Source of the DNA: an uncultured Porphyromonadaceae bacterium
GTDB lineage: Bacteria; Bacteroidota; Bacteroidia; Bacteroidales; Muribaculaceae
NCBI GenBank assembly: GCA_947573485.1
Contig: CANPGB010000002.1
Location: 62,001-126,000 of the forward strand
Length of the DNA stretch: 64,000 nucleotides
Reading direction: 5' to 3'
The notes under the pieces were generated by a model. That model was not told the origin of the DNA and ran no database searches. It was given only the letters and a program-made list of their open reading frames with translations. Position numbers and translations under genes: made by a program. Position 1 is the first letter of the stretch, and the number at the start of each line of letters is the position of its first letter. Below are positions 1-64,000 of the stretch, in pieces.

Positions 1-2
1 CC

Positions 3-257
3 TTCGTGATAGCTTCATCGAGCGGTGTGCTCTTCGTGAAGCTCTTCAACCTCATCCTGCCCAAGGAGAAGAAAATCAACCCGCTCATCGGTAACGCAGG
101 TGTATCGGCAGTGCCCATGTCGGCACGTATATCCAACAACCTCGGTCTGGAGTACGATCCCTCGAACTACCTGCTCATGCACGCCATGGGCCCCAACGTG
201 GCCGGTGTAATCGGCTCTGCCGTAGCTGCCGGTGTGCTCCTTGGCTTCCTTGCATAA
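3..257 (+). CDS. C-terminal end of sodium-translocating decarboxylase beta subunit (OadB-like), partial
   Basis: Only the last ~85 residues are in the window; the reading frame is open to the left edge. The residues [12 protein letters not shown], the segment reading [21 protein letters not shown] and the hydrophobic C-terminus are characteristic of the membrane carboxybiotin decarboxylase subunit (oxaloacetate / methylmalonyl-CoA decarboxylase beta family). This subunit couples decarboxylation of carboxybiotin to Na+ export across the inner membrane. The alpha and gamma subunits are expected upstream, outside the window. A strong terminator follows. The family is clear, but the substrate (oxaloacetate or methylmalonyl-CoA) cannot be told from this fragment. 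Confidence 0.85.
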
Positions 258-280
258 GTATCGCCTCATCAACCATAGCA

Positions 281-316
281 TGGCCGACCCCACCGCGGGG
301 CCGGCCATTTTTATTT
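281..316 (+). terminator. Rho-independent terminator after the decarboxylase gene
   Basis: A GC-rich inverted repeat (TGGCCG ... CGGCCA with an inner CCCC/GGGG part) runs straight into a T-rich tail. It lies 23 bases after the stop codon of the decarboxylase subunit. Confidence 0.8.
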
Positions 317-345
317 GTAATATTGACCGAAAGATTATAACTTTG
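314..345 (+). promoter_or_regulatory. Bacteroidetes-type promoter of the left structured RNA
   Basis: TTTG (314-317), 20 bases, TAACTTTG (338-345): an exact match to the Bacteroidetes -33/-7 consensus with the same 20-base spacing seen before rpoD in this window. The expected transcription start is near 352, just ahead of the conserved RNA segment that begins at 357. No credible ORF follows it, so the transcript is probably non-coding. Confidence 0.75.
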
Positions 346-351
346 CACTAA

Positions 352-608
352 ATATCAAGGCGTTTACTTGAACGCTTCGGTTCTTGACGGTTCAGAACTT
401 CGCAACCTCTCAGCCAAAGTCAGGAAGAAGCAACAGTAGATGCCCATTGTGATGTAGATTCATCCAAGCTGTCCCTGCTCCTCCAGGGGCGGCTATCGGA
501 CTATTTACATACATGCGTGGGCTTCGATGTTTGCTTGTTCTGCTTTGGCGGGCATTGCGAAGGCCCTGAACCGCGGGACGAGCGACAAGCACGATACCCG
601 CGCTTTTT
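352..608 (+). ncRNA. Structured non-coding RNA, left copy
   Basis: This is a promoter-to-terminator unit without a credible ORF. It is homologous to the reverse complement of 3113-3411. Shared blocks, in order: a hairpin GCGTT/AACGC around a TTACTT-type loop; a second hairpin opening with GTTCTTGA and closing with GAAC; a core reading GCAACRGTAGATGYC; CGTGGGCTTC; TTGCTYGTTC; CGGGCAT; AAGGCC; and GGGACGAGCGACA, the 5' arm and loop of the terminator. The terminator stem is CGCGGG/CCCGCG here and GTGGGA/TCCCAC in the other copy, so base changes preserve pairing. I do not recognise the family by name. The RNA points toward the end of the convergent DUF262-HNH gene and stops 88 bases short of it. 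Confidence 0.65.
357..369. repeat. 13-bp perfect inverted repeat, left arm
   Basis: AAGGCGTTTACTT here is the exact reverse complement of 3344-3356. The two arms are the 5' portions of the two structured RNAs and enclose the methyltransferase/DUF262 island. Confidence 0.8.
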
Positions 609-695
609 GTATATATAATTTACCTATGGTATCGGGGTGACGGACACAGAACTTTAATCGAACCGATAGATGTCACTTTGTCATACACATAACGG

Positions 696-1820
696 TCAGT
701 TATCACTCTTTCTGCGATTGCACTCTCGGCATAGCATCTGACAATTTTCAGCATTAGTTTTACCACCCTGACTCCATGGAGTGATGTGGTCTGCCTCCAT
801 CTGTTCAATCTCAAAATGCTTTCCACATTTAGTGCAGATTCCATTCTGTCGCTCGTAGGCTTCGCGCTTCATGTTATCAGAAAATGCCCTGATATTTAAT
901 TTACGTTCGTTTCCTGAAAGTACATACTCATATATACCGCGTTTGTTCGTTACATCATCGTCCATCATTAACGTTTTAATTCTTTCCTCCAAGACTGATG
1001 ATGAATAATTATTATTCTTGAAACGGTTATATAAGTCACCCCAATCAATGCCTTTCATCTCCTTTCGTTTTTTGACAAAAAGCATCTTTACCCAAGCTAT
1101 CACCATTTGGAAATACTGCCATTCTGCATCTGCATTAGCATCTTTCTGATGAGCTGCCATGTATTCCTTAATGGCTTTGTCTGAACCGCATTCCGTTATC
1201 CAATACAACACTTTTTCAAGATACTCTTGACGTATGGGGTTCGCTTGTATATAGTCTTGACCGAGTTTATATGCCACACATCCGGTTTTGCTGAATCTTC
1301 GTTTAGCCGAAGTTAGCCAAGCTCCGGGAAATGCTGCATTTCTAAGTTCTTGCTTTGTGAGTTTTTCTCCTGCGATATTGATTATCTCAAACCAATCGAG
1401 TTTTTCATCATCAGTTCCGTTTTCACAAACATAGACCTGTAAAGGATAACTCAAGAATAATTCACGTTGAGAATCTGTCAAGTTATGGAACGCGCGAGGG
1501 GTTCCATTTAATGTAACATAAAATTCCCCTTCAGCATAAGAACATATAGAGAGTGTTCTTTGCTGACCGTCAAGCAGCTCAAATTGCCCATCCTCGTTCT
1601 TCACCCAATACATCACATTCAAAGGGAATCCCTTAAAAATGGAATTCACCACTTCTTCTTGTTGCTTTGGTGTATATACAAACTCTCGTTGATATTGAGG
1701 GCGTATATTCAGAAGGCCGCCATAACCGACCACTCCTTCCTCCTCATTGTTGTCATAACCTTGTATAAGCTCCCTTACTGTAATTTCAAGCGGAGATATT
1801 TTCATTCTATTCTGCTTCAT
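696..1820 (-). CDS. DUF262 protein with C-terminal HNH endonuclease domain
   Basis: A 374-residue protein. The N-terminal ~200 residues form a DUF262 (ParB/sulfiredoxin-like) domain, with QYQREFVY near residue 43 and DGQQRT near residue 84. The last ~45 residues are an HNH nuclease with paired cysteines (CTKC and CREC), the metal-binding DHI near residue 345 and a closing N-rich segment. DUF262 proteins with nuclease domains occur in type IV restriction (GmrSD-like) and other anti-phage systems, where DUF262 acts as an NTP-using sensor. The gene lies 74 bases downstream of an EcoRI-family adenine methyltransferase on the same strand, so a restriction-modification-like pair is likely (inference). 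Base composition is clearly more AT-rich than in core neighbours. A nuclease acting on unmodified or on modified DNA are both possible. Confidence 0.85.
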   Translation of the reverse strand: MKQNRMKISPLEITVRELIQGYDNNEEEGVVGYGGLLNIRPQYQREFVYTPKQQEEVVNSIFKGFPLNVMYWVKNEDGQFELLDGQQRTLSICSYAEGEFYVTLNGTPRAFHNLTDSQRELFLSYPLQVYVCENGTDDEKLDWFEIINIAGEKLTKQELRNAAFPGAWLTSAKRRFSKTGCVAYKLGQDYIQANPIRQEYLEKVLYWITECGSDKAIKEYMAAHQKDANADAEWQYFQMVIAWVKMLFVKKRKEMKGIDWGDLYNRFKNNNYSSSVLEERIKTLMMDDDVTNKRGIYEYVLSGNERKLNIRAFSDNMKREAYERQNGICTKCGKHFEIEQMEADHITPWSQGGKTNAENCQMLCRECNRRKSDN

Positions 1821-1894
1821 TTCTCATTGGCTTTAGATGTCATTTTTTGCGTACAACGATTCTCGCGTATGTTATTTTTCCACCTATGCGACCC

Positions 1895-3049
1895 TCAGCA
1901 TTCTTTATCATTCCGAGGATGGAGGTGGTGGATAACGATTCGGGCATATTTGCTCTTGCCGTTGACTCTTGTATCTCTCGGGTCATTGAGCAAGCCCGCG
2001 ACCTTTGTGCTTGATAAAGAGGCGTTTGTAGAGACGTTTGCCCCCCCCCTAATTGGCTGACTTACTGTGCTTTGCGAATCCCACAAACCATTTGAAAAAC
2101 CTTTGCCCTCGCTTTCAGTAGCACCATATATCTCGAATTGTTCTGGATTGTATTTATCCAAGAATGTGATTGGCACACCCATGTAGCCATCATAATCCAT
2201 TGGAATTTCTGACACTCTGCTTACTTCAATTGCATCATAATTGTCATATTTTGGATACTCTTCCGGTGTATATGTCTTATACAAGTCCAATAATTCATGA
2301 CGTTTTTTGTGGTCAAGGTTGGTGTACCAACAAATGTTGCCCATGCTACGCCACTTTTGACCGGATTCATCAATCCAAAACCTTGTTTCTCGCGGTTCAT
2401 AACTATCCGGAACAGTAAATGCCATGTCGCCGGATTTATATCCAAGCCATAATCGGTTGGTTCTTATTAGAGGGAATATTTCTTTGTAGGTAATGGCGTT
2501 TTGATTGCCGATGATAAGGAATTTCTTATCATACTCCATGAGGAGAGAAACAAATCTTCTGAATTGAGAAAAAGGAGGATTGGTAACCACGATATCCGCC
2601 TCTTTCAGCAATTCAATACATTCATCACTGCCGAAATCACCATTGCCAGAAAGTAAGGAGGGTGGATTAACCTTGAGCAATTCCCTTACGTCCAATAGGT
2701 CAGTTGCGCCGTCGCCATTTATATCAGTCAATTCTGTAAGTTCTACCTTGTAGGCTTTTCTTTCAGTGCTTGGCTCTTCATCAAAATCAAACAGCGACAA
2801 TTCTTTTCCTGCTATCGGGGAACCGTTATAACATGTGCAAATCAGTTTCTTTAGTCCCCATGCGTTGAAATTCAAAGCAAAGAATTTGAAAAAATTGCTT
2901 TCAAATGGGTCATCGCAATTACACAATACCGTCTTGCCTGCGAAATGACGCTTGTAGTGCTTCAGTTCGTTGGCAATGTCGGGCATCTGTGTATAAAACT
3001 CATCTTGCTTGGCTTTTGCAGCCGCATTCAAACTTTTGTTCCCTGCCAT
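1895..3049 (-). CDS. EcoRI-family adenine-specific DNA methyltransferase
   Basis: A 384-residue enzyme related to the M.EcoRI family (EcoRI_methylase). It would transfer a methyl group from SAM to adenine N6 in a specific site. The catalytic TNPPF motif lies near residue 156, and VLCNCDDPFESNF is the family's N-terminal signature. I chose the ATG at 3049, at the start of the conserved MAGNKSLN segment. The frame is open upstream to 3274, but that stretch lies inside the structured RNA. It is first in a two-gene unit with DUF262-HNH and has the RNA and its terminator directly upstream, so expression may depend on read-through. A run of nine G (sense strand) near residue 333 is a possible slippage tract; the frame is intact here. 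Confidence 0.85.
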   Translation of the reverse strand: MAGNKSLNAAAKAKQDEFYTQMPDIANELKHYKRHFAGKTVLCNCDDPFESNFFKFFALNFNAWGLKKLICTCYNGSPIAGKELSLFDFDEEPSTERKAYKVELTELTDINGDGATDLLDVRELLKVNPPSLLSGNGDFGSDECIELLKEADIVVTNPPFSQFRRFVSLLMEYDKKFLIIGNQNAITYKEIFPLIRTNRLWLGYKSGDMAFTVPDSYEPRETRFWIDESGQKWRSMGNICWYTNLDHKKRHELLDLYKTYTPEEYPKYDNYDAIEVSRVSEIPMDYDGYMGVPITFLDKYNPEQFEIYGATESEGKGFSNGLWDSQSTVSQPIRGGANVSTNASLSSTKVAGLLNDPRDTRVNGKSKYARIVIHHLHPRNDKEC

Positions 3050-3112
3050 TGTCGGTGGGCAATTCCGACAGAATCCCATGTATCGGAGGAATAATTGACA
3101 AAAGAAACACCT

Positions 3113-3411
3113 CAAAAAGAAACGTGGGATTCTCACTGTCGCTCGTCCCACTTGCTGAGGCCTTAGGATGCCCGTGTAATCGGAACGAGCAACGCAGAAG
3201 CCCACGTGTGGGTATATTGAAGCCACATAGCCATACGAAACTATGCAGCCGGTAAATATACCAACCGCAGACATCTACCGTTGCCATGTTCTCTGATTAC
3301 ACATTGAAAGTTCCTAAGTTTCAGCAAATCAAGAACAAAGCGTAAGTAAACGCCTTTATGATATGTCTGCTCCCACCGCCAAGCCCACTCTCGGGCTTCT
3401 GCGAGCGAGAT
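3113..3411 (-). ncRNA. Structured non-coding RNA, right copy (leader of the methyltransferase)
   Basis: Read on the minus strand, it starts near 3411 behind a consensus promoter. It has an extra 5' stretch with its own hairpin (AAGCCC/GGGCTT), then the blocks shared with 352-608: the GCGT/ACGC hairpin, GTTCTTGA, GCAACGGTAGATGTC, CGTGGGCTTC, GTTGCTCGTTCC and GGGACGAGCGAC. It ends in hairpin GTGGGA/TCCCAC plus a T-rich tail. GTTGCTCGTTC can pair with all 11 bases of GGACGAGCGAC, which would break the terminator stem, so an alternative fold exists. The methyltransferase ATG is 64 bases past the terminator on the same strand. A 95-codon ORF crosses the RNA but has no protein-like features. Confidence 0.65.
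3344..3356. repeat. 13-bp perfect inverted repeat, right arm
   Basis: AAGTAAACGCCTT is the exact reverse complement of 357-369. See the left arm. Confidence 0.8.
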
Positions 3412-3417
3412 GCAGTG

Positions 3418-3449
3418 CAAAATTACATAAATTCATTGATAACAACAAA
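3418..3449 (-). promoter_or_regulatory. Bacteroidetes-type promoter of the right structured RNA
   Basis: On the minus strand: TTTG (3449-3446), 20 bases, TAATTTTG (3425-3418). Both boxes and the spacing match the consensus exactly. Transcription would run left through the RNA into the methyltransferase gene. Confidence 0.75.
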
Positions 3450-3578
3450 CAAAAATAACAAATGCGCGGCATTGGAGATATATGCGCCGGAAAGACCCGC
3501 GACAACTATTCTTGCTGGCTTATACCTATCACAAAAGGAGTGCGGTCGGGACAACTCCAAGAGCATCCCGGCCACATT

Positions 3579-3695
3579 ATGGCTGAAATATCAAAGCAGG
3601 GCAATCAGAAAACTCTTTCGGGGAAAGCTCTCGCTCTCATCATCGGCCTATGCTCTGCAGCGATAGCGGCAGCGGCTATATGCCTGGCTTTCTAA
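3579..3695 (+). CDS. Possible 38-residue single-pass membrane peptide
   Basis: The frame begins MAEISKQGNQKTLSGKALAL and ends in ~22 hydrophobic, Ala/Ile-rich residues that could span a membrane. It lies in the gap between the RNA promoter region and the convergent acyl-CoA synthetase. No recognisable promoter or homologous family supports it, and a chance ORF is equally likely. The rest of this gap (3450-3578) shows nothing else. Confidence 0.25.
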   Translation: MAEISKQGNQKTLSGKALALIIGLCSAAIAAAAICLAF

Positions 3696-3712
3696 AGCCC
3701 TTTAAGGCTCTA

Positions 3713-5371
3713 TCAATGCTGGTAGAGGTACCGTTTTATAGAGCGCTTGGGCGTTTTCTCAAATTCCTCGTTGAAGATGCGGAAGTCGGCAATCTGACTG
3801 TAAGCAGGGAGCGAGGGGTTGAGGCGGGCGATGTTATCTTTCATGATGTCGGTAATCTGCTCGGCAGTGAGGCCCTGGCGTGATGCGTTCTCGATGTCGG
3901 GGTAGATGAGAGCCACGAGTTTATTATCCTTGTCGACGATGAGCGACTCGGCCACGTAGGGCATGTTGTTGAGCTGCTGCTCAATCTCTTCGGGATAGAT
4001 GTTCTGCCCGCTCGGACCGAGAATCATGCTTTTGTCGCGGCCGCGGATGTAGATGTATCCGTCGGAGTCGATAGTGCCGATGTCGCCGGTGTTCATCCAG
4101 CCGTCGGGCCCGAGGCAGGCGTCGGTCGCGTCGGGGTTCTTGTAGTAGCCCTGCATAACGTTGTCGCCTTTAACCCAAAGTACGCCGGGGATGTTGGCGG
4201 GGTCGGAGGAGTCGACGCGGATTTGCATGCGGTCAACGATTCGTCCGCACGATGCGGGGCGCTGTTTATCCCACACGCAGTAGGCAATGAGGGGGCCGCA
4301 CTCGGTCATGCCGTAGCCCACGGTGTAGGGGAAGTTTATGCGGCGGAGGAAGGTCTCGACGTCTTTGTTGAGGCCTGCGCCGCCGATGATAAGCTCCTGG
4401 AGTTTGCCTCCGAAGGCTGCCTGGAGTTTTTCCTTGACTTTGCCAAGGAGCTTGTCGTCGACAAAAGGCACGTGCATGAGCAGTTTCATCAGAGGCTTCT
4501 CAAGCAGCGGGAATACTTTGGTCTTCACTATCTTCTCAATGATGAGAGGCACCGTGACGATGAGCTTGGGCTGCACTTCGGCAAAGGCGTCCATTATCAC
4601 TTTTGGCGAGGGTGTGCGGGTAAGGAAAGATATGTGGCAACCTTTTACAAAGGGGTGCAGCATCTCTACCGTGAAGCCGAACATGTGCGCCAGCGGGAGC
4701 ATGCACACCATGCCGTCGCCGGGGTAAAGGAAGTCGAGGCCGTCGATGCAGTACTGGATATTGCTCCATAGGTTGCGGTAGCTGAGCATTACGCCTTTTG
4801 AGAAGCCCGTGGAGCCTGATGTATAGTTTATGAGGACGGTGGCGTCGGGGTTTTCTTTCGGATAAACGACGTCAGCCGGGGTGAAGCGCTCGGGGAATTT
4901 CTCGCCGAAGAGTTTGTTGAGGTTCTCGCGAGCTTCGGTGAGTTTCTTATTGCGGGAGAAGAGCAGCGAGTAGTCGTTGATGAGCACGGCGCCTTCGAGG
5001 TCGGGCATGTTGGCGTGGTCGAGGTTCTCCCATGTAGAGGCGTCCACGAAGAAGAGTCGTGCTCCCGAGTGGCAGACGAGGTGGTGAACGTTGTCGGGCT
5101 TGAAGTCGTGCAGAATAGGCACGGCCACAGTGCCGTAGGTCAGCGAGGCAAGGGCTGCAATGGCCCACTGGGCCGAGTTACGGCCGCAGAGAGCTATCTT
5201 GTCGCCGGGCTTGAGGCCTGCGTGCTCGAAGAGGAGGTGCAGCTTGGCAATCTTGCGCGCTACGTCGCGATACTGGAAAGACTGACCCTTGAAGTCGGTG
5301 AGAGCGAGGCCTTCCCAATTGTTGCGGATAGCCTGCTCGATATAGGGTATAAGGGTATTATGATGCTCCAT
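3713..5371 (-). CDS. AMP-forming long-chain acyl-CoA synthetase (FadD-like)
   Basis: About 552 residues, adenylate-forming superfamily. It activates a fatty acid with ATP to an acyl-AMP and then to acyl-CoA. Visible signatures are the P-loop-like INYTSGSTGFSKGV, the GYGMTECGPL adenylate-binding motif, MNTGDIG, and the C-terminal GRDKSMILGPSGQNIYPEE hinge with PKRSIKRYLY at the end. I start at the ATG at 5371 (MEHHNTLIPYIEQ). An ATG 30 bases upstream adds ten residues unlike the family. It is divergent from the polyferredoxin gene. There is no transport partner nearby, so the role is probably incorporation of exogenous or recycled fatty acids; substrate length cannot be read from sequence. Confidence 0.9.
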   Translation of the reverse strand: MEHHNTLIPYIEQAIRNNWEGLALTDFKGQSFQYRDVARKIAKLHLLFEHAGLKPGDKIALCGRNSAQWAIAALASLTYGTVAVPILHDFKPDNVHHLVCHSGARLFFVDASTWENLDHANMPDLEGAVLINDYSLLFSRNKKLTEARENLNKLFGEKFPERFTPADVVYPKENPDATVLINYTSGSTGFSKGVMLSYRNLWSNIQYCIDGLDFLYPGDGMVCMLPLAHMFGFTVEMLHPFVKGCHISFLTRTPSPKVIMDAFAEVQPKLIVTVPLIIEKIVKTKVFPLLEKPLMKLLMHVPFVDDKLLGKVKEKLQAAFGGKLQELIIGGAGLNKDVETFLRRINFPYTVGYGMTECGPLIAYCVWDKQRPASCGRIVDRMQIRVDSSDPANIPGVLWVKGDNVMQGYYKNPDATDACLGPDGWMNTGDIGTIDSDGYIYIRGRDKSMILGPSGQNIYPEEIEQQLNNMPYVAESLIVDKDNKLVALIYPDIENASRQGLTAEQITDIMKDNIARLNPSLPAYSQIADFRIFNEEFEKTPKRSIKRYLYQH

Positions 5372-5533
5372 AGTATTGTAATGAACTGCAAATCTAAACA
5401 AAAAAAATGAAAAAAAGTGCAGTCACTTTAAATTTTCATAACAAAAACAAGGCGCAGGGGCATTTTTTTTGCTAATTTTGTACGACAGAACCCGAGACTG
5501 CGCCCACCGGGGCAGCCTCCAATACGACAAACA

Positions 5534-5596
5534 ATGCTTGCCTATCTGAAACATTTCTTCACCATACTCGCGCTGGTGCTTATATTTTTGTTATAA
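5534..5596 (+). CDS. Possible 20-residue hydrophobic leader peptide
   Basis: A 20-codon frame (MLAYLKHFF then a Leu/Ile/Val-rich tail) ends 19 bases before the polyferredoxin start. A TAATTTTG promoter-like box lies upstream at 5474-5481. It could be a tiny membrane peptide or a translational leader of the redox operon, or chance. Confidence 0.25.
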   Translation: MLAYLKHFFTILALVLIFLL

Positions 5597-5615
5597 ACCG
5601 CAGATTACCACCGCA

Positions 5616-7151
5616 ATGAAGTCGCATTCACTTAAATATCTCCGCATCGCCGCAGGGATTCTCTTCCTTGTGTGCCTTACGCTCGTCTTTGTGGATTTCT
5701 CAGGGCGGGCGGCGCTGTGGCTGGCATGGATAGCCAAAATTCAGCTTGTGCCTGCCCTGCTCGCCGTGAATATCACGGCCATAATCGTGCTGGCGCTCCT
5801 GACGCTTGTTTTCGGGCGCCTCTACTGCTCGGTTATCTGCCCTCTCGGCATATCGCAGGATATTCTCATATGGCTTCGCCGCGTGACGGCGCCTCGCCGC
5901 AAACGCAAGCCGGGGCTTTATCGCTTTGAAAAACCACACACAGCGTGGCGCTACATCTTCTTGGGGCTCTTCGTGCTACTTGCAGCCGCCGGACTCCTTG
6001 CTCTTGTGCCGATGTCTTTTGCCGGGATTCTCGACCCCTACAGCGCTTACGGACGCATCGCAGGGCAGAGCCTTGTGCCACTGTGGCGCTCGGCCATGGG
6101 CAGCCTTGCCGAGTGGCAGGCCGCGTCGGGTAATTATATCTTCGACGGCGTGCCTGCGGCAGCGGTGAACTTCAACCTCGCAGTGGCCATTGTTGCCGGT
6201 ATCACCTTCGTGACGGTGGCAATATTCGCTTTCCGCACAGGGCGAGGCTACTGCAACACGGTTTGCCCCGTGGGTAGCATTTTGGGCTTCATCTCGCGTT
6301 TCTCGCTGCTCAAGCCTGTGATAGACACCGATAAATGCAACCGTTGCGGCAGCTGCGGACGCCACTGCAAGGCACGGTGCATCGACACCAAGAACCACCG
6401 CATCGACTACAGCCGTTGCGTGGTGTGCATGGATTGCATAAACAATTGCTCGCAGGGCGCGATAAGCTATCGCCCCGCCCGACGCAAGGCTACACAAAAC
6501 GCAGCCGATGCAGCAACCGTAGACGCAGGGCGCCGGAGCTTCCTTGTAGGCGCGGCCTTGGCTTCGGCAGCTGCAGCCTCGGCGAAAGTGACCGACGGAG
6601 GCCTCGCACCGCTCAAGAAGAAGCAGCCTCACAAGGGTATCACCACCTCGGTACCTGCCGGAGCCGCCAGCCTGCGCAACCTGCGCAGCCACTGCACAGC
6701 CTGCCAGCTCTGCATAAGCAACTGCCCCAACGAGGTGCTCCGCCCCTCGACTTCGATGGATAGCCTCATGCAGCCCGTGATGATATTCACCGACGGTTTC
6801 TGCCGCCCCGAGTGCACCCGCTGCGGCGAGGTGTGCCCAACCGGCGCTATCAAGCCCGTGACCGTCGCGGCAAAATCGTCGATAAAGACCGGCACCGCCA
6901 AAGTAGACGCCGCCACCTGTATCTCGGCAGCCTACGGACAGACCTGCGGCAACTGTGCCCGACACTGCCCCGCCGGAGCCATACAAATGGTGCGCCAGTC
7001 CGACGGCAATATGCGCCCCGTGGTCGACGAAAACTACTGCATAGGCTGTGGCTCGTGCGAGTATCACTGCCCCTCGGGCACCGCAGGCCAGCTCTCGGCC
7101 AAGCGTGCCGCAATATACGTTGAAGGTATCGAAACACACATCACCGTCTGA
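5616..7151 (+). CDS. Membrane-bound polyferredoxin (NapH/YccM-like 4Fe-4S protein)
   Basis: 511 residues. The N-terminal ~220 contain about four membrane helices and two cysteine-rich loops (YCSVICPLG near 70 and YCNTVCPVG near 211), the NapH/YccM-type fold that passes electrons from the quinone pool. Then follow classical ferredoxin clusters: CNRCGSCGRHC and CVVCMDCINNC (residues ~240-285), an internal RRSFLVGAA segment that resembles a twin-arginine/transmembrane signal, and at least four more CxxC-type clusters, ending CIGCGSCEYHC. It probably relays electrons between quinols and a periplasmic or membrane partner. Only six bases separate it from the aldo/keto reductase-ferredoxin, so the two likely work as one redox chain. 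The physiological substrate is unknown. Confidence 0.85.
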   Translation: MKSHSLKYLRIAAGILFLVCLTLVFVDFSGRAALWLAWIAKIQLVPALLAVNITAIIVLALLTLVFGRLYCSVICPLGISQDILIWLRRVTAPRRKRKPGLYRFEKPHTAWRYIFLGLFVLLAAAGLLALVPMSFAGILDPYSAYGRIAGQSLVPLWRSAMGSLAEWQAASGNYIFDGVPAAAVNFNLAVAIVAGITFVTVAIFAFRTGRGYCNTVCPVGSILGFISRFSLLKPVIDTDKCNRCGSCGRHCKARCIDTKNHRIDYSRCVVCMDCINNCSQGAISYRPARRKATQNAADAATVDAGRRSFLVGAALASAAAASAKVTDGGLAPLKKKQPHKGITTSVPAGAASLRNLRSHCTACQLCISNCPNEVLRPSTSMDSLMQPVMIFTDGFCRPECTRCGEVCPTGAIKPVTVAAKSSIKTGTAKVDAATCISAAYGQTCGNCARHCPAGAIQMVRQSDGNMRPVVDENYCIGCGSCEYHCPSGTAGQLSAKRAAIYVEGIETHITV

Positions 7152-7157
7152 CTCTCT

Positions 7158-8554
7158 ATGCAAAACAAGAAACATACACCCGACAGCGGCCGCCGCGCCT
7201 TTCTGCGTAACCTTGGCATTTTCGGCGCCGCGGGAGCTCTGGCGTCGTGCGGCATAAAGACCGGCGACGACGACCACAGCAACACACGCGGCACAGGCGA
7301 GATGACAATGCGCCACAACCCCAACACGGGCGACGAGGTATCGGTGCTCGGCTACGGCTGCATGCGCCTGTCGACCATGGGCATGCGCGACGGCTCGCAA
7401 AACGACACTATCGACCAGGAAGCCGTCAATGCTTCGGTAGACGCCGCTCTCGAAGGTGGCGTGAACTACTTCGATACATCGCCTGCCTACTGCAAGGGCA
7501 ACTCCGAGGCTGCCATGGGCGAGGCCCTCTCTCGCCACCCGCGCGACAGCTATTTCATAGCCACGAAACTCTCCAATTTCTCGCCTGAGACATGGAGCGC
7601 CGAGGCATCGAAGGCAATGTTCGAGGCATCGCTCAAGAATCTGCGCACCGACTACGTTGATTATCTCCTCCTTCACGCCATAGGCATGGGTGGCATGGAG
7701 GCCTATGAGAACCGCTACGTGAAAAACGGTATGCTCGACTTCCTCAAGGAGCAGCGCGCCAAGGGCACGATACGCAATCTTGGATTCTCATACCACGGCG
7801 ATGTTGAGGTCTTCGACCACCTGCTCGAGATGATGGACCGTGGCGAGGTACACTGGGATTTTGCCCAGATTCAGCTCAACTACATCGACTGGCACCACGC
7901 CAAGGAGGTGAACCCGCGCAACACCAACGCCGAGTATCTCTACAACGAACTGCACCGCCGCGGCATACCCGTGGTGATAATGGAGCCACTGCTCGGCGGT
8001 CGTCTCGCCTCTGTCTCCAAACCCATACAGGCGAAGATGAAGACTCGCCGCCCCGACGACTCGGTGGCCTCGTGGGCGTTCCGCTACGCAGGCACTCCCG
8101 AGGGCGTGCTCACCGTGCTCTCGGGCATGACATATATGGAGCACCTGCGCGACAATCTCGCCACCTACTCTCCGCTCGACCCCGTGAATGCCGATGAGGA
8201 CGCTTTCCTGCAACGCACGGCAGTAGAGATTCTGGAGAACGACACGGGCCGTGTACCGACTGCAAGTACTGCATGCCCTGCCCCTACGGAGTGGATATTC
8301 CCGGCGTTTTCGCACACTATAACAAGTGCATCAACGAGGACAATGTGCCACGCGACACCGCCGACCCGCACTATGCCGAGGCACGCCGCGCTTTCCTCTA
8401 CGGCTACGACCTTGCCGTGCCCCCGCTGCGCCAGGCCGACCGCTGTGTGGCCTGCGGAGCATGTCTGTCGCACTGCCCGCAGACTATCAACATACCCTCT
8501 CAACTCCATAAAATCGACGTTTATTCTGAAAAACTCCGCCAGGGAAAGGTATAA
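7158..8554 (+). CDS. Tat-type aldo/keto reductase with C-terminal 4Fe-4S domain, frameshifted
   Basis: It begins with a twin-arginine signal (GRRAFLRNLGIFGAAG then ASCG, a possible lipobox) and an aldo/keto reductase barrel with the family residues: D/Y in NYFDTSPAY, K in IATKL, H in LLLHAIG. Near 8238-8252 the frame changes by -1. The frame in use runs on to 8567 as low-complexity Thr/Ala/Pro residues, while the shifted frame gives the expected ferredoxin tail (PCTDCKYCMPCPYGVDIPG, then CVACGACLSHCP) up to 8554. A one-base deletion in the gene or in the assembly explains this. Intact relatives are exported Fe-S oxidoreductases. The start codon is 6 bases after the polyferredoxin gene. Confidence 0.8.
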
Positions 8555-8572
8555 ACTGAAAAGATAAGATAA

Positions 8573-10762
8573 GTGGGAAAGATTGACCAGGATACCGTAA
8601 ACCGCATACTCGACGCCGCCGACATCGTAGAGGTGGTGAGCGACTTTGTGAAACTGCGCCGCTCGGGAGCCAACTACAAAGGCCTGTGCCCGTTCCACAA
8701 CGAGCGCACACCTTCGTTCTCGGTAAACAAGTCGCGCAACATATGCAAGTGTTTCAGTTGCGGCAAAGGTGGCTCGCCAGTCAATTTCATAATGGAGCAC
8801 GAGCAGCTCTCATACACAGAGGCGCTGCGCTACCTTGCCCGCAAATACAACATCGAGATTGTAGAGAAAGAGCAAAGCGCCGAGGAGCGTCAACAGCAGA
8901 ACGACCGCGAGGCCATGCTGGCCGTCAACGATTTCGCCCTCTCGAAATTCCGCTCCAACCTTCTCGATACTCCCGAGGGGCGCGACATTGCCCTGCCCTA
9001 CTTCCGCCACCGCGGCCTCAGCGACGCCATGATTGAGCGCTTCAAGTTGGGCTACTCCATAGACAAGGGCAGCGCCTTGCTCGATGCTGCACGCGAGGCC
9101 GGATTCAACGAAAAGTACCTGCTCGAGACAGGTCTTGCCGGAAAGAGTGAGCGCGAAGGGCGCACGAGCCTCTACGACCGTTTCCGTGGCCGTGTCATGT
9201 TCCCTATCCTGAGCATCTCGGGGCGCGTGGTAGGTTTTGGCGGACGCACTATGCGCTCCGACAAGACCATTGCCAAGTATGTCAACTCGCCCGAGTCGCT
9301 CATCTATAAAAAGAATCTTGAGCTCTACGGCCTCTACCAGGCCAAGAGCGCTATCGCCAAGCGCGACAAGGTGATACTCGTCGAAGGCTACCTCGACGTT
9401 ATCTCCATGCACCAGGCAGGGGTTGAAAATGTGGTTGCCTCGTCGGGCACCTCTCTCACCGAGGGGCAAATCAGAGCCGTGCGCCGCTTTACCGAGAACG
9501 TGACGCTCATCTACGACGCCGACCAGGCGGGTATCAAGGCCTCGCTGCGCGGTATCAACATGCTGCTTGCCGAGAAGCTAAACGTCAAGGTTCTGCTGCT
9601 GCCGCCCGGCGACGACCCCGACAGCTTCGCGCAGAGCCACTCGTCAAGCGAAGTGGAACGCTATCTGGCCGAGAACGAGCGCGATATAATAGCTTTCATG
9701 ACCGATGTGCTCATGAAAGACGTGCCTGCAAACGACCCTACGGCGCGCGCCAAGGTGGTGAACGTAATACTGCAGTCTGTAGCACATGTCGACGAAGCGG
9801 TAAAGCGGCAGGAGTACATCTCGCAGTGCTCGCGCATGTTAGGCATTGCCGAGGAAGTGCTTGTAAACCAGCTCAATGTCCTTATCACCGGCCGCTATGT
9901 CGAAGATGAGAAAAACCGTGCCCGCGAAGATGCCCGCCGCAGCATAGAGGGTATCGAGAAAGAAGAGGGAGAACAGAAAAAAGAGGCCGGACCCGAGGCT
10001 CCGCTCATCAACCTCGACAATAATAAGCTCAGACCCTACGAGGAAATGCTCGCCCGCTACCTCGTGCGCTACGGCCTGCTCTCTATCCCCGTCAAGACCG
10101 ACGACAGCGATGCGGCACAATATATACCTGTGGTCGATGTAATATCATCGCAGCTCGACATCGACGGCATCACGCTTTCATATGCACCTTATGCCGCCGT
10201 TTTCGACGCCGTGAAAGAGTTGCGCAACAGCTCATGGCCTGCCGAGCACGCACGCCGAGAGACCGAAATCGACGCCGAAGCAGCCGCCCTGCTCGAAGAA
10301 GAGCGCGAGAAGATACGCCGTAAAGGCGGCTCTATCGACCAGCTCGCCAAGCTCGACGCCGAGGCACAAATGCAGCGCGACGCCTTCCGACGACGCGCCA
10401 TAGATGAGTTTGATGTGCAGTGGTGCCAGAACAAGCTCTCCAACACTCCCGACGACGACGTGCGCCGCACTGCCGTGGAGCTTATGGTAGACCGCTACAC
10501 CTTATCGAAAATTTACACGAAGCAGGGAGTCAGCACCGAACAGGATCAGCTCGGCACCCTCGTACCCCGCGCTATCATCGAGCTGCGCAATGCCATAGTG
10601 GCCGACATTATCGCCGACCTCACACGCCGCCTCGCTACCGAGGGCGCCGCCGACCCGGCACGCGCCATGGAAATCATAAGCCGAATTTCGGAATACAAAG
10701 ACTTCCAGCGACGCCTCGCCGAGATCCTCGGCGACCGCATTATTCTGCCGAAGCAACGTTAG
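8573..10762 (+). CDS. dnaG: DNA primase DnaG
   Basis: 729 residues; synthesises RNA primers at the replication fork with DnaB helicase (encoded at 45311 here). A CHC2-type zinc finger (CPFHNERTPSFSV then CKCFSCGKGG, residues ~40-65) is followed by the TOPRIM catalytic core: VILVEGYLD with the catalytic Glu near residue 270, then LIYDADQAG with the metal-binding Asp pair near 315. The long, charged C-terminal part is the helicase-interaction region. Start is GTG at 8573, directly before GKIDQDTVNRILDAADIV, which aligns with the usual DnaG N-terminus. It follows the reductase gene closely. Its 3' end overlaps the convergent metallophosphoesterase gene by 23 bases. Confidence 0.95.
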   Translation: MGKIDQDTVNRILDAADIVEVVSDFVKLRRSGANYKGLCPFHNERTPSFSVNKSRNICKCFSCGKGGSPVNFIMEHEQLSYTEALRYLARKYNIEIVEKEQSAEERQQQNDREAMLAVNDFALSKFRSNLLDTPEGRDIALPYFRHRGLSDAMIERFKLGYSIDKGSALLDAAREAGFNEKYLLETGLAGKSEREGRTSLYDRFRGRVMFPILSISGRVVGFGGRTMRSDKTIAKYVNSPESLIYKKNLELYGLYQAKSAIAKRDKVILVEGYLDVISMHQAGVENVVASSGTSLTEGQIRAVRRFTENVTLIYDADQAGIKASLRGINMLLAEKLNVKVLLLPPGDDPDSFAQSHSSSEVERYLAENERDIIAFMTDVLMKDVPANDPTARAKVVNVILQSVAHVDEAVKRQEYISQCSRMLGIAEEVLVNQLNVLITGRYVEDEKNRAREDARRSIEGIEKEEGEQKKEAGPEAPLINLDNNKLRPYEEMLARYLVRYGLLSIPVKTDDSDAAQYIPVVDVISSQLDIDGITLSYAPYAAVFDAVKELRNSSWPAEHARRETEIDAEAAALLEEEREKIRRKGGSIDQLAKLDAEAQMQRDAFRRRAIDEFDVQWCQNKLSNTPDDDVRRTAVELMVDRYTLSKIYTKQGVSTEQDQLGTLVPRAIIELRNAIVADIIADLTRRLATEGAADPARAMEIISRISEYKDFQRRLAEILGDRIILPKQR

Positions 10763-11558
10763 GCACAAACTCCCATGTAAACGAGGAGTCGGGGGCTATT
10801 TTGAGGAGGCGGAATCCACGGGGACGACCGTCGAAATTCTTGCTCGTATTTTCACCGTTGAGAATCGTGATACCGCCGTAGTTGTTGCGGTGGGTTTTGT
10901 GCGTGTGGCCTGCAAGCCATATGCGCACGCCACCGTCGTAGAACTGCTGGATAAGGTCGCGGCGGATAGCCGTGGGTAGATTGAAATATTCATCAGCCTC
11001 ATCGATTTCGGCCTCGAAAGGAGGCACATGGCAAAGGAGTATCACAGGCTTGCCTGCAGCCTTTGCCCGGGTGAGGGCGTCGGCAACGAGCGCTTTTTGT
11101 TCCGCAACCTCATCGGCAGGGCCGCCACGGTAAAGGAGAGAGTTGAAAGCAACAAGAACATGAGAACCGAGGTCGCGCTCGGTGAAATCAGGGCCAAAGG
11201 CGGCGCGGTATTTTGCAAGTCCGGCCGCAGTGCAGGGCTCGGCAATATCGTGGTTGCCCGGGGTCATTACCACAGGAGCCTCGAAAGCCTCGGCGGCTTC
11301 AAGGAAACGGGCTATGGAGGTGCTATCCATGCGGTTGACCATGTCGCCGGCAATGGCCACGAGGTCTACCTTGGCAGCGTTGACATTGGCAATCTCGGTG
11401 CGTAGAGCGTCGAGGTCGTCGTCGATTCCTTTGGGGCCGAAGCCTATCTGCGGGTCGCAAAGGTGAGCTATAACTATGGTATCGGAGGGTGCGGAGCCTG
11501 CATTTGCGGCAGGCGTTAGCGTGAGAGTCATGAGCAGGGCGGTGATGATGTTTTTCAT
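10740..11558 (-). CDS. Secreted metallophosphoesterase (calcineurin-like)
   Basis: 272 residues with an N-terminal signal peptide (MKNIITALLMTLTLTPAANA). The five metal-binding blocks of calcineurin-like phosphoesterases are visible in order: DPQIG, GDMVN, GNHD, CHVPPF and GHTHK. The enzyme would hydrolyse phosphoester bonds with a dinuclear metal centre in the periplasm. The closest group is the CpdA/ICC-CPPED1 type; the substrate is unknown. It is convergent with dnaG, with a 23-base coding overlap, an unusually tight tail-to-tail arrangement. Confidence 0.85.
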   Translation of the reverse strand: MKNIITALLMTLTLTPAANAGSAPSDTIVIAHLCDPQIGFGPKGIDDDLDALRTEIANVNAAKVDLVAIAGDMVNRMDSTSIARFLEAAEAFEAPVVMTPGNHDIAEPCTAAGLAKYRAAFGPDFTERDLGSHVLVAFNSLLYRGGPADEVAEQKALVADALTRAKAAGKPVILLCHVPPFEAEIDEADEYFNLPTAIRRDLIQQFYDGGVRIWLAGHTHKTHRNNYGGITILNGENTSKNFDGRPRGFRLLKIAPDSSFTWEFVPNVASAE

Positions 11559-11582
11559 ATAGGTTTTATAGACAGTGTAATA

Positions 11583-11619
11583 AAAAGAGTCTGAGAGCTT
11601 TGTATAAAAACTCCCAGAC
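11583..11619 (-). terminator. Terminator of the TPR lipoprotein gene
   Basis: On the minus strand, GTCTGGGAG pairs with CTCTCAGAC around a short AT-rich loop, followed by TCTTTTTATT. It lies just after the TPR lipoprotein stop codon and before the metallophosphoesterase start. Confidence 0.75.
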
Positions 11620-11644
11620 CCGGTATTTTCAAGGCTCGAAGCTC

Positions 11645-13330
11645 TTACTGGAGGGCTTTCGAGAGGTTGTAGTTAGCAAACTCGAGGTCGTTGACAGCGC
11701 GCTTTGCGAGCGAAGCGTCGAGGCGCACGGCCTGGCGAAGGTTGGTGTTGAGCATCGACTCGTTGTTAGTGCGGGCACCGAGCACAGCCATGAGGTAGTA
11801 GGTAGTGGCGTCGGGGGTGTTGATAGCAGCGAGAGTCGATTTAGCTTTGCTGTAGTCTTTGGTAAGAATCTGAGCAAGAGCGGCGTTGTTGCTCTTGGTG
11901 TCGCCGAATGCCTTTACAGCGGCGGCGTTGTCGCCCTGCTTGAGGTAGTAAACACCGAGGGCGTCGCCAAGTTCGGGAACACCGGCAGCAGAACCGAAGT
12001 ACTGGTTAGCCTTGTTGTAGTCGCTCTTTGTCATCTCGATAAGACCGAGGTTCATCTGAGGCTCGGGGTTGTTGCCGAGCGAAGCTGCCTTTGCAAACGA
12101 ACCCTTGGCACCGTTGAAGTCTCCGGCTTTGTACTGGGTGAGACCGAGGTCGTTCCATGTACGGTAGTCGTTGGGATAGAGACGTGTGGCGGTCTGGTAG
12201 ATTTCGCGGCGCTTGGCGTTGTCGTCGGTAAGAGTTGCACAGTAGAGGATTTCTTCGATAGAGAGTTCCGAGGGGTTGGAGGCGTAGAGAGCCTGGATTT
12301 CGCTGTCGCTCTTACCGATAACGTTGATCGAAGCGGTTATGCGCGAGTAGCGGAGCTGGGGAAGAATCTGGTCGGCGAGCTGCTCGAAAACCGACGAGAG
12401 GTTGCGGATTTCGCGTTCACGCTGCTCGGGGTCTTTGTACATCGAAAGTACGCTGAGGATGAGGTCCTTGTCCTGGATGTTGCTCTGTGCAACAAGTTTC
12501 TGGAAGCCTTCCCAGTCCTGAGCGGTGAACTGCGCGGTGAGTTCGCCGAACTCTGTGATTTTGTCTTTCTTGAGCTGCTTGTTGAGGTAGTCTTTGGTGT
12601 TCTTCTCACGGTTTTCGGCGAGGCGGGTGTTGAGTTCAACACCACCGTCGGGCGATGCGTAAGAGGAGATGTTGATTTCTTCAAGCACGCGGTTATCAGC
12701 CTTGTTAGCCTCGATCATCTCTTTCTGGAGCTCGGCCATGGCGTCGGTCTTGAGCTGACCGGCACGGATATTGGCCTGATTGATGAGGAACATGATGTCG
12801 GCCGCATATTTCTCGTTGATGATGCGCTGGAAAGCGTCGGCAGCGAGAGCGGGGTTAACGGTGGCTACGTCGGCGAGGGCTGCGGTGGCAACTACGCCGT
12901 TGGCAACCTTGACGCGGGGAAGAACATATTTCTTGCTGCCCTGGGTAACGGTGAAGTCGAGCATGAGCTCGCTCTTGGCCATTTCGGGCTGGTAGTTGAA
13001 GCTTACGGGGATAGTCTGTGTCGAGCCGTATTCATAAGAGATTACGGGGTTGTTGCCGCGTACTTTCTCACCCTGGAAAGAGTAAGACTGCGAAGCCACT
13101 TCCTGACCGTTGAAAACGAGATAAGGTGTAACTGTCACTTCGGCATTCTTCACGAAGAACTTGGCGGGAATCTTTGCGCTCACGCGTGCGGGAACCTTTT
13201 CACCAACAACTTCGAGGGGGTCGGGGGTGACACTAAAATAGTCGGAACTGAACTGGCCGAGCTTCTTGCCGCAGGAAGACAGCGACAGAGCCACGCCCAG
13301 GCCAAGCACATAGCATAATTTGCGATTCAT
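11645..13330 (-). CDS. Outer-membrane-type lipoprotein with OmpA-like segment and TPR repeats
   Basis: 561 residues. A lipoprotein signal ends SLSSCG. The middle (residues ~225-270) contains ISSYASPDGG then LAENREKNTKDYL, as in Bacteroidetes OmpA-like peptidoglycan-binding regions. The C-terminal ~200 residues hold tetratricopeptide repeats (for example NDYRTWNDLGLTQYKAGDFN). The combination suggests a periplasmic scaffold tied to the outer membrane and cell wall. It is a single-gene unit: its own terminator lies downstream and a -7-like box upstream. The precise function is unknown. Confidence 0.75.
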   Translation of the reverse strand: MNRKLCYVLGLGVALSLSSCGKKLGQFSSDYFSVTPDPLEVVGEKVPARVSAKIPAKFFVKNAEVTVTPYLVFNGQEVASQSYSFQGEKVRGNNPVISYEYGSTQTIPVSFNYQPEMAKSELMLDFTVTQGSKKYVLPRVKVANGVVATAALADVATVNPALAADAFQRIINEKYAADIMFLINQANIRAGQLKTDAMAELQKEMIEANKADNRVLEEINISSYASPDGGVELNTRLAENREKNTKDYLNKQLKKDKITEFGELTAQFTAQDWEGFQKLVAQSNIQDKDLILSVLSMYKDPEQREREIRNLSSVFEQLADQILPQLRYSRITASINVIGKSDSEIQALYASNPSELSIEEILYCATLTDDNAKRREIYQTATRLYPNDYRTWNDLGLTQYKAGDFNGAKGSFAKAASLGNNPEPQMNLGLIEMTKSDYNKANQYFGSAAGVPELGDALGVYYLKQGDNAAAVKAFGDTKSNNAALAQILTKDYSKAKSTLAAINTPDATTYYLMAVLGARTNNESMLNTNLRQAVRLDASLAKRAVNDLEFANYNLSKALQ

Positions 13331-13368
13331 AATCGGATTGTGTTTGAATAGAGTGTGTGTTTTGAGTG

Positions 13369-13376
13369 CAAATTTA
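13369..13376 (-). promoter_or_regulatory. -7 box of the TPR lipoprotein gene
   Basis: TAAATTTG on the minus strand matches TAnnTTTG and lies 39 bases ahead of the start codon. No -33 TTTG is found at the usual spacing, so only the -7 half is supported. Confidence 0.4.
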
Positions 13377-13414
13377 CATTATTTTTTTCAAATGGATACG
13401 CCTGCAACGGGCTT

Positions 13415-14650
13415 TTAGCAATTTTTACCGTTGAGATACATGGCTTGAATCCATGGCGTGGTGTAGGCGTAGGGGATATAGGCCAGCGAGGGCACGGGGC
13501 GGGTGATTATAAACGATGCCGGAGCACCTTTGCGTATGGCTCCGTGAGTGGCCGAAAGCCCCATGGCGGCGGCGCCATTGAGGGTGCACGCCGTAAGTGC
13601 CTCGTCGGGTCTGAGCTTCATCTTTATGCAGCCGAGAGCCCACACGAAGCGCATATCGCCCGAGGGCGAAGAGCCGGGGTTGAAATCGGAAGCGAGAGCC
13701 ACAGGAAGCCCTGCATCAACGGCAGCACGTGCCGGGGCATAGGGCATGCCGAGGAAGAACGAGGCGCCGGGGAGCATGGTGGCGATTGTTTCAGATGCGG
13801 CAAGCGCCTCTATTTCAGCCTGCCCCATACGCTCGAGGTGGTCAACCGAGAGTGCGCCGTGAGCTATGCCTACCTGGACGCCGCCGCTGCAAGCCAGCTC
13901 GTTGGCGTGAATCTTGGGCTTTATGCCATAGCGTGCGGCAGCTGTAAGGATGCGGTCGGTTTCGTCGACGGTGAAGAAGCCTTCGTCGCAAAAGACATCA
14001 ACATACTGCGCCAGACCCTGGGCAGCCACGGCAGGCAGCATCTCGTCGATGAGCATCTTCACATAATCGGCCTGGCGTCCTGCGTATTCACGCCCCACGG
14101 CATGAGCGCCGAGGAAGGTGATTCTGACGGGCACGGGTAGTGCCTCGCGCAGACGCGCTGCCACCCTGAGCATCTTGAGCTCGCTCTCGGTGGTGAGGCC
14201 GTAGCCGCTCTTAATCTCCATAGCGCCGGTACCTTTGGCAATCATATCGACGGCGCGGTCGCGGGCGGCTTCGAAAAGCTCGTCTTCGGAGGCTCGCGCA
14301 AGGCGGTCAGCGGAGTTGAGTATGCCCCCTCCACGACGGGCTATTTCCTCGTACGAGAGACCGTTGATTTTATCAAGGAACTCGCCGTCGCGGCTGCCTG
14401 CATATATAATATGTGTATGGGAGTCGCAGAAAGTGGGTATCACCATACCATGGCAGGCGTCGACAACTTTCTCATTGCCTATCTCGGATACCATGAGGTC
14501 GGCTTCACGACCGAAATCGGTAACAGTGCCGTCGTCGGCTATACGCAGCCACGCCTTTTTTATAGGGGGCACTGCCATGGCCGCACCGGCAAGGCGCTCA
14601 ACGCCCTGCCCTACGGCCATGTGCAGTTCGGAGATATTCAGTATATACAT
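13415..14650 (-). CDS. hutI: Imidazolonepropionase HutI
   Basis: 411 residues, amidohydrolase family; hydrolyses 4-imidazolone-5-propanoate to N-formimino-L-glutamate, third step of histidine degradation, cytoplasmic. The metal ligands are visible as SHTHIIYAG near residue 75, GAHAVG, and HANELACSGG near residue 240, with an Asp/His-containing C-terminal segment. It is the last gene of the ftcD-hutU-hutH-hutI unit. Its start overlaps the hutH stop by 13 bases, indicating translational coupling. Length is normal for the family (about 410). Confidence 0.95.
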   Translation of the reverse strand: MYILNISELHMAVGQGVERLAGAAMAVPPIKKAWLRIADDGTVTDFGREADLMVSEIGNEKVVDACHGMVIPTFCDSHTHIIYAGSRDGEFLDKINGLSYEEIARRGGGILNSADRLARASEDELFEAARDRAVDMIAKGTGAMEIKSGYGLTTESELKMLRVAARLREALPVPVRITFLGAHAVGREYAGRQADYVKMLIDEMLPAVAAQGLAQYVDVFCDEGFFTVDETDRILTAAARYGIKPKIHANELACSGGVQVGIAHGALSVDHLERMGQAEIEALAASETIATMLPGASFFLGMPYAPARAAVDAGLPVALASDFNPGSSPSGDMRFVWALGCIKMKLRPDEALTACTLNGAAAMGLSATHGAIRKGAPASFIITRPVPSLAYIPYAYTTPWIQAMYLNGKNC

Positions 14651-16131
14651 TCTTCAACGAAATTGACGGACTTCTCGATGAGCGGCGACATAACGGTGTC
14701 GGAGTCGATGAAAGGCACAATTTTACGGAACTCCTCGTGCAATGCCTCGATGCGGGGCGATGAGCTGCCGGGGCGGCGGAACTCGAGAGCCTGGGCTGCG
14801 GTGAAGAGCTCGATGCCTATTACGCGTGTGGTATTGTCGAGCACACGGAGCAGTTTTGTTGCCGAGTTGGCACCCATTGACACATGGTCTTCCTGGCCCT
14901 GCGACGAGGGTATGGTGTCGCAGCTCGTGGGCCAGCAGAGGCCCTTCGACTGGTTGACAACCGAGGCCGCGGCATACTGCGCAATCATAAAGCCGCTGTT
15001 GAGGCCGGGTTTGGCCACAAGGAACGAAGGCAGCCCGCGGGTACCGCCTATGAGCTTGTAGATACGGCGCTCCGAGATGTTGGAGAGCTCGGTGAGAGCC
15101 ACACAGAGCGAGTCCATGGGCAGGGCAATCGGCTCGCCATGGAAGTTTCCGGCCGAGACAATGATGTCGAGCTCGGGGAAGATTGTGGGGTTGTCGGTGG
15201 GACTGTTGATTTCGTCCTCGATGATAGGTGTCACATAGTTGAGTGTGTCAAGTATGGCACCGTGCACCTGCGGTATACAGCGGAAGGAGTAGGGGTCCTG
15301 CACGTGCTCTTTATGGCGCTCGATGAGCGAGCTTCCGGCAAGGAGAGCGCGCATGTCGGCGGCAACTTCTATCTGGCCGCGGTGATGACGCACGCGGTTT
15401 ACCTCGTCGCCGAAAGGCTCTATGCGGCCATCGAAGGCCTCAAGCGACATTGCAGCAACAAGATTTGCAGCCTTGAAAAGGCGGCGCGCACGGTGAACGG
15501 CCCATGTGGCATGCGCCGACATGAATTGGGTGCCGTTGAGGAGTGCGAGGCCTTCTTTCGACATAAGAGTCACGGGCTCCCAGCCTTTGGCTTTAAGGAC
15601 GTCGGCGGCAGCTTGCTCACGGCCTTCGTAGATTACAGTGCCGAGACCGAGGAGTGGCAGGCACATGTTGGCCAGCGGAGCGAGGTCGCCCGAGGCGCCG
15701 AGTGAGCCCTGCGAGTACACCACGGGGATGATGTCGTTGTTGAAGAAATCCACAAGACGCTGCACGGTGGCAAGCTGCACACCCGAGTTGCCATAGCTCA
15801 GCGACTGCACCTTGAGCAGGAGCATCATCTTCACTATCTTGCTGTCGAGGCGCTCGCCCACACCGCAGGCATGCGATTTCACGAGGTTGCTCTGCAGGGT
15901 AGAGAGGTCGTCGGGGCTAATCGAGATGTTGCACAGCGAGCCGAAGCCGGTAGTGATGCCATAGAGAGGCACATGGCAGGTCTTGATTTTCTCGTCGAGG
16001 TAGCGGCGGCACTTCTCGATGCTCTCAATGGCATCGGCGCCAAGCTCTATCTTCATTCCCTCGGCAACGATGCGGCAGGCGAGGTCAGCCGAGAGGCTGC
16101 CGGGAGCTATCGAAATGGTATGTGTTTTCAT
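14638..16131 (-). CDS. hutH: Histidine ammonia-lyase HutH
   Basis: 497 residues; converts L-histidine to urocanate and ammonia. The segment GSLGASGDLAPLANM near residue 145 holds the Ala-Ser-Gly triad that cyclises to the MIO electrophile. The tetramer-core signatures around NSPTDNP and the SSQGQEDHVSMG loop are present. The start overlaps the hutU stop by 4 bases, and hutI follows with overlap, so the order of genes is hutU-hutH-hutI. Nothing suggests inactivation. Confidence 0.96.
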   Translation of the reverse strand: MKTHTISIAPGSLSADLACRIVAEGMKIELGADAIESIEKCRRYLDEKIKTCHVPLYGITTGFGSLCNISISPDDLSTLQSNLVKSHACGVGERLDSKIVKMMLLLKVQSLSYGNSGVQLATVQRLVDFFNNDIIPVVYSQGSLGASGDLAPLANMCLPLLGLGTVIYEGREQAAADVLKAKGWEPVTLMSKEGLALLNGTQFMSAHATWAVHRARRLFKAANLVAAMSLEAFDGRIEPFGDEVNRVRHHRGQIEVAADMRALLAGSSLIERHKEHVQDPYSFRCIPQVHGAILDTLNYVTPIIEDEINSPTDNPTIFPELDIIVSAGNFHGEPIALPMDSLCVALTELSNISERRIYKLIGGTRGLPSFLVAKPGLNSGFMIAQYAAASVVNQSKGLCWPTSCDTIPSSQGQEDHVSMGANSATKLLRVLDNTTRVIGIELFTAAQALEFRRPGSSSPRIEALHEEFRKIVPFIDSDTVMSPLIEKSVNFVEECIY

Positions 16132-18155
16132 TTTTGCAAGGCTTTTTCTATAATTGAATCGGAGGCTATGTTAGGCAGGGTTACGGTCAGACCGGGAGTG
16201 CGGTCCATTTCGCGGCGTATGGCGTCGCCTGCGCCCTTGTTGCGGGCCCAGGCTCGGCGGGCGATGCCGTTGTTCACGTCCCAGAGGAGCATTGAGCTTA
16301 TGCGGCGTGCGGCCTCGGCAGAGCCGTCGATAACCATGCCGAAGCCACCGTTGATAACTTCGCCCCAGCCTACACCGCCGCCATTGTGGATAGATACCCA
16401 CGTGGCACCGCGGAACGAGTCGCCGATAACGTTGTGCACGGCCATATCGGCAGTAAACTGCGAGCCGTCGTAGATATTCGAGGTTTCGCGATAGGGCGAG
16501 TCGGTGCCCGAGACGTCGTGGTGGTCGCGGCCAAGCACAATCGGAGCCGAAATCTCGCCCTTGGCGATAGCTTCGTTGAAAGCGAGGGCAATCTTGGCAC
16601 GGCCTTCGGCATCAGCGTAAAGGATTCGGGCCTGCGAACCCACAACAAGGCGGTTGCGGCCTGCCTCCTTAATCCAGTGGATATTGTCGGCAAGTTGCCC
16701 CTTGATGTCGTCGGGAGCATCGGCCATAATCTCCTCAAGCACGCGTGCGGCTATGCGGTCGGTGGCCTCAAGGTCGGCGGGGTCGCACGAGGTGCACACC
16801 CAGCGGAAGGGGCCGAAGCCGTAGTCGAAGAAGAGCGGGCCCATAATATCCTGCACATACGAGGGGTAGCGGAACGAGCCGTCGGGGAGCAGCACATCAG
16901 CGCCTGCGCGCGATGACTCCAGCAGGAAGGCGTTGCCATAGTCGAAGAAGTACATACCTTTGGCAGTGAGCTTATTGATAGCTGCTACCTGGCGGCGGAG
17001 AGACTCCTGCACACGGCGTTTGAACTCCTCGCTGTCGTCGGCCATCATAGCCTTGGCCTCCTCGAAGCTAAGGCCTGCGGGGTAGTAACCTCCGGCCCAG
17101 GGATTATGCAGCGAGGTCTGGTCGGAACCGAGTTCCACTTCCACACCTTCCTCGGCGAGGCGTTCCCAGAGGTCAACAACATTGCCTTGGTAAGCGAGCG
17201 ACACGGCCTCACGCTTTGCGCGGGCATCGAGGGCACGTTTCAGGAGAGCGTCGAGGTCGGTATACACCTCATCGACCCAGCCTTGCGAGCGGCGCTTTTC
17301 AACGGCGTCGGGGTTAATTTCTGCAACAATAGTCACAACTCCGGCAATATTGCCTGCCTTGGGCTGAGCGCCCGACATGCCGCCGAGACCGGCAGTAACA
17401 AAGAGCATGCCGCCGAGGTCAGTGCGACCGGGTTTGAGGTGACGGCGCCCGGCATTGAGCACCGTAATGGTAGTGCCGTGTACAATGCCCTGCGGCCCGA
17501 TATACATATATGAGCCTGCGGTCATCTGCCCATACTGGCTGACGCCAAGAGCATTGAAGCGCTCCCAATCGTCGGGTTTGGAGTAGTTGGGGATTACCAT
17601 ACCGTTGGTTACCACAACGCGGGGTGCGCCGGGGTGCGAGGGGAAGAGGCCGAGGGGATGACCTGAGTACATCACGAGGGTCTGCTCGTCGGTCATCTCA
17701 CTGAGGTAGCGCATGGTGAGCAGATACTGGGCCCAGTTCTGGAACACCGCGCCGTTGCCCCCGTAGGTTATGAGTTCGTGAGGATGCTGTGCAACCGCGG
17801 GGTCGAGGTTGTTCTGAATCATCATCATTATGGCAGCGGCCTGCTTCGACTTGGCCGGGTAGGCGTCGATAGGTCGGGCATACATATCGTAAGTCGGGCG
17901 GAAGCGGTACATATATATGCGCCCGTAGCGGCGGAGCTCATCGGCAAACTCGGGGGCGAGAGCCGCGTGCATATGCTCGGGGAAGTAGCGGAGTGCATTG
18001 CGCAGCGCCAGACGTTCCTCGGCGTCATTTAGTATTTTCTTGCGGCGCGGAGCGTGGTTCACGCTTGTATCGTAAGCACGGGCCTCGGGCAGCGTATCGG
18101 GAATACCTGCGGCGACGGCGCTGCGGAAAGCCTCGTCGGTAATAGCTTCTTTCAT
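16128..18155 (-). CDS. hutU: Urocanate hydratase HutU
   Basis: 675 residues, the long form usual in Bacteroidetes; adds water to urocanate to give imidazolonepropionate using tightly bound NAD+. Visible family segments are ITYGGNGAVFQNW near residue 105, MYSGHPLGLFPS, and the GGLGGMSGAQPKA nucleotide-binding loop near residue 215. The start overlaps the ftcD stop by 4 bases and the stop overlaps the hutH start by 4, so all are one polycistronic message. Confidence 0.96.
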   Translation of the reverse strand: MKEAITDEAFRSAVAAGIPDTLPEARAYDTSVNHAPRRKKILNDAEERLALRNALRYFPEHMHAALAPEFADELRRYGRIYMYRFRPTYDMYARPIDAYPAKSKQAAAIMMMIQNNLDPAVAQHPHELITYGGNGAVFQNWAQYLLTMRYLSEMTDEQTLVMYSGHPLGLFPSHPGAPRVVVTNGMVIPNYSKPDDWERFNALGVSQYGQMTAGSYMYIGPQGIVHGTTITVLNAGRRHLKPGRTDLGGMLFVTAGLGGMSGAQPKAGNIAGVVTIVAEINPDAVEKRRSQGWVDEVYTDLDALLKRALDARAKREAVSLAYQGNVVDLWERLAEEGVEVELGSDQTSLHNPWAGGYYPAGLSFEEAKAMMADDSEEFKRRVQESLRRQVAAINKLTAKGMYFFDYGNAFLLESSRAGADVLLPDGSFRYPSYVQDIMGPLFFDYGFGPFRWVCTSCDPADLEATDRIAARVLEEIMADAPDDIKGQLADNIHWIKEAGRNRLVVGSQARILYADAEGRAKIALAFNEAIAKGEISAPIVLGRDHHDVSGTDSPYRETSNIYDGSQFTADMAVHNVIGDSFRGATWVSIHNGGGVGWGEVINGGFGMVIDGSAEAARRISSMLLWDVNNGIARRAWARNKGAGDAIRREMDRTPGLTVTLPNIASDSIIEKALQK

Positions 18156-19858
18156 AACTTGATATGTGAATTGACGATTTGCAGAATATCGTTCTCGGCG
18201 ACTTCGGCGGCAGCCTCTATTATTTCGGCCTTGCGCACAAGTTCGGCTGCGGCTTCTTTGTCGGCAAGCCCTGCGGCGTTGATACGCACGTTGAGCCCGG
18301 CACCACGCACAGCGGCACGGGCGGCAAGAGCGCCTACACCGGCGTCGCTCGCCGATGCGGGGTTACCTTTCTCGGCAACGTCGCGGAGCACGGCAAAAGT
18401 CTCATATGCCGTTGCCATGGTTTGCAGAGGCACCTCGCAGGCATAGAGTGTGGCAGCCTCCATAGCCTCGGCGCGGGCTTTCTTCTCGGCCTCGGTGCCC
18501 TTGGGCATGCCGAATACGCCCATAATGCGGTTGAAAGCGGCAGTATCCTCGTCGACAAGATGAAGAAGTTCGCCCATGAGTTTCTGACCACGCTCGGCCA
18601 TATCGGAAAATTCTTCCCAACGGTCGTCCCACCCGGCTTTATGTGCCGAGAGATTCGCTACCATGGTACCAAGGGCAGCCCCGAGAGCACCCATGTAGGC
18701 CGAAATGGAGCCTCCGCCGGGAGCGGGCGATTCGGAAGCCGTCTCCTCGGCAAGCCCCCTGCAGGTGAGGTCGATGAGTTTGCGGCTACCCTCCTCTTCG
18801 GCGGCGAGCATATATTCCACAACCTTTTCAGCGGGGTCGAAAGGCTTGAGTTCGTCGAGACCCATAGACTTGACCGCGATGCGCACTATCTCGTGCTCGG
18901 GTATGCCGAGCGAGCGCTGCTGACGGGCAAGGAAGAAGCGGCCGGCATCGACAAGCGCACGTTTGGGCACAAGACCCACAATCTCGGTGCCGGTTACACG
19001 TATACCGCGCTTGCGGGCAGCCTCGCACACGGTGTCGAAAGCCACATGCAGAGGTGTGGTGGCAGAGTCTGTTATGTTCATCGACACCTGGGCGATGCCA
19101 TATTCATCTATATACCAGCCTATAGCCTTGGTGCCTTTGAGCAAGCCGGGAATCATCACGGGCTTGCCGTTAGCATCGGTCAGCGGTTTGCCTGTGAGCT
19201 TGCCGCCCTCGCGTGCCTGGCGTCCTTTCTCGCGCACATCGAAAGCGATGGCATTTGCACGGCGCGTCGAAGTGGTGTTGAGGTTGAAGTTTACGGCGAT
19301 GAGGAAATCGCGGGCACCCACGGCAGTGGCTCCGGTGCGGGCAGCAGCCTCGTCGAAAGGTCGGTCGCCGAAGTCGGCGCCCTTTCCGGGCTTGCCGAGC
19401 CTTTCAGCCAAGCCCTCGTATTCGCCTGCGCGGCACACGGCCAGATTCTTACGCTCAGGCGTAAAAGCGGCAGCCTCATAGCTGTAGACCGGAATACCGA
19501 GCTCATCGGCAATACGTTTGCCGAGCGCACGTGCCATTTCGGCACACTCCTCGAGCGTGACACCGGCTACCGGCACGAGAGGCAGCACATCGGTAGCACC
19601 CATGCGGGGGTGGGCGCCATGATGCCCGCGCATATCTATAAGCTCGGCAGCGCGTTTCACCGAACGGAACGCGGCCTCGACAACAGCCTCGGGCTCGCCC
19701 ACGAAAGTCACCACCGTGCGGTTGGTGGCCTCTCCCGGGTCGACGTCAAGCAGTTTTACACCGGCCACCGTTTCGATGGCATCGGTGATACTTTTTATCA
19801 CATCCTTGTCGCGCCCTTCGCTGAAGTTGGGCACACATTCTATAATTCGTTTTTCCAT
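18152..19858 (-). CDS. ftcD: Bifunctional glutamate formimidoyltransferase / formimidoyl-THF cyclodeaminase
   Basis: 568 residues. The N-terminal ~325 residues are the two-part formiminotransferase (starts KRIIECVPNFSEGRD, with RGHHGAHPRMGATDV near residue 80). The C-terminal ~220 are the helical cyclodeaminase (PAPGGGSISAYMGALGAALG near residue 380). The first domain moves the formimino group from formiminoglutamate to tetrahydrofolate, releasing glutamate; the second forms 5,10-methenyl-THF and ammonia. The fusion replaces separate ftcD and fchA genes. It is first in the hut unit, with a promoter-like element upstream. No hut regulator lies next to it. Confidence 0.95.
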   Translation of the reverse strand: MEKRIIECVPNFSEGRDKDVIKSITDAIETVAGVKLLDVDPGEATNRTVVTFVGEPEAVVEAAFRSVKRAAELIDMRGHHGAHPRMGATDVLPLVPVAGVTLEECAEMARALGKRIADELGIPVYSYEAAAFTPERKNLAVCRAGEYEGLAERLGKPGKGADFGDRPFDEAAARTGATAVGARDFLIAVNFNLNTTSTRRANAIAFDVREKGRQAREGGKLTGKPLTDANGKPVMIPGLLKGTKAIGWYIDEYGIAQVSMNITDSATTPLHVAFDTVCEAARKRGIRVTGTEIVGLVPKRALVDAGRFFLARQQRSLGIPEHEIVRIAVKSMGLDELKPFDPAEKVVEYMLAAEEEGSRKLIDLTCRGLAEETASESPAPGGGSISAYMGALGAALGTMVANLSAHKAGWDDRWEEFSDMAERGQKLMGELLHLVDEDTAAFNRIMGVFGMPKGTEAEKKARAEAMEAATLYACEVPLQTMATAYETFAVLRDVAEKGNPASASDAGVGALAARAAVRGAGLNVRINAAGLADKEAAAELVRKAEIIEAAAEVAENDILQIVNSHIKL

Positions 19859-19884
19859 TTAGATAAGGGTTAGCGTATCGCTCA

Positions 19885-19914
19885 CAAAAATACGGAAATT
19901 TTTCGGTAACCAAA
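19885..19914 (-). promoter_or_regulatory. Probable hut operon promoter
   Basis: On the minus strand, TTTG (19914-19911), 18 bases, TATTTTTG (19892-19885), 26 bases ahead of the ftcD start. The boxes match; the spacing is one base shorter than the usual 19-21. The remaining gap to 20114 shows no gene. Confidence 0.5.
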
Positions 19915-20114
19915 CACTGAGCCCTCAAAATTTTGCAAAAAGAAAGCAACGCCCACGGCGCCCCGCAATTTACCCGCATCTGACAGTGGAGTAGAGTCCA
20001 CGCTAATTCTTCGCGGTCATGGAACATATTCTTTTACCCTACCACAAAGTTTAGTATTTATGAATACAGAGCAGCTGCGGGGAATCCTCATATAGTTTAA
20101 AGACTTGTCAATAT

Positions 20115-20894
20115 TCAATTCAGGAGTTTTCTTATCTCATTTTTAAGACGCTTTAAATCTTCCTCGTCCAAAAAGGCACCCGATTCATTCAGACAAATTA
20201 CACCATTTTTATCAATAAGAATAGTCAAGGGGATTCCACCTTTGGTTAACTTATCAGCAAGTTTGCCATTTTTATCGCGGACCGTGGCATACTTTAGCCA
20301 CTCCAACTCCATACCCGCAGCTGTAGTAAAGAATTTGTCGAGTTCCTCTTTGTCGTGGTTAACGCTTACAGGCAGAAAAGTAAAATCTTCGTCTGCGGCA
20401 AATTCTTTAATGACAGACAACAAATAATCGGACTTCAGTTCTTCTATACAAGGGCCGCACCATGTAGCCCAAAAGTTCAGCAATACGACCTTTCCTTTCA
20501 AATCGTCAACTGAGCATGCGTTACCGTCGGCAGCCGCAATGTATTTTTCGGACACGAAATCCGGTAATTTATCTCCAACTCTTAAGATGGCCGACTCTAC
20601 GCGGTAGACCCCCATTATCGAGTCGATAATGGCAATCTCTTCATCAGACTTTCTAAGCACAAGAACTCTGCCGGGCTGGCTGATACTGTCGACACGGGCA
20701 TAAATCCCCGGGGTGAGGATATACGTTATCGAATCACCTGGCGACCAAACTTCTGTCCCCCTAACCAAGGTACTATCCACACCCATATAATCGAGCCGAC
20801 TCACTTCAATTTCACCGATAAAAAATCTTTCAATATCAGCATGAGCCAATAAAGAAATCGCCAATAACGACAGTACCGCTATATATTTTTTCAT
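20115..20894 (-). CDS. TlpA-like periplasmic thioredoxin-fold protein
   Basis: About 259 residues with a signal peptide (MKKYIAVLSLLAISLLAHA), an N-terminal ~100-residue domain of unknown role, and a C-terminal TlpA/ResA-type thioredoxin domain with the redox pair in NFWATWCGPC and the cis-Pro loop GGIPLTILID. It would reduce or exchange disulfides in the periplasm. I start at 20894 rather than seven codons earlier, because the earlier ATG falls inside a TAATTTTG-type box (20920-20913, minus) that looks like the promoter. It is a single gene between the hut operon and the mobile element. Confidence 0.8.
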   Translation of the reverse strand: MKKYIAVLSLLAISLLAHADIERFFIGEIEVSRLDYMGVDSTLVRGTEVWSPGDSITYILTPGIYARVDSISQPGRVLVLRKSDEEIAIIDSIMGVYRVESAILRVGDKLPDFVSEKYIAAADGNACSVDDLKGKVVLLNFWATWCGPCIEELKSDYLLSVIKEFAADEDFTFLPVSVNHDKEELDKFFTTAAGMELEWLKYATVRDKNGKLADKLTKGGIPLTILIDKNGVICLNESGAFLDEEDLKRLKNEIRKLLN

Positions 20895-21075
20895 CCCGTT
20901 TATCATATTTGGCAAAATTAGTTATTTTCTGACTCACTACAGCCATAACAAGCCTCTTTTTTCAAGCAATCAAGCGTCTATGCCCATTATATTTATTTAA
21001 AGAAACAGAGAAATTCTCGACTTACCGCAATTTCGACCGTCAGGCGCCTTCTTATAGCTAAACCGCCCAGGTTCG

Positions 21076-21107
21076 TTTGGCGTTTTAATTTTAAATCACT
21101 AACTTTG
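21076..21107 (+). promoter_or_regulatory. Consensus promoter before a small degenerate gene
   Basis: TTTG (21076-21079), 20 bases, TAACTTTG (21100-21107): a perfect match in boxes and spacing, 32 bases before the ATG of the degenerate gene at 21140. Confidence 0.7.
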
Positions 21108-21139
21108 CATAAGCGCTAAAAATAAAACACTTACTGATT

Positions 21140-21350
21140 ATGACCCAGATTACTGTTTCAATAGAGGATCCGGGATGCTGCTTGATATAACGGGATGTTT
21201 CGTGATATAAAAAAAGCCATCAGCATGATTCGCGGCGTCGTTTCGGTCAAAGCCGAGCGAACTAAAATTAATGCCACGACTGCAGCAGCGATAAAAGAAG
21301 CGAAAGAAGGTGGAAGCATTTATTGTGGCTCATTTATTATAAGAGAATAA
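21140..21350 (+). pseudogene. Degenerate small antitoxin-like gene
   Basis: The frame opens MTQITVSIEDPG and stops after ~15 codons. A later frame reads DIKKAISMIRGVVSVKAER and ends in a Lys/Ala-rich tail at a TAA. The break coincides with an imperfect 20-bp tandem duplication (CGGGATGNTNCNTGATATAA-type unit at about 21171-21210) that shifts the frame. Without it the two parts would join as one ~63-residue protein similar to small antitoxin-like proteins of Bacteroidales. That assignment is by resemblance only. No toxin partner follows; the mobile element begins soon after. Confidence 0.5.
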
Positions 21351-21378
21351 CAGCAAATCTCGACGATGCTTAAGTTAA

Positions 21379-21555
21379 GCAACACAAGGCCGCAAAAGAC
21401 TGCTTAAAGCAGCAATTTCAATGGCATTTTTTTGACTCCATAGAGCTGTATCGGGAGCTTAAAAAAGTGCTGAGGCTGTATATTAAACATCCTCAGCACT
21501 TTACAAAGATGAGCGGCAAACGAGGCTCGAACTCGCGACCCTCAGCTTGGGAAGC
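21379..21555. repeat. Left attachment-site repeat (attL), with 3' fragment of tRNA-Gly
   Basis: Direct repeat of 41896-42075. The last 95 bases (21461-21555) match 41981-42075 with one mismatch; further left the two copies are alignable but diverged. 21512-21555 is identical to the 3' 44 nt of the tRNA-Gly gene (discriminator to anticodon loop). Identity stops exactly after GGGAAGC, marking the crossover limit on this side. Confidence 0.85.
21461..21502 (-). terminator. Duplicated tRNA-Gly terminator in attL
   Basis: Perfect 12-bp stem AAAGTGCTGAGG / CCTCAGCACTTT with an A-run on the plus strand, i.e. a T-run after the stem on the minus strand. It is the displaced original of 41981-42022. 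Confidence 0.75.
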
Positions 21556-21859
21556 CTTTTAAAAGCCTTGTAAAGTATTGATTTATAATTAATTGCAATT
21601 TAACATTTTATTACTTGCACAGATTTACAAAATTTAACTCTCTGACGGACTTAAATTATACCGTTTGAGTGCTGGCGCTGGTGGCACTTGACTCTTGCTC
21701 GCCACCTTATTCTGCGGCGCACCACCCGAAAGCACAAATGCACGTAGAGGCTATTTACAACGCCGTGAGCGCGTCGAAATATTCAAGGTAGAGAGTTTGC
21801 CACCCCGCCATTTTCCGTGCGCTGAGCGCGATTTTTACATACACTTGGGGCGAAAGATT
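21556..21859. other. Element left end without a recognisable gene
   Basis: About 300 bases between attL and the first cargo gene. The first ~110 bases are very AT-rich, the rest mixed. Short frames exist but none has protein-like features. I see no promoter match or RNA here. The AT-rich part could hold integrase arm or excisionase sites (inference from position only). Confidence 0.5.
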
Positions 21860-22120
21860 TTATCGGCGGATAAACTCCCACCAATTGCGAGGCATCCACC
21901 CCTGTCGGTTCTCCGAAATCTCTGTCAGAAAAAAACGCTGACCTGGATATGCAGAGATTATCCGCTTGGACAATAAATCGGCAGAGTTCGGCGATTCTAT
22001 GAAAAGCGACCCCTCGAAGGCTACCGAAACATCAATGATTCCTTCAATGCGTCTTATTGCCCGCGCTGCCTCATCTCGACTTCCGAACCAATCATCGAAT
22101 ATCAACAGGTACTTTCTCAT
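21860..22120 (-). CDS. Small protein of unknown function, element cargo
   Basis: 86 residues (MRKYLLIFDDWFGSRDEAAR at the start), no signal peptide or membrane segment. It shows alternating beta/alpha character: an opening KYLLIF strand and a SLFIESP strand. I do not recognise the family. Its start overlaps the stop of the 152-residue gene upstream by 4 bases (minus strand), so the two are translationally coupled. Composition is AT-rich like the rest of this cargo block. Confidence 0.65.
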   Translation of the reverse strand: MRKYLLIFDDWFGSRDEAARAIRRIEGIIDVSVAFEGSLFIESPNSADLLSKRIISAYPGQRFFLTEISENRQGWMPRNWWEFIRR

Positions 22121-22575
22121 GCTTTAAATATTCTATTTTTGCACACCGTCAATTCTGTCGTCAACGCATTGTACGCGGAGCCGGTATAATTGTCAAGAAC
22201 TTCTCGATATTTATTTTCAGCATTAACATCCGCTGCCTGACGTACGAAGCCGGGATAGCCGGTTACAGATTCTGCAAGCAGCTTGCAATAGGACGCAGCA
22301 TTTCTCGCCGCGACATTCTTCTCAGAGACATCCTCAGCCTCAAGTAATAAATCCATAATAAGCATGAAAGCCTTGAGAGCATCATTTGCAGCGCGACTCT
22401 CTTGCTCTGAATCAAATTGTTCTTCGGTCATCTCAATCTCGCCGGCCGAGAGACCTGCTGAGTTATTTAGCGTTCCTATAACGCCGTCTCCCAAAGCAGT
22501 TATCTTCTGCATTTGAAGTCTGCTTATAAGAATCGAGATTTCCAGCATCTTTGAGATGGTGTCCTTAATACACAT
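22117..22575 (-). CDS. Helical protein of unknown function, element cargo
   Basis: 152 residues, predicted mostly alpha-helical with an acidic middle (GEIEMTEEQFDSEQESRAAN) and no signal peptide. Cysteines are few and scattered. It sits between a membrane coiled-coil protein (26 bases upstream) and an 86-residue protein with which it overlaps by 4 bases. The three probably form one operon with a shared role. No known domain is recognised. Confidence 0.65.
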   Translation of the reverse strand: MCIKDTISKMLEISILISRLQMQKITALGDGVIGTLNNSAGLSAGEIEMTEEQFDSEQESRAANDALKAFMLIMDLLLEAEDVSEKNVAARNAASYCKLLAESVTGYPGFVRQAADVNAENKYREVLDNYTGSAYNALTTELTVCKNRIFKA

Positions 22576-22601
22576 AACTTGGGCGTTTTACAAACATACA
22601 C

Positions 22602-23378
22602 TTACTTAACATCTCTCTTTTCAGATTGTTGAGCACCAAGTTCGGGCTCTTGAACGGCTGAGGTTCCGAAACTTGCCGCCGCCATAATTTCATGCATCTT
22701 TTTCTGAAGCTCGACAAATTGCTGAGGAGTATTCTGTAGCTCTTTGTTGTACTTCTGAACCTGTGCGTTAAAATTACGGCTTTCAGTCTTGATGCGTTCC
22801 TCAAACTCATCGGTCTGACGCTTAACCGCCGCTTTCATATTTTCGATTGCAGCTTTTACTTCATCCTCAAGTTCTATAGATTTCTTGCGGGCGTTCAGAT
22901 GAATCTCATCTATCCTCTGCAACGATTCGCGCCCTTGCTTCTGCAGCTCATCTATCTTGAACATCGAGTATATCGAGAATACAAGAAAGACAATCATCAG
23001 AACGGAAGCCCATATTGTGAGCAGGCTGAAATTGCTGTCACTGTGCACCTGCTGCAATCTCAAACTGTCATCTATCGATTGCAGATGACCACTCAACATT
23101 TCTTTCACATCCCTGAAGACAACTACACTGTCGCTTTCCGCGACCGTCGGCACTGAGTCAAGCTGACATAGTAGAACTTGATGCGCCTGTAAAATCAACT
23201 CTTGCGAAGCTTTATGCTCATTTCTGTAGCTGGCAAAGAAGAACGCGACAACGAGCATTATAGCCACAAGGCAAGCGAGAAAACCATATCGGTTAGCAAG
23301 ATAACCGCAGCTATCCTTGTAATAGGCACATTTGCAGTTCTCCTTGCCTGGCTGTTTTTCTTTATTGTTGTCTTTCAT
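22602..23378 (-). CDS. Two-helix membrane protein with long cytoplasmic-type coiled coil
   Basis: 258 residues from the ATG at 23378; the in-frame start 36 bases earlier adds an unlikely prefix. A first membrane helix lies at ~residues 33-52 (LACLVAIMLVVAFFF), then ~75 residues of soluble loop, a second helix at ~120-140 (IWASVLMIVFLVFSIYSMF), and a ~100-residue charged coiled coil. Such architecture fits a membrane sensor or anchor. It is first of a three-gene unit next to attL, a typical place for accessory or defence cargo, but no known defence family is recognised. A phage spanin/holin-type function is a weaker alternative. Confidence 0.65.
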   Translation of the reverse strand: MKDNNKEKQPGKENCKCAYYKDSCGYLANRYGFLACLVAIMLVVAFFFASYRNEHKASQELILQAHQVLLCQLDSVPTVAESDSVVVFRDVKEMLSGHLQSIDDSLRLQQVHSDSNFSLLTIWASVLMIVFLVFSIYSMFKIDELQKQGRESLQRIDEIHLNARKKSIELEDEVKAAIENMKAAVKRQTDEFEERIKTESRNFNAQVQKYNKELQNTPQQFVELQKKMHEIMAAASFGTSAVQEPELGAQQSEKRDVK

Positions 23379-23444
23379 GTTTCTGCAAAGATATAAAATA
23401 TCGATAATAAACACAATCGGTAAAGTGAGATAACTAAGTTTCTT

Positions 23445-23717
23445 TCAGTGGCACACCTTACAGGGGCGGCGGTTCACTGACGACGCCGGGAGTTTCTTTA
23501 TCGAGCCACTGCACTTTTTGAGACCCCGGCAGTTGGGTGTCGAGTGATACACCTTTGCCTTTGGCCCCGTGCAGATATACACCCAGCCACCCGTGGCGGC
23601 CTCTGTCGTGACGCACGAGCTGCTCATCACAAGCATGAGCATGGCCGCCATACACGCGCCCACAGTACGAGGGAGGCCTCTGTTGAACGGTTCAAATTTA
23701 CTATTGCTACTTGACAT
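23445..23717 (-). CDS. Small lipoprotein with Cys-rich C-terminal domain
   Basis: 90 residues. A membrane-spanning signal region ends in MSSSC, a plausible lipobox; an alternative start is the Met at residue 24 (MAAMLMLVM). The C-terminal half (VYHSTPNCRGLKKCSG then RRPCKVC) is the short domain with one C..C and one CxxC pair that recurs in many Bacteroidetes proteins and resembles zinc-binding folds. The function is unknown. It is common on mobile elements of this group. Confidence 0.65.
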   Translation of the reverse strand: MSSSNSKFEPFNRGLPRTVGACMAAMLMLVMSSSCVTTEAATGGWVYICTGPKAKVYHSTPNCRGLKKCSGSIKKLPASSVNRRPCKVCH

Positions 23718-23793
23718 CGTATAGTATATTTTCGTTATTAAAACTATCAGATTGCTAAATCAACGCAGTTTCTCATTTGATAAACAAATGCAG

Positions 23794-24213
23794 TCATTTT
23801 GCTTTGTCCAACTCTTTCGCATCTAGATATGCCGTCAGTGCCAGTAATAAAAAAGACGGTAACAGAGAAAGGGAAAAGCTCAATTTTGAAGGGTCAACGA
23901 GCGACACAAGAAATGCAATCGCGATAATAAATATAAGAAACAGAAATGGGCTAAAATCCTTTCTGTTTCGAGCAAGTACATAGGAACTACCTAACACCGC
24001 CCAAAACCATAGCACCACAAAGAATATAGATAAATCATCTATCGCCTTTTGGACGCAGATTCCAAGTTCTCCGTCTGCAAAAATTTTCAAACAATCATCC
24101 CACTCACAATGATGATTCTTTTTAAGAAAAAATATTGGCATTATAGTTGTTGCATATATCAATGCAGCCAAACGCTTTCCTATGACCTTATTCATTTCTA
24201 CTTTATCTTTCAC
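23794..24213 (-). CDS. Small multi-pass membrane protein of unknown function
   Basis: 139 residues with about four hydrophobic helices (AALIYATTIMPIFFL; FFVVLWFWAVLGSSYVL; FLFLIFIIAIAFLVSLV; LLPSFLLLALTAYL). The loop between the first two carries several Cys and His (HHCEWDDC then GELGICVQ). No family is recognised. AT-rich cargo like its neighbours. Starts at 24213 or at the Met six codons later. Confidence 0.6.
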   Translation of the reverse strand: MKDKVEMNKVIGKRLAALIYATTIMPIFFLKKNHHCEWDDCLKIFADGELGICVQKAIDDLSIFFVVLWFWAVLGSSYVLARNRKDFSPFLFLIFIIAIAFLVSLVDPSKLSFSLSLLPSFLLLALTAYLDAKELDKAK

Positions 24214-24233
24214 ATATCAATCAAACGTGATAT

Positions 24234-24425
24234 TCATATCTCGTCTTTTTCATTGTAAGGCCCAAAATCACTAACATGGTCGTATCCAAAGCAACTCCAC
24301 AGAACATGAAGGGCGCGCTCCTTGCTTGTTCCATAGGGAATGCCACAGACCGATGTCACTTCACTCTGCGCAAAACCGGCTAAGGATATGGAGAGAGCTA
24401 AAAGAGTCAGGTATATATGTTTCAT
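24234..24425 (-). CDS. Short secreted protein, probably truncated
   Basis: 63 residues with a clean signal peptide (MKHIYLTLLALSISLAGFAQ) and then SVCGIPYGTSKERALHVL. The start resembles larger secreted Bacteroidales proteins in which a CGxPxG segment follows the signal, and those continue much further. This copy stops soon after, so it may be the stub of such a gene. Its start overlaps the stop of the XRE repressor gene by 4 bases on the same strand. Confidence 0.55.
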   Translation of the reverse strand: MKHIYLTLLALSISLAGFAQSEVTSVCGIPYGTSKERALHVLWSCFGYDHVSDFGPYNEKDEI

Positions 24426-24865
24426 TTCCCTTTCTCTTTCATTAGGTTAATAATCTCCGCGCGGGCTTCGAGAAGTTCCTGTTGCAGCTGGCGAACCTGC
24501 TGCTCAAGTTCTTCATAGGTAGGTGTGTTTACTTTATTTTCAACATGAGCATGTTCGGCAGCAACAGCAGGAGAAGCCGCGGGAGTGTTCGACATATCGT
24601 TCTTAATCTCTACTTTCCCAAGATTTTTTCCAACTCCACCAGGCACATGATACTCTTCTGTAATTCTTTCCTCAAAAAAATAGGAAATTGGCACACATAA
24701 AACATCGGCTATCTTTTCAAGCGTGTCAATTTTAGTTGAGTTGGTGCGACACATTACGTGTATCTGATTCTCTTTTAAGCCAACCTTATCTGCCAATTCT
24801 CGAATTGAGAGCTCTCGCAATTCAGCCAACTCTTTAATTTTCTGCAAATTAACCATTTTCTTCAC
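24422..24865 (-). CDS. XRE-family repressor with C-terminal coiled coil
   Basis: 147 residues. Residues ~5-60 form a helix-turn-helix of the Cro/CI type (ELSIRELADKVGLKENQIHV, recognition helix around NQIHVMCR), followed by a Pro/Ala linker and a ~35-residue coiled coil (YEELEQQVRQLQQELLEARA) for dimerisation. It probably binds the palindromic control region directly upstream, which lies between it and the divergent early gene at 24976, giving a lysogeny-type switch (inference). Start 24865; a Met three codons later is also possible. Confidence 0.8.
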   Translation of the reverse strand: MKKMVNLQKIKELAELRELSIRELADKVGLKENQIHVMCRTNSTKIDTLEKIADVLCVPISYFFEERITEEYHVPGGVGKNLGKVEIKNDMSNTPAASPAVAAEHAHVENKVNTPTYEELEQQVRQLQQELLEARAEIINLMKEKGK

Positions 24866-24929
24866 TTTATTTAACTATTGTTTTAGCTTTTGTTAACTAT
24901 TATTTTATGATAGTGTATTGTTTCAGGAT

Positions 24930-24949
24930 TAACTTTGCACCCAAAGTTA
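24930..24949. promoter_or_regulatory. Palindromic divergent control region
   Basis: TAACTTTG, four bases, CAAAGTTA: two -7 boxes as a perfect inverted repeat, one reading toward the early gene (start 24976), one toward the repressor (start 24865). Neither has a TTTG -33 at 20 bases. A dimeric repressor could cover both boxes. Two GTTAACTATT repeats lie a little to the left. Confidence 0.55.
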
Positions 24950-24975
24950 CAAAAAAGCTATCAAATAATAGTAAA

Positions 24976-25185
24976 ATGGAACTGAGAAAGTTGAAAACAC
25001 AATCGCTTCCCGATGCACTCAAGGGAATGAGTGTAGGGGAAACATGTATAGCGCCTGACGAATGCACGCAGCAATATGTCAAGCGCACCTGCTGTGAGCT
25101 CAAACAAGAGGGCTACATCTTTACCACATCCACGGCCACGGGAATCCAGACCGTCACTCGCTCATACTCATCCACCATGCGCTGA
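24976..25185 (+). CDS. Small early phage protein, C-terminus probably altered
   Basis: 69 residues (MELRKLKTQSLPDALKGM at the start), resembling short Bacteroides prophage proteins found next to repressors. The segment VKRTCCELKQEGYIFTTSTA fits a winged-helix-like tail ending in TVTR. The last seven residues are Ser-rich and read in the overlap with the opposite polyvalent gene. The 73-base convergent overlap is unusual and coincides with what looks like a deletion junction. Divergent from the XRE repressor, so likely repressed by it. Confidence 0.6.
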   Translation: MELRKLKTQSLPDALKGMSVGETCIAPDECTQQYVKRTCCELKQEGYIFTTSTATGIQTVTRSYSSTMR

Positions 25186-28100
25186 GCCTCAGCCTCCGCA
25201 GCCTGCCAGCCCGTGAGCTTCGTCAATCCGCAAAGACCGGCAAAGTCGCGGTCCGTACGCTCATTGTTTTTGGCCGCCTCCTGGCGCATATAGGCATTAC
25301 GCTCAAGGCCATGTTTAGCCAACATATAATCCGTCAGCTCCATGCGCTCTACCGCTCCAGGGGCAAGACGTGCCACCGCATCGAGCAACGGCTGTATCAC
25401 AAGACGCTCGTAAGCGTCCTGCTCCGAAAGATTCAAGCTGCTCAGGCTGTTCTCCGACGTATATGCGTTCTCAAACGACGGTATATCCTCAACTCTGCGG
25501 CGCTCGCCACTTCCGGCCTCGACAGCCTCGTAGAAGCGCTTAAGCCCGAGCATGCTGTCGGCATATGCCTCGGTAAGCTTATAGCCAACCTTAGAAACAC
25601 TTTCCTCGTACAGCGACTTCGCTACAACGCGCTCACGCTCTACATAGTCGGAAGCCTGACGGAAGCGCAAATCACTTTCCCTCGTTTCAGTTGCCGGATT
25701 TTCAAAGTTTTTGATTAACTTTGCACCATCATCAAGCTCTTGAACGGTGTACTTGTGAGCATGGGGCTCACGCCGGGTAAGCCATTCAAGGGCTTTTTCT
25801 CCGCTGTGATTCTCTCTTGCCAAGCCCGTCTTATCTTTGTACGCGCCCGTGTCAAGCATTTCAGACAGACCCTCTGCAATTTTGCTAAGAGTCCCCGCAG
25901 GAGCTTTACGCAATTCCTCTTTGAAATACACAAACTCAGAGACCTCCTTACCCGGTTCTCCTACAAAAGTGTTAGGTGTACGCTTTGGCTTGATTACTAT
26001 GCTGACAACAGGTTCGCTGGCATTAGCATTTTCTGAATTGACATTGTGAGTGCTTATACGCACCTTTACTATACTGCCGTTCTCAAGCTCAAATGTGCGA
26101 TAGCCACTACCACTCTTGCCTACTATTGCGCCAAGGCTATGGCCTAAATCGGTTAAAAAGCCTTTAGGATTGGTTACTGTGCGGTATATCTCTGCAAGTC
26201 GCTTTAACTTGCTTTTGGCAGTTTCAATTCTTTTCGCTACCTTTGCGCCGTGTTCAGCATCAGCAGGATCCAAGTCGTTAAGTCGAGCCTCGTTGGTGCC
26301 GGACATTTTTTTATGCCCAGACGCATCTTGCCGCATTGCGACATCGGTCCCGACCTTAAGCTCCGCGCGTTTGGCGGCATCGCGAGCCATACCTACATAA
26401 TCGCTCTTTGCTGTCAGACGCTCATGGCTGCGCCACAACATGTAGCGCAGTTCGTTATCACCGAGTGTCACCCACTTAGGCAGCTTCAGCGAGCCCAGGA
26501 ACTTGTTTATGGCATCAAGGACTTTCGCTTTAAGCTTCACCCATATGCCACGCTCAGCCTTGGTAAAATCCTCAAAGCCTTTCTCACTCAGACGACCAAA
26601 CATTTCATCAACGGCCACGCGGCGGTGGTATGCATAACCCTTGGAGGGGTCGCTGATAAACCTGCGGGTAGCTTCTTCATCTACACGTTGTTTCAACTCA
26701 TCTTTGAGGTGAGTGTAGACTTCATCGCAGAAGGCATCGTAGTTCTCTTCACCGACCAGTTCTCGCAGCCCTTTATGAGCTACAACCTCATGGAACACGG
26801 TCTCTGCAACATCTTCAACGGTCGCATTGTTAGGAAGTACAATCACGACTTCGCCCGTACCTGTATCATACCAGCCCTTGGCGCCGCGCATCTTACGCTC
26901 AACGCCCTTGTCTCGGTTGCTTATCTCGTTCTCATCGGTAATGAAGCGCACAGGCGTATGGAGTCGTGAGGCAAGCTCAGCACCCATTTGTTCAAGCTCC
27001 GACGCTTTAGCGTCGCCATGGCCGTCACTACTTTTTGCGCTCTCCTCGAGTATTTTTTCGCCTGTTTTCTTGTGTATCTCAGCACCTTGAAGTAACTTTG
27101 CAATCCCTAACATCGATTGCTCGTTGTTAGTGGTAGCATTAGGAGTGCTTGGCGTCTTGGCGTCGAGCACTTCAATTTTTGTCACCTCATATGTGTGCGC
27201 AAGTGGCATTTTTTCATTTGAATACTCTTTAAGAGTGGTAACAACCCTGTAAACAATCCCTTCAACATTTACAGCACCAACAAACCGATGCATTAATGAA
27301 TCAGGATTATAGCCGTTTTCCTCGCTTCTGTTGCCGTCTCTCTTCCATACGTCTGCATGCTCCATAATCTCGATACTCTCTCCGATAACATCCGAGAGCC
27401 TATCCATTACGGCTGCATGAACCCCTATACTCGAACTTTTGCCTGAATGATTTGCGGCATACTTCAATGCCCGCGGTTTTATCACATATTGAAATTGCGC
27501 ACCATAATTGTCGTATGTCAGCACCTGCCCTGCGTACCTTTTCGATGCCGCGTCTACCGCTTGGCTAAGGATGTCATGACCATGATACCCATGCCTCGGT
27601 ACATCTACAACCTTAACAGCAGCCTCTTTGAGTCCTGGCATGACGGTGCCTCGGTTAGCCACAGCAGCACGCTGGCGCTCTGCAAAGCTCCGGCCGCTTT
27701 CGCCCATACGGAACCGCACATCTCCCCCGCCATACTCACTGCCGGGCTCGCGAAGCTCTCTGTTGTCAGCGGCACTGCGGGTATAGTTGCCCTCCACCTT
27801 GATTACATCGTTGAGATTGACACTTCCGAGTTTTTCAAGCCACTCTTTAAGCGCCATGTAATCTTCACTCGCGCTGTCGGTGGTTGCAAAGTCTCCGTAC
27901 ACTATCGCCGAAGCGCCACCGAAGCGTATCACCTTCTCGGATATATAGCGAGCTTTCTCTTCTATGTCGGTCGAGATTTCGCTGAACGGCGTATGTATGT
28001 TGCCTACAATACGCCCACCCTGCGACACAATAAGCACCGAAACCTTGGCGCGGTCACCCATGCGATGCGAGTTAAGGAACGCAGCAACATCTGCCGAACA

Positions 28101-29057
28101 CCGCACACGCGGCTGCGACATCGGGTCGTAGTCTCGGGCGAATATCTGCTTGTCGAGAGTGTGTACTGTAAGCGGCGCACTCCGCTCAGGCGTGCGCTTC
28201 ACACCTTCGCCCAAGCTTCTCTTATTCCCGAAAGTACCGTATTTACCGCTTTTCAGATTGATGATAACTCCATGCACAGGTACTTTCGATACTGCCTCGA
28301 ACATCTGCAGGCACCGAATATCCTGCGGCGAGCACTCAAGATTGCCGCTCGGGTGGTTATGCACAAAGTAGATCTCGTCGGGATGCAGACGGCTGTATGC
28401 AAGCGACACCGTAGCCATATCAACCATGGTGCTGTTAAACGTACCCATACCGAGCTCAACTACCGTAGGCTTGCCCTCCTTGACAAACACCGCAAACGAG
28501 TGCTCCTTGCCAGCATCCTCAAGGGCCGAGAAGATATAGGCCACATCGGCGGCGCTCTCTATGCGTTCGCCGCTCATAAAGCCATATTGCCCGTTCTCTA
28601 TAAAGATACGTTCAACCAATGCAAACTCACCGGCAGCCTTGTCGAGCCCGGCACCGACCTCCTTTCGCGTAGGATTATCCTCCAACAGAGCCTCTGACCC
28701 TCGGGCACTGCTGTAGCGCACGTTCTTTCCCTCGCTTGTAGTATAGCTGCCCGTGAAGTCGAGCGACAGCTGGCGATTGTCAGCACGCTCTCCACGCTTT
28801 CGGTAGCCGCTGCGGGGTTCGTTGAGAGCCACCGTGCCATTGTCTCCGGCAGTTTCCTCGATAGCTTCAAAGAGTGCTTTCAGGGGAGCGTCAAACGCCT
28901 GCTGCAACTCCTCGTCGGTCGGATACACAAAACCGTCAAGAGCCTGCGGGGTGTTTCTGAACTCCTCGTAGCTCATAAGCTCTACGGGAGCTATCTGCTC
29001 GCCCTTGGCAAGTTCCTTATTGTGTTTAGCTATACGTTGCTTAATTCTGTAAGCCAT
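25113..29057 (-). CDS. Polyvalent phage protein: JAB/RadC-like, zinc protease and nuclease-like modules
   Basis: 1314 residues. Modules in order: Arg/Glu-rich N-terminus; a RadC/JAB-type metallopeptidase-fold domain with FVHNHPSGN near residue 231; a barnase/EndoU/RelE-like nuclease module (~480-650, contains KYAANHSGKSSSIGVHAAV); a zincin protease with HEVVAH near residue 756; a second nuclease-like module (~950-1105, GKSGSGYRTFELENGSIV to LEWLTRREPHAHKYTV); and a helical tail. Such polyvalent proteins are thought to be ejected with phage DNA and act on host targets. The start overlaps the end of the giant gene upstream by 28 bases. The last ~24 residues are read antisense to the early gene, suggesting loss of the natural C-terminus. 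It contains antisense promoter matches at 26214 and 27069. Confidence 0.75.
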   Translation of the reverse strand: MAYRIKQRIAKHNKELAKGEQIAPVELMSYEEFRNTPQALDGFVYPTDEELQQAFDAPLKALFEAIEETAGDNGTVALNEPRSGYRKRGERADNRQLSLDFTGSYTTSEGKNVRYSSARGSEALLEDNPTRKEVGAGLDKAAGEFALVERIFIENGQYGFMSGERIESAADVAYIFSALEDAGKEHSFAVFVKEGKPTVVELGMGTFNSTMVDMATVSLAYSRLHPDEIYFVHNHPSGNLECSPQDIRCLQMFEAVSKVPVHGVIINLKSGKYGTFGNKRSLGEGVKRTPERSAPLTVHTLDKQIFARDYDPMSQPRVRCSADVAAFLNSHRMGDRAKVSVLIVSQGGRIVGNIHTPFSEISTDIEEKARYISEKVIRFGGASAIVYGDFATTDSASEDYMALKEWLEKLGSVNLNDVIKVEGNYTRSAADNRELREPGSEYGGGDVRFRMGESGRSFAERQRAAVANRGTVMPGLKEAAVKVVDVPRHGYHGHDILSQAVDAASKRYAGQVLTYDNYGAQFQYVIKPRALKYAANHSGKSSSIGVHAAVMDRLSDVIGESIEIMEHADVWKRDGNRSEENGYNPDSLMHRFVGAVNVEGIVYRVVTTLKEYSNEKMPLAHTYEVTKIEVLDAKTPSTPNATTNNEQSMLGIAKLLQGAEIHKKTGEKILEESAKSSDGHGDAKASELEQMGAELASRLHTPVRFITDENEISNRDKGVERKMRGAKGWYDTGTGEVVIVLPNNATVEDVAETVFHEVVAHKGLRELVGEENYDAFCDEVYTHLKDELKQRVDEEATRRFISDPSKGYAYHRRVAVDEMFGRLSEKGFEDFTKAERGIWVKLKAKVLDAINKFLGSLKLPKWVTLGDNELRYMLWRSHERLTAKSDYVGMARDAAKRAELKVGTDVAMRQDASGHKKMSGTNEARLNDLDPADAEHGAKVAKRIETAKSKLKRLAEIYRTVTNPKGFLTDLGHSLGAIVGKSGSGYRTFELENGSIVKVRISTHNVNSENANASEPVVSIVIKPKRTPNTFVGEPGKEVSEFVYFKEELRKAPAGTLSKIAEGLSEMLDTGAYKDKTGLARENHSGEKALEWLTRREPHAHKYTVQELDDGAKLIKNFENPATETRESDLRFRQASDYVERERVVAKSLYEESVSKVGYKLTEAYADSMLGLKRFYEAVEAGSGERRRVEDIPSFENAYTSENSLSSLNLSEQDAYERLVIQPLLDAVARLAPGAVERMELTDYMLAKHGLERNAYMRQEAAKNNERTDRDFAGLCGLTKLTGWQAAEAEAQRMVDEYERVTVWIPVAVDVVKM
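25716..25723 (+). promoter_or_regulatory. Antisense -7 box (weak) in polyvalent gene
   Basis: TAACTTTG at the C-terminal edge of the second nuclease-like module. No TTTG at 20 bases; nearest is GTTG at 22 bases. Listed only because it falls in the same position relative to a module as the six full matches. Confidence 0.25.
26214..26245 (+). promoter_or_regulatory. Antisense promoter match a
   Basis: TTTG (26214-26217), 20 bases, TACCTTTG (26238-26245), inside the 1314-residue polyvalent gene on the opposite strand, behind the zinc-protease module. Full consensus with exact spacing. Confidence 0.45.
27069..27100 (+). promoter_or_regulatory. Antisense promoter match b
   Basis: CTTG (27069-27072), 20 bases, TAACTTTG (27093-27100), directly behind the first nuclease-like module of the 1314-residue protein. 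Transcription would run antisense across that module. Confidence 0.45.
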
Positions 29058-32000
29058 TTATACAGCTCATAATTTTTCCTGCGGTAACCCTCAGCCACGC
29101 TTGCTGGCACGCCTGCAGAAAGGAAACTGTTCGTTCCACCCTCAGCGGCAAGCCTGCGGTCTACCCACTCGGCAAAGAGACGGGCACTCTCCTCGATTGG
29201 AGAGCCCCAGTACTCACCTCTTTGCTGGCAGCGGCGGTCATAGGCGCTGCCGTTGAGGGCTGTTGTCAGAGCCGTGAACGCCGACAGCACCTCAGAGCGC
29301 ACTTCCGCGTTGGCGCCTTGAGTCATCATGCCGGTCTTGATTCCACCTCGGCGGGCAAAATAGTTATCCAAAGCATGCCACCACTCGTGGGCAAGACTGC
29401 CCGCCCCACGTGTTTTGGTAAGGTTGATTACAACATTGTCACGCTCATAGTGCGCATTGGCATTACCACTGCCGCGCGCACCGAAAGCTATGCCAAGCTC
29501 GCCGTTCAAGCCTATAGCTTTAGGCGATATGCCGAGCACCCCTGCAAGGTCCATAAGCGCATCATACGCCTCGTTGACCGACTGCTGACGGTCGCGCTGG
29601 TTAGTCCAATTGCCAAATTGAACTCCTCGGAATCCGAATGTCTCGCCAAGCTCACCCTCGCTCACATTACGCCCGTTGCGGTAATCTTTGCCACGGCGAG
29701 GAACCGCCGGTCGAAAATACACATAGTTCCTCATCCGCTCTTTACGCGAGGCTTCCCACTTGTCAAGATTCTCACGGTTACGCTCAACCCACTGCCGTGC
29801 TTCCTTATAGCTCGGTAAACCCTTAACAAACACGACCATGTTGCCAAGAGCACTGCTCTGCCGTTTGCTCAGCGGTGCCCACACGAAATATGTGCCGTTC
29901 TTGTCACGGTTTATCTCAACCTGAAAATGAACCGGGGCTGCCTCCCCCTCCTTATGGACGGTCTGCGCCACCACAGCTGCGTTAGCCTTCTCCTGCAGGC
30001 TCTCGATATTATCCTCAATCCAGGCGCGGCACTCCGCAACCGTTTCGAATACCGGCACATCTTGCAGAGCAATCTTTTCGCCGCTTACTATATTGCGTAT
30101 AGTCGCGTTGTAAGTATGTTCATTTTCCTTTTCTTCGTATATGCTGTACTCTGCCCGCTTGCTTCGGGCGCTGCGTTCCTTGACAAGAGCCTCTGCTTCT
30201 TCCTTGCTCATGCCACTGCCTACGGTCTCCATATCTCTGCCGCCGAACTTCACCACACTCCATTTGCCGGTTGCTCGGCGGGTGGTACTTGCAACAGTCA
30301 CGGCGAAATCGTCAGGTGCATACATCACATCGCTGTCGCCACGGCTCACCTTTGCTATCTTGGTGCATACCTCCAAGGCTTTATCATATGTTGCGTGCCG
30401 CCCGAAATACTTACCGTCGAGCCGCACCTCATAGCATGTGCCGAAAGTATCAGTACTTATAGTTGCAAATTTTGCCTTGTCTGCATCGTTTGCAGGGTAG
30501 CCCAGCCCCTCGAGCACTGCTTTAATTACGTCAATCTCAGCAGGCGCATAGAGGCCGCCGTCGATTCGTCCGGGGTTCAATTTCAGCGACGAAGCACGAC
30601 GCTCGGCCATAGCGCTCATATCCCGCATATCAAGAGCCGCCACAGCCGCAGCTCGCTCCTCTGCAGTGGTAGCCACACACACCGCCCGCAGCTTGTCGAT
30701 ATAAAATGCCACACGCTCAGCCCACGCCTTTATGGCTTCCTCGCCTCGGCGGCGGGCATAACTATTGCGGCTCAGTTCGCGTGGTTTCTTGTCGCGAAGT
30801 ATGAGCTGCGTAATGGCTTCGAGAATCAGCGCGTCATCGGCCGTAAGCTCGCCTTTCTCTACATATTTCTTCCAATCCGTAGCCTTGAAAACCTTGCTGA
30901 GCGGGTTGGTCAGTAAATCGGCGGCAGTAACATTGTCGAGCTTGCGGGCTATATCCTTCATGATGTTTTTGCGGGCGCCCCATATCTCTTCGCCCCAATC
31001 CTGTATGCTACCCGCAGCTGCCGATTCTTCAACAGCCTCGGCGGAGTCTTTGCTTTCCGAGTCGGCGTGCTCTTCGGTAGCAAGCTTCGCAGCAGTATTT
31101 TCAACTGCGCTACGGCTCTCGGCAAGAACCACATCGCGCCCGCGCCACCGCTGAAGCTCGCGCTCTATAAGGCGCAGTGCATCACCAGCCGACTCTTCCG
31201 CAGGCTCCTCGCCATACATCCTTACAGTCGCTTCCCACATGCTCTGCAACTCATTGATAGCACCAACGATTTCAGCCGGTCCCGGCTCGGTCGTCTCCAG
31301 ATCAAGAGCGAGTTCCTCAGTGCGCTTAACATACCCGGCAAGATCCTCGGCATCGCGCTTCGAGCGCCCAACCTCCGACGCACGGGCAGCCAACGCAACA
31401 TAATCTTCGCCGCCAACAAGCCCGAAAGGCTCATCGCCGCGCTCTTGACGCTTGCGCTCATCGCGCTCGCTTTTGAGCTTCCGTTCGGCCTCCTCGCGCT
31501 GCTTCTCGGCCTCAATCTCAGCACTGATACCCGCAGCCCTGGCAATTACATCGGTACTCTCCTTGTCAAAGTTGGCAATGTCTATCTTGCTCACGGCCTC
31601 ATAGCTATCCATTTCTCCCACGAATCCCGCGCTCTCTGCCTCTGGCATATCACGCACAGCATTGTAGAACGACTTTAGATAGGGGCGAATTGCATCGCCA
31701 AAATCCGCTATCATACCACGGGCAAACTCCGTAAACTTACGGGCACCCTTCTCAATATGATACACAGCCATTTCTGCGCCTATGGCAAGTATCTCAGGGT
31801 CGATACCCATATTAAGCTGACCGCCGAGCTTTCGTTTCATCCTCGCCTTCAGCTCCGCATACCGCTCTTCGCTAACCAGACGATTACCGGCGAGCTTGGC
31901 ACTTCCGTCGGCACCTCGCATGTCATCAAGCGACAGCGGCGCATCTGCTCCGTCGTAACCCGACGTATCTCCGCGGTTTTCGGCAGAACTTTCTTTGCTA

Positions 32001-35000
32001 CTGATTTGTTCTTCTGCTGACAAAGTTGTACCTTTGTCGGCAGAAATGGCCGCACTTTGGTTTGAAGCGATGCCGTCAGTCCCGTCGCCTTGTGAGGACT
32101 GGTCGGAAGTAACATTTGCAGTAGCGACACCTGTAGCAGAAGATTCTTCCTCGCCCTTCTCCCAAAGAGTGGTCAATTCTTGTATATTGGAAATATGGTC
32201 GTAGCCAAATGTCTTTATTCCGAGCCATTCACCTTTGTCATATTCAAGCACAAAGGTTATCGCTCTGCGTGCTGATTTAGTTCTATTACCCTCTATCGAA
32301 AATACGAATGTGTTACCACGACCTCTGCGGACGTGGTCAAAATTACGCATTACATTGAGTATGGCTTCAACCGCCTCTTCGGGAGTTTTAAGCTTAAGTT
32401 CTTTTCTATGACGCTCGAAAACGTGCGCCACCATAGAGGGCGTAAGACGGAAAGGAGCTTTTTGTATGCCCATTTTGTCAAACACTTCTTTAGCAATATC
32501 AACTAAATCAATATTGCCGTTTGCATCTTCAAGGAAAGGCTCCCCATTAGCAGCCCTTTCGCTGCTCCATTTAAGCGATTGAGGCATTTTCGCCTCATCG
32601 TCTTTTATTGTGGCTTCTTGATTTTCTACAGCTGCCCGTTCCGCCGAGCCCGAATCTCCGCCAACTCCTTGAGGAGCTCCTTCTCCCTGGCTTCGTCCTG
32701 CCGCTGCTGCGCTTCCCGCTCCGTCGTAACCCGACGTATCTCCGCGGTTTTCGGCAGAACTTTCCTCTCCCGAAATTTGTTCATATGTCAAAGATTTGGT
32801 AACTTTGCGGTCAGAAGTCTGTGAAGAATTTCCTGCTGGCGCGGTTGCACCCTCTGTTTGGCCGCTATTAACTTCGGAGGTATCGGTGTTAGTACCTTCT
32901 CCAACTGCGGGTACGGAATAGACTTTTGGCTTACGGCGCGAGTATTTCTTTTTGAAAATGCCCGCGCTGTTTACATTCCAATACGTTCCGTCCTTTGACA
33001 GTTGTATAAAGAGGGTGTTGTTATGGTCATCTGACACTTCGAGCAGGTACGTTTGGTTTTCCCCAATCAACGCACCCTCACGGATGTCTGTATAGTTTTT
33101 GGCTACCTCCTCTACAAATTCCTCTACAGATGCGTATCCTGCATTTCTTATTTGGTCGCCATGACCGGCTTCGATATGAAGTAAGCCATAACCGTGATTT
33201 TTACCCTCATCGTCTGTGGTGTTCTCACCAAGACTAAGACGAATAGGAGCCTCAGTTAATCCGGTTTCAGCATCAATAATGCCGAAAGTAGTAGTACCGT
33301 CTTTAGCAAGTACCAACGGTTTTCCATACTCGTCTTTTTCTTCTTCAGACAGATTGGCATTTATTTCCTCGGCCTCAGCGCGCTCACGAGCTTCACGCTC
33401 GGCACGCCTTTGCGCCTGGTCTGCCTCAAACTCGGCGTCAAACGCTGCACGCCTCTCTGCCTCAGCCGCCGCTGCCACAATAGCCTGCCAGCCCTCATAG
33501 TCAGCACGGGCATTGGCAAGAGCGTCTTCATTAGAATTGCGCGAGGCAAGCACCTCCTGCGGAGTCTTACCCCTCGCTTTAAGCTTCTGTGCTTTCTCAA
33601 AAGCCTTACGCTTCTCCTTAACCATAACACCGGCAACGTCCTTAGCCGCCGACACGTCGCCATGACAGAACTCCACAAGAGCCACCCAACCCGCCTCAGC
33701 ACTCGGGGCACGCTCAAACAGAGGATTCCCAGCCTCATCACGAGGCACAGCGGCAAGAGCAGTGTCGGCAGAACTTTCAGCTCCCGACGCTTGTTTTTCT
33801 GACGGCAATGCATTAACTTTGCCGGTGGAAACGGCTGACTCACCGTTAGGTTCAGTAGATGAAGTGCCAACTTGCTCACCTGCTGAAAGCGAAGAGTCAC
33901 TTGAAACGGCACTGTTCGGTTGTTGAGGTTCGGTCTTAACAACCGTTTCCTTTCCGACAGAGTCCGGCTTATAATCCGTGACAATACCGTCGAGCTCCTG
34001 CTCGGTTGCATAGTGCATATTCTGCAGGTCTCCCTCTACAAAATACTCATGCCGTCCCTGCTCATCAACTATGCCGGTGAGCACACCGCGAGACTCCGAA
34101 CCGTCGGCATTGCGTATAGTAATCTGCCCCGCACCATATCTCGCCGTCGCACTTTCCGCTCCCGACACTTGTTTTTCCGAAGGCAATGCATTAACTTTGC
34201 CGTCGGAAGAAATTTTGTCGGACGAAGGAACAAGGTCCGGTCCCTCCGCTTTCTGCGGAGCCTCGGTTAAGGACCTCTCAGAACCGGGGGACAGTTTCTC
34301 TGTTCCCTGCGCATTTCCCGGGGAGGCTGTCACAGAAACATCGGCAGGGCGTTGTTCGGTCTGTGCGCCACCGTCAAATCGGTATAACAGCTTCCCCTTT
34401 TTTAACGCCTCCTTTATTCGTTTAGGTCGGTCGTAATGGCTGCTGACGCTGACCTCCATACCGTCTTTCTTTACAGTAACGGATTTGAAATAATACACCT
34501 TTTCACCGTTCTTACCGATAAACGTCTTTACAAAGAGCAACGTCGTTGCTCTTTCTGTATTGCCGTCAGCAGCCTCTGACGGTACCTCGATAATGGCAAG
34601 AGGAGATTCAAGGGTCGGGCGTATCATGCCAAATTGCTCACTACGCCCCTTTTCAAAGAGCTTGGCAATTTGATTGGCACCCATTTTAACACTCCCTATA
34701 GGAGTTGTTACTTTACCGTCCTCGCCGAATTGCGCTATCCAATTCTCAGGCGTAAGCTCAATATGCTGCGCAGGTTCAGCCCGAGCCTCCATGCGAGACA
34801 ACAGCTCATCGGCTTCCGCCTCATCAATTTGTCTCCCGACAGGAGCTTCAGCTCCGACTCCTGCAGCAGCGGTCTCACCCGCCACCTCAAGCTCCGACAG
34901 AGGCAGAGGACTTACACGCACACCGCCCTGGCCGTCGGCATGCTCAACCACATACAGAGGCTCAACACCCGAGCGGTCGATGTCGACAACAACACCCCCG

Positions 35001-36277
35001 CTGCCGTCGGCAAGCCTTACCTGCGCGCCTATAGCAAGTGCCGCAGGCTCAGTGCCCGTCTCTGCCCCCTCAGATACCGTAAAGTCATCATCGACCTCAA
35101 CCTCAGTGCGGGCGACAGCTCTTTCTGTGAGCGCATTGGTCCTGGCATGACGTTCAATAGCAAGGCGCGACCCGTTCTGCTCGCAAGCCGTAGCTATAGC
35201 GGCTTCCAATTCCACAGCCTCTCCGAGCGAAGATATCGCCGACGGAGCTACAACCTTACGCTCACCGTTGGCGTCAACCACAGCAAGCGTCGCTTCCGAG
35301 GCGGCTTCATTTATAGTGCCGTCATCAAAGAGCACCACGTGGCCCGATACCAGCCACCATGGCTCAGAATCGTCACCCACTCTCATGCGCACCGGCTGTA
35401 TCACCTTCCGACCGTCTCCCGCATCATAGGCTCGCGCCGCCACAAACGAGCGCACCGCCGCCTGCGCCTCAACAGCAGCGTCATAGCTCGCCTGCGACGC
35501 ACCGCGGGCTCGCATATTCACCGCATGATAAGCATCGATTGCAGCCTTCAGCTGCTCATTTCCCTCAACCGACGACGATACTACCGCGGCCTCGAACGCT
35601 TCATGAATATCGGCGTAACCGTCACCTCCAACCATGAATACAGGCGCTTCCAGACCGGCAGCTTCATAAACCGCATCTAACGCAGTCATATGTCTTCTGT
35701 GAAGTTCTTCGCGCTCACTGTCAGTGGCATTGTAGCCCTCGATAAACGCCCGGCCCTCGACGCTGTCTGCCCAATCCTTGGCCGACGACTGCACATCGGC
35801 TGCTCTGTTGGCCAGAGCCACTTCCATAAGATTGCCGCCACGCATCCCGGCAACTGCCTCTACGTAACCGACAACAGCCTCACGCTCGGCACGGCTCATA
35901 CCCTGGCGAGTCAGAGCATCGCGCACGACATCGCCAAGCCGCTCATTGGGAGTCTCATCTATAAGATTGCGCCACTGCTCCCACTCCAGAGAACCGAAAG
36001 CACCCTGCCCATACGAGTCAGCACGCGACACACGGTGACGACCCTGGCAATAACGCGCCGCACGTCCAACTCCATACATCGCCGTAGGTACAGCACGCAT
36101 AACAGGAGCCGCAAGAATAGTGCCGACCCACACATCACGGTGCCACTCCGAATTAAGAAAATTATTATCGCCCGAACCGTCGAGAGCGCTGTCAAGGCCG
36201 AACGCCGTGCGCAAGCCCTGACCAACATATTCCTCGCCTACCTCACCGAAAGGACTCTGAATACCAAGGCGCGACAT
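29030..36277 (-). CDS. Giant polyvalent protein, main part (2415 residues), C-terminal LPD1 metalloprotease-like domain
   Basis: Probably the larger fragment of a single ~2965-residue protein whose N-terminal part is the frame at 36238-37926. Modules: helical membrane-active region (1-250); nuclease-like module ~490-665 (SPLAIIEVP to KGKLLYRFDG); short insert ~700-770; helical charged stretch; second nuclease-like module ~960-1140 (LLHIEAGHGDQIRNAG); third ~1240-1405 of PBECR2 type (MVAHVFERH); helical region; and a C-terminal LPD1 domain (~2220-2340: FGFRGVQFGNW, GLNGELGIAFGARG, SLAHEWWHALDNYF with HEWWH near 2295). Short linkers of the form KVNALPSEKQxSGAES or EQISxxESSAENRG recur between modules. 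By position it would be the ejected, gp16-like internal virion protein (inference). Confidence 0.75.
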   Translation of the reverse strand: MSRLGIQSPFGEVGEEYVGQGLRTAFGLDSALDGSGDNNFLNSEWHRDVWVGTILAAPVMRAVPTAMYGVGRAARYCQGRHRVSRADSYGQGAFGSLEWEQWRNLIDETPNERLGDVVRDALTRQGMSRAEREAVVGYVEAVAGMRGGNLMEVALANRAADVQSSAKDWADSVEGRAFIEGYNATDSEREELHRRHMTALDAVYEAAGLEAPVFMVGGDGYADIHEAFEAAVVSSSVEGNEQLKAAIDAYHAVNMRARGASQASYDAAVEAQAAVRSFVAARAYDAGDGRKVIQPVRMRVGDDSEPWWLVSGHVVLFDDGTINEAASEATLAVVDANGERKVVAPSAISSLGEAVELEAAIATACEQNGSRLAIERHARTNALTERAVARTEVEVDDDFTVSEGAETGTEPAALAIGAQVRLADGSGGVVVDIDRSGVEPLYVVEHADGQGGVRVSPLPLSELEVAGETAAAGVGAEAPVGRQIDEAEADELLSRMEARAEPAQHIELTPENWIAQFGEDGKVTTPIGSVKMGANQIAKLFEKGRSEQFGMIRPTLESPLAIIEVPSEAADGNTERATTLLFVKTFIGKNGEKVYYFKSVTVKKDGMEVSVSSHYDRPKRIKEALKKGKLLYRFDGGAQTEQRPADVSVTASPGNAQGTEKLSPGSERSLTEAPQKAEGPDLVPSSDKISSDGKVNALPSEKQVSGAESATARYGAGQITIRNADGSESRGVLTGIVDEQGRHEYFVEGDLQNMHYATEQELDGIVTDYKPDSVGKETVVKTEPQQPNSAVSSDSSLSAGEQVGTSSTEPNGESAVSTGKVNALPSEKQASGAESSADTALAAVPRDEAGNPLFERAPSAEAGWVALVEFCHGDVSAAKDVAGVMVKEKRKAFEKAQKLKARGKTPQEVLASRNSNEDALANARADYEGWQAIVAAAAEAERRAAFDAEFEADQAQRRAEREARERAEAEEINANLSEEEKDEYGKPLVLAKDGTTTFGIIDAETGLTEAPIRLSLGENTTDDEGKNHGYGLLHIEAGHGDQIRNAGYASVEEFVEEVAKNYTDIREGALIGENQTYLLEVSDDHNNTLFIQLSKDGTYWNVNSAGIFKKKYSRRKPKVYSVPAVGEGTNTDTSEVNSGQTEGATAPAGNSSQTSDRKVTKSLTYEQISGEESSAENRGDTSGYDGAGSAAAAGRSQGEGAPQGVGGDSGSAERAAVENQEATIKDDEAKMPQSLKWSSERAANGEPFLEDANGNIDLVDIAKEVFDKMGIQKAPFRLTPSMVAHVFERHRKELKLKTPEEAVEAILNVMRNFDHVRRGRGNTFVFSIEGNRTKSARRAITFVLEYDKGEWLGIKTFGYDHISNIQELTTLWEKGEEESSATGVATANVTSDQSSQGDGTDGIASNQSAAISADKGTTLSAEEQISSKESSAENRGDTSGYDGADAPLSLDDMRGADGSAKLAGNRLVSEERYAELKARMKRKLGGQLNMGIDPEILAIGAEMAVYHIEKGARKFTEFARGMIADFGDAIRPYLKSFYNAVRDMPEAESAGFVGEMDSYEAVSKIDIANFDKESTDVIARAAGISAEIEAEKQREEAERKLKSERDERKRQERGDEPFGLVGGEDYVALAARASEVGRSKRDAEDLAGYVKRTEELALDLETTEPGPAEIVGAINELQSMWEATVRMYGEEPAEESAGDALRLIERELQRWRGRDVVLAESRSAVENTAAKLATEEHADSESKDSAEAVEESAAAGSIQDWGEEIWGARKNIMKDIARKLDNVTAADLLTNPLSKVFKATDWKKYVEKGELTADDALILEAITQLILRDKKPRELSRNSYARRRGEEAIKAWAERVAFYIDKLRAVCVATTAEERAAAVAALDMRDMSAMAERRASSLKLNPGRIDGGLYAPAEIDVIKAVLEGLGYPANDADKAKFATISTDTFGTCYEVRLDGKYFGRHATYDKALEVCTKIAKVSRGDSDVMYAPDDFAVTVASTTRRATGKWSVVKFGGRDMETVGSGMSKEEAEALVKERSARSKRAEYSIYEEKENEHTYNATIRNIVSGEKIALQDVPVFETVAECRAWIEDNIESLQEKANAAVVAQTVHKEGEAAPVHFQVEINRDKNGTYFVWAPLSKRQSSALGNMVVFVKGLPSYKEARQWVERNRENLDKWEASRKERMRNYVYFRPAVPRRGKDYRNGRNVSEGELGETFGFRGVQFGNWTNQRDRQQSVNEAYDALMDLAGVLGISPKAIGLNGELGIAFGARGSGNANAHYERDNVVINLTKTRGAGSLAHEWWHALDNYFARRGGIKTGMMTQGANAEVRSEVLSAFTALTTALNGSAYDRRCQQRGEYWGSPIEESARLFAEWVDRRLAAEGGTNSFLSAGVPASVAEGYRRKNYELYKWLTELSNV
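31947..31993. repeat. 47-bp in-frame direct repeat, copy 1
   Basis: Identical to 32718-32764; the 771-base period equals 257 codons. Encodes the linker ESSAENRGDTSGYDGA. The two copies frame one nuclease-like module. Confidence 0.85.
32005..32036 (+). promoter_or_regulatory. Antisense promoter match c
   Basis: TTTG (32005-32008), 20 bases, TACCTTTG (32029-32036), in the giant gene just behind the PBECR2-type module and adjoining the 47-bp repeat. Confidence 0.45.
32718..32764. repeat. 47-bp in-frame direct repeat, copy 2
   Basis: Identical to 31947-31993. Recombination between the copies would delete one module without changing the frame. Confidence 0.85.
32776..32807 (+). promoter_or_regulatory. 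Antisense promoter match d
   Basis: TTTG (32776-32779), 20 bases, TAACTTTG (32800-32807), behind the second nuclease-like module. Identical box layout to the rpoD promoter in this window. Confidence 0.45.
33790..33821 (+). promoter_or_regulatory. Antisense promoter match e
   Basis: CTTG (33790-33793), 20 bases, TAACTTTG (33814-33821), in a linker of the giant gene. The surrounding ~50 bases are nearly the same as around match f, 378 bases (126 codons) away. Confidence 0.4.
34168..34199 (+). promoter_or_regulatory. Antisense promoter match f
   Basis: CTTG (34168-34171), 20 bases, TAACTTTG (34192-34199), behind the first nuclease-like module of the giant protein; sister of match e. Confidence 0.4.
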
Positions 36278-37926
36278 CCATGCCCCGTACTCTTCCGCAG
36301 ACCCTCAAGACCCTTGCGGTCAGCTGCTGCTATAGCACGAGTCACAAACTTAGACTTGAAATAACGCCCCACAGCGTCCAGGTACTTGCCCGACATCTCA
36401 CTGTAAAGCTCTATAGTACGGTCGCCCTCGGCCTGCAGGGTAGCCTCAAGCAAGCCCTGCGCACCCTCGTACGAATAATTCCCGTCTTCGTCATGCCGCA
36501 CCGTGCCCGTCACACGCTCCACAATATCCGAAGCAGTCGAGGCTGCCTGAACCGTGTTGACACCAACAATGCTGCGCCCGATATCCTCCGGCAGGGCGCC
36601 TATAACCTTGGTAAAGAAACGTCCTGCCTTGCGCGACACAAGCTTAGGAACTCGCTTACTTGCCCACGCAAGCAACCTCGGAGCAAGCACACTCGGGGCA
36701 TCCGTGCCACCCATTAAGGCTATATCCATTGCAAAAGCAGGCATATAGCCGGTCATCGCACCGGCGTTATACCGCCAGTTGTCAACATCTCCTGTCGCCG
36801 CATTATCGGCCTCGGTTGCAAGCATGAGCTTCTCGCCCTCGCTCAGAGGGGCGCCGCTCTCAACCTTAGCTTTCAGAGCGTGACCTCGCAGTGCATCGCG
36901 CAACCCCGGGATACCCGTATAGCTACGCGGGTCAAGAGCTGTATCGCCGAACCCGCGCCAGAAGCCCACGTCTTTGCCTCGTTCAACATCATTTGTGCGC
37001 GTAAGCTTACCTATACGCTCCTCACTCGCACGCTCAGCCGCCGCAAGAGCCCGGTATTCCGAGTCTGCCGTATATACTGCACCCAGCGCACCCACACCCT
37101 GCACGCCCGACTCCGAAGCCTGCAAGCCCGCAGCAAAACGCTCAAGCCCGCTCTTGGCCTCCGAACGGACAGTCTCCTCCTGGCGCAGCTCCTCCTGTCG
37201 AGCAGCCTTACGCCGCCTTATCTCCGCAAGACGCTCACGCTCAAAATGCAGCTTACCGCCAAGCGTGAAACCCTCGTTGCCGCGCATACGTTCCTGCCGT
37301 GCCGAAGCCTCAGCCTGCTCTGCCTCAAGCCGATTCTCCGAGAGCGACCCATCAGGCATCATCCACACCGGGCTCTCGCTACCGTCGGCATTGCGGCGCA
37401 CCTCATGGAGCACAGGACCGCGAAAATCCTTTGGTGCTTCATCGCCACCTTCCCCGCCACTCGGAGCCGTCGCGTCAGGCAAGGCCGCAGCCACGCCCAT
37501 AACGCTATGCCGCCCGGCAGCCCCCGTGTTGCGGAGCACCTCACGCCGTTTGGCAGCTTCAGGAGTATAATAATCAGCAAGACGATTCAAGTTCGCCATG
37601 CCCGTGGCACCCTGAACGCCGAAACGGTTTATCGACTCCTGCGCCGCGCCTAACATCGCAGCGCCCTGAACGGGGTCATAGGGCTCGTCTGCCTGAGTGG
37701 GAGCCGACGCAGAGGCAGGGGCAGGAGCAGCCGCAGGAGCACTGCCGAAACCAAGTTTCTTTGAAAAACTCTCGTAGCTGCCAAAATCATATAACTCCGA
37801 CGCAGCATCGTAAAGCTTACGGCGCTTCCCCTCGTCTGATATATCTTTACAAAACTGCTCAAAACCGACCATTTCATAATCGTCGCATAGAGCATCGTAT
37901 AACTTCCTCCTGTTATCTGCTTCCAT
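36238..37926 (-). CDS. N-terminal part of the giant polyvalent protein, separated by a frameshift
   Basis: 562 residues. It opens with two tandem ~27-residue helical repeats (RRKLYDALCDDYEMVGFEQF and RRKLYDAASELYDFGSYESF), then Pro/Ala linker, long helices and a few hydrophobic stretches. After LEGLRK the frame ends in a short unrelated tail and stops. In the other frame the same DNA reads YGAWMSRLGIQSPFGEVG straight into the 2415-residue part. One missing base near 36290-36295 (AAGAGTAC where AAGGAGTAC would keep frame) accounts for the split. Together the parts give ~2965 residues. It starts 3 bases after the preceding gene. Confidence 0.7.
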   Translation of the reverse strand: MEADNRRKLYDALCDDYEMVGFEQFCKDISDEGKRRKLYDAASELYDFGSYESFSKKLGFGSAPAAAPAPASASAPTQADEPYDPVQGAAMLGAAQESINRFGVQGATGMANLNRLADYYTPEAAKRREVLRNTGAAGRHSVMGVAAALPDATAPSGGEGGDEAPKDFRGPVLHEVRRNADGSESPVWMMPDGSLSENRLEAEQAEASARQERMRGNEGFTLGGKLHFERERLAEIRRRKAARQEELRQEETVRSEAKSGLERFAAGLQASESGVQGVGALGAVYTADSEYRALAAAERASEERIGKLTRTNDVERGKDVGFWRGFGDTALDPRSYTGIPGLRDALRGHALKAKVESGAPLSEGEKLMLATEADNAATGDVDNWRYNAGAMTGYMPAFAMDIALMGGTDAPSVLAPRLLAWASKRVPKLVSRKAGRFFTKVIGALPEDIGRSIVGVNTVQAASTASDIVERVTGTVRHDEDGNYSYEGAQGLLEATLQAEGDRTIELYSEMSGKYLDAVGRYFKSKFVTRAIAAADRKGLEGLRKSTGHGCRALVFRVLSVR

Positions 37927-37929
37927 TTT

Positions 37930-39114
37930 TTAATTTATAGGATAAGGTCTTCTTTTATCGTCTACCCCATTCATCGGGTCGTTCTTTCTTTCCTTCTTCT
38001 TTTTATTCTCCAGATATTCAGCAATCAGCTCCTCATCTGTCTTCTGCTTCAAGCCGGGAATAAAAACACTCGGGCGTTGTATCGCATATGTAGTTTTCAA
38101 GTTGGGAACCCCAAACTCACTTTCTATCGTCTGCTTCTCAATCACCGAGCTCCATACCCCCTCGATGCCTCGGAAATTCTCAGGGTCATCAGGCATGGGT
38201 TCCTGCTCCGAACGGTCGCTCCGTTCCCATTCATCATGCCTGCGTCTATATTCATTCATCGAACGGATATAAACTTCCCTGCGCTGTGCCTCCTGCAAGT
38301 TCGGAGCCTGCTGGTCTAAAACATTGCCGTGTGTGTCATGAACATCGAACCCGCGCGTGTTCTGCCCCCGCACGGTCACGGCTCTATCCTTAGCACCCTC
38401 CGACTTACGCGTGGCGATGTCCTCCGCATGCCGGGCATTGCGCCCAGCCTCGCGCGCAGCCTCCTGCTGCCCCTTGGACGCAATCTCATAAAGCTTCAGA
38501 TCAGCGTCCGCCGCATCCTTCTTCTCCTTATACCTCTGCGCCGCCTCAGCCTGCCTCTTACCCTCTGCAAGAGCCGCCTGCGCCTGCTTGCGCTTGTCAA
38601 GACTCAGCGCATAATTATAGTACGCATCATCGGCCGCCTGCTTTCGCGCACGGGCACGCTCATAGCGCTCACGAGCCTTGCCCGCAAGCCCCTGCTCAGC
38701 GTTATACATATTCGGGGCATAGCGCGTCGTAAAATAAAGATTCGACACCGCGCGTGCCGCATCAGCAATCCCGCCGATGATACCCGCCGTTCGGGCACGC
38801 CTCGCCTCGCGGGCAGCCTCCTCAGCCTCCTCGGCAGCCGTGCGCATACGTCGTCGTGTCAGAGCCTCAATGTCTGCCAAGTTCTCAACCCGCCCCCACT
38901 CAGCCGAGTGCGACGCCGACGGCGACACAAGCCCGCGCGACACAACACCGGCAGCGCCCGCAGGATTTACAGGCGCCTGCGAGTTCACACCCACGCCCTC
39001 CACACCCGTGCTCTCATCAGCAGCAGGCGCCGGTGACGCAGGCTGCCCCGGCTCAGAATAAGGAGCATCCCCGCCCGACGGCCATGAACGTCTCTTCGTA
39101 TCTTCCCGCTCCAT
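37930..39114 (-). CDS. Putative internal virion (gp15-like) coiled-coil protein
   Basis: 394 residues, Ala/Arg/Glu-rich, with a Pro-rich N-terminus, long helices (RRRMRTAAEEAEEAAREARR) and a short hydrophobic patch. No catalytic motif is seen. It is the second gene of a block ordered small helical protein, medium coiled-coil protein, giant protein, the same order as internal virion genes 14-15-16 of T7-like phages. That assignment rests on order and character, not on detectable sequence similarity. Its ATG shares one base with the stop of the upstream gene (TAATG), a coupling signal. Confidence 0.55.
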   Translation of the reverse strand: MEREDTKRRSWPSGGDAPYSEPGQPASPAPAADESTGVEGVGVNSQAPVNPAGAAGVVSRGLVSPSASHSAEWGRVENLADIEALTRRRMRTAAEEAEEAAREARRARTAGIIGGIADAARAVSNLYFTTRYAPNMYNAEQGLAGKARERYERARARKQAADDAYYNYALSLDKRKQAQAALAEGKRQAEAAQRYKEKKDAADADLKLYEIASKGQQEAAREAGRNARHAEDIATRKSEGAKDRAVTVRGQNTRGFDVHDTHGNVLDQQAPNLQEAQRREVYIRSMNEYRRRHDEWERSDRSEQEPMPDDPENFRGIEGVWSSVIEKQTIESEFGVPNLKTTYAIQRPSVFIPGLKQKTDEELIAEYLENKKKKERKNDPMNGVDDKRRPYPIN

Positions 39115-39704
39115 TATCCAAGCATATCATTGTTCGACGCCCCCTTGTTTTCATTGCCCGAACCCGCGCTCGGATTGGCCGAACCCGCGCTCGCATCGCC
39201 CTTGAACCAGTCATCAACAGGCCCCGCAAGAGCAGCCGCAGCCTTAGCCACACCCTCCACGGCACCCGCAGTAGCCTGCGCACGCCCATACTCAATGCCA
39301 TTGAGCTCCTTGCGAAGCTGCGACTCGCGCTCACGATACTGCTCTTCAATACCGTCCCGACGTCGCTCTCCCGCAGCCGTAATCTGTGAGGCCGCCTCCG
39401 CAAGAGCACCGCTGCCGGAAGCCTTGGTAGCCGCGACACTCTCATCGGTACCACCCATTACAGCCTGAGTGCCCGCCGCCGCACGATTGCGGTCCCGCAG
39501 AGCCTCACGGGTAAGAGTCAGCACACGTTGAGCAGTAGCCGTCCGCGCAGCATCAACATTATAATTACGGTCGTACCACGACTGATTCGCCTCGCGCTCA
39601 CGCTCAGTGGCACGCTTGGCACTTCGAGCCGCAGCAGAAGCCTTTATACCCCCGAAAATTGCGCTGCCAATACTCAGGGCTGCGCCCGCCAGAGTCCCTA
39701 ACAT
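39114..39704 (-). CDS. Putative internal virion (gp14-like) protein
   Basis: 196 residues from the ATG at 39704; the longer in-frame start at 39764 would include the probable promoter. The N-terminus is hydrophobic and Gly/Ala-rich (MLGTLAGAALSIGSAIFGG), as in phage pilot or ejection proteins, followed by a long Ala/Arg/Glu helix and a Gly/Ser/Asn tail. It is similar in size and layout to internal virion protein B of T7-like podoviruses. First gene of the late block. A TATCTTTG -7-like box lies upstream on the minus strand (39758-39751). Confidence 0.55.
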   Translation of the reverse strand: MLGTLAGAALSIGSAIFGGIKASAAARSAKRATEREREANQSWYDRNYNVDAARTATAQRVLTLTREALRDRNRAAAGTQAVMGGTDESVAATKASGSGALAEAASQITAAGERRRDGIEEQYRERESQLRKELNGIEYGRAQATAGAVEGVAKAAAALAGPVDDWFKGDASAGSANPSAGSGNENKGASNNDMLG

Positions 39705-39801
39705 ACTTAGATAACCATTAAAAAGTAAAACATAACTTAAAAACTCCCCGCAAAGATAACACACTAACTTTGTACCGTAATTTTAACTTGTGTATTACCC
39801 C

Positions 39802-40113
39802 ATGGCATTAGGAAAAAAAACAGGTGGACGCACCAAAGGAACTCCCAACAAAGACAAACCGCTCAAGGCGCTGCTGCGCGAGCACTCACTCCGTTACTTC
39901 GCGCCCAACCCCGACAACCCCGACGGCATAAGCGACTTCGACCGCGACATGAAAGCCATGCCGCCAACCGACCGCGCCGACGCCGAAATAAAAATTCTCC
40001 GCTTCCATACCCCGCAGATGCAGGCAACAGCTGTCGACATCTCACTCACCGAAGAAAAACAGACAATAGCCGACCGCCTCGTACGCCTCGCCCTCGAAAA
40101 CGACAGCCAGTGA
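39802..40113 (+). CDS. Small phage protein, terminase-small-subunit-like
   Basis: 103 residues from the ATG at 39802. The N-terminus MALGKKTGGRTKGTPNKDKP is the basic, Gly-rich opening of many Bacteroidetes phage proteins placed where a small terminase subunit is expected; the rest is helical (ISLTEEKQTIADRLVRLAL). I call it TerS-like on this ground only. It is divergent from the internal virion block. A -7 box TAACTTTG (39765-39772) precedes it; no -33 match at 20 bases. No large terminase follows. Confidence 0.5.
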   Translation: MALGKKTGGRTKGTPNKDKPLKALLREHSLRYFAPNPDNPDGISDFDRDMKAMPPTDRADAEIKILRFHTPQMQATAVDISLTEEKQTIADRLVRLALENDSQ

Positions 40114-40199
40114 GAGCAAAGGTAAGCTTGCTTAACCTTTGCCGAGCGCAGCCAGTTTCGACAACGTCAAAACGACAGCCAGTGAGAGCAAAGGTAAGC
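40097..40199. repeat. Tandem 31-base repeat (period 72) with hairpin after the TerS-like gene
   Basis: 40097-40127 and 40169-40199 are identical; they carry the last codons and stop of the TerS-like gene. Between them GCAAAGGTAAGC and GCTTAACCTTTGC form a hairpin (40116-40142) that could terminate or protect the transcript. It looks like a recent duplication. Confidence 0.7.
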
Positions 40200-40586
40200 C
40201 CCTCTCTCCTCTACTTTCATCTACTTTTAGACCCCTCCAATCCACCCTCAGAAAAACACCCCAAAAAAACCAAAACGAAACCAAACAATAACCAAAGCAA
40301 AACCAAAATGCAAAAAATCAAAACCTATGGTTATTTTGCAAAAAACCTACAAAAAACCACCCCCAAAAAAACACGTAAAAAACACACAAAAAACGCACAT
40401 AAAAACGCAAAACGCGCAGCAGTCACACCCCTCGTAATCGGTTTATATACAGGTATTTGTAACAACTTCAAAAACCAAACCAAAACCAAAACGAAACCAA
40501 ACCCTAACCTAATACGCGCGCGCGGTGAATGTGAATGTAAATGTAAATGTAGTAAAATTATAATCAATAATTTTATAAAAACACAA
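40200..40586. other. A/C-rich non-coding stretch with short repeats
   Basis: Dominated by AAAACC/ACCAAA-type repeats (about 40255-40400 and 40470-40505), then four hexamers GAATGT GAATGT AAATGT AAATGT (about 40528-40551) in an AT-rich context. An ORF runs through it but is a low-complexity Lys/Asn/Thr translation. It may be a control or origin-like region of the element; no gene is supported. Confidence 0.5.
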
Positions 40587-40626
40587 CTCCCCGCGCATAC
40601 ACGCGCGAGGAGTCCGATTTTTTTTG
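40587..40626. terminator. GC hairpin with T-run before the integrase end
   Basis: CTCC/GGAG and CGCGC/GCGCG arms form a hairpin followed by a run of eight T on the plus strand. It ends plus-strand transcription ahead of the integrase; the stem may serve the integrase mRNA as well. Confidence 0.6.
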
Positions 40627-40636
40627 ATTTTAAAAA

Positions 40637-41851
40637 TTATTCTTTTCCGTAGAGCACCCAATTACGCACACGCCGGTTAGCCTCATCCACCTTGCGCAAA
40701 TTGCGCCGGATATATATTTCCGTCGTCGAGTTCTCCGCCGCATGCCCCAGCGCCTGCGAAATCACAGCATCCGGCACATCAAGCTCGGCAGCTATGGTAG
40801 CCCATGTGTGCCGTGCCCAGTAAGAAGTCAAGCCGGGGAAAGCAGGCTCAATCACCTTGCGCCCCCCACGACCCACCCGCTCCACGGCACCGACGCGTTG
40901 CAAAGCAGTATTCATGTGCTTGACGAAATTCCGATAGTCAGCCTGACACTCCATGACATCGAGCAAAAACTTCCGACCGCCCTAACGGTCAAAAATCTCC
41001 ATAGCCTCAGGCTCAACCTTGAGCGAATAAAAACGCCCTGTCTTAGCCCGGTAATACTCCACCCTGCCGTCCACCACACGTTGAAGCCCGAACAAATCCA
41101 CAGCATTGATGCCGCACAACATGAACATCAGCTTGAAAATATCCACATACTTCACCGCATAATCCTCCACCGGGTAGTCGAACAACATGCGCAGTTGCTC
41201 AACAGAAAGCGAACGCTTCGGCGTAGCCACAGCCCGAATCTTGAACCGCCTGAACGGATAGAACGACGTAAGCTCGGCGGCCACCGCATCATTGAACACA
41301 GCCCGGATATTGCGCAAGTGGATATTACGGGCATTGCGGCTCGGTGCCGTCATTGCCATGAAAGCGTCGAAACGCGTCAGCCACTCCACCGTCAAATCCT
41401 CAAAATGCAGCGACTCAACCCCGGGGCAGAAAGCCCTCATCCTGGAGAGCGTCTGCATATAGAGCTGCTTCGTTCCCACCTTCTTCAACGCGGCAAACGC
41501 ATTAAGCCGCTCCACGAAAGTCGCCTTTCTCGGTGCCTCCCCCGGCACGGCATACCTCACGGCGTTGAAAACATCTTCAAACGAAGCACCGGCCGCCCCC
41601 TTGTCAGCGATAACATCAAGCAGAGCCTCATCAGCATCAAGACGGTAGCGACAAAGAAGGCGGTTCACCTTAGCGCTCAGAGGCGCCTTGGGCTGAACAC
41701 ATCCGCGAGCCTCGTCCCAGTGCTCAAGGCGCACCGAAACACCGAGGCTCAGATAGCGCCTTTTTCCCTTATGTGTTACAGAAAATTTCAGAGGACACGT
41801 CCCGTCACTCTTGGGACTGCGCGAATCAAGATAAAAATTGATTGTTGCCAT
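40637..41851 (-). pseudogene. Tyrosine integrase interrupted by an in-frame amber codon
   Basis: About 404 codons from the ATG at 41851 (MATINFYLDSRSPKSDG, the usual Bacteroidetes phage integrase opening). It has an arm-binding/core-binding region and a catalytic domain with ARHTWATIA near residue 350, LGHAAENSTTEIYI and the Tyr at its end; the first catalytic Arg is not obvious. A TAG at 40984-40982 lies exactly where relatives have an aromatic residue (IFDR*GGRKFLLDV), with no frame change on either side. It splits the protein into ~289 and ~114 residues, so the enzyme is probably dead unless the amber is suppressed. It sits beside attR and would have driven integration into tRNA-Gly. Confidence 0.8.
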
Positions 41852-41895
41852 AGTCAAAAGGTCGCCAGATTTGCACAATTTTAAGCACACTTTTT

Positions 41896-42075
41896 GCAAC
41901 ACAAGGCCGCAAATGGCTACTTAAAGCAGCAATTTCAATGGCTTTTTTTTGACTTTACAATGCTATTTCAAGAGCTTTTTAAAAAAGTGCTGAGGCTGTA
42001 TATTAAACATCCTCAACACTTTACAAAGATGAGCGGCAAACGAGGCTCGAACTCGCGACCCTCAGCTTGGGAAGC
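41896..42075. repeat. Right attachment-site repeat (attR) overlapping tRNA-Gly
   Basis: Direct repeat of 21379-21555. It includes the terminator and the 3' 44 nt of the tRNA. It carries the element-borne copy that restores the tRNA 3' half after integration. Confidence 0.85.
41981..42022 (-). terminator. tRNA-Gly terminator
   Basis: Stem AAAGTGCTGAGG / CCTCAACACTTT (one mismatch, whereas the attL copy pairs perfectly), followed on the minus strand by six T. Ten bases beyond the tRNA 3' end. Confidence 0.75.
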
Positions 42076-42104
42076 TGATGCTCTACCAACTGAGCTACTG
42101 CCGC
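42032..42104 (-). tRNA. tRNA-Gly (anticodon CCC)
   Basis: Complete cloverleaf on the minus strand: acceptor GCGGCAG/TTGCCGC, D-arm GCTCAGTTGGTAGAGC, anticodon stem TCAGC/GCTGA with loop TTCCCAA, T-arm GCGAGTTCGAGCCTCGT, discriminator T, no encoded CCA. It reads GGG codons. It is the integration target of the 20.5-kb element, and its 3' 44 nt recur at 21512-21555. Confidence 0.95.
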
Positions 42105-42227
42105 ATTTGTGGCCGCAAAGTTAAGTATTTTTTCCGGGAATCCAAGAACGTGAGGTCGATTTTTTTGCTGCCATACGTAACATTTTCAGCTTTTTTGCGT
42201 TATCCCTTATGAGCGTTGCAAAATTTA

Positions 42228-42259
42228 TTTGGCCACGCCACAATATTTTTGTAACTTTG
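42228..42259 (+). promoter_or_regulatory. rpoD promoter
   Basis: TTTG (42228-42231), 20 bases, TAACTTTG (42252-42259), 38 bases ahead of the rpoD ATG. Used here as the reference for the local promoter consensus. Confidence 0.8.
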
Positions 42260-42296
42260 CACGCTAATTGCATCGAATTAAGATTCAATAAAACAC

Positions 42297-43157
42297 ATGA
42301 GACAACTAAAAATCACCAAGTCGATTACAAACCGCGAAAGCGCGTCACTTGACAAATACCTCCAGGAGATTGGCCGTGAGGAACTTATATCCGTAGAGGA
42401 GGAGGTCGAGCTTGCTCAGCGCATCCGCCAGGGCGATCAGGTGGCTCTCGAGAAGCTCACCCGCGCCAACCTGCGTTTCGTGGTTTCGGTGGCCAAACAA
42501 TATCAGAATCAGGGTCTTTCGCTCCCCGACCTTATCAACGAGGGCAACCTTGGCCTTATCAAGGCTGCACGCAAGTTCGATGAGACCCGAGGCTTCAAGT
42601 TTATCTCATACGCCGTGTGGTGGATCCGCCAGTCGATTCTCCAGGCGCTTGCCGAGCAGAGCCGTATTGTACGCCTGCCCCTCAACCAGGTTGGTTCGCT
42701 CAACAAAATCGGCAAGGCTCTCTCTAAATTCGAACAGGAGAACGAGCGCCGTCCCTCTCCCGAGGAGCTCGCCGAGCAGCTCGATGTGCCTGTAGAGAAA
42801 ATCGCCGACACCCTCAAGGTTTCGGGTCGCCACATCTCGGTAGATGCTCCTTTTGTCGAGGGCGAGGATAACAGCCTGCTCGACGTGCTCACCAACGACG
42901 ACAGCCCCATGGCCGACGCCGCCCTCAACCAGGAGTCGCTCTCCAATGAGGTGGACCGCGCACTGCGCCAGCTCCACGAGCGTGAGCGTGAGATTCTGAA
43001 GATGTTCTTCGGCATCGGTTGCCAGGAGATGACTCTTGAGGAAATCGGAGCCAAATTCGACCTCACCCGCGAGCGTGTGCGCCAGATTAAAGAAAAAGCT
43101 ATCCGCCGCCTCAAAGGCCAGAAGAGCCGCCTGCTCAAATCGTACCTCGGTTCTTGA
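42297..43157 (+). CDS. rpoD: Primary RNA polymerase sigma factor RpoD
   Basis: 286 residues, the short Bacteroidetes form without region 1.1. Region 1.2 ([10 protein letters not shown]), region 2 with the -10 recognition helix ([29 protein letters not shown]), region 3 ([18 protein letters not shown]) and region 4 helix-turn-helix ([19 protein letters not shown]) are complete. It directs RNA polymerase to the TTTG/TAnnTTTG promoters seen throughout this window. Monocistronic, with a consensus promoter before it and a terminator after it. Confidence 0.97.
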
Positions 43158-43181
43158 GTTATCAACAATCCACGACTTATC

Positions 43182-43215
43182 GACGCGCCGATAATACCGG
43201 TGCGTCGTTCTTTTT
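43182..43215 (+). terminator. rpoD terminator
   Basis: GACGC arm and matching GCGTC, with an inner CCG/CGG pairing, then GTTCTTTTTG. It overlaps the -33 box of the next promoter. Confidence 0.7.
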
Positions 43216-43244
43216 GTTTATGAAGGATTTTCTTCGTAACTTTG
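43213..43244 (+). promoter_or_regulatory. Promoter of the DUF4290-rimM-dnaB cluster
   Basis: TTTG (43213-43216), 20 bases, TAACTTTG (43237-43244); start codon of the DUF4290 gene 25 bases later. Confidence 0.75.
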
Positions 43245-43268
43245 GAGTCATAAAAATAACGCACAATA

Positions 43269-43859
43269 ATGCTCACATATAACAACCACCTGAAGCGGCT
43301 TATACTGCCGGAGTACGGTCGTAACATACAGCGTATGGTCGACCACTGCCTCACTATCGAGGATCGCGATGAGCGCACACGCTGCGCCCACAGCATTGTG
43401 GCGGCCATGCTCACCCTTTTCCCGGCTACGGGCGATGCCACCGAATACCGCCGCAAGCTGTGGGACCACCTGATGATAATGAGCGATTTCTCGCTTGACG
43501 TAGATTGCCCCTTCGAGCACGTGGAGCGCCAGGTTTTCGCCGGAGCCCCCGACCCTGTGCCTGCCGAGCGTCCCGGGAGCATGCCTTTCATGAACTACGG
43601 CAAGATTATTCCGCAACTCATCGACACGGCTGCCGCCATGGAGCCTGGCGAGGAGCGCGACGCCCTTGTGCTGATGATAGCGCACCAGATGAAGAAAACT
43701 CTCATGGGCTACAAACTCGACAATGTGGAGGACCGCCGCATTTTCGACGACCTGCGCGCAATGTCGCACGGCATCCTGACTCTCGACCCCGAGCAGACGC
43801 ACCTCCTCGACTTCAAACAGGCGCCCACTCCCTCGGGTAAAAAGAAGAAAAAAAGATGA
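43269..43859 (+). CDS. DUF4290 family protein
   Basis: 196 residues, a conserved Bacteroidetes-only family recognised by its start (MLTYNNHLKRLILPEYGRNI) and the Lys-rich end (GKKKKKR). All helical, cytoplasmic, function unknown. First of a five-gene cluster with rimM, a small acidic protein, an OmpA-family gene and dnaB; overlaps rimM by 4 bases. The link to rimM points to a translation or ribosome-related role (inference). Confidence 0.85.
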   Translation: MLTYNNHLKRLILPEYGRNIQRMVDHCLTIEDRDERTRCAHSIVAAMLTLFPATGDATEYRRKLWDHLMIMSDFSLDVDCPFEHVERQVFAGAPDPVPAERPGSMPFMNYGKIIPQLIDTAAAMEPGEERDALVLMIAHQMKKTLMGYKLDNVEDRRIFDDLRAMSHGILTLDPEQTHLLDFKQAPTPSGKKKKKR

Positions 43860-44386
43860 TTGCGCTCGACCGCCTTACCGACATCGGCACTTTTGCCAAG
43901 CCTCACGGCATAAAGGGCGAGATTACGGCAGCCATTGACGCCGACACCGCCGAAGCCCTCAAGGAGATAGGGCATATTTTCGTGCCTGTCGACGGCCTCG
44001 TGGTACCTTTTACCGTTGAGGGCATACGCCCCAAGAGCTCAGAGACCGTGCTCCTCACACTCAAAGGTATCAGCGACGAAAAGAAAGCTTCGGCTCTGGC
44101 CAACAAGGATATATATGTGGAGACCGAACTGCTGCCCGAGGAGCTCGCCAACGACGAAGATGGTTTCTACCTCGACGACCTCATCGGCTTCACGGTGATT
44201 TGCGGCGGCAAAGCCCTGGGCACAATCGCCGACTACGACGACTCTACTGCCAACATCCTTTTCAAAGTGGCTACCGCCGAGGGTGGCGAGCTGCTGATAC
44301 CTGCCGACGACAGCCTCATCGACGCCGTAGACCCCGAAAAATCGACCATAGAAATGACTCTCCCCGAGGGTCTGCTTGACTTATAA
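43856..44386 (+). CDS. rimM: Ribosome maturation factor RimM
   Basis: 176 residues; assists assembly of the 30S head by binding S19 and processing of 16S rRNA. The N-terminal RimM barrel starts LTDIGTFAKPHGIKGEI, and the C-terminal PRC-barrel-like domain contains DDLIGFTVICGGKALGTI and ends LIPADDSLIDAVD. Length is normal. The start overlaps DUF4290 by 4 bases. Confidence 0.95.
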   Translation: MIALDRLTDIGTFAKPHGIKGEITAAIDADTAEALKEIGHIFVPVDGLVVPFTVEGIRPKSSETVLLTLKGISDEKKASALANKDIYVETELLPEELANDEDGFYLDDLIGFTVICGGKALGTIADYDDSTANILFKVATAEGGELLIPADDSLIDAVDPEKSTIEMTLPEGLLDL

Positions 44387-44388
44387 TT

Positions 44389-44682
44389 ATGAAAGAATTT
44401 GATGAAAACGAGGCTGTTGCCCTCATGACCGCAGCCCTGCCCGAAGAGCGCCGCAACAGCGACGCCGCCTTCGAGGTGCTCGACCTCATATACGATTATT
44501 ACGACGAAAACGGCGACCTCGACATTGATTGTGGCGATGACGACGATGATGAGCCCGACATCGATGGCATGGTGGCTTACATCGCGCGTTTCATGAAAAA
44601 GAATTCGGAGGTGGCCTTCACCGCCGAAGAGCTCGCCGCCATGGTACGCGCCGAGATTGAATACGAAAACTCACTCTTCTGA
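44389..44682 (+). CDS. Small acidic protein of unknown function
   Basis: 97 residues with an extremely acidic middle (DLDIDCGDDDDDEPDIDG) between two helical segments. No domain is recognised. It lies 2 bases after rimM and 1 base before the OmpA-family gene, so it is clearly part of the operon. Confidence 0.75.
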   Translation: MKEFDENEAVALMTAALPEERRNSDAAFEVLDLIYDYYDENGDLDIDCGDDDDDEPDIDGMVAYIARFMKKNSEVAFTAEELAAMVRAEIEYENSLF

Positions 44683-44683
44683 T

Positions 44684-45310
44684 ATGAAATTCCTCTCCTT
44701 GACCACGCTACGCTCCCTGGCACTATGCACTGCCATGGCTATTGGCATTACAGCCACGGCCCAGGGCAAGAAAGAGGTTTTCGACCCCTTCTCGGCCGGT
44801 ATTGAAGAGAATGTTTCGACCCCGGCCGTGCAGCCCAAGCACAGCGCCGCTGTCGCTGCGGCCATGGGCAACCTTGCCCGCACTCTGCGCGACGCCGGCT
44901 ACAAGGTGTCGAAAGTGCGCTCGGGCGAGGTGATTATGGTCACCATACCCTGCTCCACCCTCTTCGCCCCTAATACCACTGAGCTAAAAAGCACAGCGGC
45001 CAAGACATTGCGCCCGCTCGTGCCCTATGTAAAGCGCACCGACAACTACAAGATTGTAATTGCCGTGCATGCCGACAACACCGGCGATGCCACTTATGCC
45101 GACGCCATAACAGCCGACCGCGCAAACGCCGTCGACGCCTTTTTCTCGACAGAGCTCAACGGCGTAGAGACGCCCATAATACCCTATGGCATAGGCATGG
45201 ACGAACCTGTGGCGCCTAACACCGGCGTTACCAACCGTGCCGCCAACCGTCGCGTTGAGATATACTTTATCCCCACTCAGAACTTTATCGACAAAGCCCG
45301 CAAGAAATAA
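44684..45310 (+). CDS. OmpA-family cell-envelope protein
   Basis: 208 residues from the ATG at 44684. A signal peptide (LRSLALCTAMAIGITATAQG) is followed by a variable linker and an OmpA C-terminal domain (TLFAPNTTELKSTAAKTL, VHADNTGDATYAD, ANRRVEIYFIP) that binds peptidoglycan non-covalently. It probably anchors the outer membrane to the wall. Its stop is directly followed by the dnaB start. Confidence 0.85.
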   Translation: MKFLSLTTLRSLALCTAMAIGITATAQGKKEVFDPFSAGIEENVSTPAVQPKHSAAVAAAMGNLARTLRDAGYKVSKVRSGEVIMVTIPCSTLFAPNTTELKSTAAKTLRPLVPYVKRTDNYKIVIAVHADNTGDATYADAITADRANAVDAFFSTELNGVETPIIPYGIGMDEPVAPNTGVTNRAANRRVEIYFIPTQNFIDKARKK

Positions 45311-46885
45311 ATGGAAAGCACGCCAACGCAGCAACGACAATTCCGCAAGAAGAACCCCGACCTGCCTGCCGAAATCGCAGGGCGCCTCGTGCCCCGCGCC
45401 GTGGAGATTGAAGCCGCCGTACTCGGCGCCCTCATGCTCGAGCGCGACGCTTTCACCGCCGTGTGCGACCTGCTCTCGCCCGAGAGCTTCTATGAGCCGC
45501 GCCATGTGAAAGTCTACACTGCTATCCAGGCCTTGGGTATGGCGCAGGAGCCTATCGACATCATGACCGTGACGAACCGCCTTCGTCAGGACGGCGAGCT
45601 CGATGCCGTTGGAGGCCCCGCCTTTGTTGCCGGCCTTACCATAAATGTCGCCTCGGCGGCTCACGTGGAGTTCCACGCCCGCATCGTGGCACAGAAATAT
45701 CTTGCACGCGAGCTCATAGCCTTTGCCTCGAAGGTTGAGAACGCTGCTTTTGACGAAAGTAATGACATCGACGACCTCCTCCAGGAAGCCGAGAAGCGCC
45801 TCTTCGACATCTCGCAGCGCAACCTCAAAAAAGATGTATCGCAAATCGACCCAATTATCGAACGCGCCGTTGAGCAGATGCAGCTTGCAAGCCAGCGGGA
45901 ATCGGGTCTGAGCGGCCTCGACACCGGTTTCCGCGACCTCAACAAAGACACCTCGGGCTGGCAGAAATCCGACCTCATCATCATCGCCGCCCGCCCGGCC
46001 ATGGGTAAGACTGCCTTTGTACTCTCCATGGCACTCAACATTGCGCTCCACAACGATCCCGTGGCCGTATTCTCGCTTGAGATGAGTAACGTGCAGCTGG
46101 TGAACCGTCTGATTTCCAATGCCTGCGAGATTCCGGGCGAGAAGATCAAGAGCGGTAACCTTTCATCGACCGACTGGGGTCAGCTCTCGACACGCCTCAG
46201 CCGCCTCCAGGGACTGCCTATGTATGTCGATGACACCTCGGGCTTGACAATCATGGAGTTGCGAACGAAAGCGCGCCGCCTTGTGCGCGAACACGGCGTG
46301 AAGATTATAATAATCGACTACCTGCAGCTGATGTCGGCAGGCATAAAACTCGGCTCCCGCGAGCAGGAAGTATCAACTATCTCGCGTTCGCTCAAGCAGT
46401 TGGCAAAGGAACTCGATGTGCCTATCATAGCCCTCTCGCAGCTCAACCGTAAACTTGAGGACCGCGGCAACAAAGACAAGCGCCCCCAACTCTCCGACCT
46501 CCGTGAATCGGGAGCCATAGAGCAGGACGCCGACATCGTGTGCTTCATACACCGCCCCGAGTATTACAGCCACAGTGCCACCGACGAGAACAGCGACGAC
46601 ATCCGCGGCCTGGCCGAGTTTATCATAGCCAAGCACCGTAGCGGTGGCGTGGGCACGGTAAAGATGCGTTTCCGTAAGGAGCTCGTGCGCTTCGAGAACT
46701 GGGACGAGGATATTACCGGCGGCGCCAACAACGGCTATGTGCTGCGCGGCGCCAGCGACAACACCGCAGTGCCTCAGGCCAACCCCGAGCAGGCAGCTGC
46801 CGATGCCGCTGCCCTCGGCATTGGAGGCTCCACGCCCGCGGGCAACGAATCGTTCCTCTCGCAGGCCGACGACCAGCCGTTCTGA
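45311..46885 (+). CDS. dnaB: Replicative DNA helicase DnaB
   Basis: 524 residues. An N-terminal helical collar domain (AAVLGALMLERDAF) that contacts primase is followed by a RecA-like motor with Walker A ARPAMGKTAF near residue 230, Walker B IIIIDYLQLMS near 340, and the conserved QLNRKLEDR and DLRESGAIEQDAD segments. It unwinds DNA at the replication fork with DnaG (8573). It ends 3 bases before the end of the convergent hydrolase gene. Confidence 0.96.
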   Translation: MESTPTQQRQFRKKNPDLPAEIAGRLVPRAVEIEAAVLGALMLERDAFTAVCDLLSPESFYEPRHVKVYTAIQALGMAQEPIDIMTVTNRLRQDGELDAVGGPAFVAGLTINVASAAHVEFHARIVAQKYLARELIAFASKVENAAFDESNDIDDLLQEAEKRLFDISQRNLKKDVSQIDPIIERAVEQMQLASQRESGLSGLDTGFRDLNKDTSGWQKSDLIIIAARPAMGKTAFVLSMALNIALHNDPVAVFSLEMSNVQLVNRLISNACEIPGEKIKSGNLSSTDWGQLSTRLSRLQGLPMYVDDTSGLTIMELRTKARRLVREHGVKIIIIDYLQLMSAGIKLGSREQEVSTISRSLKQLAKELDVPIIALSQLNRKLEDRGNKDKRPQLSDLRESGAIEQDADIVCFIHRPEYYSHSATDENSDDIRGLAEFIIAKHRSGGVGTVKMRFRKELVRFENWDEDITGGANNGYVLRGASDNTAVPQANPEQAAADAAALGIGGSTPAGNESFLSQADDQPF

Positions 46886-46888
46886 CAC

Positions 46889-47827
46889 TTACATCCCGTG
46901 TGCAGCCATGAAGCCAAGCATGGTGCCGTAGACCTCGGCCCGCACCTTGGGGCGCGAGAGCACAAGGTCGTGCAAACCGCCTTCAAAAACAGCCTCGGTA
47001 ATATCGGGGCCGAGAGCACGTCCGGCCTCCGAAATGGCGTTTACGTCAAGAATTGCATCGGCACTTGCGTAGGCCGACGCCGTATCGCCACGGTGTGCCG
47101 AAAGAGCCGAGCACATGAGCAGCACGGGCACATCTATCCTGCACAGACGAAGTTCTTTCTGAGCCCTGTCTATGGCTGCGACCCAAGCGGCGTTGGGGTC
47201 CGGCATGATGTCGGGCTTCCAGTCGCGACGGTAGTTCCACTCGCCGCCGAGTTCGGCGTGGAGCGAGCGTGCATATCCCGCATCGGCGGGTTGATGCACT
47301 TTAAGATGTGGAAGCAACTTGCTTATAAAACCCACTGCGGGCACGGCAAAGCGGCGCACCGGCGCCGGGAGATTCCACGCTAAAAACGGGCTGTTGAGCA
47401 TCAGCAACTTAACAAGCGGCGAGGGGCGTTGCGCCATATACAAGGCCGTGGTCAAGCCACCGGTGGAGTGCCCCAGGAGCGCCACCTCACGGCCGCCATC
47501 GGCATGGATAACGCCGAGAGCGGCATCGATATCGGCAAAATATTCGCTGATGTCGCGCACCTCGAACATGCGCTGCCCCGGCAAGAGCGAGCGCCCGTAT
47601 TTGCGCAAATCCACGGCATAGAAATCGTAGCCGTGGTTCACGAACTCGTCGGCCATCTCGGCTTGAAAAAAGTAATCGCTGAAGCCATGCACATACAGCA
47701 CTGCACGCCCGCGGCTCTTGCCGCTGAGTTTTCGCACTACGGTGCACCGCACGGGGCCGCTGTAGTCGCGTCCCTGGTCAATGGTTATGGCTTCGAAGCC
47801 GTGTGAGAGAATGTCTGGTGAAGTCAA
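46889..47827 (-). CDS. Alpha/beta hydrolase (monoacylglycerol-lipase-like)
   Basis: 312 residues. The nucleophile elbow GHSTGG near residue 120, the oxyanion region VHGFSDYF near 47, and a late His (GGLHDLV) make the catalytic Ser-Asp-His set of a serine hydrolase. The lid-type region (ADAGYARSLHAELGGEWNY) fits lysophospholipase or monoglyceride lipase relatives. No signal peptide, so probably cytoplasmic. The substrate is not known. Confidence 0.8.
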   Translation of the reverse strand: MTSPDILSHGFEAITIDQGRDYSGPVRCTVVRKLSGKSRGRAVLYVHGFSDYFFQAEMADEFVNHGYDFYAVDLRKYGRSLLPGQRMFEVRDISEYFADIDAALGVIHADGGREVALLGHSTGGLTTALYMAQRPSPLVKLLMLNSPFLAWNLPAPVRRFAVPAVGFISKLLPHLKVHQPADAGYARSLHAELGGEWNYRRDWKPDIMPDPNAAWVAAIDRAQKELRLCRIDVPVLLMCSALSAHRGDTASAYASADAILDVNAISEAGRALGPDITEAVFEGGLHDLVLSRPKVRAEVYGTMLGFMAAHGM

Positions 47828-47900
47828 TGGGAAGTCAAAAGTTTAAAGTCTGTTTTTTGTCAACAACCAATTATTAAAAATGGTTGGTGTGAACCGCCTG

Positions 47901-47951
47901 AAAAAGATTGTCGGGCTCCCGCAGGTTGCCTTGCGGCTGCGGGAGCCCGAC
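47901..47951 (-). terminator. EF-G2 terminator
   Basis: A perfect 15-bp stem (GTCGGGCTCCCGCAG, 47910-47924, with its complement at 47937-47951) and, in the minus-strand direction, a T-rich tail. It lies just after the EF-G2 stop. Confidence 0.85.
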
Positions 47952-47975
47952 TATTCGGGATTTTTAAGGGTCAGA

Positions 47976-50132
47976 TTATTCGTCGGCGTTCTTCTCGGCG
48001 TACTCTTTGAGGAGCTTCTCCTGAACGTCGCCGGGCACGAGTTCGTAGCCGTTGAAGGTCATGGTGAACGACGAGCGGCCGCCGGTTATCGAGCTGAGCG
48101 ATGTTGAGTAGCTCGACATTTCCTTGAGGGGAACGCGGGCCGAGATTTTCTCGAATCCGTTTTCGCTCGACATGCCCATGATTATGGCACGACGGCCCTG
48201 GAGGTCGCTCATAACGTCGCCCATAACGTCGGCGGGTACGAGTACCTCAACGTCGTATACGGGTTCGAGCACCTTGGGATTTGCTTCGCGGAAGGCCTGG
48301 CTGAAAGCGTTGCGGCCTGCGAGGCGGAACGAGATTTCGTTGGAGTCAACGGGGTGCATCTTGCCGTCGTAGATGCAGACGCGCACGTCGCGGGCGTAGC
48401 TGCCGGTGAGGGGGCCTTGCTCCATGCGGTCCATGAGGCCTTTGACGATAGCGGGGATGAAGCGGGCATCGATAGCGCCACCCACTATACAGTTGCACAC
48501 CACGAGCTTGCCGCCCCACTGCAGGGGTATTTCCTGAGTGTCGCGCACACTCATCTTGAATTCCTGGTTGCCGAAACGGAAGGTGTCGGGCGCAGGCATA
48601 CCCTCGGTATAGGGTTCTACGATGAGGTGTACTTCGCCGAACTGGCCTGCGCCTCCCGACTGCTTCTTGTGGCGGTAGTCGGCACGCGAAGCCTTGGTGA
48701 TAGTCTCGCGGTAGGGAATCTTGGGTTCCTCGAAGATGATAGGGAGTTTGTCGTTGTTTTCAACACGCCATTTAAGGGTGCGGAGGTGGAATTCGCCCTG
48801 GCCTTTGAGGATAGTCTGCTTGAGTTCTTTCGACTGCTCGACAATCCATGTGGGGTCTTCTTCGTGCATTCGGGTGAGTATGCCGCTGAGTTTCTCGGCA
48901 TCGCTTTCGGTAACGGGGCGGATTGCGCGTGTGTATTTAGGAGCGGGGTATTTAATGAAGTCGAAGGCATATTCGCAACCCTTTTCGTCGAGGGTGTTGC
49001 CCGTGCGCACGTCTTTGAGCTTCACAGCTGCTCCGATGTCGCCTGCCTTGAGTTCGTCGACTGCGGTACGTATCTGACCGCAGGTGCAGAAAATCTGCGC
49101 GAGGCGTTCCTTGCCGCCACGCGTGATGTTCTCCAGGTCGGCCCCTGCCTTGAGGGTGCCCGACATTACCTTGAAATAGCTTACTTCACCTATATGGGGT
49201 TCTACGGTAGTCTTGAAAACGTAGAGGCTGAGGGGGCCGTCAGAGTCGGGGCGTACTTCCTCGCCGGCGGTGTTTACGGGGGCGGGCATATCTTCAACGA
49301 AGGGCACGACGTTTCCGAGGAACTCCATCATGCGGCGCACGCCCATGTCTTTTTCTGCGCTGACGCAGAAGAGGGGGTATATAGAGTTATCCACGAGGCC
49401 TTTGCGGATACCGAGGCGGAGTTCGTCTTCGGTCAGGTGCTCGGTCTCGAAGAATTTTTCCATGAGGGTTTCATCGTTCTCGGCGGCTGCCTCCACGAGT
49501 GCGCGGTGGTACTCGAGTGCGCGTGCTTTCTCCGATTCGGGGATGTCTTCGATAGTGGGAGTGCCACCGTCGGGGCCCCACGAATATTTCTTCATGAGGA
49601 GCACGTCGATCATGGCGTTGAAGCCGGGGCCGCAGGCGAGCGGATACTGCACGGGCACCACCTTCGGGCCGAAGATGTCGCGCATCTGCTCTACTACATT
49701 TTCATAGTCGGCCTTTTCGCCGTCGAGCTGGTTGAGAGCGAAGATTATGGGTTTATGGAGCGACGAAGCGGTGCGGAAAATATTCTGCGTGCCCACCTCC
49801 ACGCCATACTGTGCGTTAACAACGATAACGCCTGTATCGGTAACGTTGAGTGCGGTGATTGCCGAACCAACGAAGTCGTCGGCTCCGGGGCAGTCGATGA
49901 CATTGAGTTTCTTGTTGAGGAACTCGGCGTAGAACACGGTGGAGAATACCGAGTAGCCATATTCCTTTTCTACTGGGAAGTAGTCGGTGACGGTGTTTTT
50001 GGCAAGCACAGTGCCACGACGTTTTATAACACCACACTCGAAGAGCATAGCTTCGGCGAGTGTGGTTTTACCCGAGCCTTTGCTACCGAGCAAGGCTATG
50101 TTTTTGATTTCATTGGTTTGGTAAGTTTTCAT
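47976..50132 (-). CDS. EF-G2, elongation factor G paralogue
   Basis: 718 residues with all five EF-G domains. The P-loop GSKGSGKT (residues 16-23) is intact, but the G3 motif reads DCPGADDF (80-87) where true EF-G has DTPGHVDF, so the catalytic His is Ala at 84. G4 is NQLD rather than NKMD. In Bacteroides thetaiotaomicron an EF-G paralogue lacking GTPase activity (EF-G2) is known to support translation and gut fitness under carbon limitation. This protein has the same features; the equivalence is inferred. It is monocistronic, divergent from lon, with a strong terminator. Confidence 0.85.
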   Translation of the reverse strand: MKTYQTNEIKNIALLGSKGSGKTTLAEAMLFECGVIKRRGTVLAKNTVTDYFPVEKEYGYSVFSTVFYAEFLNKKLNVIDCPGADDFVGSAITALNVTDTGVIVVNAQYGVEVGTQNIFRTASSLHKPIIFALNQLDGEKADYENVVEQMRDIFGPKVVPVQYPLACGPGFNAMIDVLLMKKYSWGPDGGTPTIEDIPESEKARALEYHRALVEAAAENDETLMEKFFETEHLTEDELRLGIRKGLVDNSIYPLFCVSAEKDMGVRRMMEFLGNVVPFVEDMPAPVNTAGEEVRPDSDGPLSLYVFKTTVEPHIGEVSYFKVMSGTLKAGADLENITRGGKERLAQIFCTCGQIRTAVDELKAGDIGAAVKLKDVRTGNTLDEKGCEYAFDFIKYPAPKYTRAIRPVTESDAEKLSGILTRMHEEDPTWIVEQSKELKQTILKGQGEFHLRTLKWRVENNDKLPIIFEEPKIPYRETITKASRADYRHKKQSGGAGQFGEVHLIVEPYTEGMPAPDTFRFGNQEFKMSVRDTQEIPLQWGGKLVVCNCIVGGAIDARFIPAIVKGLMDRMEQGPLTGSYARDVRVCIYDGKMHPVDSNEISFRLAGRNAFSQAFREANPKVLEPVYDVEVLVPADVMGDVMSDLQGRRAIIMGMSSENGFEKISARVPLKEMSSYSTSLSSITGGRSSFTMTFNGYELVPGDVQEKLLKEYAEKNADE

Positions 50133-50334
50133 GTTATCAGTCAGTGTAGTTTTTCGGGTTAGAAGCTGTCAAATAGCTTTTCGGCACGCAATTTAGGCAT
50201 ATTTTTTCTAAATGGCACTTCAAAATAATATGTTTCACAACATAAAAATGAATTATGCGCTAAGAACTACGTGGTTAGCCGTCGGCTTTAACATATTTTT
50301 TGGCAGCGCGGGCTGCCGTTCGGTCAAAATTTCG

Positions 50335-50342
50335 TAATTTTG
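50335..50342 (+). promoter_or_regulatory. -7 box of lon
   Basis: TAATTTTG, 46 bases ahead of the lon start, within the divergent lon/EF-G2 gap (50133-50388). No -33 TTTG at the usual spacing. The rest of the gap is AT-rich with no gene. Confidence 0.4.
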
Positions 50343-50388
50343 GCCTGAATTTTGTTATGCTTGGAAGCGTTACAAGTTTTTTACCCTG

Positions 50389-52824
50389 ATGGACAATAAT
50401 AACGACAATAAGAACGGCGGCGGAGGCGATACCCTCGACGCAGGCATACAGCGTATAGAAATCGACCTGCGCCGCTTTGAACAGGAACCCGACTACAGCA
50501 ATCTGCCGGTGTTGCCCACGCGCAACCTCGTGCTCTTCCCCGGCCTTACCATAAACTTTGAACTCGGGCGCGAGTCTTCGCTCCGCCTGGCCGAGTATGC
50601 CAACGAGCATGCCATACCCGTGGGCATAGTGTGCCAGCTCGACCCCGAAGAAGAGAACCCTGCCATTACCACAGGCCTCTATAAATATGGTGTGGTTGCC
50701 GATGTCCTCAATATTTTTGAGCGCCCCGACGGCGTGAAAACCGCCCTGGTGCGCTCGCGCGGCAAGTTCCGCATCCTGGGCCGCGGCGCCGAAACTCCCG
50801 CCGCAGGCAGGCTCATAGCCCGCGTGAAACCTATTCCCGACGAGCTCGACGACAACGACAAAGAATATGAAGTGGCCTGCGGCCAGATTCGCGAGGTGGC
50901 GGCTGCGGCTCTCGAGGACTCAGACCCCGCCGGACTCCTCGCCGCCGTGCGGCAGATAACCGACAACAGCACGCTGGTAAACTTCCTGTGCACCAACCTG
51001 CCCATAGACACCCGCAACAAGACAACTCTGCTTGCCAAATCGCGTCTGGCCGACCGCGCCCTCGGATTGCTTGCCGAGCTCAACATCTTTGAGCAGCGTA
51101 TGGCTATCACGCGCGATGTAATGAAACGCGCGCGCCGTTCGCTCGAAGAGAACCAGAAGAACGCCTTCCTGCAGTCGCAGATGGATGCCATACGCGAGAC
51201 CCTCTACGGCGACGGCGACGAGGCCGACGAGCTCCTTGAGAAAGGCTCGAAAGCAGGCATGCCCGCCAAGGTATGGGAGCTTTTCAATAAAGAGATAGAG
51301 AAACTGCGCCGCTTCAATCCCTCGTCGCCCGACTACTCGGTGCTCTTCAGCTACCTCGACATACTCTGCGCTCTGCCATGGGATAAGAAAACGACGAGCG
51401 ACGCCACCCTCCAAAGCGCCACTGACATACTCGAAGCCGACCACTACGGCCTCGAGAAAGTTAAAGAGCGCATAGTGGAGCAGCTCGCTCTCCTCCTCCA
51501 CAACCCCACCGGCCGCGCTCCCATAATCTGCCTCGTGGGCGCACCGGGCGTTGGCAAGACCTCGATAGGCAAATCGGTGGCCCGCGCGCTCGGCCGCAAA
51601 TACGAGCGTGTTTCGTTCGGCGGTCTGCACGACGAGGCCGAGATACGCGGACACCGCCGCACATATATCGGAGCGATGCCCGGCCGAATCATCGACGCTA
51701 TCAAGCGTGCCGGTGTCAACAACCCCGTGCTCGTGCTCGACGAAATCGACAAGATAGGCAACGACTACAAGGGCGACCCCGCAGCCGCCCTCCTCGAAGT
51801 GCTCGACCCCGAGCAGAACAGCCACTTCCACGACAATTACATCGACGTGGACTTCGACCTCTCGGACGTGCTCTTCATTGCCACCGCCAACACCCTTTCG
51901 ACCATTGCCCGACCGCTGCTCGACCGCATGGAGATTATCGACATCAGCGGCTACCTGCTCGAAGAGAAGATAGAGATTGCCCGCCGTCACCTCATACCCC
52001 GCATCCTCGAGGCCGACAAGCTCGCTCCGGAAGAGATGAATATCAGCGACGACGCCCTGCGCCACATTATCTCCGACTACACCGCCGAGAGCGGCGTGCG
52101 CGCCCTCGAAAAGAAATTGCAGGCCGTGGCCCGCAAGGCCGTGCTCTACAAGATGCAGGGCAAGACCTTCCCCGACCCCGTAGAGGCATCTGACCTCTAC
52201 AAGCTCCTCGGGCTGGCCTCTTTCAGCCACGACCAATACGAGGGCAACGAGCTCGCAGGCGTGGTGACAGGCCTTGCATGGACCGAAGTCGGCGGCGAGA
52301 TTCTCCTTGCAGAGTCGTCGCTCACCCCGGCCAAGACTCCCACACTCACCCTCACAGGCAAACTCGGCGACGTTATGAAAGAATCGGCCACTATCGCTTT
52401 CCAGTGGGTAAAGGCCCATGCCTCGGAGTTGGGCATAAATCCCGAGCTCTTCGAGAAATACTCGCTGCACATACACTTCCCCGAAGGCGCCGTGCCCAAA
52501 GACGGCCCCTCGGCAGGCATTACCATAGCCACATCTATAGTCTCGACTTTCCTGCAGCGCCGTGTGGCGCCACGCCTGGCAATGACGGGCGAGATAACCC
52601 TGCGCGGCAAGGTGCTGCCTGTGGGTGGCATACGCGAGAAAATACTCGCAGCCAAACGCGCCTCGATAACCGATATAATAATGTCGGAGAAGAACCGCCG
52701 CGACATCGACGATATGCCCGCGCAATATACCGACGGGCTCCGCTTCCACTTCGTCGACACCGTGAGCGAGGTTATTGCCAAAGCTATCCTCGACGAACCC
52801 GTAGCCAACCCTATAGCACTCTGA
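50389..52824 (+). CDS. lon: ATP-dependent protease Lon
   Basis: 811 residues. N-terminal substrate-binding domain (starts NLPVLPTRNLVLFPG-like near residue 40), AAA+ motor with Walker A GAPGVGKTS near 385 and Walker B LVLDEIDKIG near 450, and a C-terminal serine-lysine protease domain with PKDGPSAGITIA (Ser near 710) and Lys in GGIREKILAAKRA. It degrades damaged and regulatory proteins in the cytoplasm. Two small genes follow in the same direction. Confidence 0.96.
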   Translation: MDNNNDNKNGGGGDTLDAGIQRIEIDLRRFEQEPDYSNLPVLPTRNLVLFPGLTINFELGRESSLRLAEYANEHAIPVGIVCQLDPEEENPAITTGLYKYGVVADVLNIFERPDGVKTALVRSRGKFRILGRGAETPAAGRLIARVKPIPDELDDNDKEYEVACGQIREVAAAALEDSDPAGLLAAVRQITDNSTLVNFLCTNLPIDTRNKTTLLAKSRLADRALGLLAELNIFEQRMAITRDVMKRARRSLEENQKNAFLQSQMDAIRETLYGDGDEADELLEKGSKAGMPAKVWELFNKEIEKLRRFNPSSPDYSVLFSYLDILCALPWDKKTTSDATLQSATDILEADHYGLEKVKERIVEQLALLLHNPTGRAPIICLVGAPGVGKTSIGKSVARALGRKYERVSFGGLHDEAEIRGHRRTYIGAMPGRIIDAIKRAGVNNPVLVLDEIDKIGNDYKGDPAAALLEVLDPEQNSHFHDNYIDVDFDLSDVLFIATANTLSTIARPLLDRMEIIDISGYLLEEKIEIARRHLIPRILEADKLAPEEMNISDDALRHIISDYTAESGVRALEKKLQAVARKAVLYKMQGKTFPDPVEASDLYKLLGLASFSHDQYEGNELAGVVTGLAWTEVGGEILLAESSLTPAKTPTLTLTGKLGDVMKESATIAFQWVKAHASELGINPELFEKYSLHIHFPEGAVPKDGPSAGITIATSIVSTFLQRRVAPRLAMTGEITLRGKVLPVGGIREKILAAKRASITDIIMSEKNRRDIDDMPAQYTDGLRFHFVDTVSEVIAKAILDEPVANPIAL

Positions 52825-52833
52825 TACCGCACT

Positions 52834-53520
52834 ATGGAGATTCTGTTTGACAAAGAGATAAAGGCAGCAGCCCCGGGCTTCAAGATGCTCTTGTTGGAGG
52901 CCGACATCGTAAACGGCGAGACCGACGACGCCCTCTGGGCTGAAATCGAGGAGGCATGCGCGCGGCTCCGCGAGCGCTACCGCATAGAGGAACTGCGCCA
53001 CCGCCCCGCTATAGATGCCACACGCACGGCCTACAAGCGCTGCGGCAAAGACCCCAACCGCTACCGCCCCAGCGCCGAAGCCCTCGGCCGCAGGGCGATA
53101 AAGGGGCTCGATCTCTACCGTTCCTTAGCCGTCATCGACCTTATCAACCTGCTCTCGCTGACAACAGGACACTCCATAGGAGCTTTCGACGCCTCCAAGA
53201 TTGTTGGCAACACCCTTACTCTCGGCGTGGGTGCCGAGGGTGAGCCCTACGAGGCCATAGGACGCGGCGAACTCAACATTGCGGGGTTGCCCGTATACCG
53301 CGATACCATAGGCGGCATAGGCACACCCACCTCCGACAACGAGCGCACCAAACTCAGCCCCGCCACCCGGCGGCTCCTTGTAACATTCAACATCTACGGC
53401 GACGACCCCGACTTCCCTCTCGAGGCTCTCGAGGCCGAGCTCAGGCGCCTGCTCGCGCAGTATGCCTCGGCAAGCGACATCGCCGTAAAGACCTATTCTA
53501 TCGCCAATGAAAATAATTGA
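52834..53520 (+). CDS. B3/B4 domain protein (PheT-editing-domain-like)
   Basis: 228 residues matching the stand-alone B3/B4 fold also found in the phenylalanyl-tRNA synthetase beta chain (YRIEELRHRPAIDATRTAYKR; RPSAEALGRRAIKG; YRDTIGG). Family members may clear mischarged tRNAs or bind amino-acid-like ligands; the exact role is not established. It starts 9 bases after lon and overlaps the threonylcarbamoyl-AMP synthase gene by 14 bases, consistent with a translation-quality cluster. Confidence 0.8.
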   Translation: MEILFDKEIKAAAPGFKMLLLEADIVNGETDDALWAEIEEACARLRERYRIEELRHRPAIDATRTAYKRCGKDPNRYRPSAEALGRRAIKGLDLYRSLAVIDLINLLSLTTGHSIGAFDASKIVGNTLTLGVGAEGEPYEAIGRGELNIAGLPVYRDTIGGIGTPTSDNERTKLSPATRRLLVTFNIYGDDPDFPLEALEAELRRLLAQYASASDIAVKTYSIANENN

Positions 53521-54118
53521 AAACCGAGGTGGAGTCGACTCCCGCGCCCTCCGCGAGGCTGCCCAAGCCCTGCGCGACGGCGAAATCATACTCTACCCTA
53601 CCGATACCCTCTATGCCTTGGGCTGCAATGCCCTCGATGGCCGCGCCGTGGAGCGTCTGTGCCGCATAAAAGGCATAAACCCCGATAAAAACACACTGGC
53701 GATAGTTTGCTCCGACCTCAGTCAGGCGGCCGAATATGCCCGCATCGACAACTTCGCCTTCCGCCTTCTCAAACATTACCTGCCCGGCCCCTTCACCTTT
53801 ATCCTGCCTGCCTCCACAACCCTCCCGAAGGTCTTCAAGGGGCGCAAGCAGGTGGGCGTCCGCATCCCCGACTGCGACTTCGCCCGTGCCCTTGCCGAAG
53901 AGTTGGGTAACCCCATAATGACCTCATCAGCCGAAGCCGATGATGACGATGAACTGACCTCGGCCTCCTCGCTTGCCATGCGTTACGAGGGCAACTCCGA
54001 GATTGCTCTGTGCATCGACGGCGGCGAGGGAAGCGCCGTGCCAAGTACGGTAATCGACCTCACGGACAGCCGCTCGCCCGAAATCATCCGTCAAGGTGCC
54101 GGAATCTTCGACGAGTGA
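53507..54118 (+). CDS. L-threonylcarbamoyladenylate synthase (Sua5/YrdC family)
   Basis: 203 residues; makes threonylcarbamoyl-AMP from Thr, bicarbonate and ATP for the t6A37 modification of tRNAs. The family's ATP/Thr pocket is seen in ILYPTDTLYALGCNA near residue 30, RIKGINPDKN, LPGPFTFILPAS and GVRIPDC. No C-terminal Sua5 domain, so it is the short YrdC/TsaC type. It overlaps the previous gene by 14 bases. Confidence 0.9.
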   Translation: MKIIENRGGVDSRALREAAQALRDGEIILYPTDTLYALGCNALDGRAVERLCRIKGINPDKNTLAIVCSDLSQAAEYARIDNFAFRLLKHYLPGPFTFILPASTTLPKVFKGRKQVGVRIPDCDFARALAEELGNPIMTSSAEADDDDELTSASSLAMRYEGNSEIALCIDGGEGSAVPSTVIDLTDSRSPEIIRQGAGIFDE

Positions 54119-54167
54119 TGAACCACTTGCACCCTTCGGGTGTTAACATATCAAAATTCATCGCATT

Positions 54168-55379
54168 ATGGAAAACTTCACATATTACTCCCCCACTCTT
54201 TATGAATTTGGCCGTGGCGCCGAAGAAAAGGTAGGCATGCTCACGTTCCTCACCGGAGCGAGCAAGGTCATGATTGTCTACGGCAAGAAATATGCAAAGA
54301 CAAACGGTCTTATCGACCGTCTTGCCAACTCACTGTCTACCATTGGCATCGACAGCGTGGAGCTCGGAGGAGTGGAGCCGAATCCGACCGATGTGCTCGT
54401 GTATGAAGGCATCAAGAAAGGCCGCGCCGCACATATCGACGGCTTGCTTGCCGTAGGCGGCGGCTCGGTGATTGACACCGCTAAGGCCATTGCCGCAGGC
54501 ATAGGCTACAAGGGCGATTTCTGGGATTTCTACACCGGCAAGACTCAGGTTACCGAGGCTCTCCCCGTGGGCGTCGTGCTCACTATCCCCGGCAGTGGTT
54601 CCGAAGGCTCGGGCAACTCCGTTATTACCCGCACCAAAGATGTTGAGGCTCCCATAAAACTGAGTCTCCGCACCGACAGTATACTCAAACCGCGCTTCGC
54701 CATTATCAACCCCGAGATGACTTTCACTCTCTCGGCCTATCAGACTGCCGTGGGTGTGGTAGATATGATGTCGCACATCATGGAGCGCTACTTCTCCAAT
54801 ACAACACGTGTCGAAGTCTCCGACCGCCTCGCCGAAGGCTTGCTCATGGCACTTATGACCGAAGCTCCCAAGGCAATGGCCGACCCCACCGACTACCAGG
54901 CACGCGCCAATGTGGAATGGGCCGGAACCCTCGGCCACAACGGTATAGTAGGTTGCGGACGTCGTGAAGACTGGGCCTCGCACGCCATGGAGCACGAGAT
55001 CAGTGCCGCCTACCCCAATGTTGCACACGGTGCCGGTCTGGCTGTGGTATTCCCTGCGTGGATGGCTTTCATGGCACACCACAAGCCCTCGAAGGTTGCA
55101 CAACTCGGGCGCCGCATTTTCGGTGTAGATGAAAAAGACGACCGCGTGGCCGCAATAGAGACCGTAGCCTCGCTCCGCGCTTTCTTCTCGGCAGTGCTCC
55201 GCATGCCCCTGACCTTCAAGGAACTCGGCATAGAGAACCCCGACATCCCTGCGCTCGTAAGCCGTCTGCACGCCAACAAGGGCGAGGAAATCGGCGGTTA
55301 CTACAAACTCAAAGCCGCAGATACCGAGCAGATATACAAGCTTATGCTGGAGCCTCAGCCGGCGACTTCCCAGGCTTGA
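54168..55379 (+). CDS. Iron-containing (group III) alcohol dehydrogenase
   Basis: 403 residues; NAD(P)H-linked interconversion of an aldehyde and an alcohol, of the butanol-dehydrogenase (YqdH/BdhA) type. The cofactor-binding GGGSVIDTAKAIAAG near residue 100, IPGSGSEGSGNSVI near 145, and the metal ligands in the HAMEHEISAAYPNVAHGAGLAVV segment (Asp near 200 and three His) are visible. Its C-terminus overlaps the end of the convergent MATE gene by 38 bases. Confidence 0.9.
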   Translation: MENFTYYSPTLYEFGRGAEEKVGMLTFLTGASKVMIVYGKKYAKTNGLIDRLANSLSTIGIDSVELGGVEPNPTDVLVYEGIKKGRAAHIDGLLAVGGGSVIDTAKAIAAGIGYKGDFWDFYTGKTQVTEALPVGVVLTIPGSGSEGSGNSVITRTKDVEAPIKLSLRTDSILKPRFAIINPEMTFTLSAYQTAVGVVDMMSHIMERYFSNTTRVEVSDRLAEGLLMALMTEAPKAMADPTDYQARANVEWAGTLGHNGIVGCGRREDWASHAMEHEISAAYPNVAHGAGLAVVFPAWMAFMAHHKPSKVAQLGRRIFGVDEKDDRVAAIETVASLRAFFSAVLRMPLTFKELGIENPDIPALVSRLHANKGEEIGGYYKLKAADTEQIYKLMLEPQPATSQA

Positions 55380-56769
55380 GCCATTTGCCCGAGAACATAC
55401 GCCAAAGGAAAATCAGACCTCTGAAAACGAGCTCGGCACACATGGCAATCCACACGCCGGGCAAGCCGAGGGCCGGTGCCATAACAGCCGCCAAAGGTAT
55501 GCGCACAAGCCATATGCTACCGAAATTCATAATAGCCGGAATCAGCGTGTCGCCAACACCTACAAAGGCGCCATAGGCCACTATCGAGGCCGCATACATA
55601 GGCTCGGCCCACGCCTCGATGCGCAACACCTCGGTGCCGAGCGCGGCAATGTCGGCCACCGGCGTCAGGATTTCCATCATAAAAGGCGCGCACACATACA
55701 TAATCACACCCATAACTGTCATCACACCAATGCCTAACAGCGTGGTGAGGTGACAGAATCTTTTTACGAGGGGGAAACGCCCTGCGCCATAGCTCTGCCC
55801 GCAGAGTGTTGTCGCAGCCTCGCCTATGCCGAATCCCGGCATATAGCAAAGACTCTCGGCAGTTACGGCAAAGGCATTGGCGGCGATAGCCACCACCCCG
55901 AGCGGTGCTACAATCATGGTAATGGTAATCTGCGCACCGCAGAAAATAATGTGCTCGGCAGTCATCGGCACCGCTATGGTGGCAGCCTTGCGCAGCACCT
56001 CGCGAGTGGGAATATAGCTCTCGTGAGCCTCCGCGCCATGCAAAGCCATATCGGGCTGACGCCTCACAAGGTACCACATCATAAGCCCGGCCACGATAAC
56101 TTCGGCGGCAACGGTGCCGAGGGCAGCCCCCAGAATACCGAGCCCTGCGCCGGGCATAGTCATTTCAATTCCGGCAAACGTGAGCTCGCGGGTTGGAAAG
56201 ATGAGGAAAAAATTAAAAACGACGTCGAGAATGCACATGCCTACACTCAGCAAGCCCGGCACCTTCATATTACCGGCGCAACGCAACATGCCACCGGCCA
56301 GATAGTTGAGCGTAAGCACCGGCAACGCCGACACAAACACAAGGAAGTAGAGCGAGGCGCCGGGGCAGATAGCGGGGTCGCCGCCGAGCCAGTGCGGCAA
56401 CTGCCCCGAAATGGCTATGCCTATGAGAGCCATGAGCGTACCGGCGAGCGCCGCCGCCGTAATACCTTGCCGCAGCACACGGCGCGCCCCGCGCCCGTCT
56501 TTGGCGCCGAGGCGGTGCGCAACCTGCACCGAAAAGCCCATGGTGAGCATATTGCACACACCCCAGAAGAGCCAGAGGCTGCTGTTCATCAGGCCTACCG
56601 ACGCCGAGTCGTCGGCGCCGAGCCGCCCGACCATCGAGGCATCGATATACTGCATGACTATAGTTGAGAGTTGCGCTATAATAGCAGGCGCCGACAGCTT
56701 GGCTGTCAGCGCTATCTGTTGGCATAAGGAAAGCTCCCGGCCATCTTGAATCGCTTTTATGTCAGACAA
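55342..56769 (-). CDS. MATE-family multidrug/cation efflux transporter
   Basis: About 475 residues with 12 membrane helices arranged as two six-helix halves; the conserved start of helix 1-2 reads SAPAIIAQLSTIVMQYID and SSLWLFWGVCNMLTMGFSVQVA. It exports drugs or metabolites using an Na+ or H+ gradient. I place the start at a TTG (56769), because the upstream in-frame sequence lies inside the preceding gene (stop at 56772) and contains no ATG of the right place. The alternative is a longer, unlikely N-terminus beginning at 56898. Confidence 0.85.
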   Translation of the reverse strand: MSDIKAIQDGRELSLCQQIALTAKLSAPAIIAQLSTIVMQYIDASMVGRLGADDSASVGLMNSSLWLFWGVCNMLTMGFSVQVAHRLGAKDGRGARRVLRQGITAAALAGTLMALIGIAISGQLPHWLGGDPAICPGASLYFLVFVSALPVLTLNYLAGGMLRCAGNMKVPGLLSVGMCILDVVFNFFLIFPTRELTFAGIEMTMPGAGLGILGAALGTVAAEVIVAGLMMWYLVRRQPDMALHGAEAHESYIPTREVLRKAATIAVPMTAEHIIFCGAQITITMIVAPLGVVAIAANAFAVTAESLCYMPGFGIGEAATTLCGQSYGAGRFPLVKRFCHLTTLLGIGVMTVMGVIMYVCAPFMMEILTPVADIAALGTEVLRIEAWAEPMYAASIVAYGAFVGVGDTLIPAIMNFGSIWLVRIPLAAVMAPALGLPGVWIAMCAELVFRGLIFLWRMFSGKWLKPGKSPAEAPA

Positions 56770-56771
56770 AA

Positions 56772-57128
56772 CTACTTTCTGAAAAAGTCGCAGACGCGGT
56801 CGAAAAGCGAGGGGGCATGAGTACGCACATGAACGCTCACCTTCGAGCTCTTTCTGCTGAGAAATATAATAGATGAATGAAGCACGATTGCAACCCACTC
56901 CTCAAAAGGCACTATCGCATGAATACGTTCGAGAGGTATCTTGTGGAACGGCGAATCGGGGTCGATGCTCCTTATTACCAGCGTATCGACAGGACCGTCC
57001 ATGTCAATGGTCACATTGTGATGCTTGGAGGCATAGTCGAAAAGCAAGGGCATATCAAGGCAATCGGGGCTCTCGGGCAACTTGCGGTATTTCTTGTATA
57101 ACGTTTGGATTACTTTCTTGGTAATCAT
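56772..57128 (-). CDS. Conserved protein of unknown function
   Basis: 118 residues (MITKKVIQTLYKKYRKLPES at the start), with a central beta-rich part (VDTLVIRSIDP; WVAIVLHSSIIFLS) and no signal peptide. No family is recognised. It ends 2 bases before the MATE start on the same strand, so the two are probably one transcript. The 57129-57388 gap upstream holds no other gene. Confidence 0.65.
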   Translation of the reverse strand: MITKKVIQTLYKKYRKLPESPDCLDMPLLFDYASKHHNVTIDMDGPVDTLVIRSIDPDSPFHKIPLERIHAIVPFEEWVAIVLHSSIIFLSRKSSKVSVHVRTHAPSLFDRVCDFFRK

Positions 57129-57388
57129 TGTAAAACCTTTTTATTTCTTTACGACAAATAGTTGAATAAAGAAGCCCGGTATTCCATGCAAGCATTTCAT
57201 CGGCGCTATGACTTAATAACTACCCTAAGCCCGTTTTGTTTACAATCTTTGACGAATTTACATACTTTTTGCAATCGTAACCCCATTGTAACACAAACGG
57301 AATTTCTTTGCCACTTTATCCGGTTTTTCAATGTGCAAATTTCGGCAAAATTTCTGAGAAAACAGCGTTCACCCCAAATTATTTTCGC

Positions 57389-57396
57389 TAATTTTG
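57389..57396 (+). promoter_or_regulatory. -7 box of the lipoprotein/regulator pair
   Basis: TAATTTTG, 30 bases before the lipoprotein start. No TTTG at the -33 position. Confidence 0.4.
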
Positions 57397-57426
57397 CATC
57401 TGTCTCACCAACACAAGTCACGTTCA

Positions 57427-57948
57427 ATGAAACTGTATAAGCATATAATCATAACAGCCGCCCTCCTGCTCGCTTTTTGCGCGGCTGCATGCACCTCGAA
57501 AACTTCGGTAAACTCTTCAGAGGTAGCTCCTTGCGAAAGCGAAACCGTAGCCACCGACAGCGTAAGCGACGGTATAGCAGAATTAATTGCTGAAATCTAC
57601 GGCAAGCTGTCGGAGCCGGGGCTCGAATACAAATACTGCTCTAAAGGCTATCTCGCTCTATATGACGCGATAGCAGCCACCGACACCGTGCCCGACGAAG
57701 TAGGCTTCTTCAATTATAACCACTGGACCTCGGCTCAAGACGGCCCCGACAACCCGGTGTTCGCCATTAAGCAAATCACCCTCGAATCTGACTCTGTGAT
57801 AATTGCCGAAGTCCGCGAAGACGAAATGAACACCGGCGCCAACCTACGCCTGATAAAAGAAAACGGAGCGTGGCGTGTCGACGATTTCTTCATTCCCGGC
57901 GACTCTATCGGCGAGGTAGAACGTATGCGCGATTATCTGCATGTTTAG
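57427..57948 (+). CDS. Small lipoprotein of unknown function
   Basis: 173 residues from the ATG at 57427. A lipoprotein signal ends LLAFCAAACTSK (lipobox with Cys 22 or so). The soluble part ends in a domain like DUF3828/NTF2-type lipoproteins (LRLIKENGAWRVDDFFIPG). It overlaps the regulator gene by 8 bases and may be its periplasmic partner (inference). Confidence 0.7.
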   Translation: MKLYKHIIITAALLLAFCAAACTSKTSVNSSEVAPCESETVATDSVSDGIAELIAEIYGKLSEPGLEYKYCSKGYLALYDAIAATDTVPDEVGFFNYNHWTSAQDGPDNPVFAIKQITLESDSVIIAEVREDEMNTGANLRLIKENGAWRVDDFFIPGDSIGEVERMRDYLHV

Positions 57949-59596
57949 ACCTTTTCTTATATTCCTCATTATCGGCACCTTGTGCTTGGCCTCATGCTCG
58001 CACAGGCAATCGCGATATGCCGAGATAATCAATTCCGCCGAAAAAGGATTTACCGCCAATACCGACAGTGTGCTTGCCCTGCTCGACGGTATTGATGCCG
58101 CCGAGCTCACCACCGACTCGCTCAAAGCCAAGTATGAATATCTGCGGGCATGGGGTCACCTCCGGCAAAACCGCTCGATGATAAGCGATTCGCTCATCGC
58201 TTTCGCGCATGAGTACTACCGCGGGAAAGACCTTGTGAAAGACCTGCGCACCGGCACAGCCCTGGCATGGTACAAGTTCTGGGTAGGCGATACTCCGGGA
58301 GCTATAGCCTTGCTCGACTCGCTGGTCGCGCTCGGCAACGTGCCCGACTCTCTCATGCTCCCCACGGTGAGAATCCGCACCCTCTTGGGAGCCTCGGAAT
58401 ATCAAGGCAGGGAGCTTATATCTGTGGCAAAAAGGCTCATTGAGCTTGAAACCGACCCGATGCGGCAGTTAGAGGCAAAGTACCTCTTGGCAGGAGCTTA
58501 TGAATACGCCGGAGAACTTGACTCGGCTCTCGCCCTGGTGCTCGAAGCAAAAGAATATGCCGCCGCAGAGCATATGGGTGAAAAGCAGTTCTCCCTTGAA
58601 CTCGAACGCGCACAGATTCTTACAGAAATGGGGCGCAACAGCGAGAGCGACGCTGTAATCGATGAGATTTTTGCACTCGCCGGACGTGAAAACGGCGCCG
58701 CCGACTACCTGCACATGCAGCGGGCTATCAACGCACTCAACACGGGTAAGACGGCTCTCGCATCGAAGGAACTCGCCATTGCCGACAGCCTTGCTGCAAG
58801 CCTGCGCAATGCCGATGACGCATATTACCGCAGCTACAGCAATCTGATTCACACTATGATAGAGTTTAATCAGACCGGCCGCATGAAGCTCGCGCACGTA
58901 AACCGCCTGAACAACCGCCAAATGGAGCGCTTCAACCGCATGCGGGCCTCGCAATGGGAGTCGGAGCGCGGTGCACTCAATCAGCAGCAGCGGGCTCTGG
59001 CTCTCAAAGCCGAGAGCGAGCATAAAACCGTGATTATACTGGTGATAGCTTTGGTAGCGCTTATCGTTTTCATTGGAGCCGCATGGATAATAATGCTGCG
59101 CCGCAGGCGTGAGCGTGAGAACGAGGAGCGCATCGAAGCCCTGCAGAAAATGGTCGATGAATTTAATGCCACTCCCGCGCAATCATCGCCAAGCGCTACG
59201 CCCGCTCTCCGCCGTGCCATGCTGCAGCAGTTAGGCATTATAAAAATGGTGGCCGAGACTCCTACGGAACAAAACCGCGAGATGCTCCGCAAAATATCGT
59301 CGATTGACGGCGACACAAACGGCGCCCTCGTAAATTGGAGCAGCCTCTTCGAGCTAATCAACAACCTTTACGGCGGCTTCTACAACAAGCTCCACTCAGC
59401 CTTCGGCGAGGTGCTCAACGAAAAGGAGGAGCAGATAATTGTGCTGATGACCGCCGGATTCTCCACCAAAGAGATAAGCGTTATCACCGGGCAGACTACA
59501 GCCACTATCTACGTGCGCAAGTCGTCGATACGTAAGAAACTCGGCACAACCGAGAAAGAAGATATTGTGCTTTTCCTCCGTAACGCTTTTTCTTAA
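57941..59596 (+). CDS. Membrane-tethered TPR regulator with C-terminal LuxR-type DNA-binding domain
   Basis: 551 residues. A lipoprotein-like signal (IIGTLCLASCSH), a ~310-residue helical TPR-like periplasmic region, one membrane helix at ~360-380 (TVIILVIALVALIVFIGAAW), a cytoplasmic coiled coil, and a C-terminal helix-turn-helix (EEQIIVLMTAGFSTKEISVI then TTATIYVRKSSIRKKL). This layout is a one-component, membrane-spanning transcription regulator found in Bacteroidales. The target is likely the outer-membrane barrel gene directly downstream (inference from order and the repeated motif between them). Confidence 0.8.
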   Translation: MFRPFLIFLIIGTLCLASCSHRQSRYAEIINSAEKGFTANTDSVLALLDGIDAAELTTDSLKAKYEYLRAWGHLRQNRSMISDSLIAFAHEYYRGKDLVKDLRTGTALAWYKFWVGDTPGAIALLDSLVALGNVPDSLMLPTVRIRTLLGASEYQGRELISVAKRLIELETDPMRQLEAKYLLAGAYEYAGELDSALALVLEAKEYAAAEHMGEKQFSLELERAQILTEMGRNSESDAVIDEIFALAGRENGAADYLHMQRAINALNTGKTALASKELAIADSLAASLRNADDAYYRSYSNLIHTMIEFNQTGRMKLAHVNRLNNRQMERFNRMRASQWESERGALNQQQRALALKAESEHKTVIILVIALVALIVFIGAAWIIMLRRRRERENEERIEALQKMVDEFNATPAQSSPSATPALRRAMLQQLGIIKMVAETPTEQNREMLRKISSIDGDTNGALVNWSSLFELINNLYGGFYNKLHSAFGEVLNEKEEQIIVLMTAGFSTKEISVITGQTTATIYVRKSSIRKKLGTTEKEDIVLFLRNAFS

Positions 59597-59602
59597 GATG
59601 CC

Positions 59603-59705
59603 ATTAAGAGCAGAGCCCCCTGTATTAAGCTTTTTAGAAATATCAAGCCTTGATATTCAAGCCTTTAACCTTCGTATATTAAGACTTTAATATTTGGTAT
59701 TAAAA
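59603..59705. repeat. Repeated TATTAAG-type motif upstream of the barrel gene
   Basis: ATTAAG-like heptamers at about 59603, 59623, 59641 (TATCAAG), 59654 (TATTCAAG), 59677 and 59699, all on the same strand in about 100 bases. The last ones overlap the -33 region. Possible operator sites. Confidence 0.45.
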
Positions 59706-59725
59706 CGCTTTCAGACCTAATTTTG
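59693..59725 (+). promoter_or_regulatory. Promoter of the outer-membrane barrel gene
   Basis: TTTG (59693-59696), 21 bases, TAATTTTG (59718-59725), 31 bases ahead of the start codon. Confidence 0.7.
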
Positions 59726-59756
59726 CATCAGAAAAATTAAAAAAACTGATGCAAAT

Positions 59757-62069
59757 ATGACAAGGAAAATCACACTCATCATCATCGCGTTGCTTGCGGC
59801 AGCTACTGCCCTCGGGCGCGAAATCAAAGGTCGGATTATAGGAGAAGGCGGCGCGCCGCTCGACTTTGTGAACGTCGTTCTCTACCGCGACTCCACTTAT
59901 ATTACAGGCACTATTACCGACACCGAAGGCAAGTTTATCATCGCTACCGAAGCCGCCTGGAAGCTCTCGGCACGCATATCATCGGTAGGCTATGAAACTC
60001 TCTCTGCCGCGGTACCCTCCTCAGGCAATTTCGGCACCGTTGAACTCAAGCCGACGGCAGTTGCCCTCGGCGAAGTGGTGGTGAAAGCTTCGCGTCCCTC
60101 GACTACCCTCAAAGGGAACTCTCTTGTAACAAGTGTGGCAGGCAGCGGGCTCGCGCTCGCCGGTACGGCAAACGACGTGCTTGTGCGCGTACCCATGGTT
60201 ATCGACAACGGCGGCGCTCTCGAAGTATTCGGCAAGGGGCAACCGGCAATATACATAAACGGACGGCGACTCACCGACCTTCAGGAACTTTCGCAGCTCA
60301 ACTCGCAGGATATTAAAGATGTGGAGTTAATCACGAACCCCGGCGCCGAATATTCCGCCGAAGTAAAATCGGTGATACGCCTCCGCACGAAGCCGCCAAA
60401 AGGCGACGGTTGGAGCGGTACTCTCCGCACCGATAACGGTTTCATGCAGGACTTCCGCACCGGCAACAGCATCGACCTCAAATACCGCACCCGAGGCATC
60501 GAAATATTCGCAAACTACGGCTGGTGGCACGGTTACGACCGCACCGACCGTGCCGACGACATGAGCACATCGGTAGCCAACGGTAAGATTCTCCAGAAAA
60601 TACACACCTACTGGAAGGAGCGCTACAACGACATGAACGGCAAGATAGGGTTCTCGTGGCTCATCAACGACCGCCACAGCATAGGAGCCTACTACCGCAA
60701 CGGCTGCAACCGCCACAGCATGACAGGCTCGACACCAACCGAAGTTTGGCAGGACGGCACCCTCGCCGAACTCATAGAAACAAGCATGGCGGCAAGCTCA
60801 AACTCTGTGCCCATGCACTCGGCAAATATTTACTACAATGGCTCGGCAGGACGCCTGGGCATAGACTTCAACGCCGACTATCTGCGAACAAAACAAAGGC
60901 AGACTTCACTCAACAACGAAGCCGCAGAACTTGGCTCCGACCGCATCGTAAACACCGCCTCCACAGCCCGCAACCGCATGTTTGCCGAGAAACTCGTGCT
61001 CTCCTACCCTCTTTGGCAAGGTCAGCTCAAAGTAGGCCAGGAATATACCGACACCCGCTCAACAAACCTCTTCACATCGGATATTGCGGAGACCGGCAAC
61101 AGCGACAGCCGCGTCGACGAGCACAACATCGCCGCATTTGCGGAGTTTGCACGCAGCTTCGGCCGCTATAACATTGGCGTGGGTCTGCGGTACGAGCATG
61201 TCGATTACGACTACTTCGAGAAAGTTGAACACCAACTCAGCCAAAGCAAGACTTACAACAATTTCTTCCCCTCGATAAACGTCTCCACTCAGATTGGCCG
61301 GGTGCGCATGGCGCTCAACTACACTTCAAAAACCGTACGCCCCGGCTACGGGCAGCTCGACGGAGCCATAAGCTACATAAACCGCCTGACCTACGAGACA
61401 GGCAACCCCTACCTCAAACCCACCAAACTGCACACCGTGGAGTATATGGCCCAGTGGCGTAATTTCTTCGCACAAATCTCATATTCCTGCATCAACGACG
61501 GCGTCTACCACATCACCGAGCCTTTCGGCAACGAAGGCATGGCCACCATTATAAAGACCGAGAACCTCAGCTGGCGCCACTACCTCCGGGCCTTTGCAGG
61601 CGCGCAGTTCAGCGCAGGCATATGGCAGCCGCAAGTAAACGCAGGCGTCACCAAACAATGGCTCACGCTGCCCGTCGACGGCACTCCCACCAAGATGAAC
61701 ACCCCCGGTTTCATGATTCAGTGGCAGAACGCCCTGCACCTGCCCCTCGACATATGGCTCAACATCGACGCCCAGCTCATGACATCCACCTGGGATACAA
61801 ACATGAAGCTCACCAACACTCCCTGGTACATCAATGCCAAGCTCTACAAAGGCTTCCTCAACAACTCTCTAAGCGTGACACTCGAAGCCAAAGACCTCTT
61901 TAACAGCGCAGCGCGCAACATGCGCCTCTGCAGCGACGCCGTGCAGATTATGCAGACCAACTACTCAAAAGGCCGCTCGGTGATGCTTACCCTACAGTTC
62001 CGCTTCAACACCACCCGCGACCGCTACCGTGGCACAGGCGCCGGCAACGCCGAAAAATCGCGCTTCTGA
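59757..62069 (+). CDS. Outer-membrane beta-barrel protein with carboxypeptidase-D-like N-domain (TonB-receptor-like)
   Basis: 770 residues. Signal peptide (LIIIALLAAATALGREIKG), a CarboxypepD-regulatory-like beta-sandwich (residues ~22-105, with GGAPLDFVNVVLYRDSTYIT), a plug-like segment (ANDVLVRVPMVIDNGGALEV and INGRRLTDLQELSQ), and a ~550-residue C-terminal barrel of the OMP_b-brl_3 type. The final residues do not end in a canonical Phe-terminated strand but the last strand (SVMLTLQFRFNTT) does. It would import or bind an external ligand at the outer membrane; no SusD partner is next to it. Probably controlled by the regulator upstream. Confidence 0.85.
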   Translation: MTRKITLIIIALLAAATALGREIKGRIIGEGGAPLDFVNVVLYRDSTYITGTITDTEGKFIIATEAAWKLSARISSVGYETLSAAVPSSGNFGTVELKPTAVALGEVVVKASRPSTTLKGNSLVTSVAGSGLALAGTANDVLVRVPMVIDNGGALEVFGKGQPAIYINGRRLTDLQELSQLNSQDIKDVELITNPGAEYSAEVKSVIRLRTKPPKGDGWSGTLRTDNGFMQDFRTGNSIDLKYRTRGIEIFANYGWWHGYDRTDRADDMSTSVANGKILQKIHTYWKERYNDMNGKIGFSWLINDRHSIGAYYRNGCNRHSMTGSTPTEVWQDGTLAELIETSMAASSNSVPMHSANIYYNGSAGRLGIDFNADYLRTKQRQTSLNNEAAELGSDRIVNTASTARNRMFAEKLVLSYPLWQGQLKVGQEYTDTRSTNLFTSDIAETGNSDSRVDEHNIAAFAEFARSFGRYNIGVGLRYEHVDYDYFEKVEHQLSQSKTYNNFFPSINVSTQIGRVRMALNYTSKTVRPGYGQLDGAISYINRLTYETGNPYLKPTKLHTVEYMAQWRNFFAQISYSCINDGVYHITEPFGNEGMATIIKTENLSWRHYLRAFAGAQFSAGIWQPQVNAGVTKQWLTLPVDGTPTKMNTPGFMIQWQNALHLPLDIWLNIDAQLMTSTWDTNMKLTNTPWYINAKLYKGFLNNSLSVTLEAKDLFNSAARNMRLCSDAVQIMQTNYSKGRSVMLTLQFRFNTTRDRYRGTGAGNAEKSRF

Positions 62070-62093
62070 CCCCACAACATTTTCATGCAAGAC

Positions 62094-62139
62094 GAGAGGG
62101 GCCGCCAAGCAAAGTTTGCAAGGCAGCCCCTCTCTTTTT
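62094..62139 (+). terminator. Terminator of the barrel gene
   Basis: GAGAGGGGC and GCCCCTCTC arms around a 28-base loop that contains a smaller GCC/GGC pairing, followed by TTTTTA. Confidence 0.85.
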
Positions 62140-62177
62140 ATTGATAGAAATAGATATGTATGCTTTGAATTAGAGAC

Positions 62178-64000
62178 TTATGACCGTTTAAGTTTCTTCA
62201 TCCACTCCTCGAGCTTCTGCTTGGAGCTGCTGTACGACGAGGAGGTGAAAAGATATTTGTGGGTAAGGTCGGGCCTCACAAGATAATACCCGAGATTGAA
62301 GTCAACAAGTATAATGCTGCCGTCGCCCAACTCATCAACTAAATAATATTCGTGAGCGTCGCTCTGAAAAAGCACTACATAAGAGTAGCAGCATTTGTGG
62401 CCGTTGCCAACCGTAACATTAGGAATAAAAGTCTTGTTGGCAATCGGGCATATACCGTAGGTTTTGAAGTAAAAGCCGTTCCAGCATGATTTCTCGATTT
62501 GACTTTTATCATACTCCACCCTGCTGTCAATCAGTCGTCGCCACAACTTCTCGCCGTCGTCTATGAACTCGAGAGGCCCGAATTTTTCAACCGAAGGGCA
62601 ATGGTTGAATTCGAGATTGGTGACAAGGTCGATATAGTAACTCTTACGTGCGCCAATGATTTTCAGAACATTCTCCGTTACAAACTCAAAATCTTTACAA
62701 TCTGCCGGTATAGCAATTTCACGCCCCGAAGCCAGCACAAGGCAGGCAGTTTGATTGGCGAGCCGCAAGGCTACCGCCTCAGGCTTACTTGCAATCACCT
62801 CCCGGACCCGTTTCTTTGCCACCTCCCGGCCTTTAAGGATAACCCCGGCTAAGTTTGTCGACGGATAGAACTTGAGTACCTCACTGTGGCGCATCGCTGT
62901 GAACATCTCCTCGTGGCAGATAATCATTTCCATTGGTTCATCGACAAGCTTCCCGGGATAACCGAAAGTCTTCAAGAGCTCACGCTTATCGCTATCGGCA
63001 GCCGTGGGCTTATCCGCCTCGCCTCTGAAAATCCTGTCCCAGCGCCACTTGCTGATTGGCGAGCCGAAAGTATGGTGGAGCCCGACGTTATCGAGTATTA
63101 CACAATACTTTTTCCCCTTGGCCTTGCGCAAACCGCGCCCTACCTGCTGCAGATAAACAGCGAGCGACAGCGTAGGACGCGCAAGTTGGATAAACTCCAC
63201 ATCGGGGCAATCGAAACCTTCGGAAAAAATATCCACATTAACCATTACATCGATATCGCCGCGGCGGAATGCTTCGATATTCTCCTCGCGCTCTTTAGCA
63301 GGCGTGGTGCAATCAATGGCGCAGCACCTCAGCCCTCGCGAACCATAGTAAGCCGCAATGGCGTGGGCATGGTCGATATTAATGGCGTAAACTATGCCCT
63401 TGCGCCCGGGGGCATAGCGCATCAGCGAGTTGTAAAGATACTCGATATTCTGAGGCGTGTTTAACGATAAATCAAGTTCCTTCACCTGGTAGTCGCCGTC
63501 AGCTCCACGCTTTTTCAACAATGCAATCCGGCGACGCACCTTGCTATCCTTGGGCACAGCGTAATAATCAAACAGCGAGAGGCGCTTCATCATTACAAAC
63601 TCCGGTATGCTTTTCGACTGCAGAAGAACATCGAATAAATCAGCGAACCCCTTGCCGCTCAAGCGGTAAGGGGTCGCAGTCATTCCAAGTTTTTTAGCTG
63701 AGGGATAACGGTTGAAAAGCTCTCTGTAAGTATCGGCGAGGGCATGATGAGCCTCATCGATCACAATCATTGCTGGCGGCGATTCAGAAGCCGTCGCCCA
63801 ATTTCTCGACAACCACTGGATAGACATCACCCTTACATCCGGCGCATTCCTGCGCGACTTATAGAAAGAGCTCCACGTAGCTTCGATTTGCGCGATGAGC
63901 TCACGGCGGTGAGCGATAATCCAGACAGTTTTGCCCTTGGCATATTCGCTTACCACCGATGCGAGCACATGCGTCTTTCCGGTGCCCGTAGGCATCTGAC
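62178..64000 (-). CDS. SF2 DEAD/DEAH-box helicase, N-terminus beyond the window
   Basis: At least 606 residues; the frame is open at the right edge. Motif I PTGTGKTH is at the very start, motif Ia IIAHRRELI, motif II DEAHH, motif III MTATPYRLSG, then RecA-2 with motif V VNVDIFSEGFDCPD and motif VI QQVGRGLRKAKGK. This is the COG1061-type helicase shared by Rad25-like and restriction-associated proteins. The C-terminal ~240 residues form no recognised nuclease. It could be a DNA repair or defence helicase; the partner gene, if any, is off the window. Confidence 0.85.
   Translation of the reverse strand, partial: QMPTGTGKTHVLASVVSEYAKGKTVWIIAHRRELIAQIEATWSSFYKSRRNAPDVRVMSIQWLSRNWATASESPPAMIVIDEAHHALADTYRELFNRYPSAKKLGMTATPYRLSGKGFADLFDVLLQSKSIPEFVMMKRLSLFDYYAVPKDSKVRRRIALLKKRGADGDYQVKELDLSLNTPQNIEYLYNSLMRYAPGRKGIVYAINIDHAHAIAAYYGSRGLRCCAIDCTTPAKEREENIEAFRRGDIDVMVNVDIFSEGFDCPDVEFIQLARPTLSLAVYLQQVGRGLRKAKGKKYCVILDNVGLHHTFGSPISKWRWDRIFRGEADKPTAADSDKRELLKTFGYPGKLVDEPMEMIICHEEMFTAMRHSEVLKFYPSTNLAGVILKGREVAKKRVREVIASKPEAVALRLANQTACLVLASGREIAIPADCKDFEFVTENVLKIIGARKSYYIDLVTNLEFNHCPSVEKFGPLEFIDDGEKLWRRLIDSRVEYDKSQIEKSCWNGFYFKTYGICPIANKTFIPNVTVGNGHKCCYSYVVLFQSDAHEYYLVDELGDGSIILVDFNLGYYLVRPDLTHKYLFTSSSYSSSKQKLEEWMKKLKRS

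Follow-up and report, generated by a model that had tools for sequence, protein, structure and literature searches.

The known toxins of type III toxin-antitoxin systems belong to the ToxN/CptN/TenpN or AbiF families. AbiF-RCd22, from a Clostridioides difficile prophage, has an RNA that works in trans and binds the AbiF protein (excerpt of PMC12373285). With AbiF-RCd22 and ToxIN, as they are described in that excerpt, the RNA genes predicted here have in common a small structured non-coding RNA with a promoter and a terminator beside the gene of a toxic protein. Unlike in those systems, the RNA is encoded behind the nuclease on the other strand, has its own promoter and is often placed inside a giant coding region, several per gene; the nucleases are of PBECR families, and no tandem repeat was seen. 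The likeness to the type III pattern of a structured RNA next to a toxin gene is limited to structure and placement: an RNA upstream of the toxin, co-transcribed with it and followed by an intervening terminator, was not found, and the modules match PBECR families in Pfam (M2 and M3 weakly) instead of the type III toxin families. As to type I systems, in which the RNA pairs with the toxin mRNA, cis-antisense overlap is present, the overlap with the coding sequence of solo genes is small, and the fold covaries.

Two further groups of systems are close to the locus. MuF and polyvalent phage toxins likewise comprise phage-borne toxin domains, PBECR included, which are thought to be packaged into the virion, and their producer needs protection, as it does here (excerpts of PMC11699363 and PMC5512222). 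The immunity known from these excerpts is due to proteins, such as Bsi and BAH for the MuF toxin Bxa (PMC11699363), while here a predicted RNA gene stands at the place expected of an immunity gene. The DonS-like RNAs of Bacteroides are also antisense RNAs of the same phylum; however, they lie opposite susC homologues (excerpt of PMC7366714), whereas the RNAs considered here are found behind nuclease modules and fold with covarying pairs. In open-access PMC literature on polyvalent proteins, antisense promoters, RNA antitoxins, MuF and PBECR we did not recognise a description of this arrangement.

The 64-kb stretch of DNA analysed here (the window) contains two adjoining minus-strand genes, P0002 and P0001 (Table 1), whose products are polyvalent proteins in the sense of Iyer et al. 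(2017), a class of large multidomain proteins with LPD and effector domains.

Table 1. Features of the polyvalent genes and of their opposite strand, numbered as in the window
Feature	Position	Strand	Basis
Polyvalent protein P0002, 2415 aa	29030..36277	-	PBECR2 and LPD5 over cut-off; LPD1 below
Polyvalent protein P0001, 1314 aa, RadC-like	25113..29057	-	RadC domain
PBECR2 nuclease module, P0002 aa 513-633	34379..34741	-	Pfam PF18810, E 3.5e-7, over cut-off
M2 module, P0002 aa 956-1120	32918..33412	-	Weakly PBECR-like family
M3 module, P0002 aa 1220-1372, M2 homologue	32162..32620	-	Weak PBECR3 match, E 0.0074, below cut-off
Module before RNA 5, P0001 aa 481-640	27138..27617	-	LPD3-like at E 0.034 only
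Putative promoter, RNA 1, sigma-ABfr type (CTTG-N20-TAACTTTG)	34168..34199	+	Ends 3 nt before covariance-model match
Putative promoter, RNA 2	33790..33821	+	Motif match
Putative promoter, RNA 3	32776..32807	+	Motif match
Putative promoter, RNA 4	32005..32036	+	Motif match
Putative promoter, RNA 5	27069..27100	+	Motif match, other reading frame
Putative promoter, RNA 6	26214..26245	+	Motif match, other reading frame
Predicted structured RNA 1 behind PBECR2 (family R1)	34203..34305	+	Covariance model match, 94.7 bits (window copy belongs to training set)
Predicted structured RNA 2	33826..33949	+	41 pairs, 9 with double changes, 5 sequences
Predicted structured RNA 3 behind M2, overlapping M2 3' end	32812..32948	+	32 pairs, 8 with double changes, 5 sequences
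Predicted structured RNA 4 behind M3	32041..32182	+	13-bp closing stem, one mismatch; fold z -2.6
Predicted structured RNA 5	27105..27182	+	Terminator-like hairpin and U-tract; fold z -5.5
Predicted short structured RNA 6	26250..26308	+	Closing stem and run of U; fold z -3.3

Promoter-like boxes opposite the giant genes

The pattern YTTG-N20-TAnnTTTG is found on the plus strand at exactly the six positions given by the sequence-only reading, which had taken them for host-type promoters, and each of the six is antisense, lying within P0001 or P0002. The sites match the sigma-ABfr consensus (TTTG about 20 nt before TAnnTTTG), which we took from an excerpt of PMC7366714. The same boxes had been said to mark the rpoD promoter, and a match at 42228 indeed precedes an RpoD-like ORF (42297-43157). 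The statement that chance would give far fewer matches is also borne out: six were seen in the two genes against 0.11 expected from synonymous shuffling (maximum 2 in 3000 shuffles), and codon-order shuffling gave a mean of 0.04 (maximum 2). The four sites of P0002, however, belong to one degenerate repeat family (D1), which makes the six sites only partly independent of one another; the pair in P0001 uses a reading frame other than that of these four. The whole window holds 11 matches, the other five being at 314, 3418 (minus strand), 21076, 42228 and 43213, compared with a mean of 0.17 after dinucleotide shuffling, and none of 100 shuffles reached 11. The genome to which the window belongs has 211 matches versus 8 for a reversed control pattern; in 15 stretches around listed matches of this genome, 16 of 19 matches fall outside ORFs of at least 80 aa, and those inside are two sense and one antisense.

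A check of homologues showed that antisense sites recur in related polyvalent genes. Across 519 kb of related giant genes the pattern matches 45 times in antisense and never in sense orientation, with a spacing peak at N20, against 2.5 matches under a synonymous null (maximum 7 in 60 shuffles). This count omits the fetched loci L044, L049, L054 and L061, which have no ORF of 1000 aa, and includes the near-duplicates L032, L033, L035, L036, L037, L057 and L063, which were excluded from the module-family placement and from the stem and U-tract counts given below. Among 33 distinct linkers found by peptide, K is encoded by AAA in all, the next codon ends in T in 32 and Q is CAA in 32, while the residue after K alternates (D in 13, V in 11, G in 8, T in 1). 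The linker codons are thus nearly invariant (AAA, GNT, CAA), and two reading frames are used by the linkers carrying the boxes. Computation shows in this way that the promoter boxes are under constraint at the DNA level, and of the two options that had been left for the linker peptides, reason or consequence of the pattern, the second holds, since the codon bases are fixed under a changing residue. An inverted repeat around the -10 box of the linker consensus was considered and rejected for lack of covariation (observed 5.0, null 4.87).

Placement relative to nuclease modules

The sites had been described as mostly lying behind nuclease-like modules, and this proves correct. A full promoter stands behind 9 of 10 PBECR2 and 10 of 11 M2-like modules, compared with 3.6% of random positions, and behind none of the modules of three other families (0/17, 0/5 and 0/18). 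M3 was discarded as an independent family, its 17 of 19 being circular because the seed contained the linker. In 33 loci fetched from viral contigs by protein similarity, the promoter is found behind the module in 27 (full) or 29 (relaxed) and a match there is absent from four, with relaxed sense matches in 0/33 and matches before the module in 1/33; the count keeps the duplicates L167/L168, L173/L174, L175/L176, L184/L185 and L189/L190 and includes places partly seen before (L175, L176, L182, L187). Modules called by Pfam, our own included, have an antisense match behind them in 24 of 37 cases (11 of these full) and none in 13, with sense matches in 0/37 and matches before the module in 7/37; this set omits PBECR3 hits at PBECR2 places (L125, L127, L129), and some of its rows overlap loci already used. 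By our reading of its sequence, the L140 entry of this set is a tRNA promoter. Behind the stop codon of some solo nuclease genes the layout is repeated; placement behind nuclease modules and some solo nuclease genes is thus shown by computation.

As to the modules themselves, 14 members of the M2 family gave PBECR3 matches in six and PBECR1 matches in five (E up to 0.1). When the profiles of M2 and M3 were compared with that of PBECR2, no relationship emerged, and scans of viral contigs with P0002 and M3 as single-sequence queries found no relative. The module before the site at 27069 is LPD3-like only, and one of eight members of its family has a full promoter behind it.

Folding of the downstream sequence

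Downstream of the -10 box of the sites, a stretch of about 60-140 nt folds. A closing stem beside a U-tract was scored at 33 of 40 sites versus 91 of 400 random positions and 0 of 39 on the other side; this stricter score was used in place of a looser stem and U-tract test, which was too weak (40/40 versus 235/400 random). In family R1, which has near-invariant unpaired stretches, 18 of the 24 pairs show changes of both bases over 22 distinct sequences, and the covariation score is 0.479 against 0.215 for shuffled and at most 0.151 for slid alignments. Pairs on the antisense strand include 31 G-U versus 4 A-C, while structures predicted on the mRNA strand instead give 0 versus 6 (A3) and 2 versus 12 (A12), and the consensus energy is lower on the antisense strand in all five alignments. 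Folding is thus a property of the antisense strand. Covariation was also found in two further RNA families.

R1 RNAs found by the model have a full promoter 3-39 nt upstream in 16 of 23 cases; it is absent there from L092, L049, L053, L090, L050, L157 and L160. L092 has a relaxed promoter only, L050 has a full one further upstream, and neither L157 nor L160 adjoins a recognised nuclease. The RNA families differ between nuclease subfamilies, and the RNA behind the solo PBECR3 gene L143 forms one family with those in the polyvalent genes L141, L043 and L046. Eight PBECR3 RNAs aligned with MAFFT gave a poor fold, and the alignment was replaced by a four-sequence model, R2, which had no match in 198 genomes and matched part of the RNA of the solo gene L122 at E 3e-4. 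Rfam 15 gave no match for the RNAs in 12 loci and in positions 20000-44500 of the window, where only tRNAs pass the gathering score. The Bacteroides phages BKO1-TP3 and BS-TP4 have no full promoter matches and together contain one relaxed antisense and one relaxed sense match.

Possible function of the RNAs

The sequence most readily suggests that the sites serve short RNA genes as promoters and do not drive long antisense transcripts. The host-type boxes, their antisense orientation and their recurrence in homologues are retained from the sequence-only reading; its long antisense RNA across each module is not, as short folded RNAs are predicted instead and the stem with its U-tract mostly coincides with the 3' end of the module or lies slightly within it, against transcripts crossing the module. 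Strict conservation of the boxes also speaks against relics of module capture, while silencing of modules in the lysogen is possible in a modified form. We consider it rather probable that the sites belong to cassette-borne small RNA genes and that the RNAs are type III-like antitoxins of their nucleases. The proposed mechanism, of which transcription, termination, nuclease activity, RNA-protein binding and protection are what we infer, is as follows. A small non-coding RNA gene would lie antisense in the linker, typically just behind the nuclease module, and host RNA polymerase with a factor of the sigma-ABfr type would start a few bases after the -10 box. The transcript of about 60-140 nt would form a closed multi-stem RNA, and transcription would mostly end at the terminal stem and the U-tract after it, at the module's 3' end or a little inside it. 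The folded RNA most likely binds its own nuclease as an antitoxin, as in type III toxin-antitoxin systems, and would keep both the lysogen and the cell producing phage safe from a nuclease probably meant for carriage in the virion and delivery into the next host; nuclease and RNA would travel jointly as a cassette. Counting against this reading are the modules and viral loci with no match behind them, the R1 RNAs that lack a full promoter close upstream, the lack of full matches in the two Bacteroides phages, the R2 model's failure to match any of 198 genomes and the weak PBECR likeness of M2 and M3.

In a different, unlikely but not negligible reading, the RNAs act as in type I systems, pairing with the polyvalent mRNA in cis, or the promoters block sense transcription, so that modules are off in the lysogen. 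Full complementarity to the linker mRNA, the position behind nuclease modules and the repressing cis-antisense RNAs known in Bacteroides (excerpt of PMC7366714) would agree with this; however, a pairing RNA requires no covarying fold, most of the predicted RNAs stop at the module 3' end without crossing the module, and the RNA of solo genes is for the most part located beyond the stop codon and thus covers little coding sequence. Less probable still is that the RNA serves the nuclease as a cofactor, guide, substrate or virion-packaged partner and not as an inhibitor. The near-invariant unpaired stretches of R1 and the variation of RNA families with nuclease subfamily fit such a role, although nothing in the sequence tells it apart from that of an inhibitor, and some nuclease modules have no detected promoter behind them.

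Two other explanations remain. The linkers repeat within and between genes, as would sites of recombination for module exchange with promoter likeness as a by-product, but we regard this as very improbable, for the boxes and their spacing are kept across differing linker sequences and frames (in linker lists selected by the boxes), solo genes show the arrangement 3' of the stop, and the downstream structure covaries. Coincidence arising from a conserved peptide linker is hardly credible: the KV-x-Q peptide does recur, yet D, V and G alternate over fixed codon bases and the sites vanish in synonymous shuffles, by which this reading is already contradicted.

Returning to the antitoxin reading, we tentatively suggest, with somewhat less than even confidence, a new class of RNA immunity, in which phage-delivered nucleases of Bacteroidales carry the gene of a folded RNA antidote on the opposite strand directly behind the module. 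Such nested antidote genes would turn the polyvalent giants into chains of nuclease-plus-antidote cassettes, each coding sequence containing several RNA genes. If this is true, lysogens would have in these RNAs a shield against their own nucleases and against related ones that are injected, and orphan RNAs could act as bacterial immunity genes. It would help to explain the survival of cells making phage-packaged RNases, add RNA families absent from Rfam 15, give an example of a coding linker shaped by an opposite-strand RNA gene, and offer a way to find uncharacterised phage nucleases, together with their antidotes, from sequence.

Some of the RNAs predicted in the window fit the antitoxin reading less well. 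RNA 6 has no recognised nuclease before it. RNA 3 has a weak single-sequence fold energy (z -0.24). RNA 2, which by our reading of the sequence comes after an SH3-like stretch, fails the stem-beside-U-tract score (10.5); its homologues in L191 and L192 are located directly behind an M2-like nuclease.

Host-type promoter boxes opposite the polyvalent genes

The six plus-strand matches to YTTG-N20-TAnnTTTG inside the minus-strand polyvalent genes P0001 and P0002 (26214, 27069, 32005, 32776, 33790 and 34168) lie exactly where the sequence-only reading had placed them. Its claim that chance would yield far fewer is borne out: the window contains 11 matches vs 0.17 expected, and synonymous shuffles of the two genes gave a mean of 0.11 and a maximum of 2 in 3000. 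The bare count of sites overstates their independence, since a single degenerate linker, repeated, accounts for the four in P0002. The underlying consensus for host-type promoters was taken from the cited passages of PMC7366714. In the own genome it is matched 211 times vs 8 for a reversed control pattern, and 19 matches in 15 own-genome stretches, chosen around the matches listed, comprise 16 outside ORFs of at least 80 aa, 2 sense and 1 antisense within an ORF. Because of this excess and of the mostly non-ORF placement, the pattern is a specific mark of host-type promoters.

Among 247 genomes of the family, 35 have a match to P0002, as do 9 of the 295 in the order sample; the own genome is counted in both. 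The antisense sites recur in related polyvalent genes, as the same reading had proposed to check: across 519 kb of ORFs that reach 1000 aa or more, from 43 loci (the window's two included; four loci gave no such ORF), the N20 spacing occurs 45 times antisense and 0 times sense, vs between 1 and 14 times antisense and between 0 and 4 times sense for the other spacings from 10 to 31, and synonymous shuffles of this set average 2.5 (maximum 7 in 60). The sites in giant genes occupy two reading frames, which in locus L090 read nearly identical box-and-spacer DNA.

The encoded linkers were searched for with a peptide profile alone, made from matching sites, so that very different linkers could be missed. 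In the 33 distinct first-class linkers lysine is always AAA (background 0.42), the following codon ends in T in 32 (background about 0.35 by our own weighting) and glutamine is CAA in 32 (background 0.37), while the residue after lysine is D (13), V (11), G (8) or T (1). This codon usage is the one predicted by TAnnTTTG with a free position; the linker boxes are conserved as DNA, not as peptide. The nine second-class linkers (FENP) use GCA (7) or ACA (2), AAG (8) or AAT (1), and ATA (5), GTA (3) or TTA (1).

Placement behind nuclease modules

On the N-terminal-side flanks (n = 41) Pfam finds PBECR2 (10), PBECR3 (5), PBECR1 (4), InPase (4), LPD13 (3) and MuF_C (2), and on the other side (n = 40) InPase (10), PBECR5 (2) and PBECR2 (1), several families possibly matching one member. 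When profile-found modules were scored over a span reaching from 25 aa ahead of the module end to 90 aa past it, a full antisense match stood behind 9 of 10 PBECR2 and 10 of 11 M2-like modules, 0/17, 0/5 and 0/18 of three other modules, 1 of 2 SH3-like stretches and 3.6% of random positions. The row for M3, another nuclease-like module of P0002, is circular and was excluded from use. Two P0001 modules score lower (1/8 full, 4/8 relaxed; and 0/5).

Among 33 viral-contig loci fetched by nuclease-module similarity, some of them duplicates, a full antisense match lies behind the module in 27 and a relaxed one in 29, while 1 has a match before the module and 0 have one in sense orientation. Of the 37 modules called by Pfam, to which the window's own belong, 24 are followed by an antisense match (full in 11), 7 are preceded by one and 0 have a sense match; one of the 24, at L140, we read as a tRNA promoter. 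In the solo PBECR3 genes of this set, L122, L123, L124, L131 and L143 (open frames of 146-175 aa) the match lies just past the stop codon.

Folding of the antisense strand

The antisense strand downstream of the boxes is computed to fold: a closing stem beside a U-tract, with a score reaching 16, is found at 33 of 40 sites, compared with 91 of 400 antisense positions picked at random and none of the 39 on the other side. Within the window, the 33790 RNA fails this score and the best stem of 32776 sits beyond the RNA as drawn. For the RNA behind PBECR2, a ten-sequence MAFFT alignment has 24 pairs, 17 of them changed on both sides. Its covariance model R1 matches 13 of 247 genomes, the weakest of which (G037) looks to us like a plain hairpin, and 12 of 33 viral loci. 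The 23 matches used (22 distinct) show double changes in 18 of 24 pairs and a covariation score of 0.479, vs 0.215 shuffled and at most 0.151 slid; this set contains training members and its alignment is fitted to the model, and the MAFFT alignment agrees with it. These RNAs were found without reference to the promoter, and 16 of 23 have a full one 3-39 nt upstream (17 relaxed). L049, L053, L090, L050, L157 and L160 have neither within that distance; in L050 a full promoter is present further upstream.

Two other RNA families also covary: alignment A13 in 15 of 35 pairs (seven sequences) and A14, which includes the 33790 RNA, in 9 of 41 (five sequences). The M2-associated RNA has thinner evidence, with double changes in 8 of 32 pairs and a fold z of -0.24. 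For R1, antisense-strand pairs include 31 G-U vs 4 A-C. Because drawing the structure on one strand biases that strand's counts towards G-U, the comparison was repeated on both; with mRNA-strand predictions, G-U pairs are still outnumbered by A-C in A3 (0 v 6), A12 (2 v 12) and A13 (3 v 8) but outnumber them in A14 (19 v 10) and A15 (9 v 5). Consensus energy is lower on the antisense strand in all five alignments.

A candidate RNA antitoxin and its setting

According to passages of PMC5512222, polyvalent PBECR proteins whose genes lie among those of the virion are believed to enter the particle and to be injected. A virion-carried nuclease is a danger to the producing cell. In the case of MuF toxins, the cited part of PMC11699363 describes producers protected by immunity proteins. 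In a giant multi-nuclease protein, we argue, the frame would be broken if every module were followed by an immunity gene, while an opposite-strand RNA gene would fit. For this reason we favour an antitoxin RNA that would act through its fold and travel with its putative nuclease, as the RNA antitoxin of AbiF-RCd22 likewise works by its fold (cited passages of PMC12373285). The main rival is that the antisense RNA acts by pairing with the mRNA. Transcription, nuclease activity and protection are as yet proposals. We file the arrangement as a probable variant of RNA-protein toxin-antitoxin systems, because its mode of action is inferred while its genetic layout is unlike type III systems as described in the passages cited. 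Rfam 15 gave no above-threshold match except tRNAs in 12 loci and 24.5 kb of the window, and no description of this arrangement was recognised in the open-access literature searched.

Both genes lie in a 20.5-kb integrated element. An intact tailed phage would be expected to be longer, so this is perhaps a satellite or remnant. The Bacteroides phages BKO1-TP3 and BS-TP4 carry a partly homologous giant gene directly ahead of the portal gene, with 0 full antisense matches.

Coordinates of the element, its surroundings and further RNA candidates
Feature	Location	Remark
Near-perfect direct repeat	window, about 21461-21555 and 41981-42075	bounds the element
tRNA-Gly	window, 42031-42104	overlapped by the direct repeat
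Integrase-like ORF	window, 40982-41902	in the element
T7 gp14-like ORF	window, 39114-39764	in the element
GmrSD-like HNH endonuclease gene	window, 696-1820	outside the element
Short candidate antisense RNA	window, 26250-26308	no recognised nuclease ahead; another P0001 module comes next
R1 copy	L157, 1501-1603	no recognised nuclease; promoter not intact
Weaker R1 copy (E 4e-9)	L160, 1501-1599	not within any recognised polyvalent gene; lacks an intact promoter

The L157 copy neighbours an nSTAND3/AAA-like ATPase gene and may be either an orphan antidote or part of a decayed prophage. Another kind of short nested hairpin RNA, whose arms read CAGCG...CGCTG and which has a U-tract, occurs in L132, L133, L139 and L090, and in the first three of these it comes after a MuF_C module.
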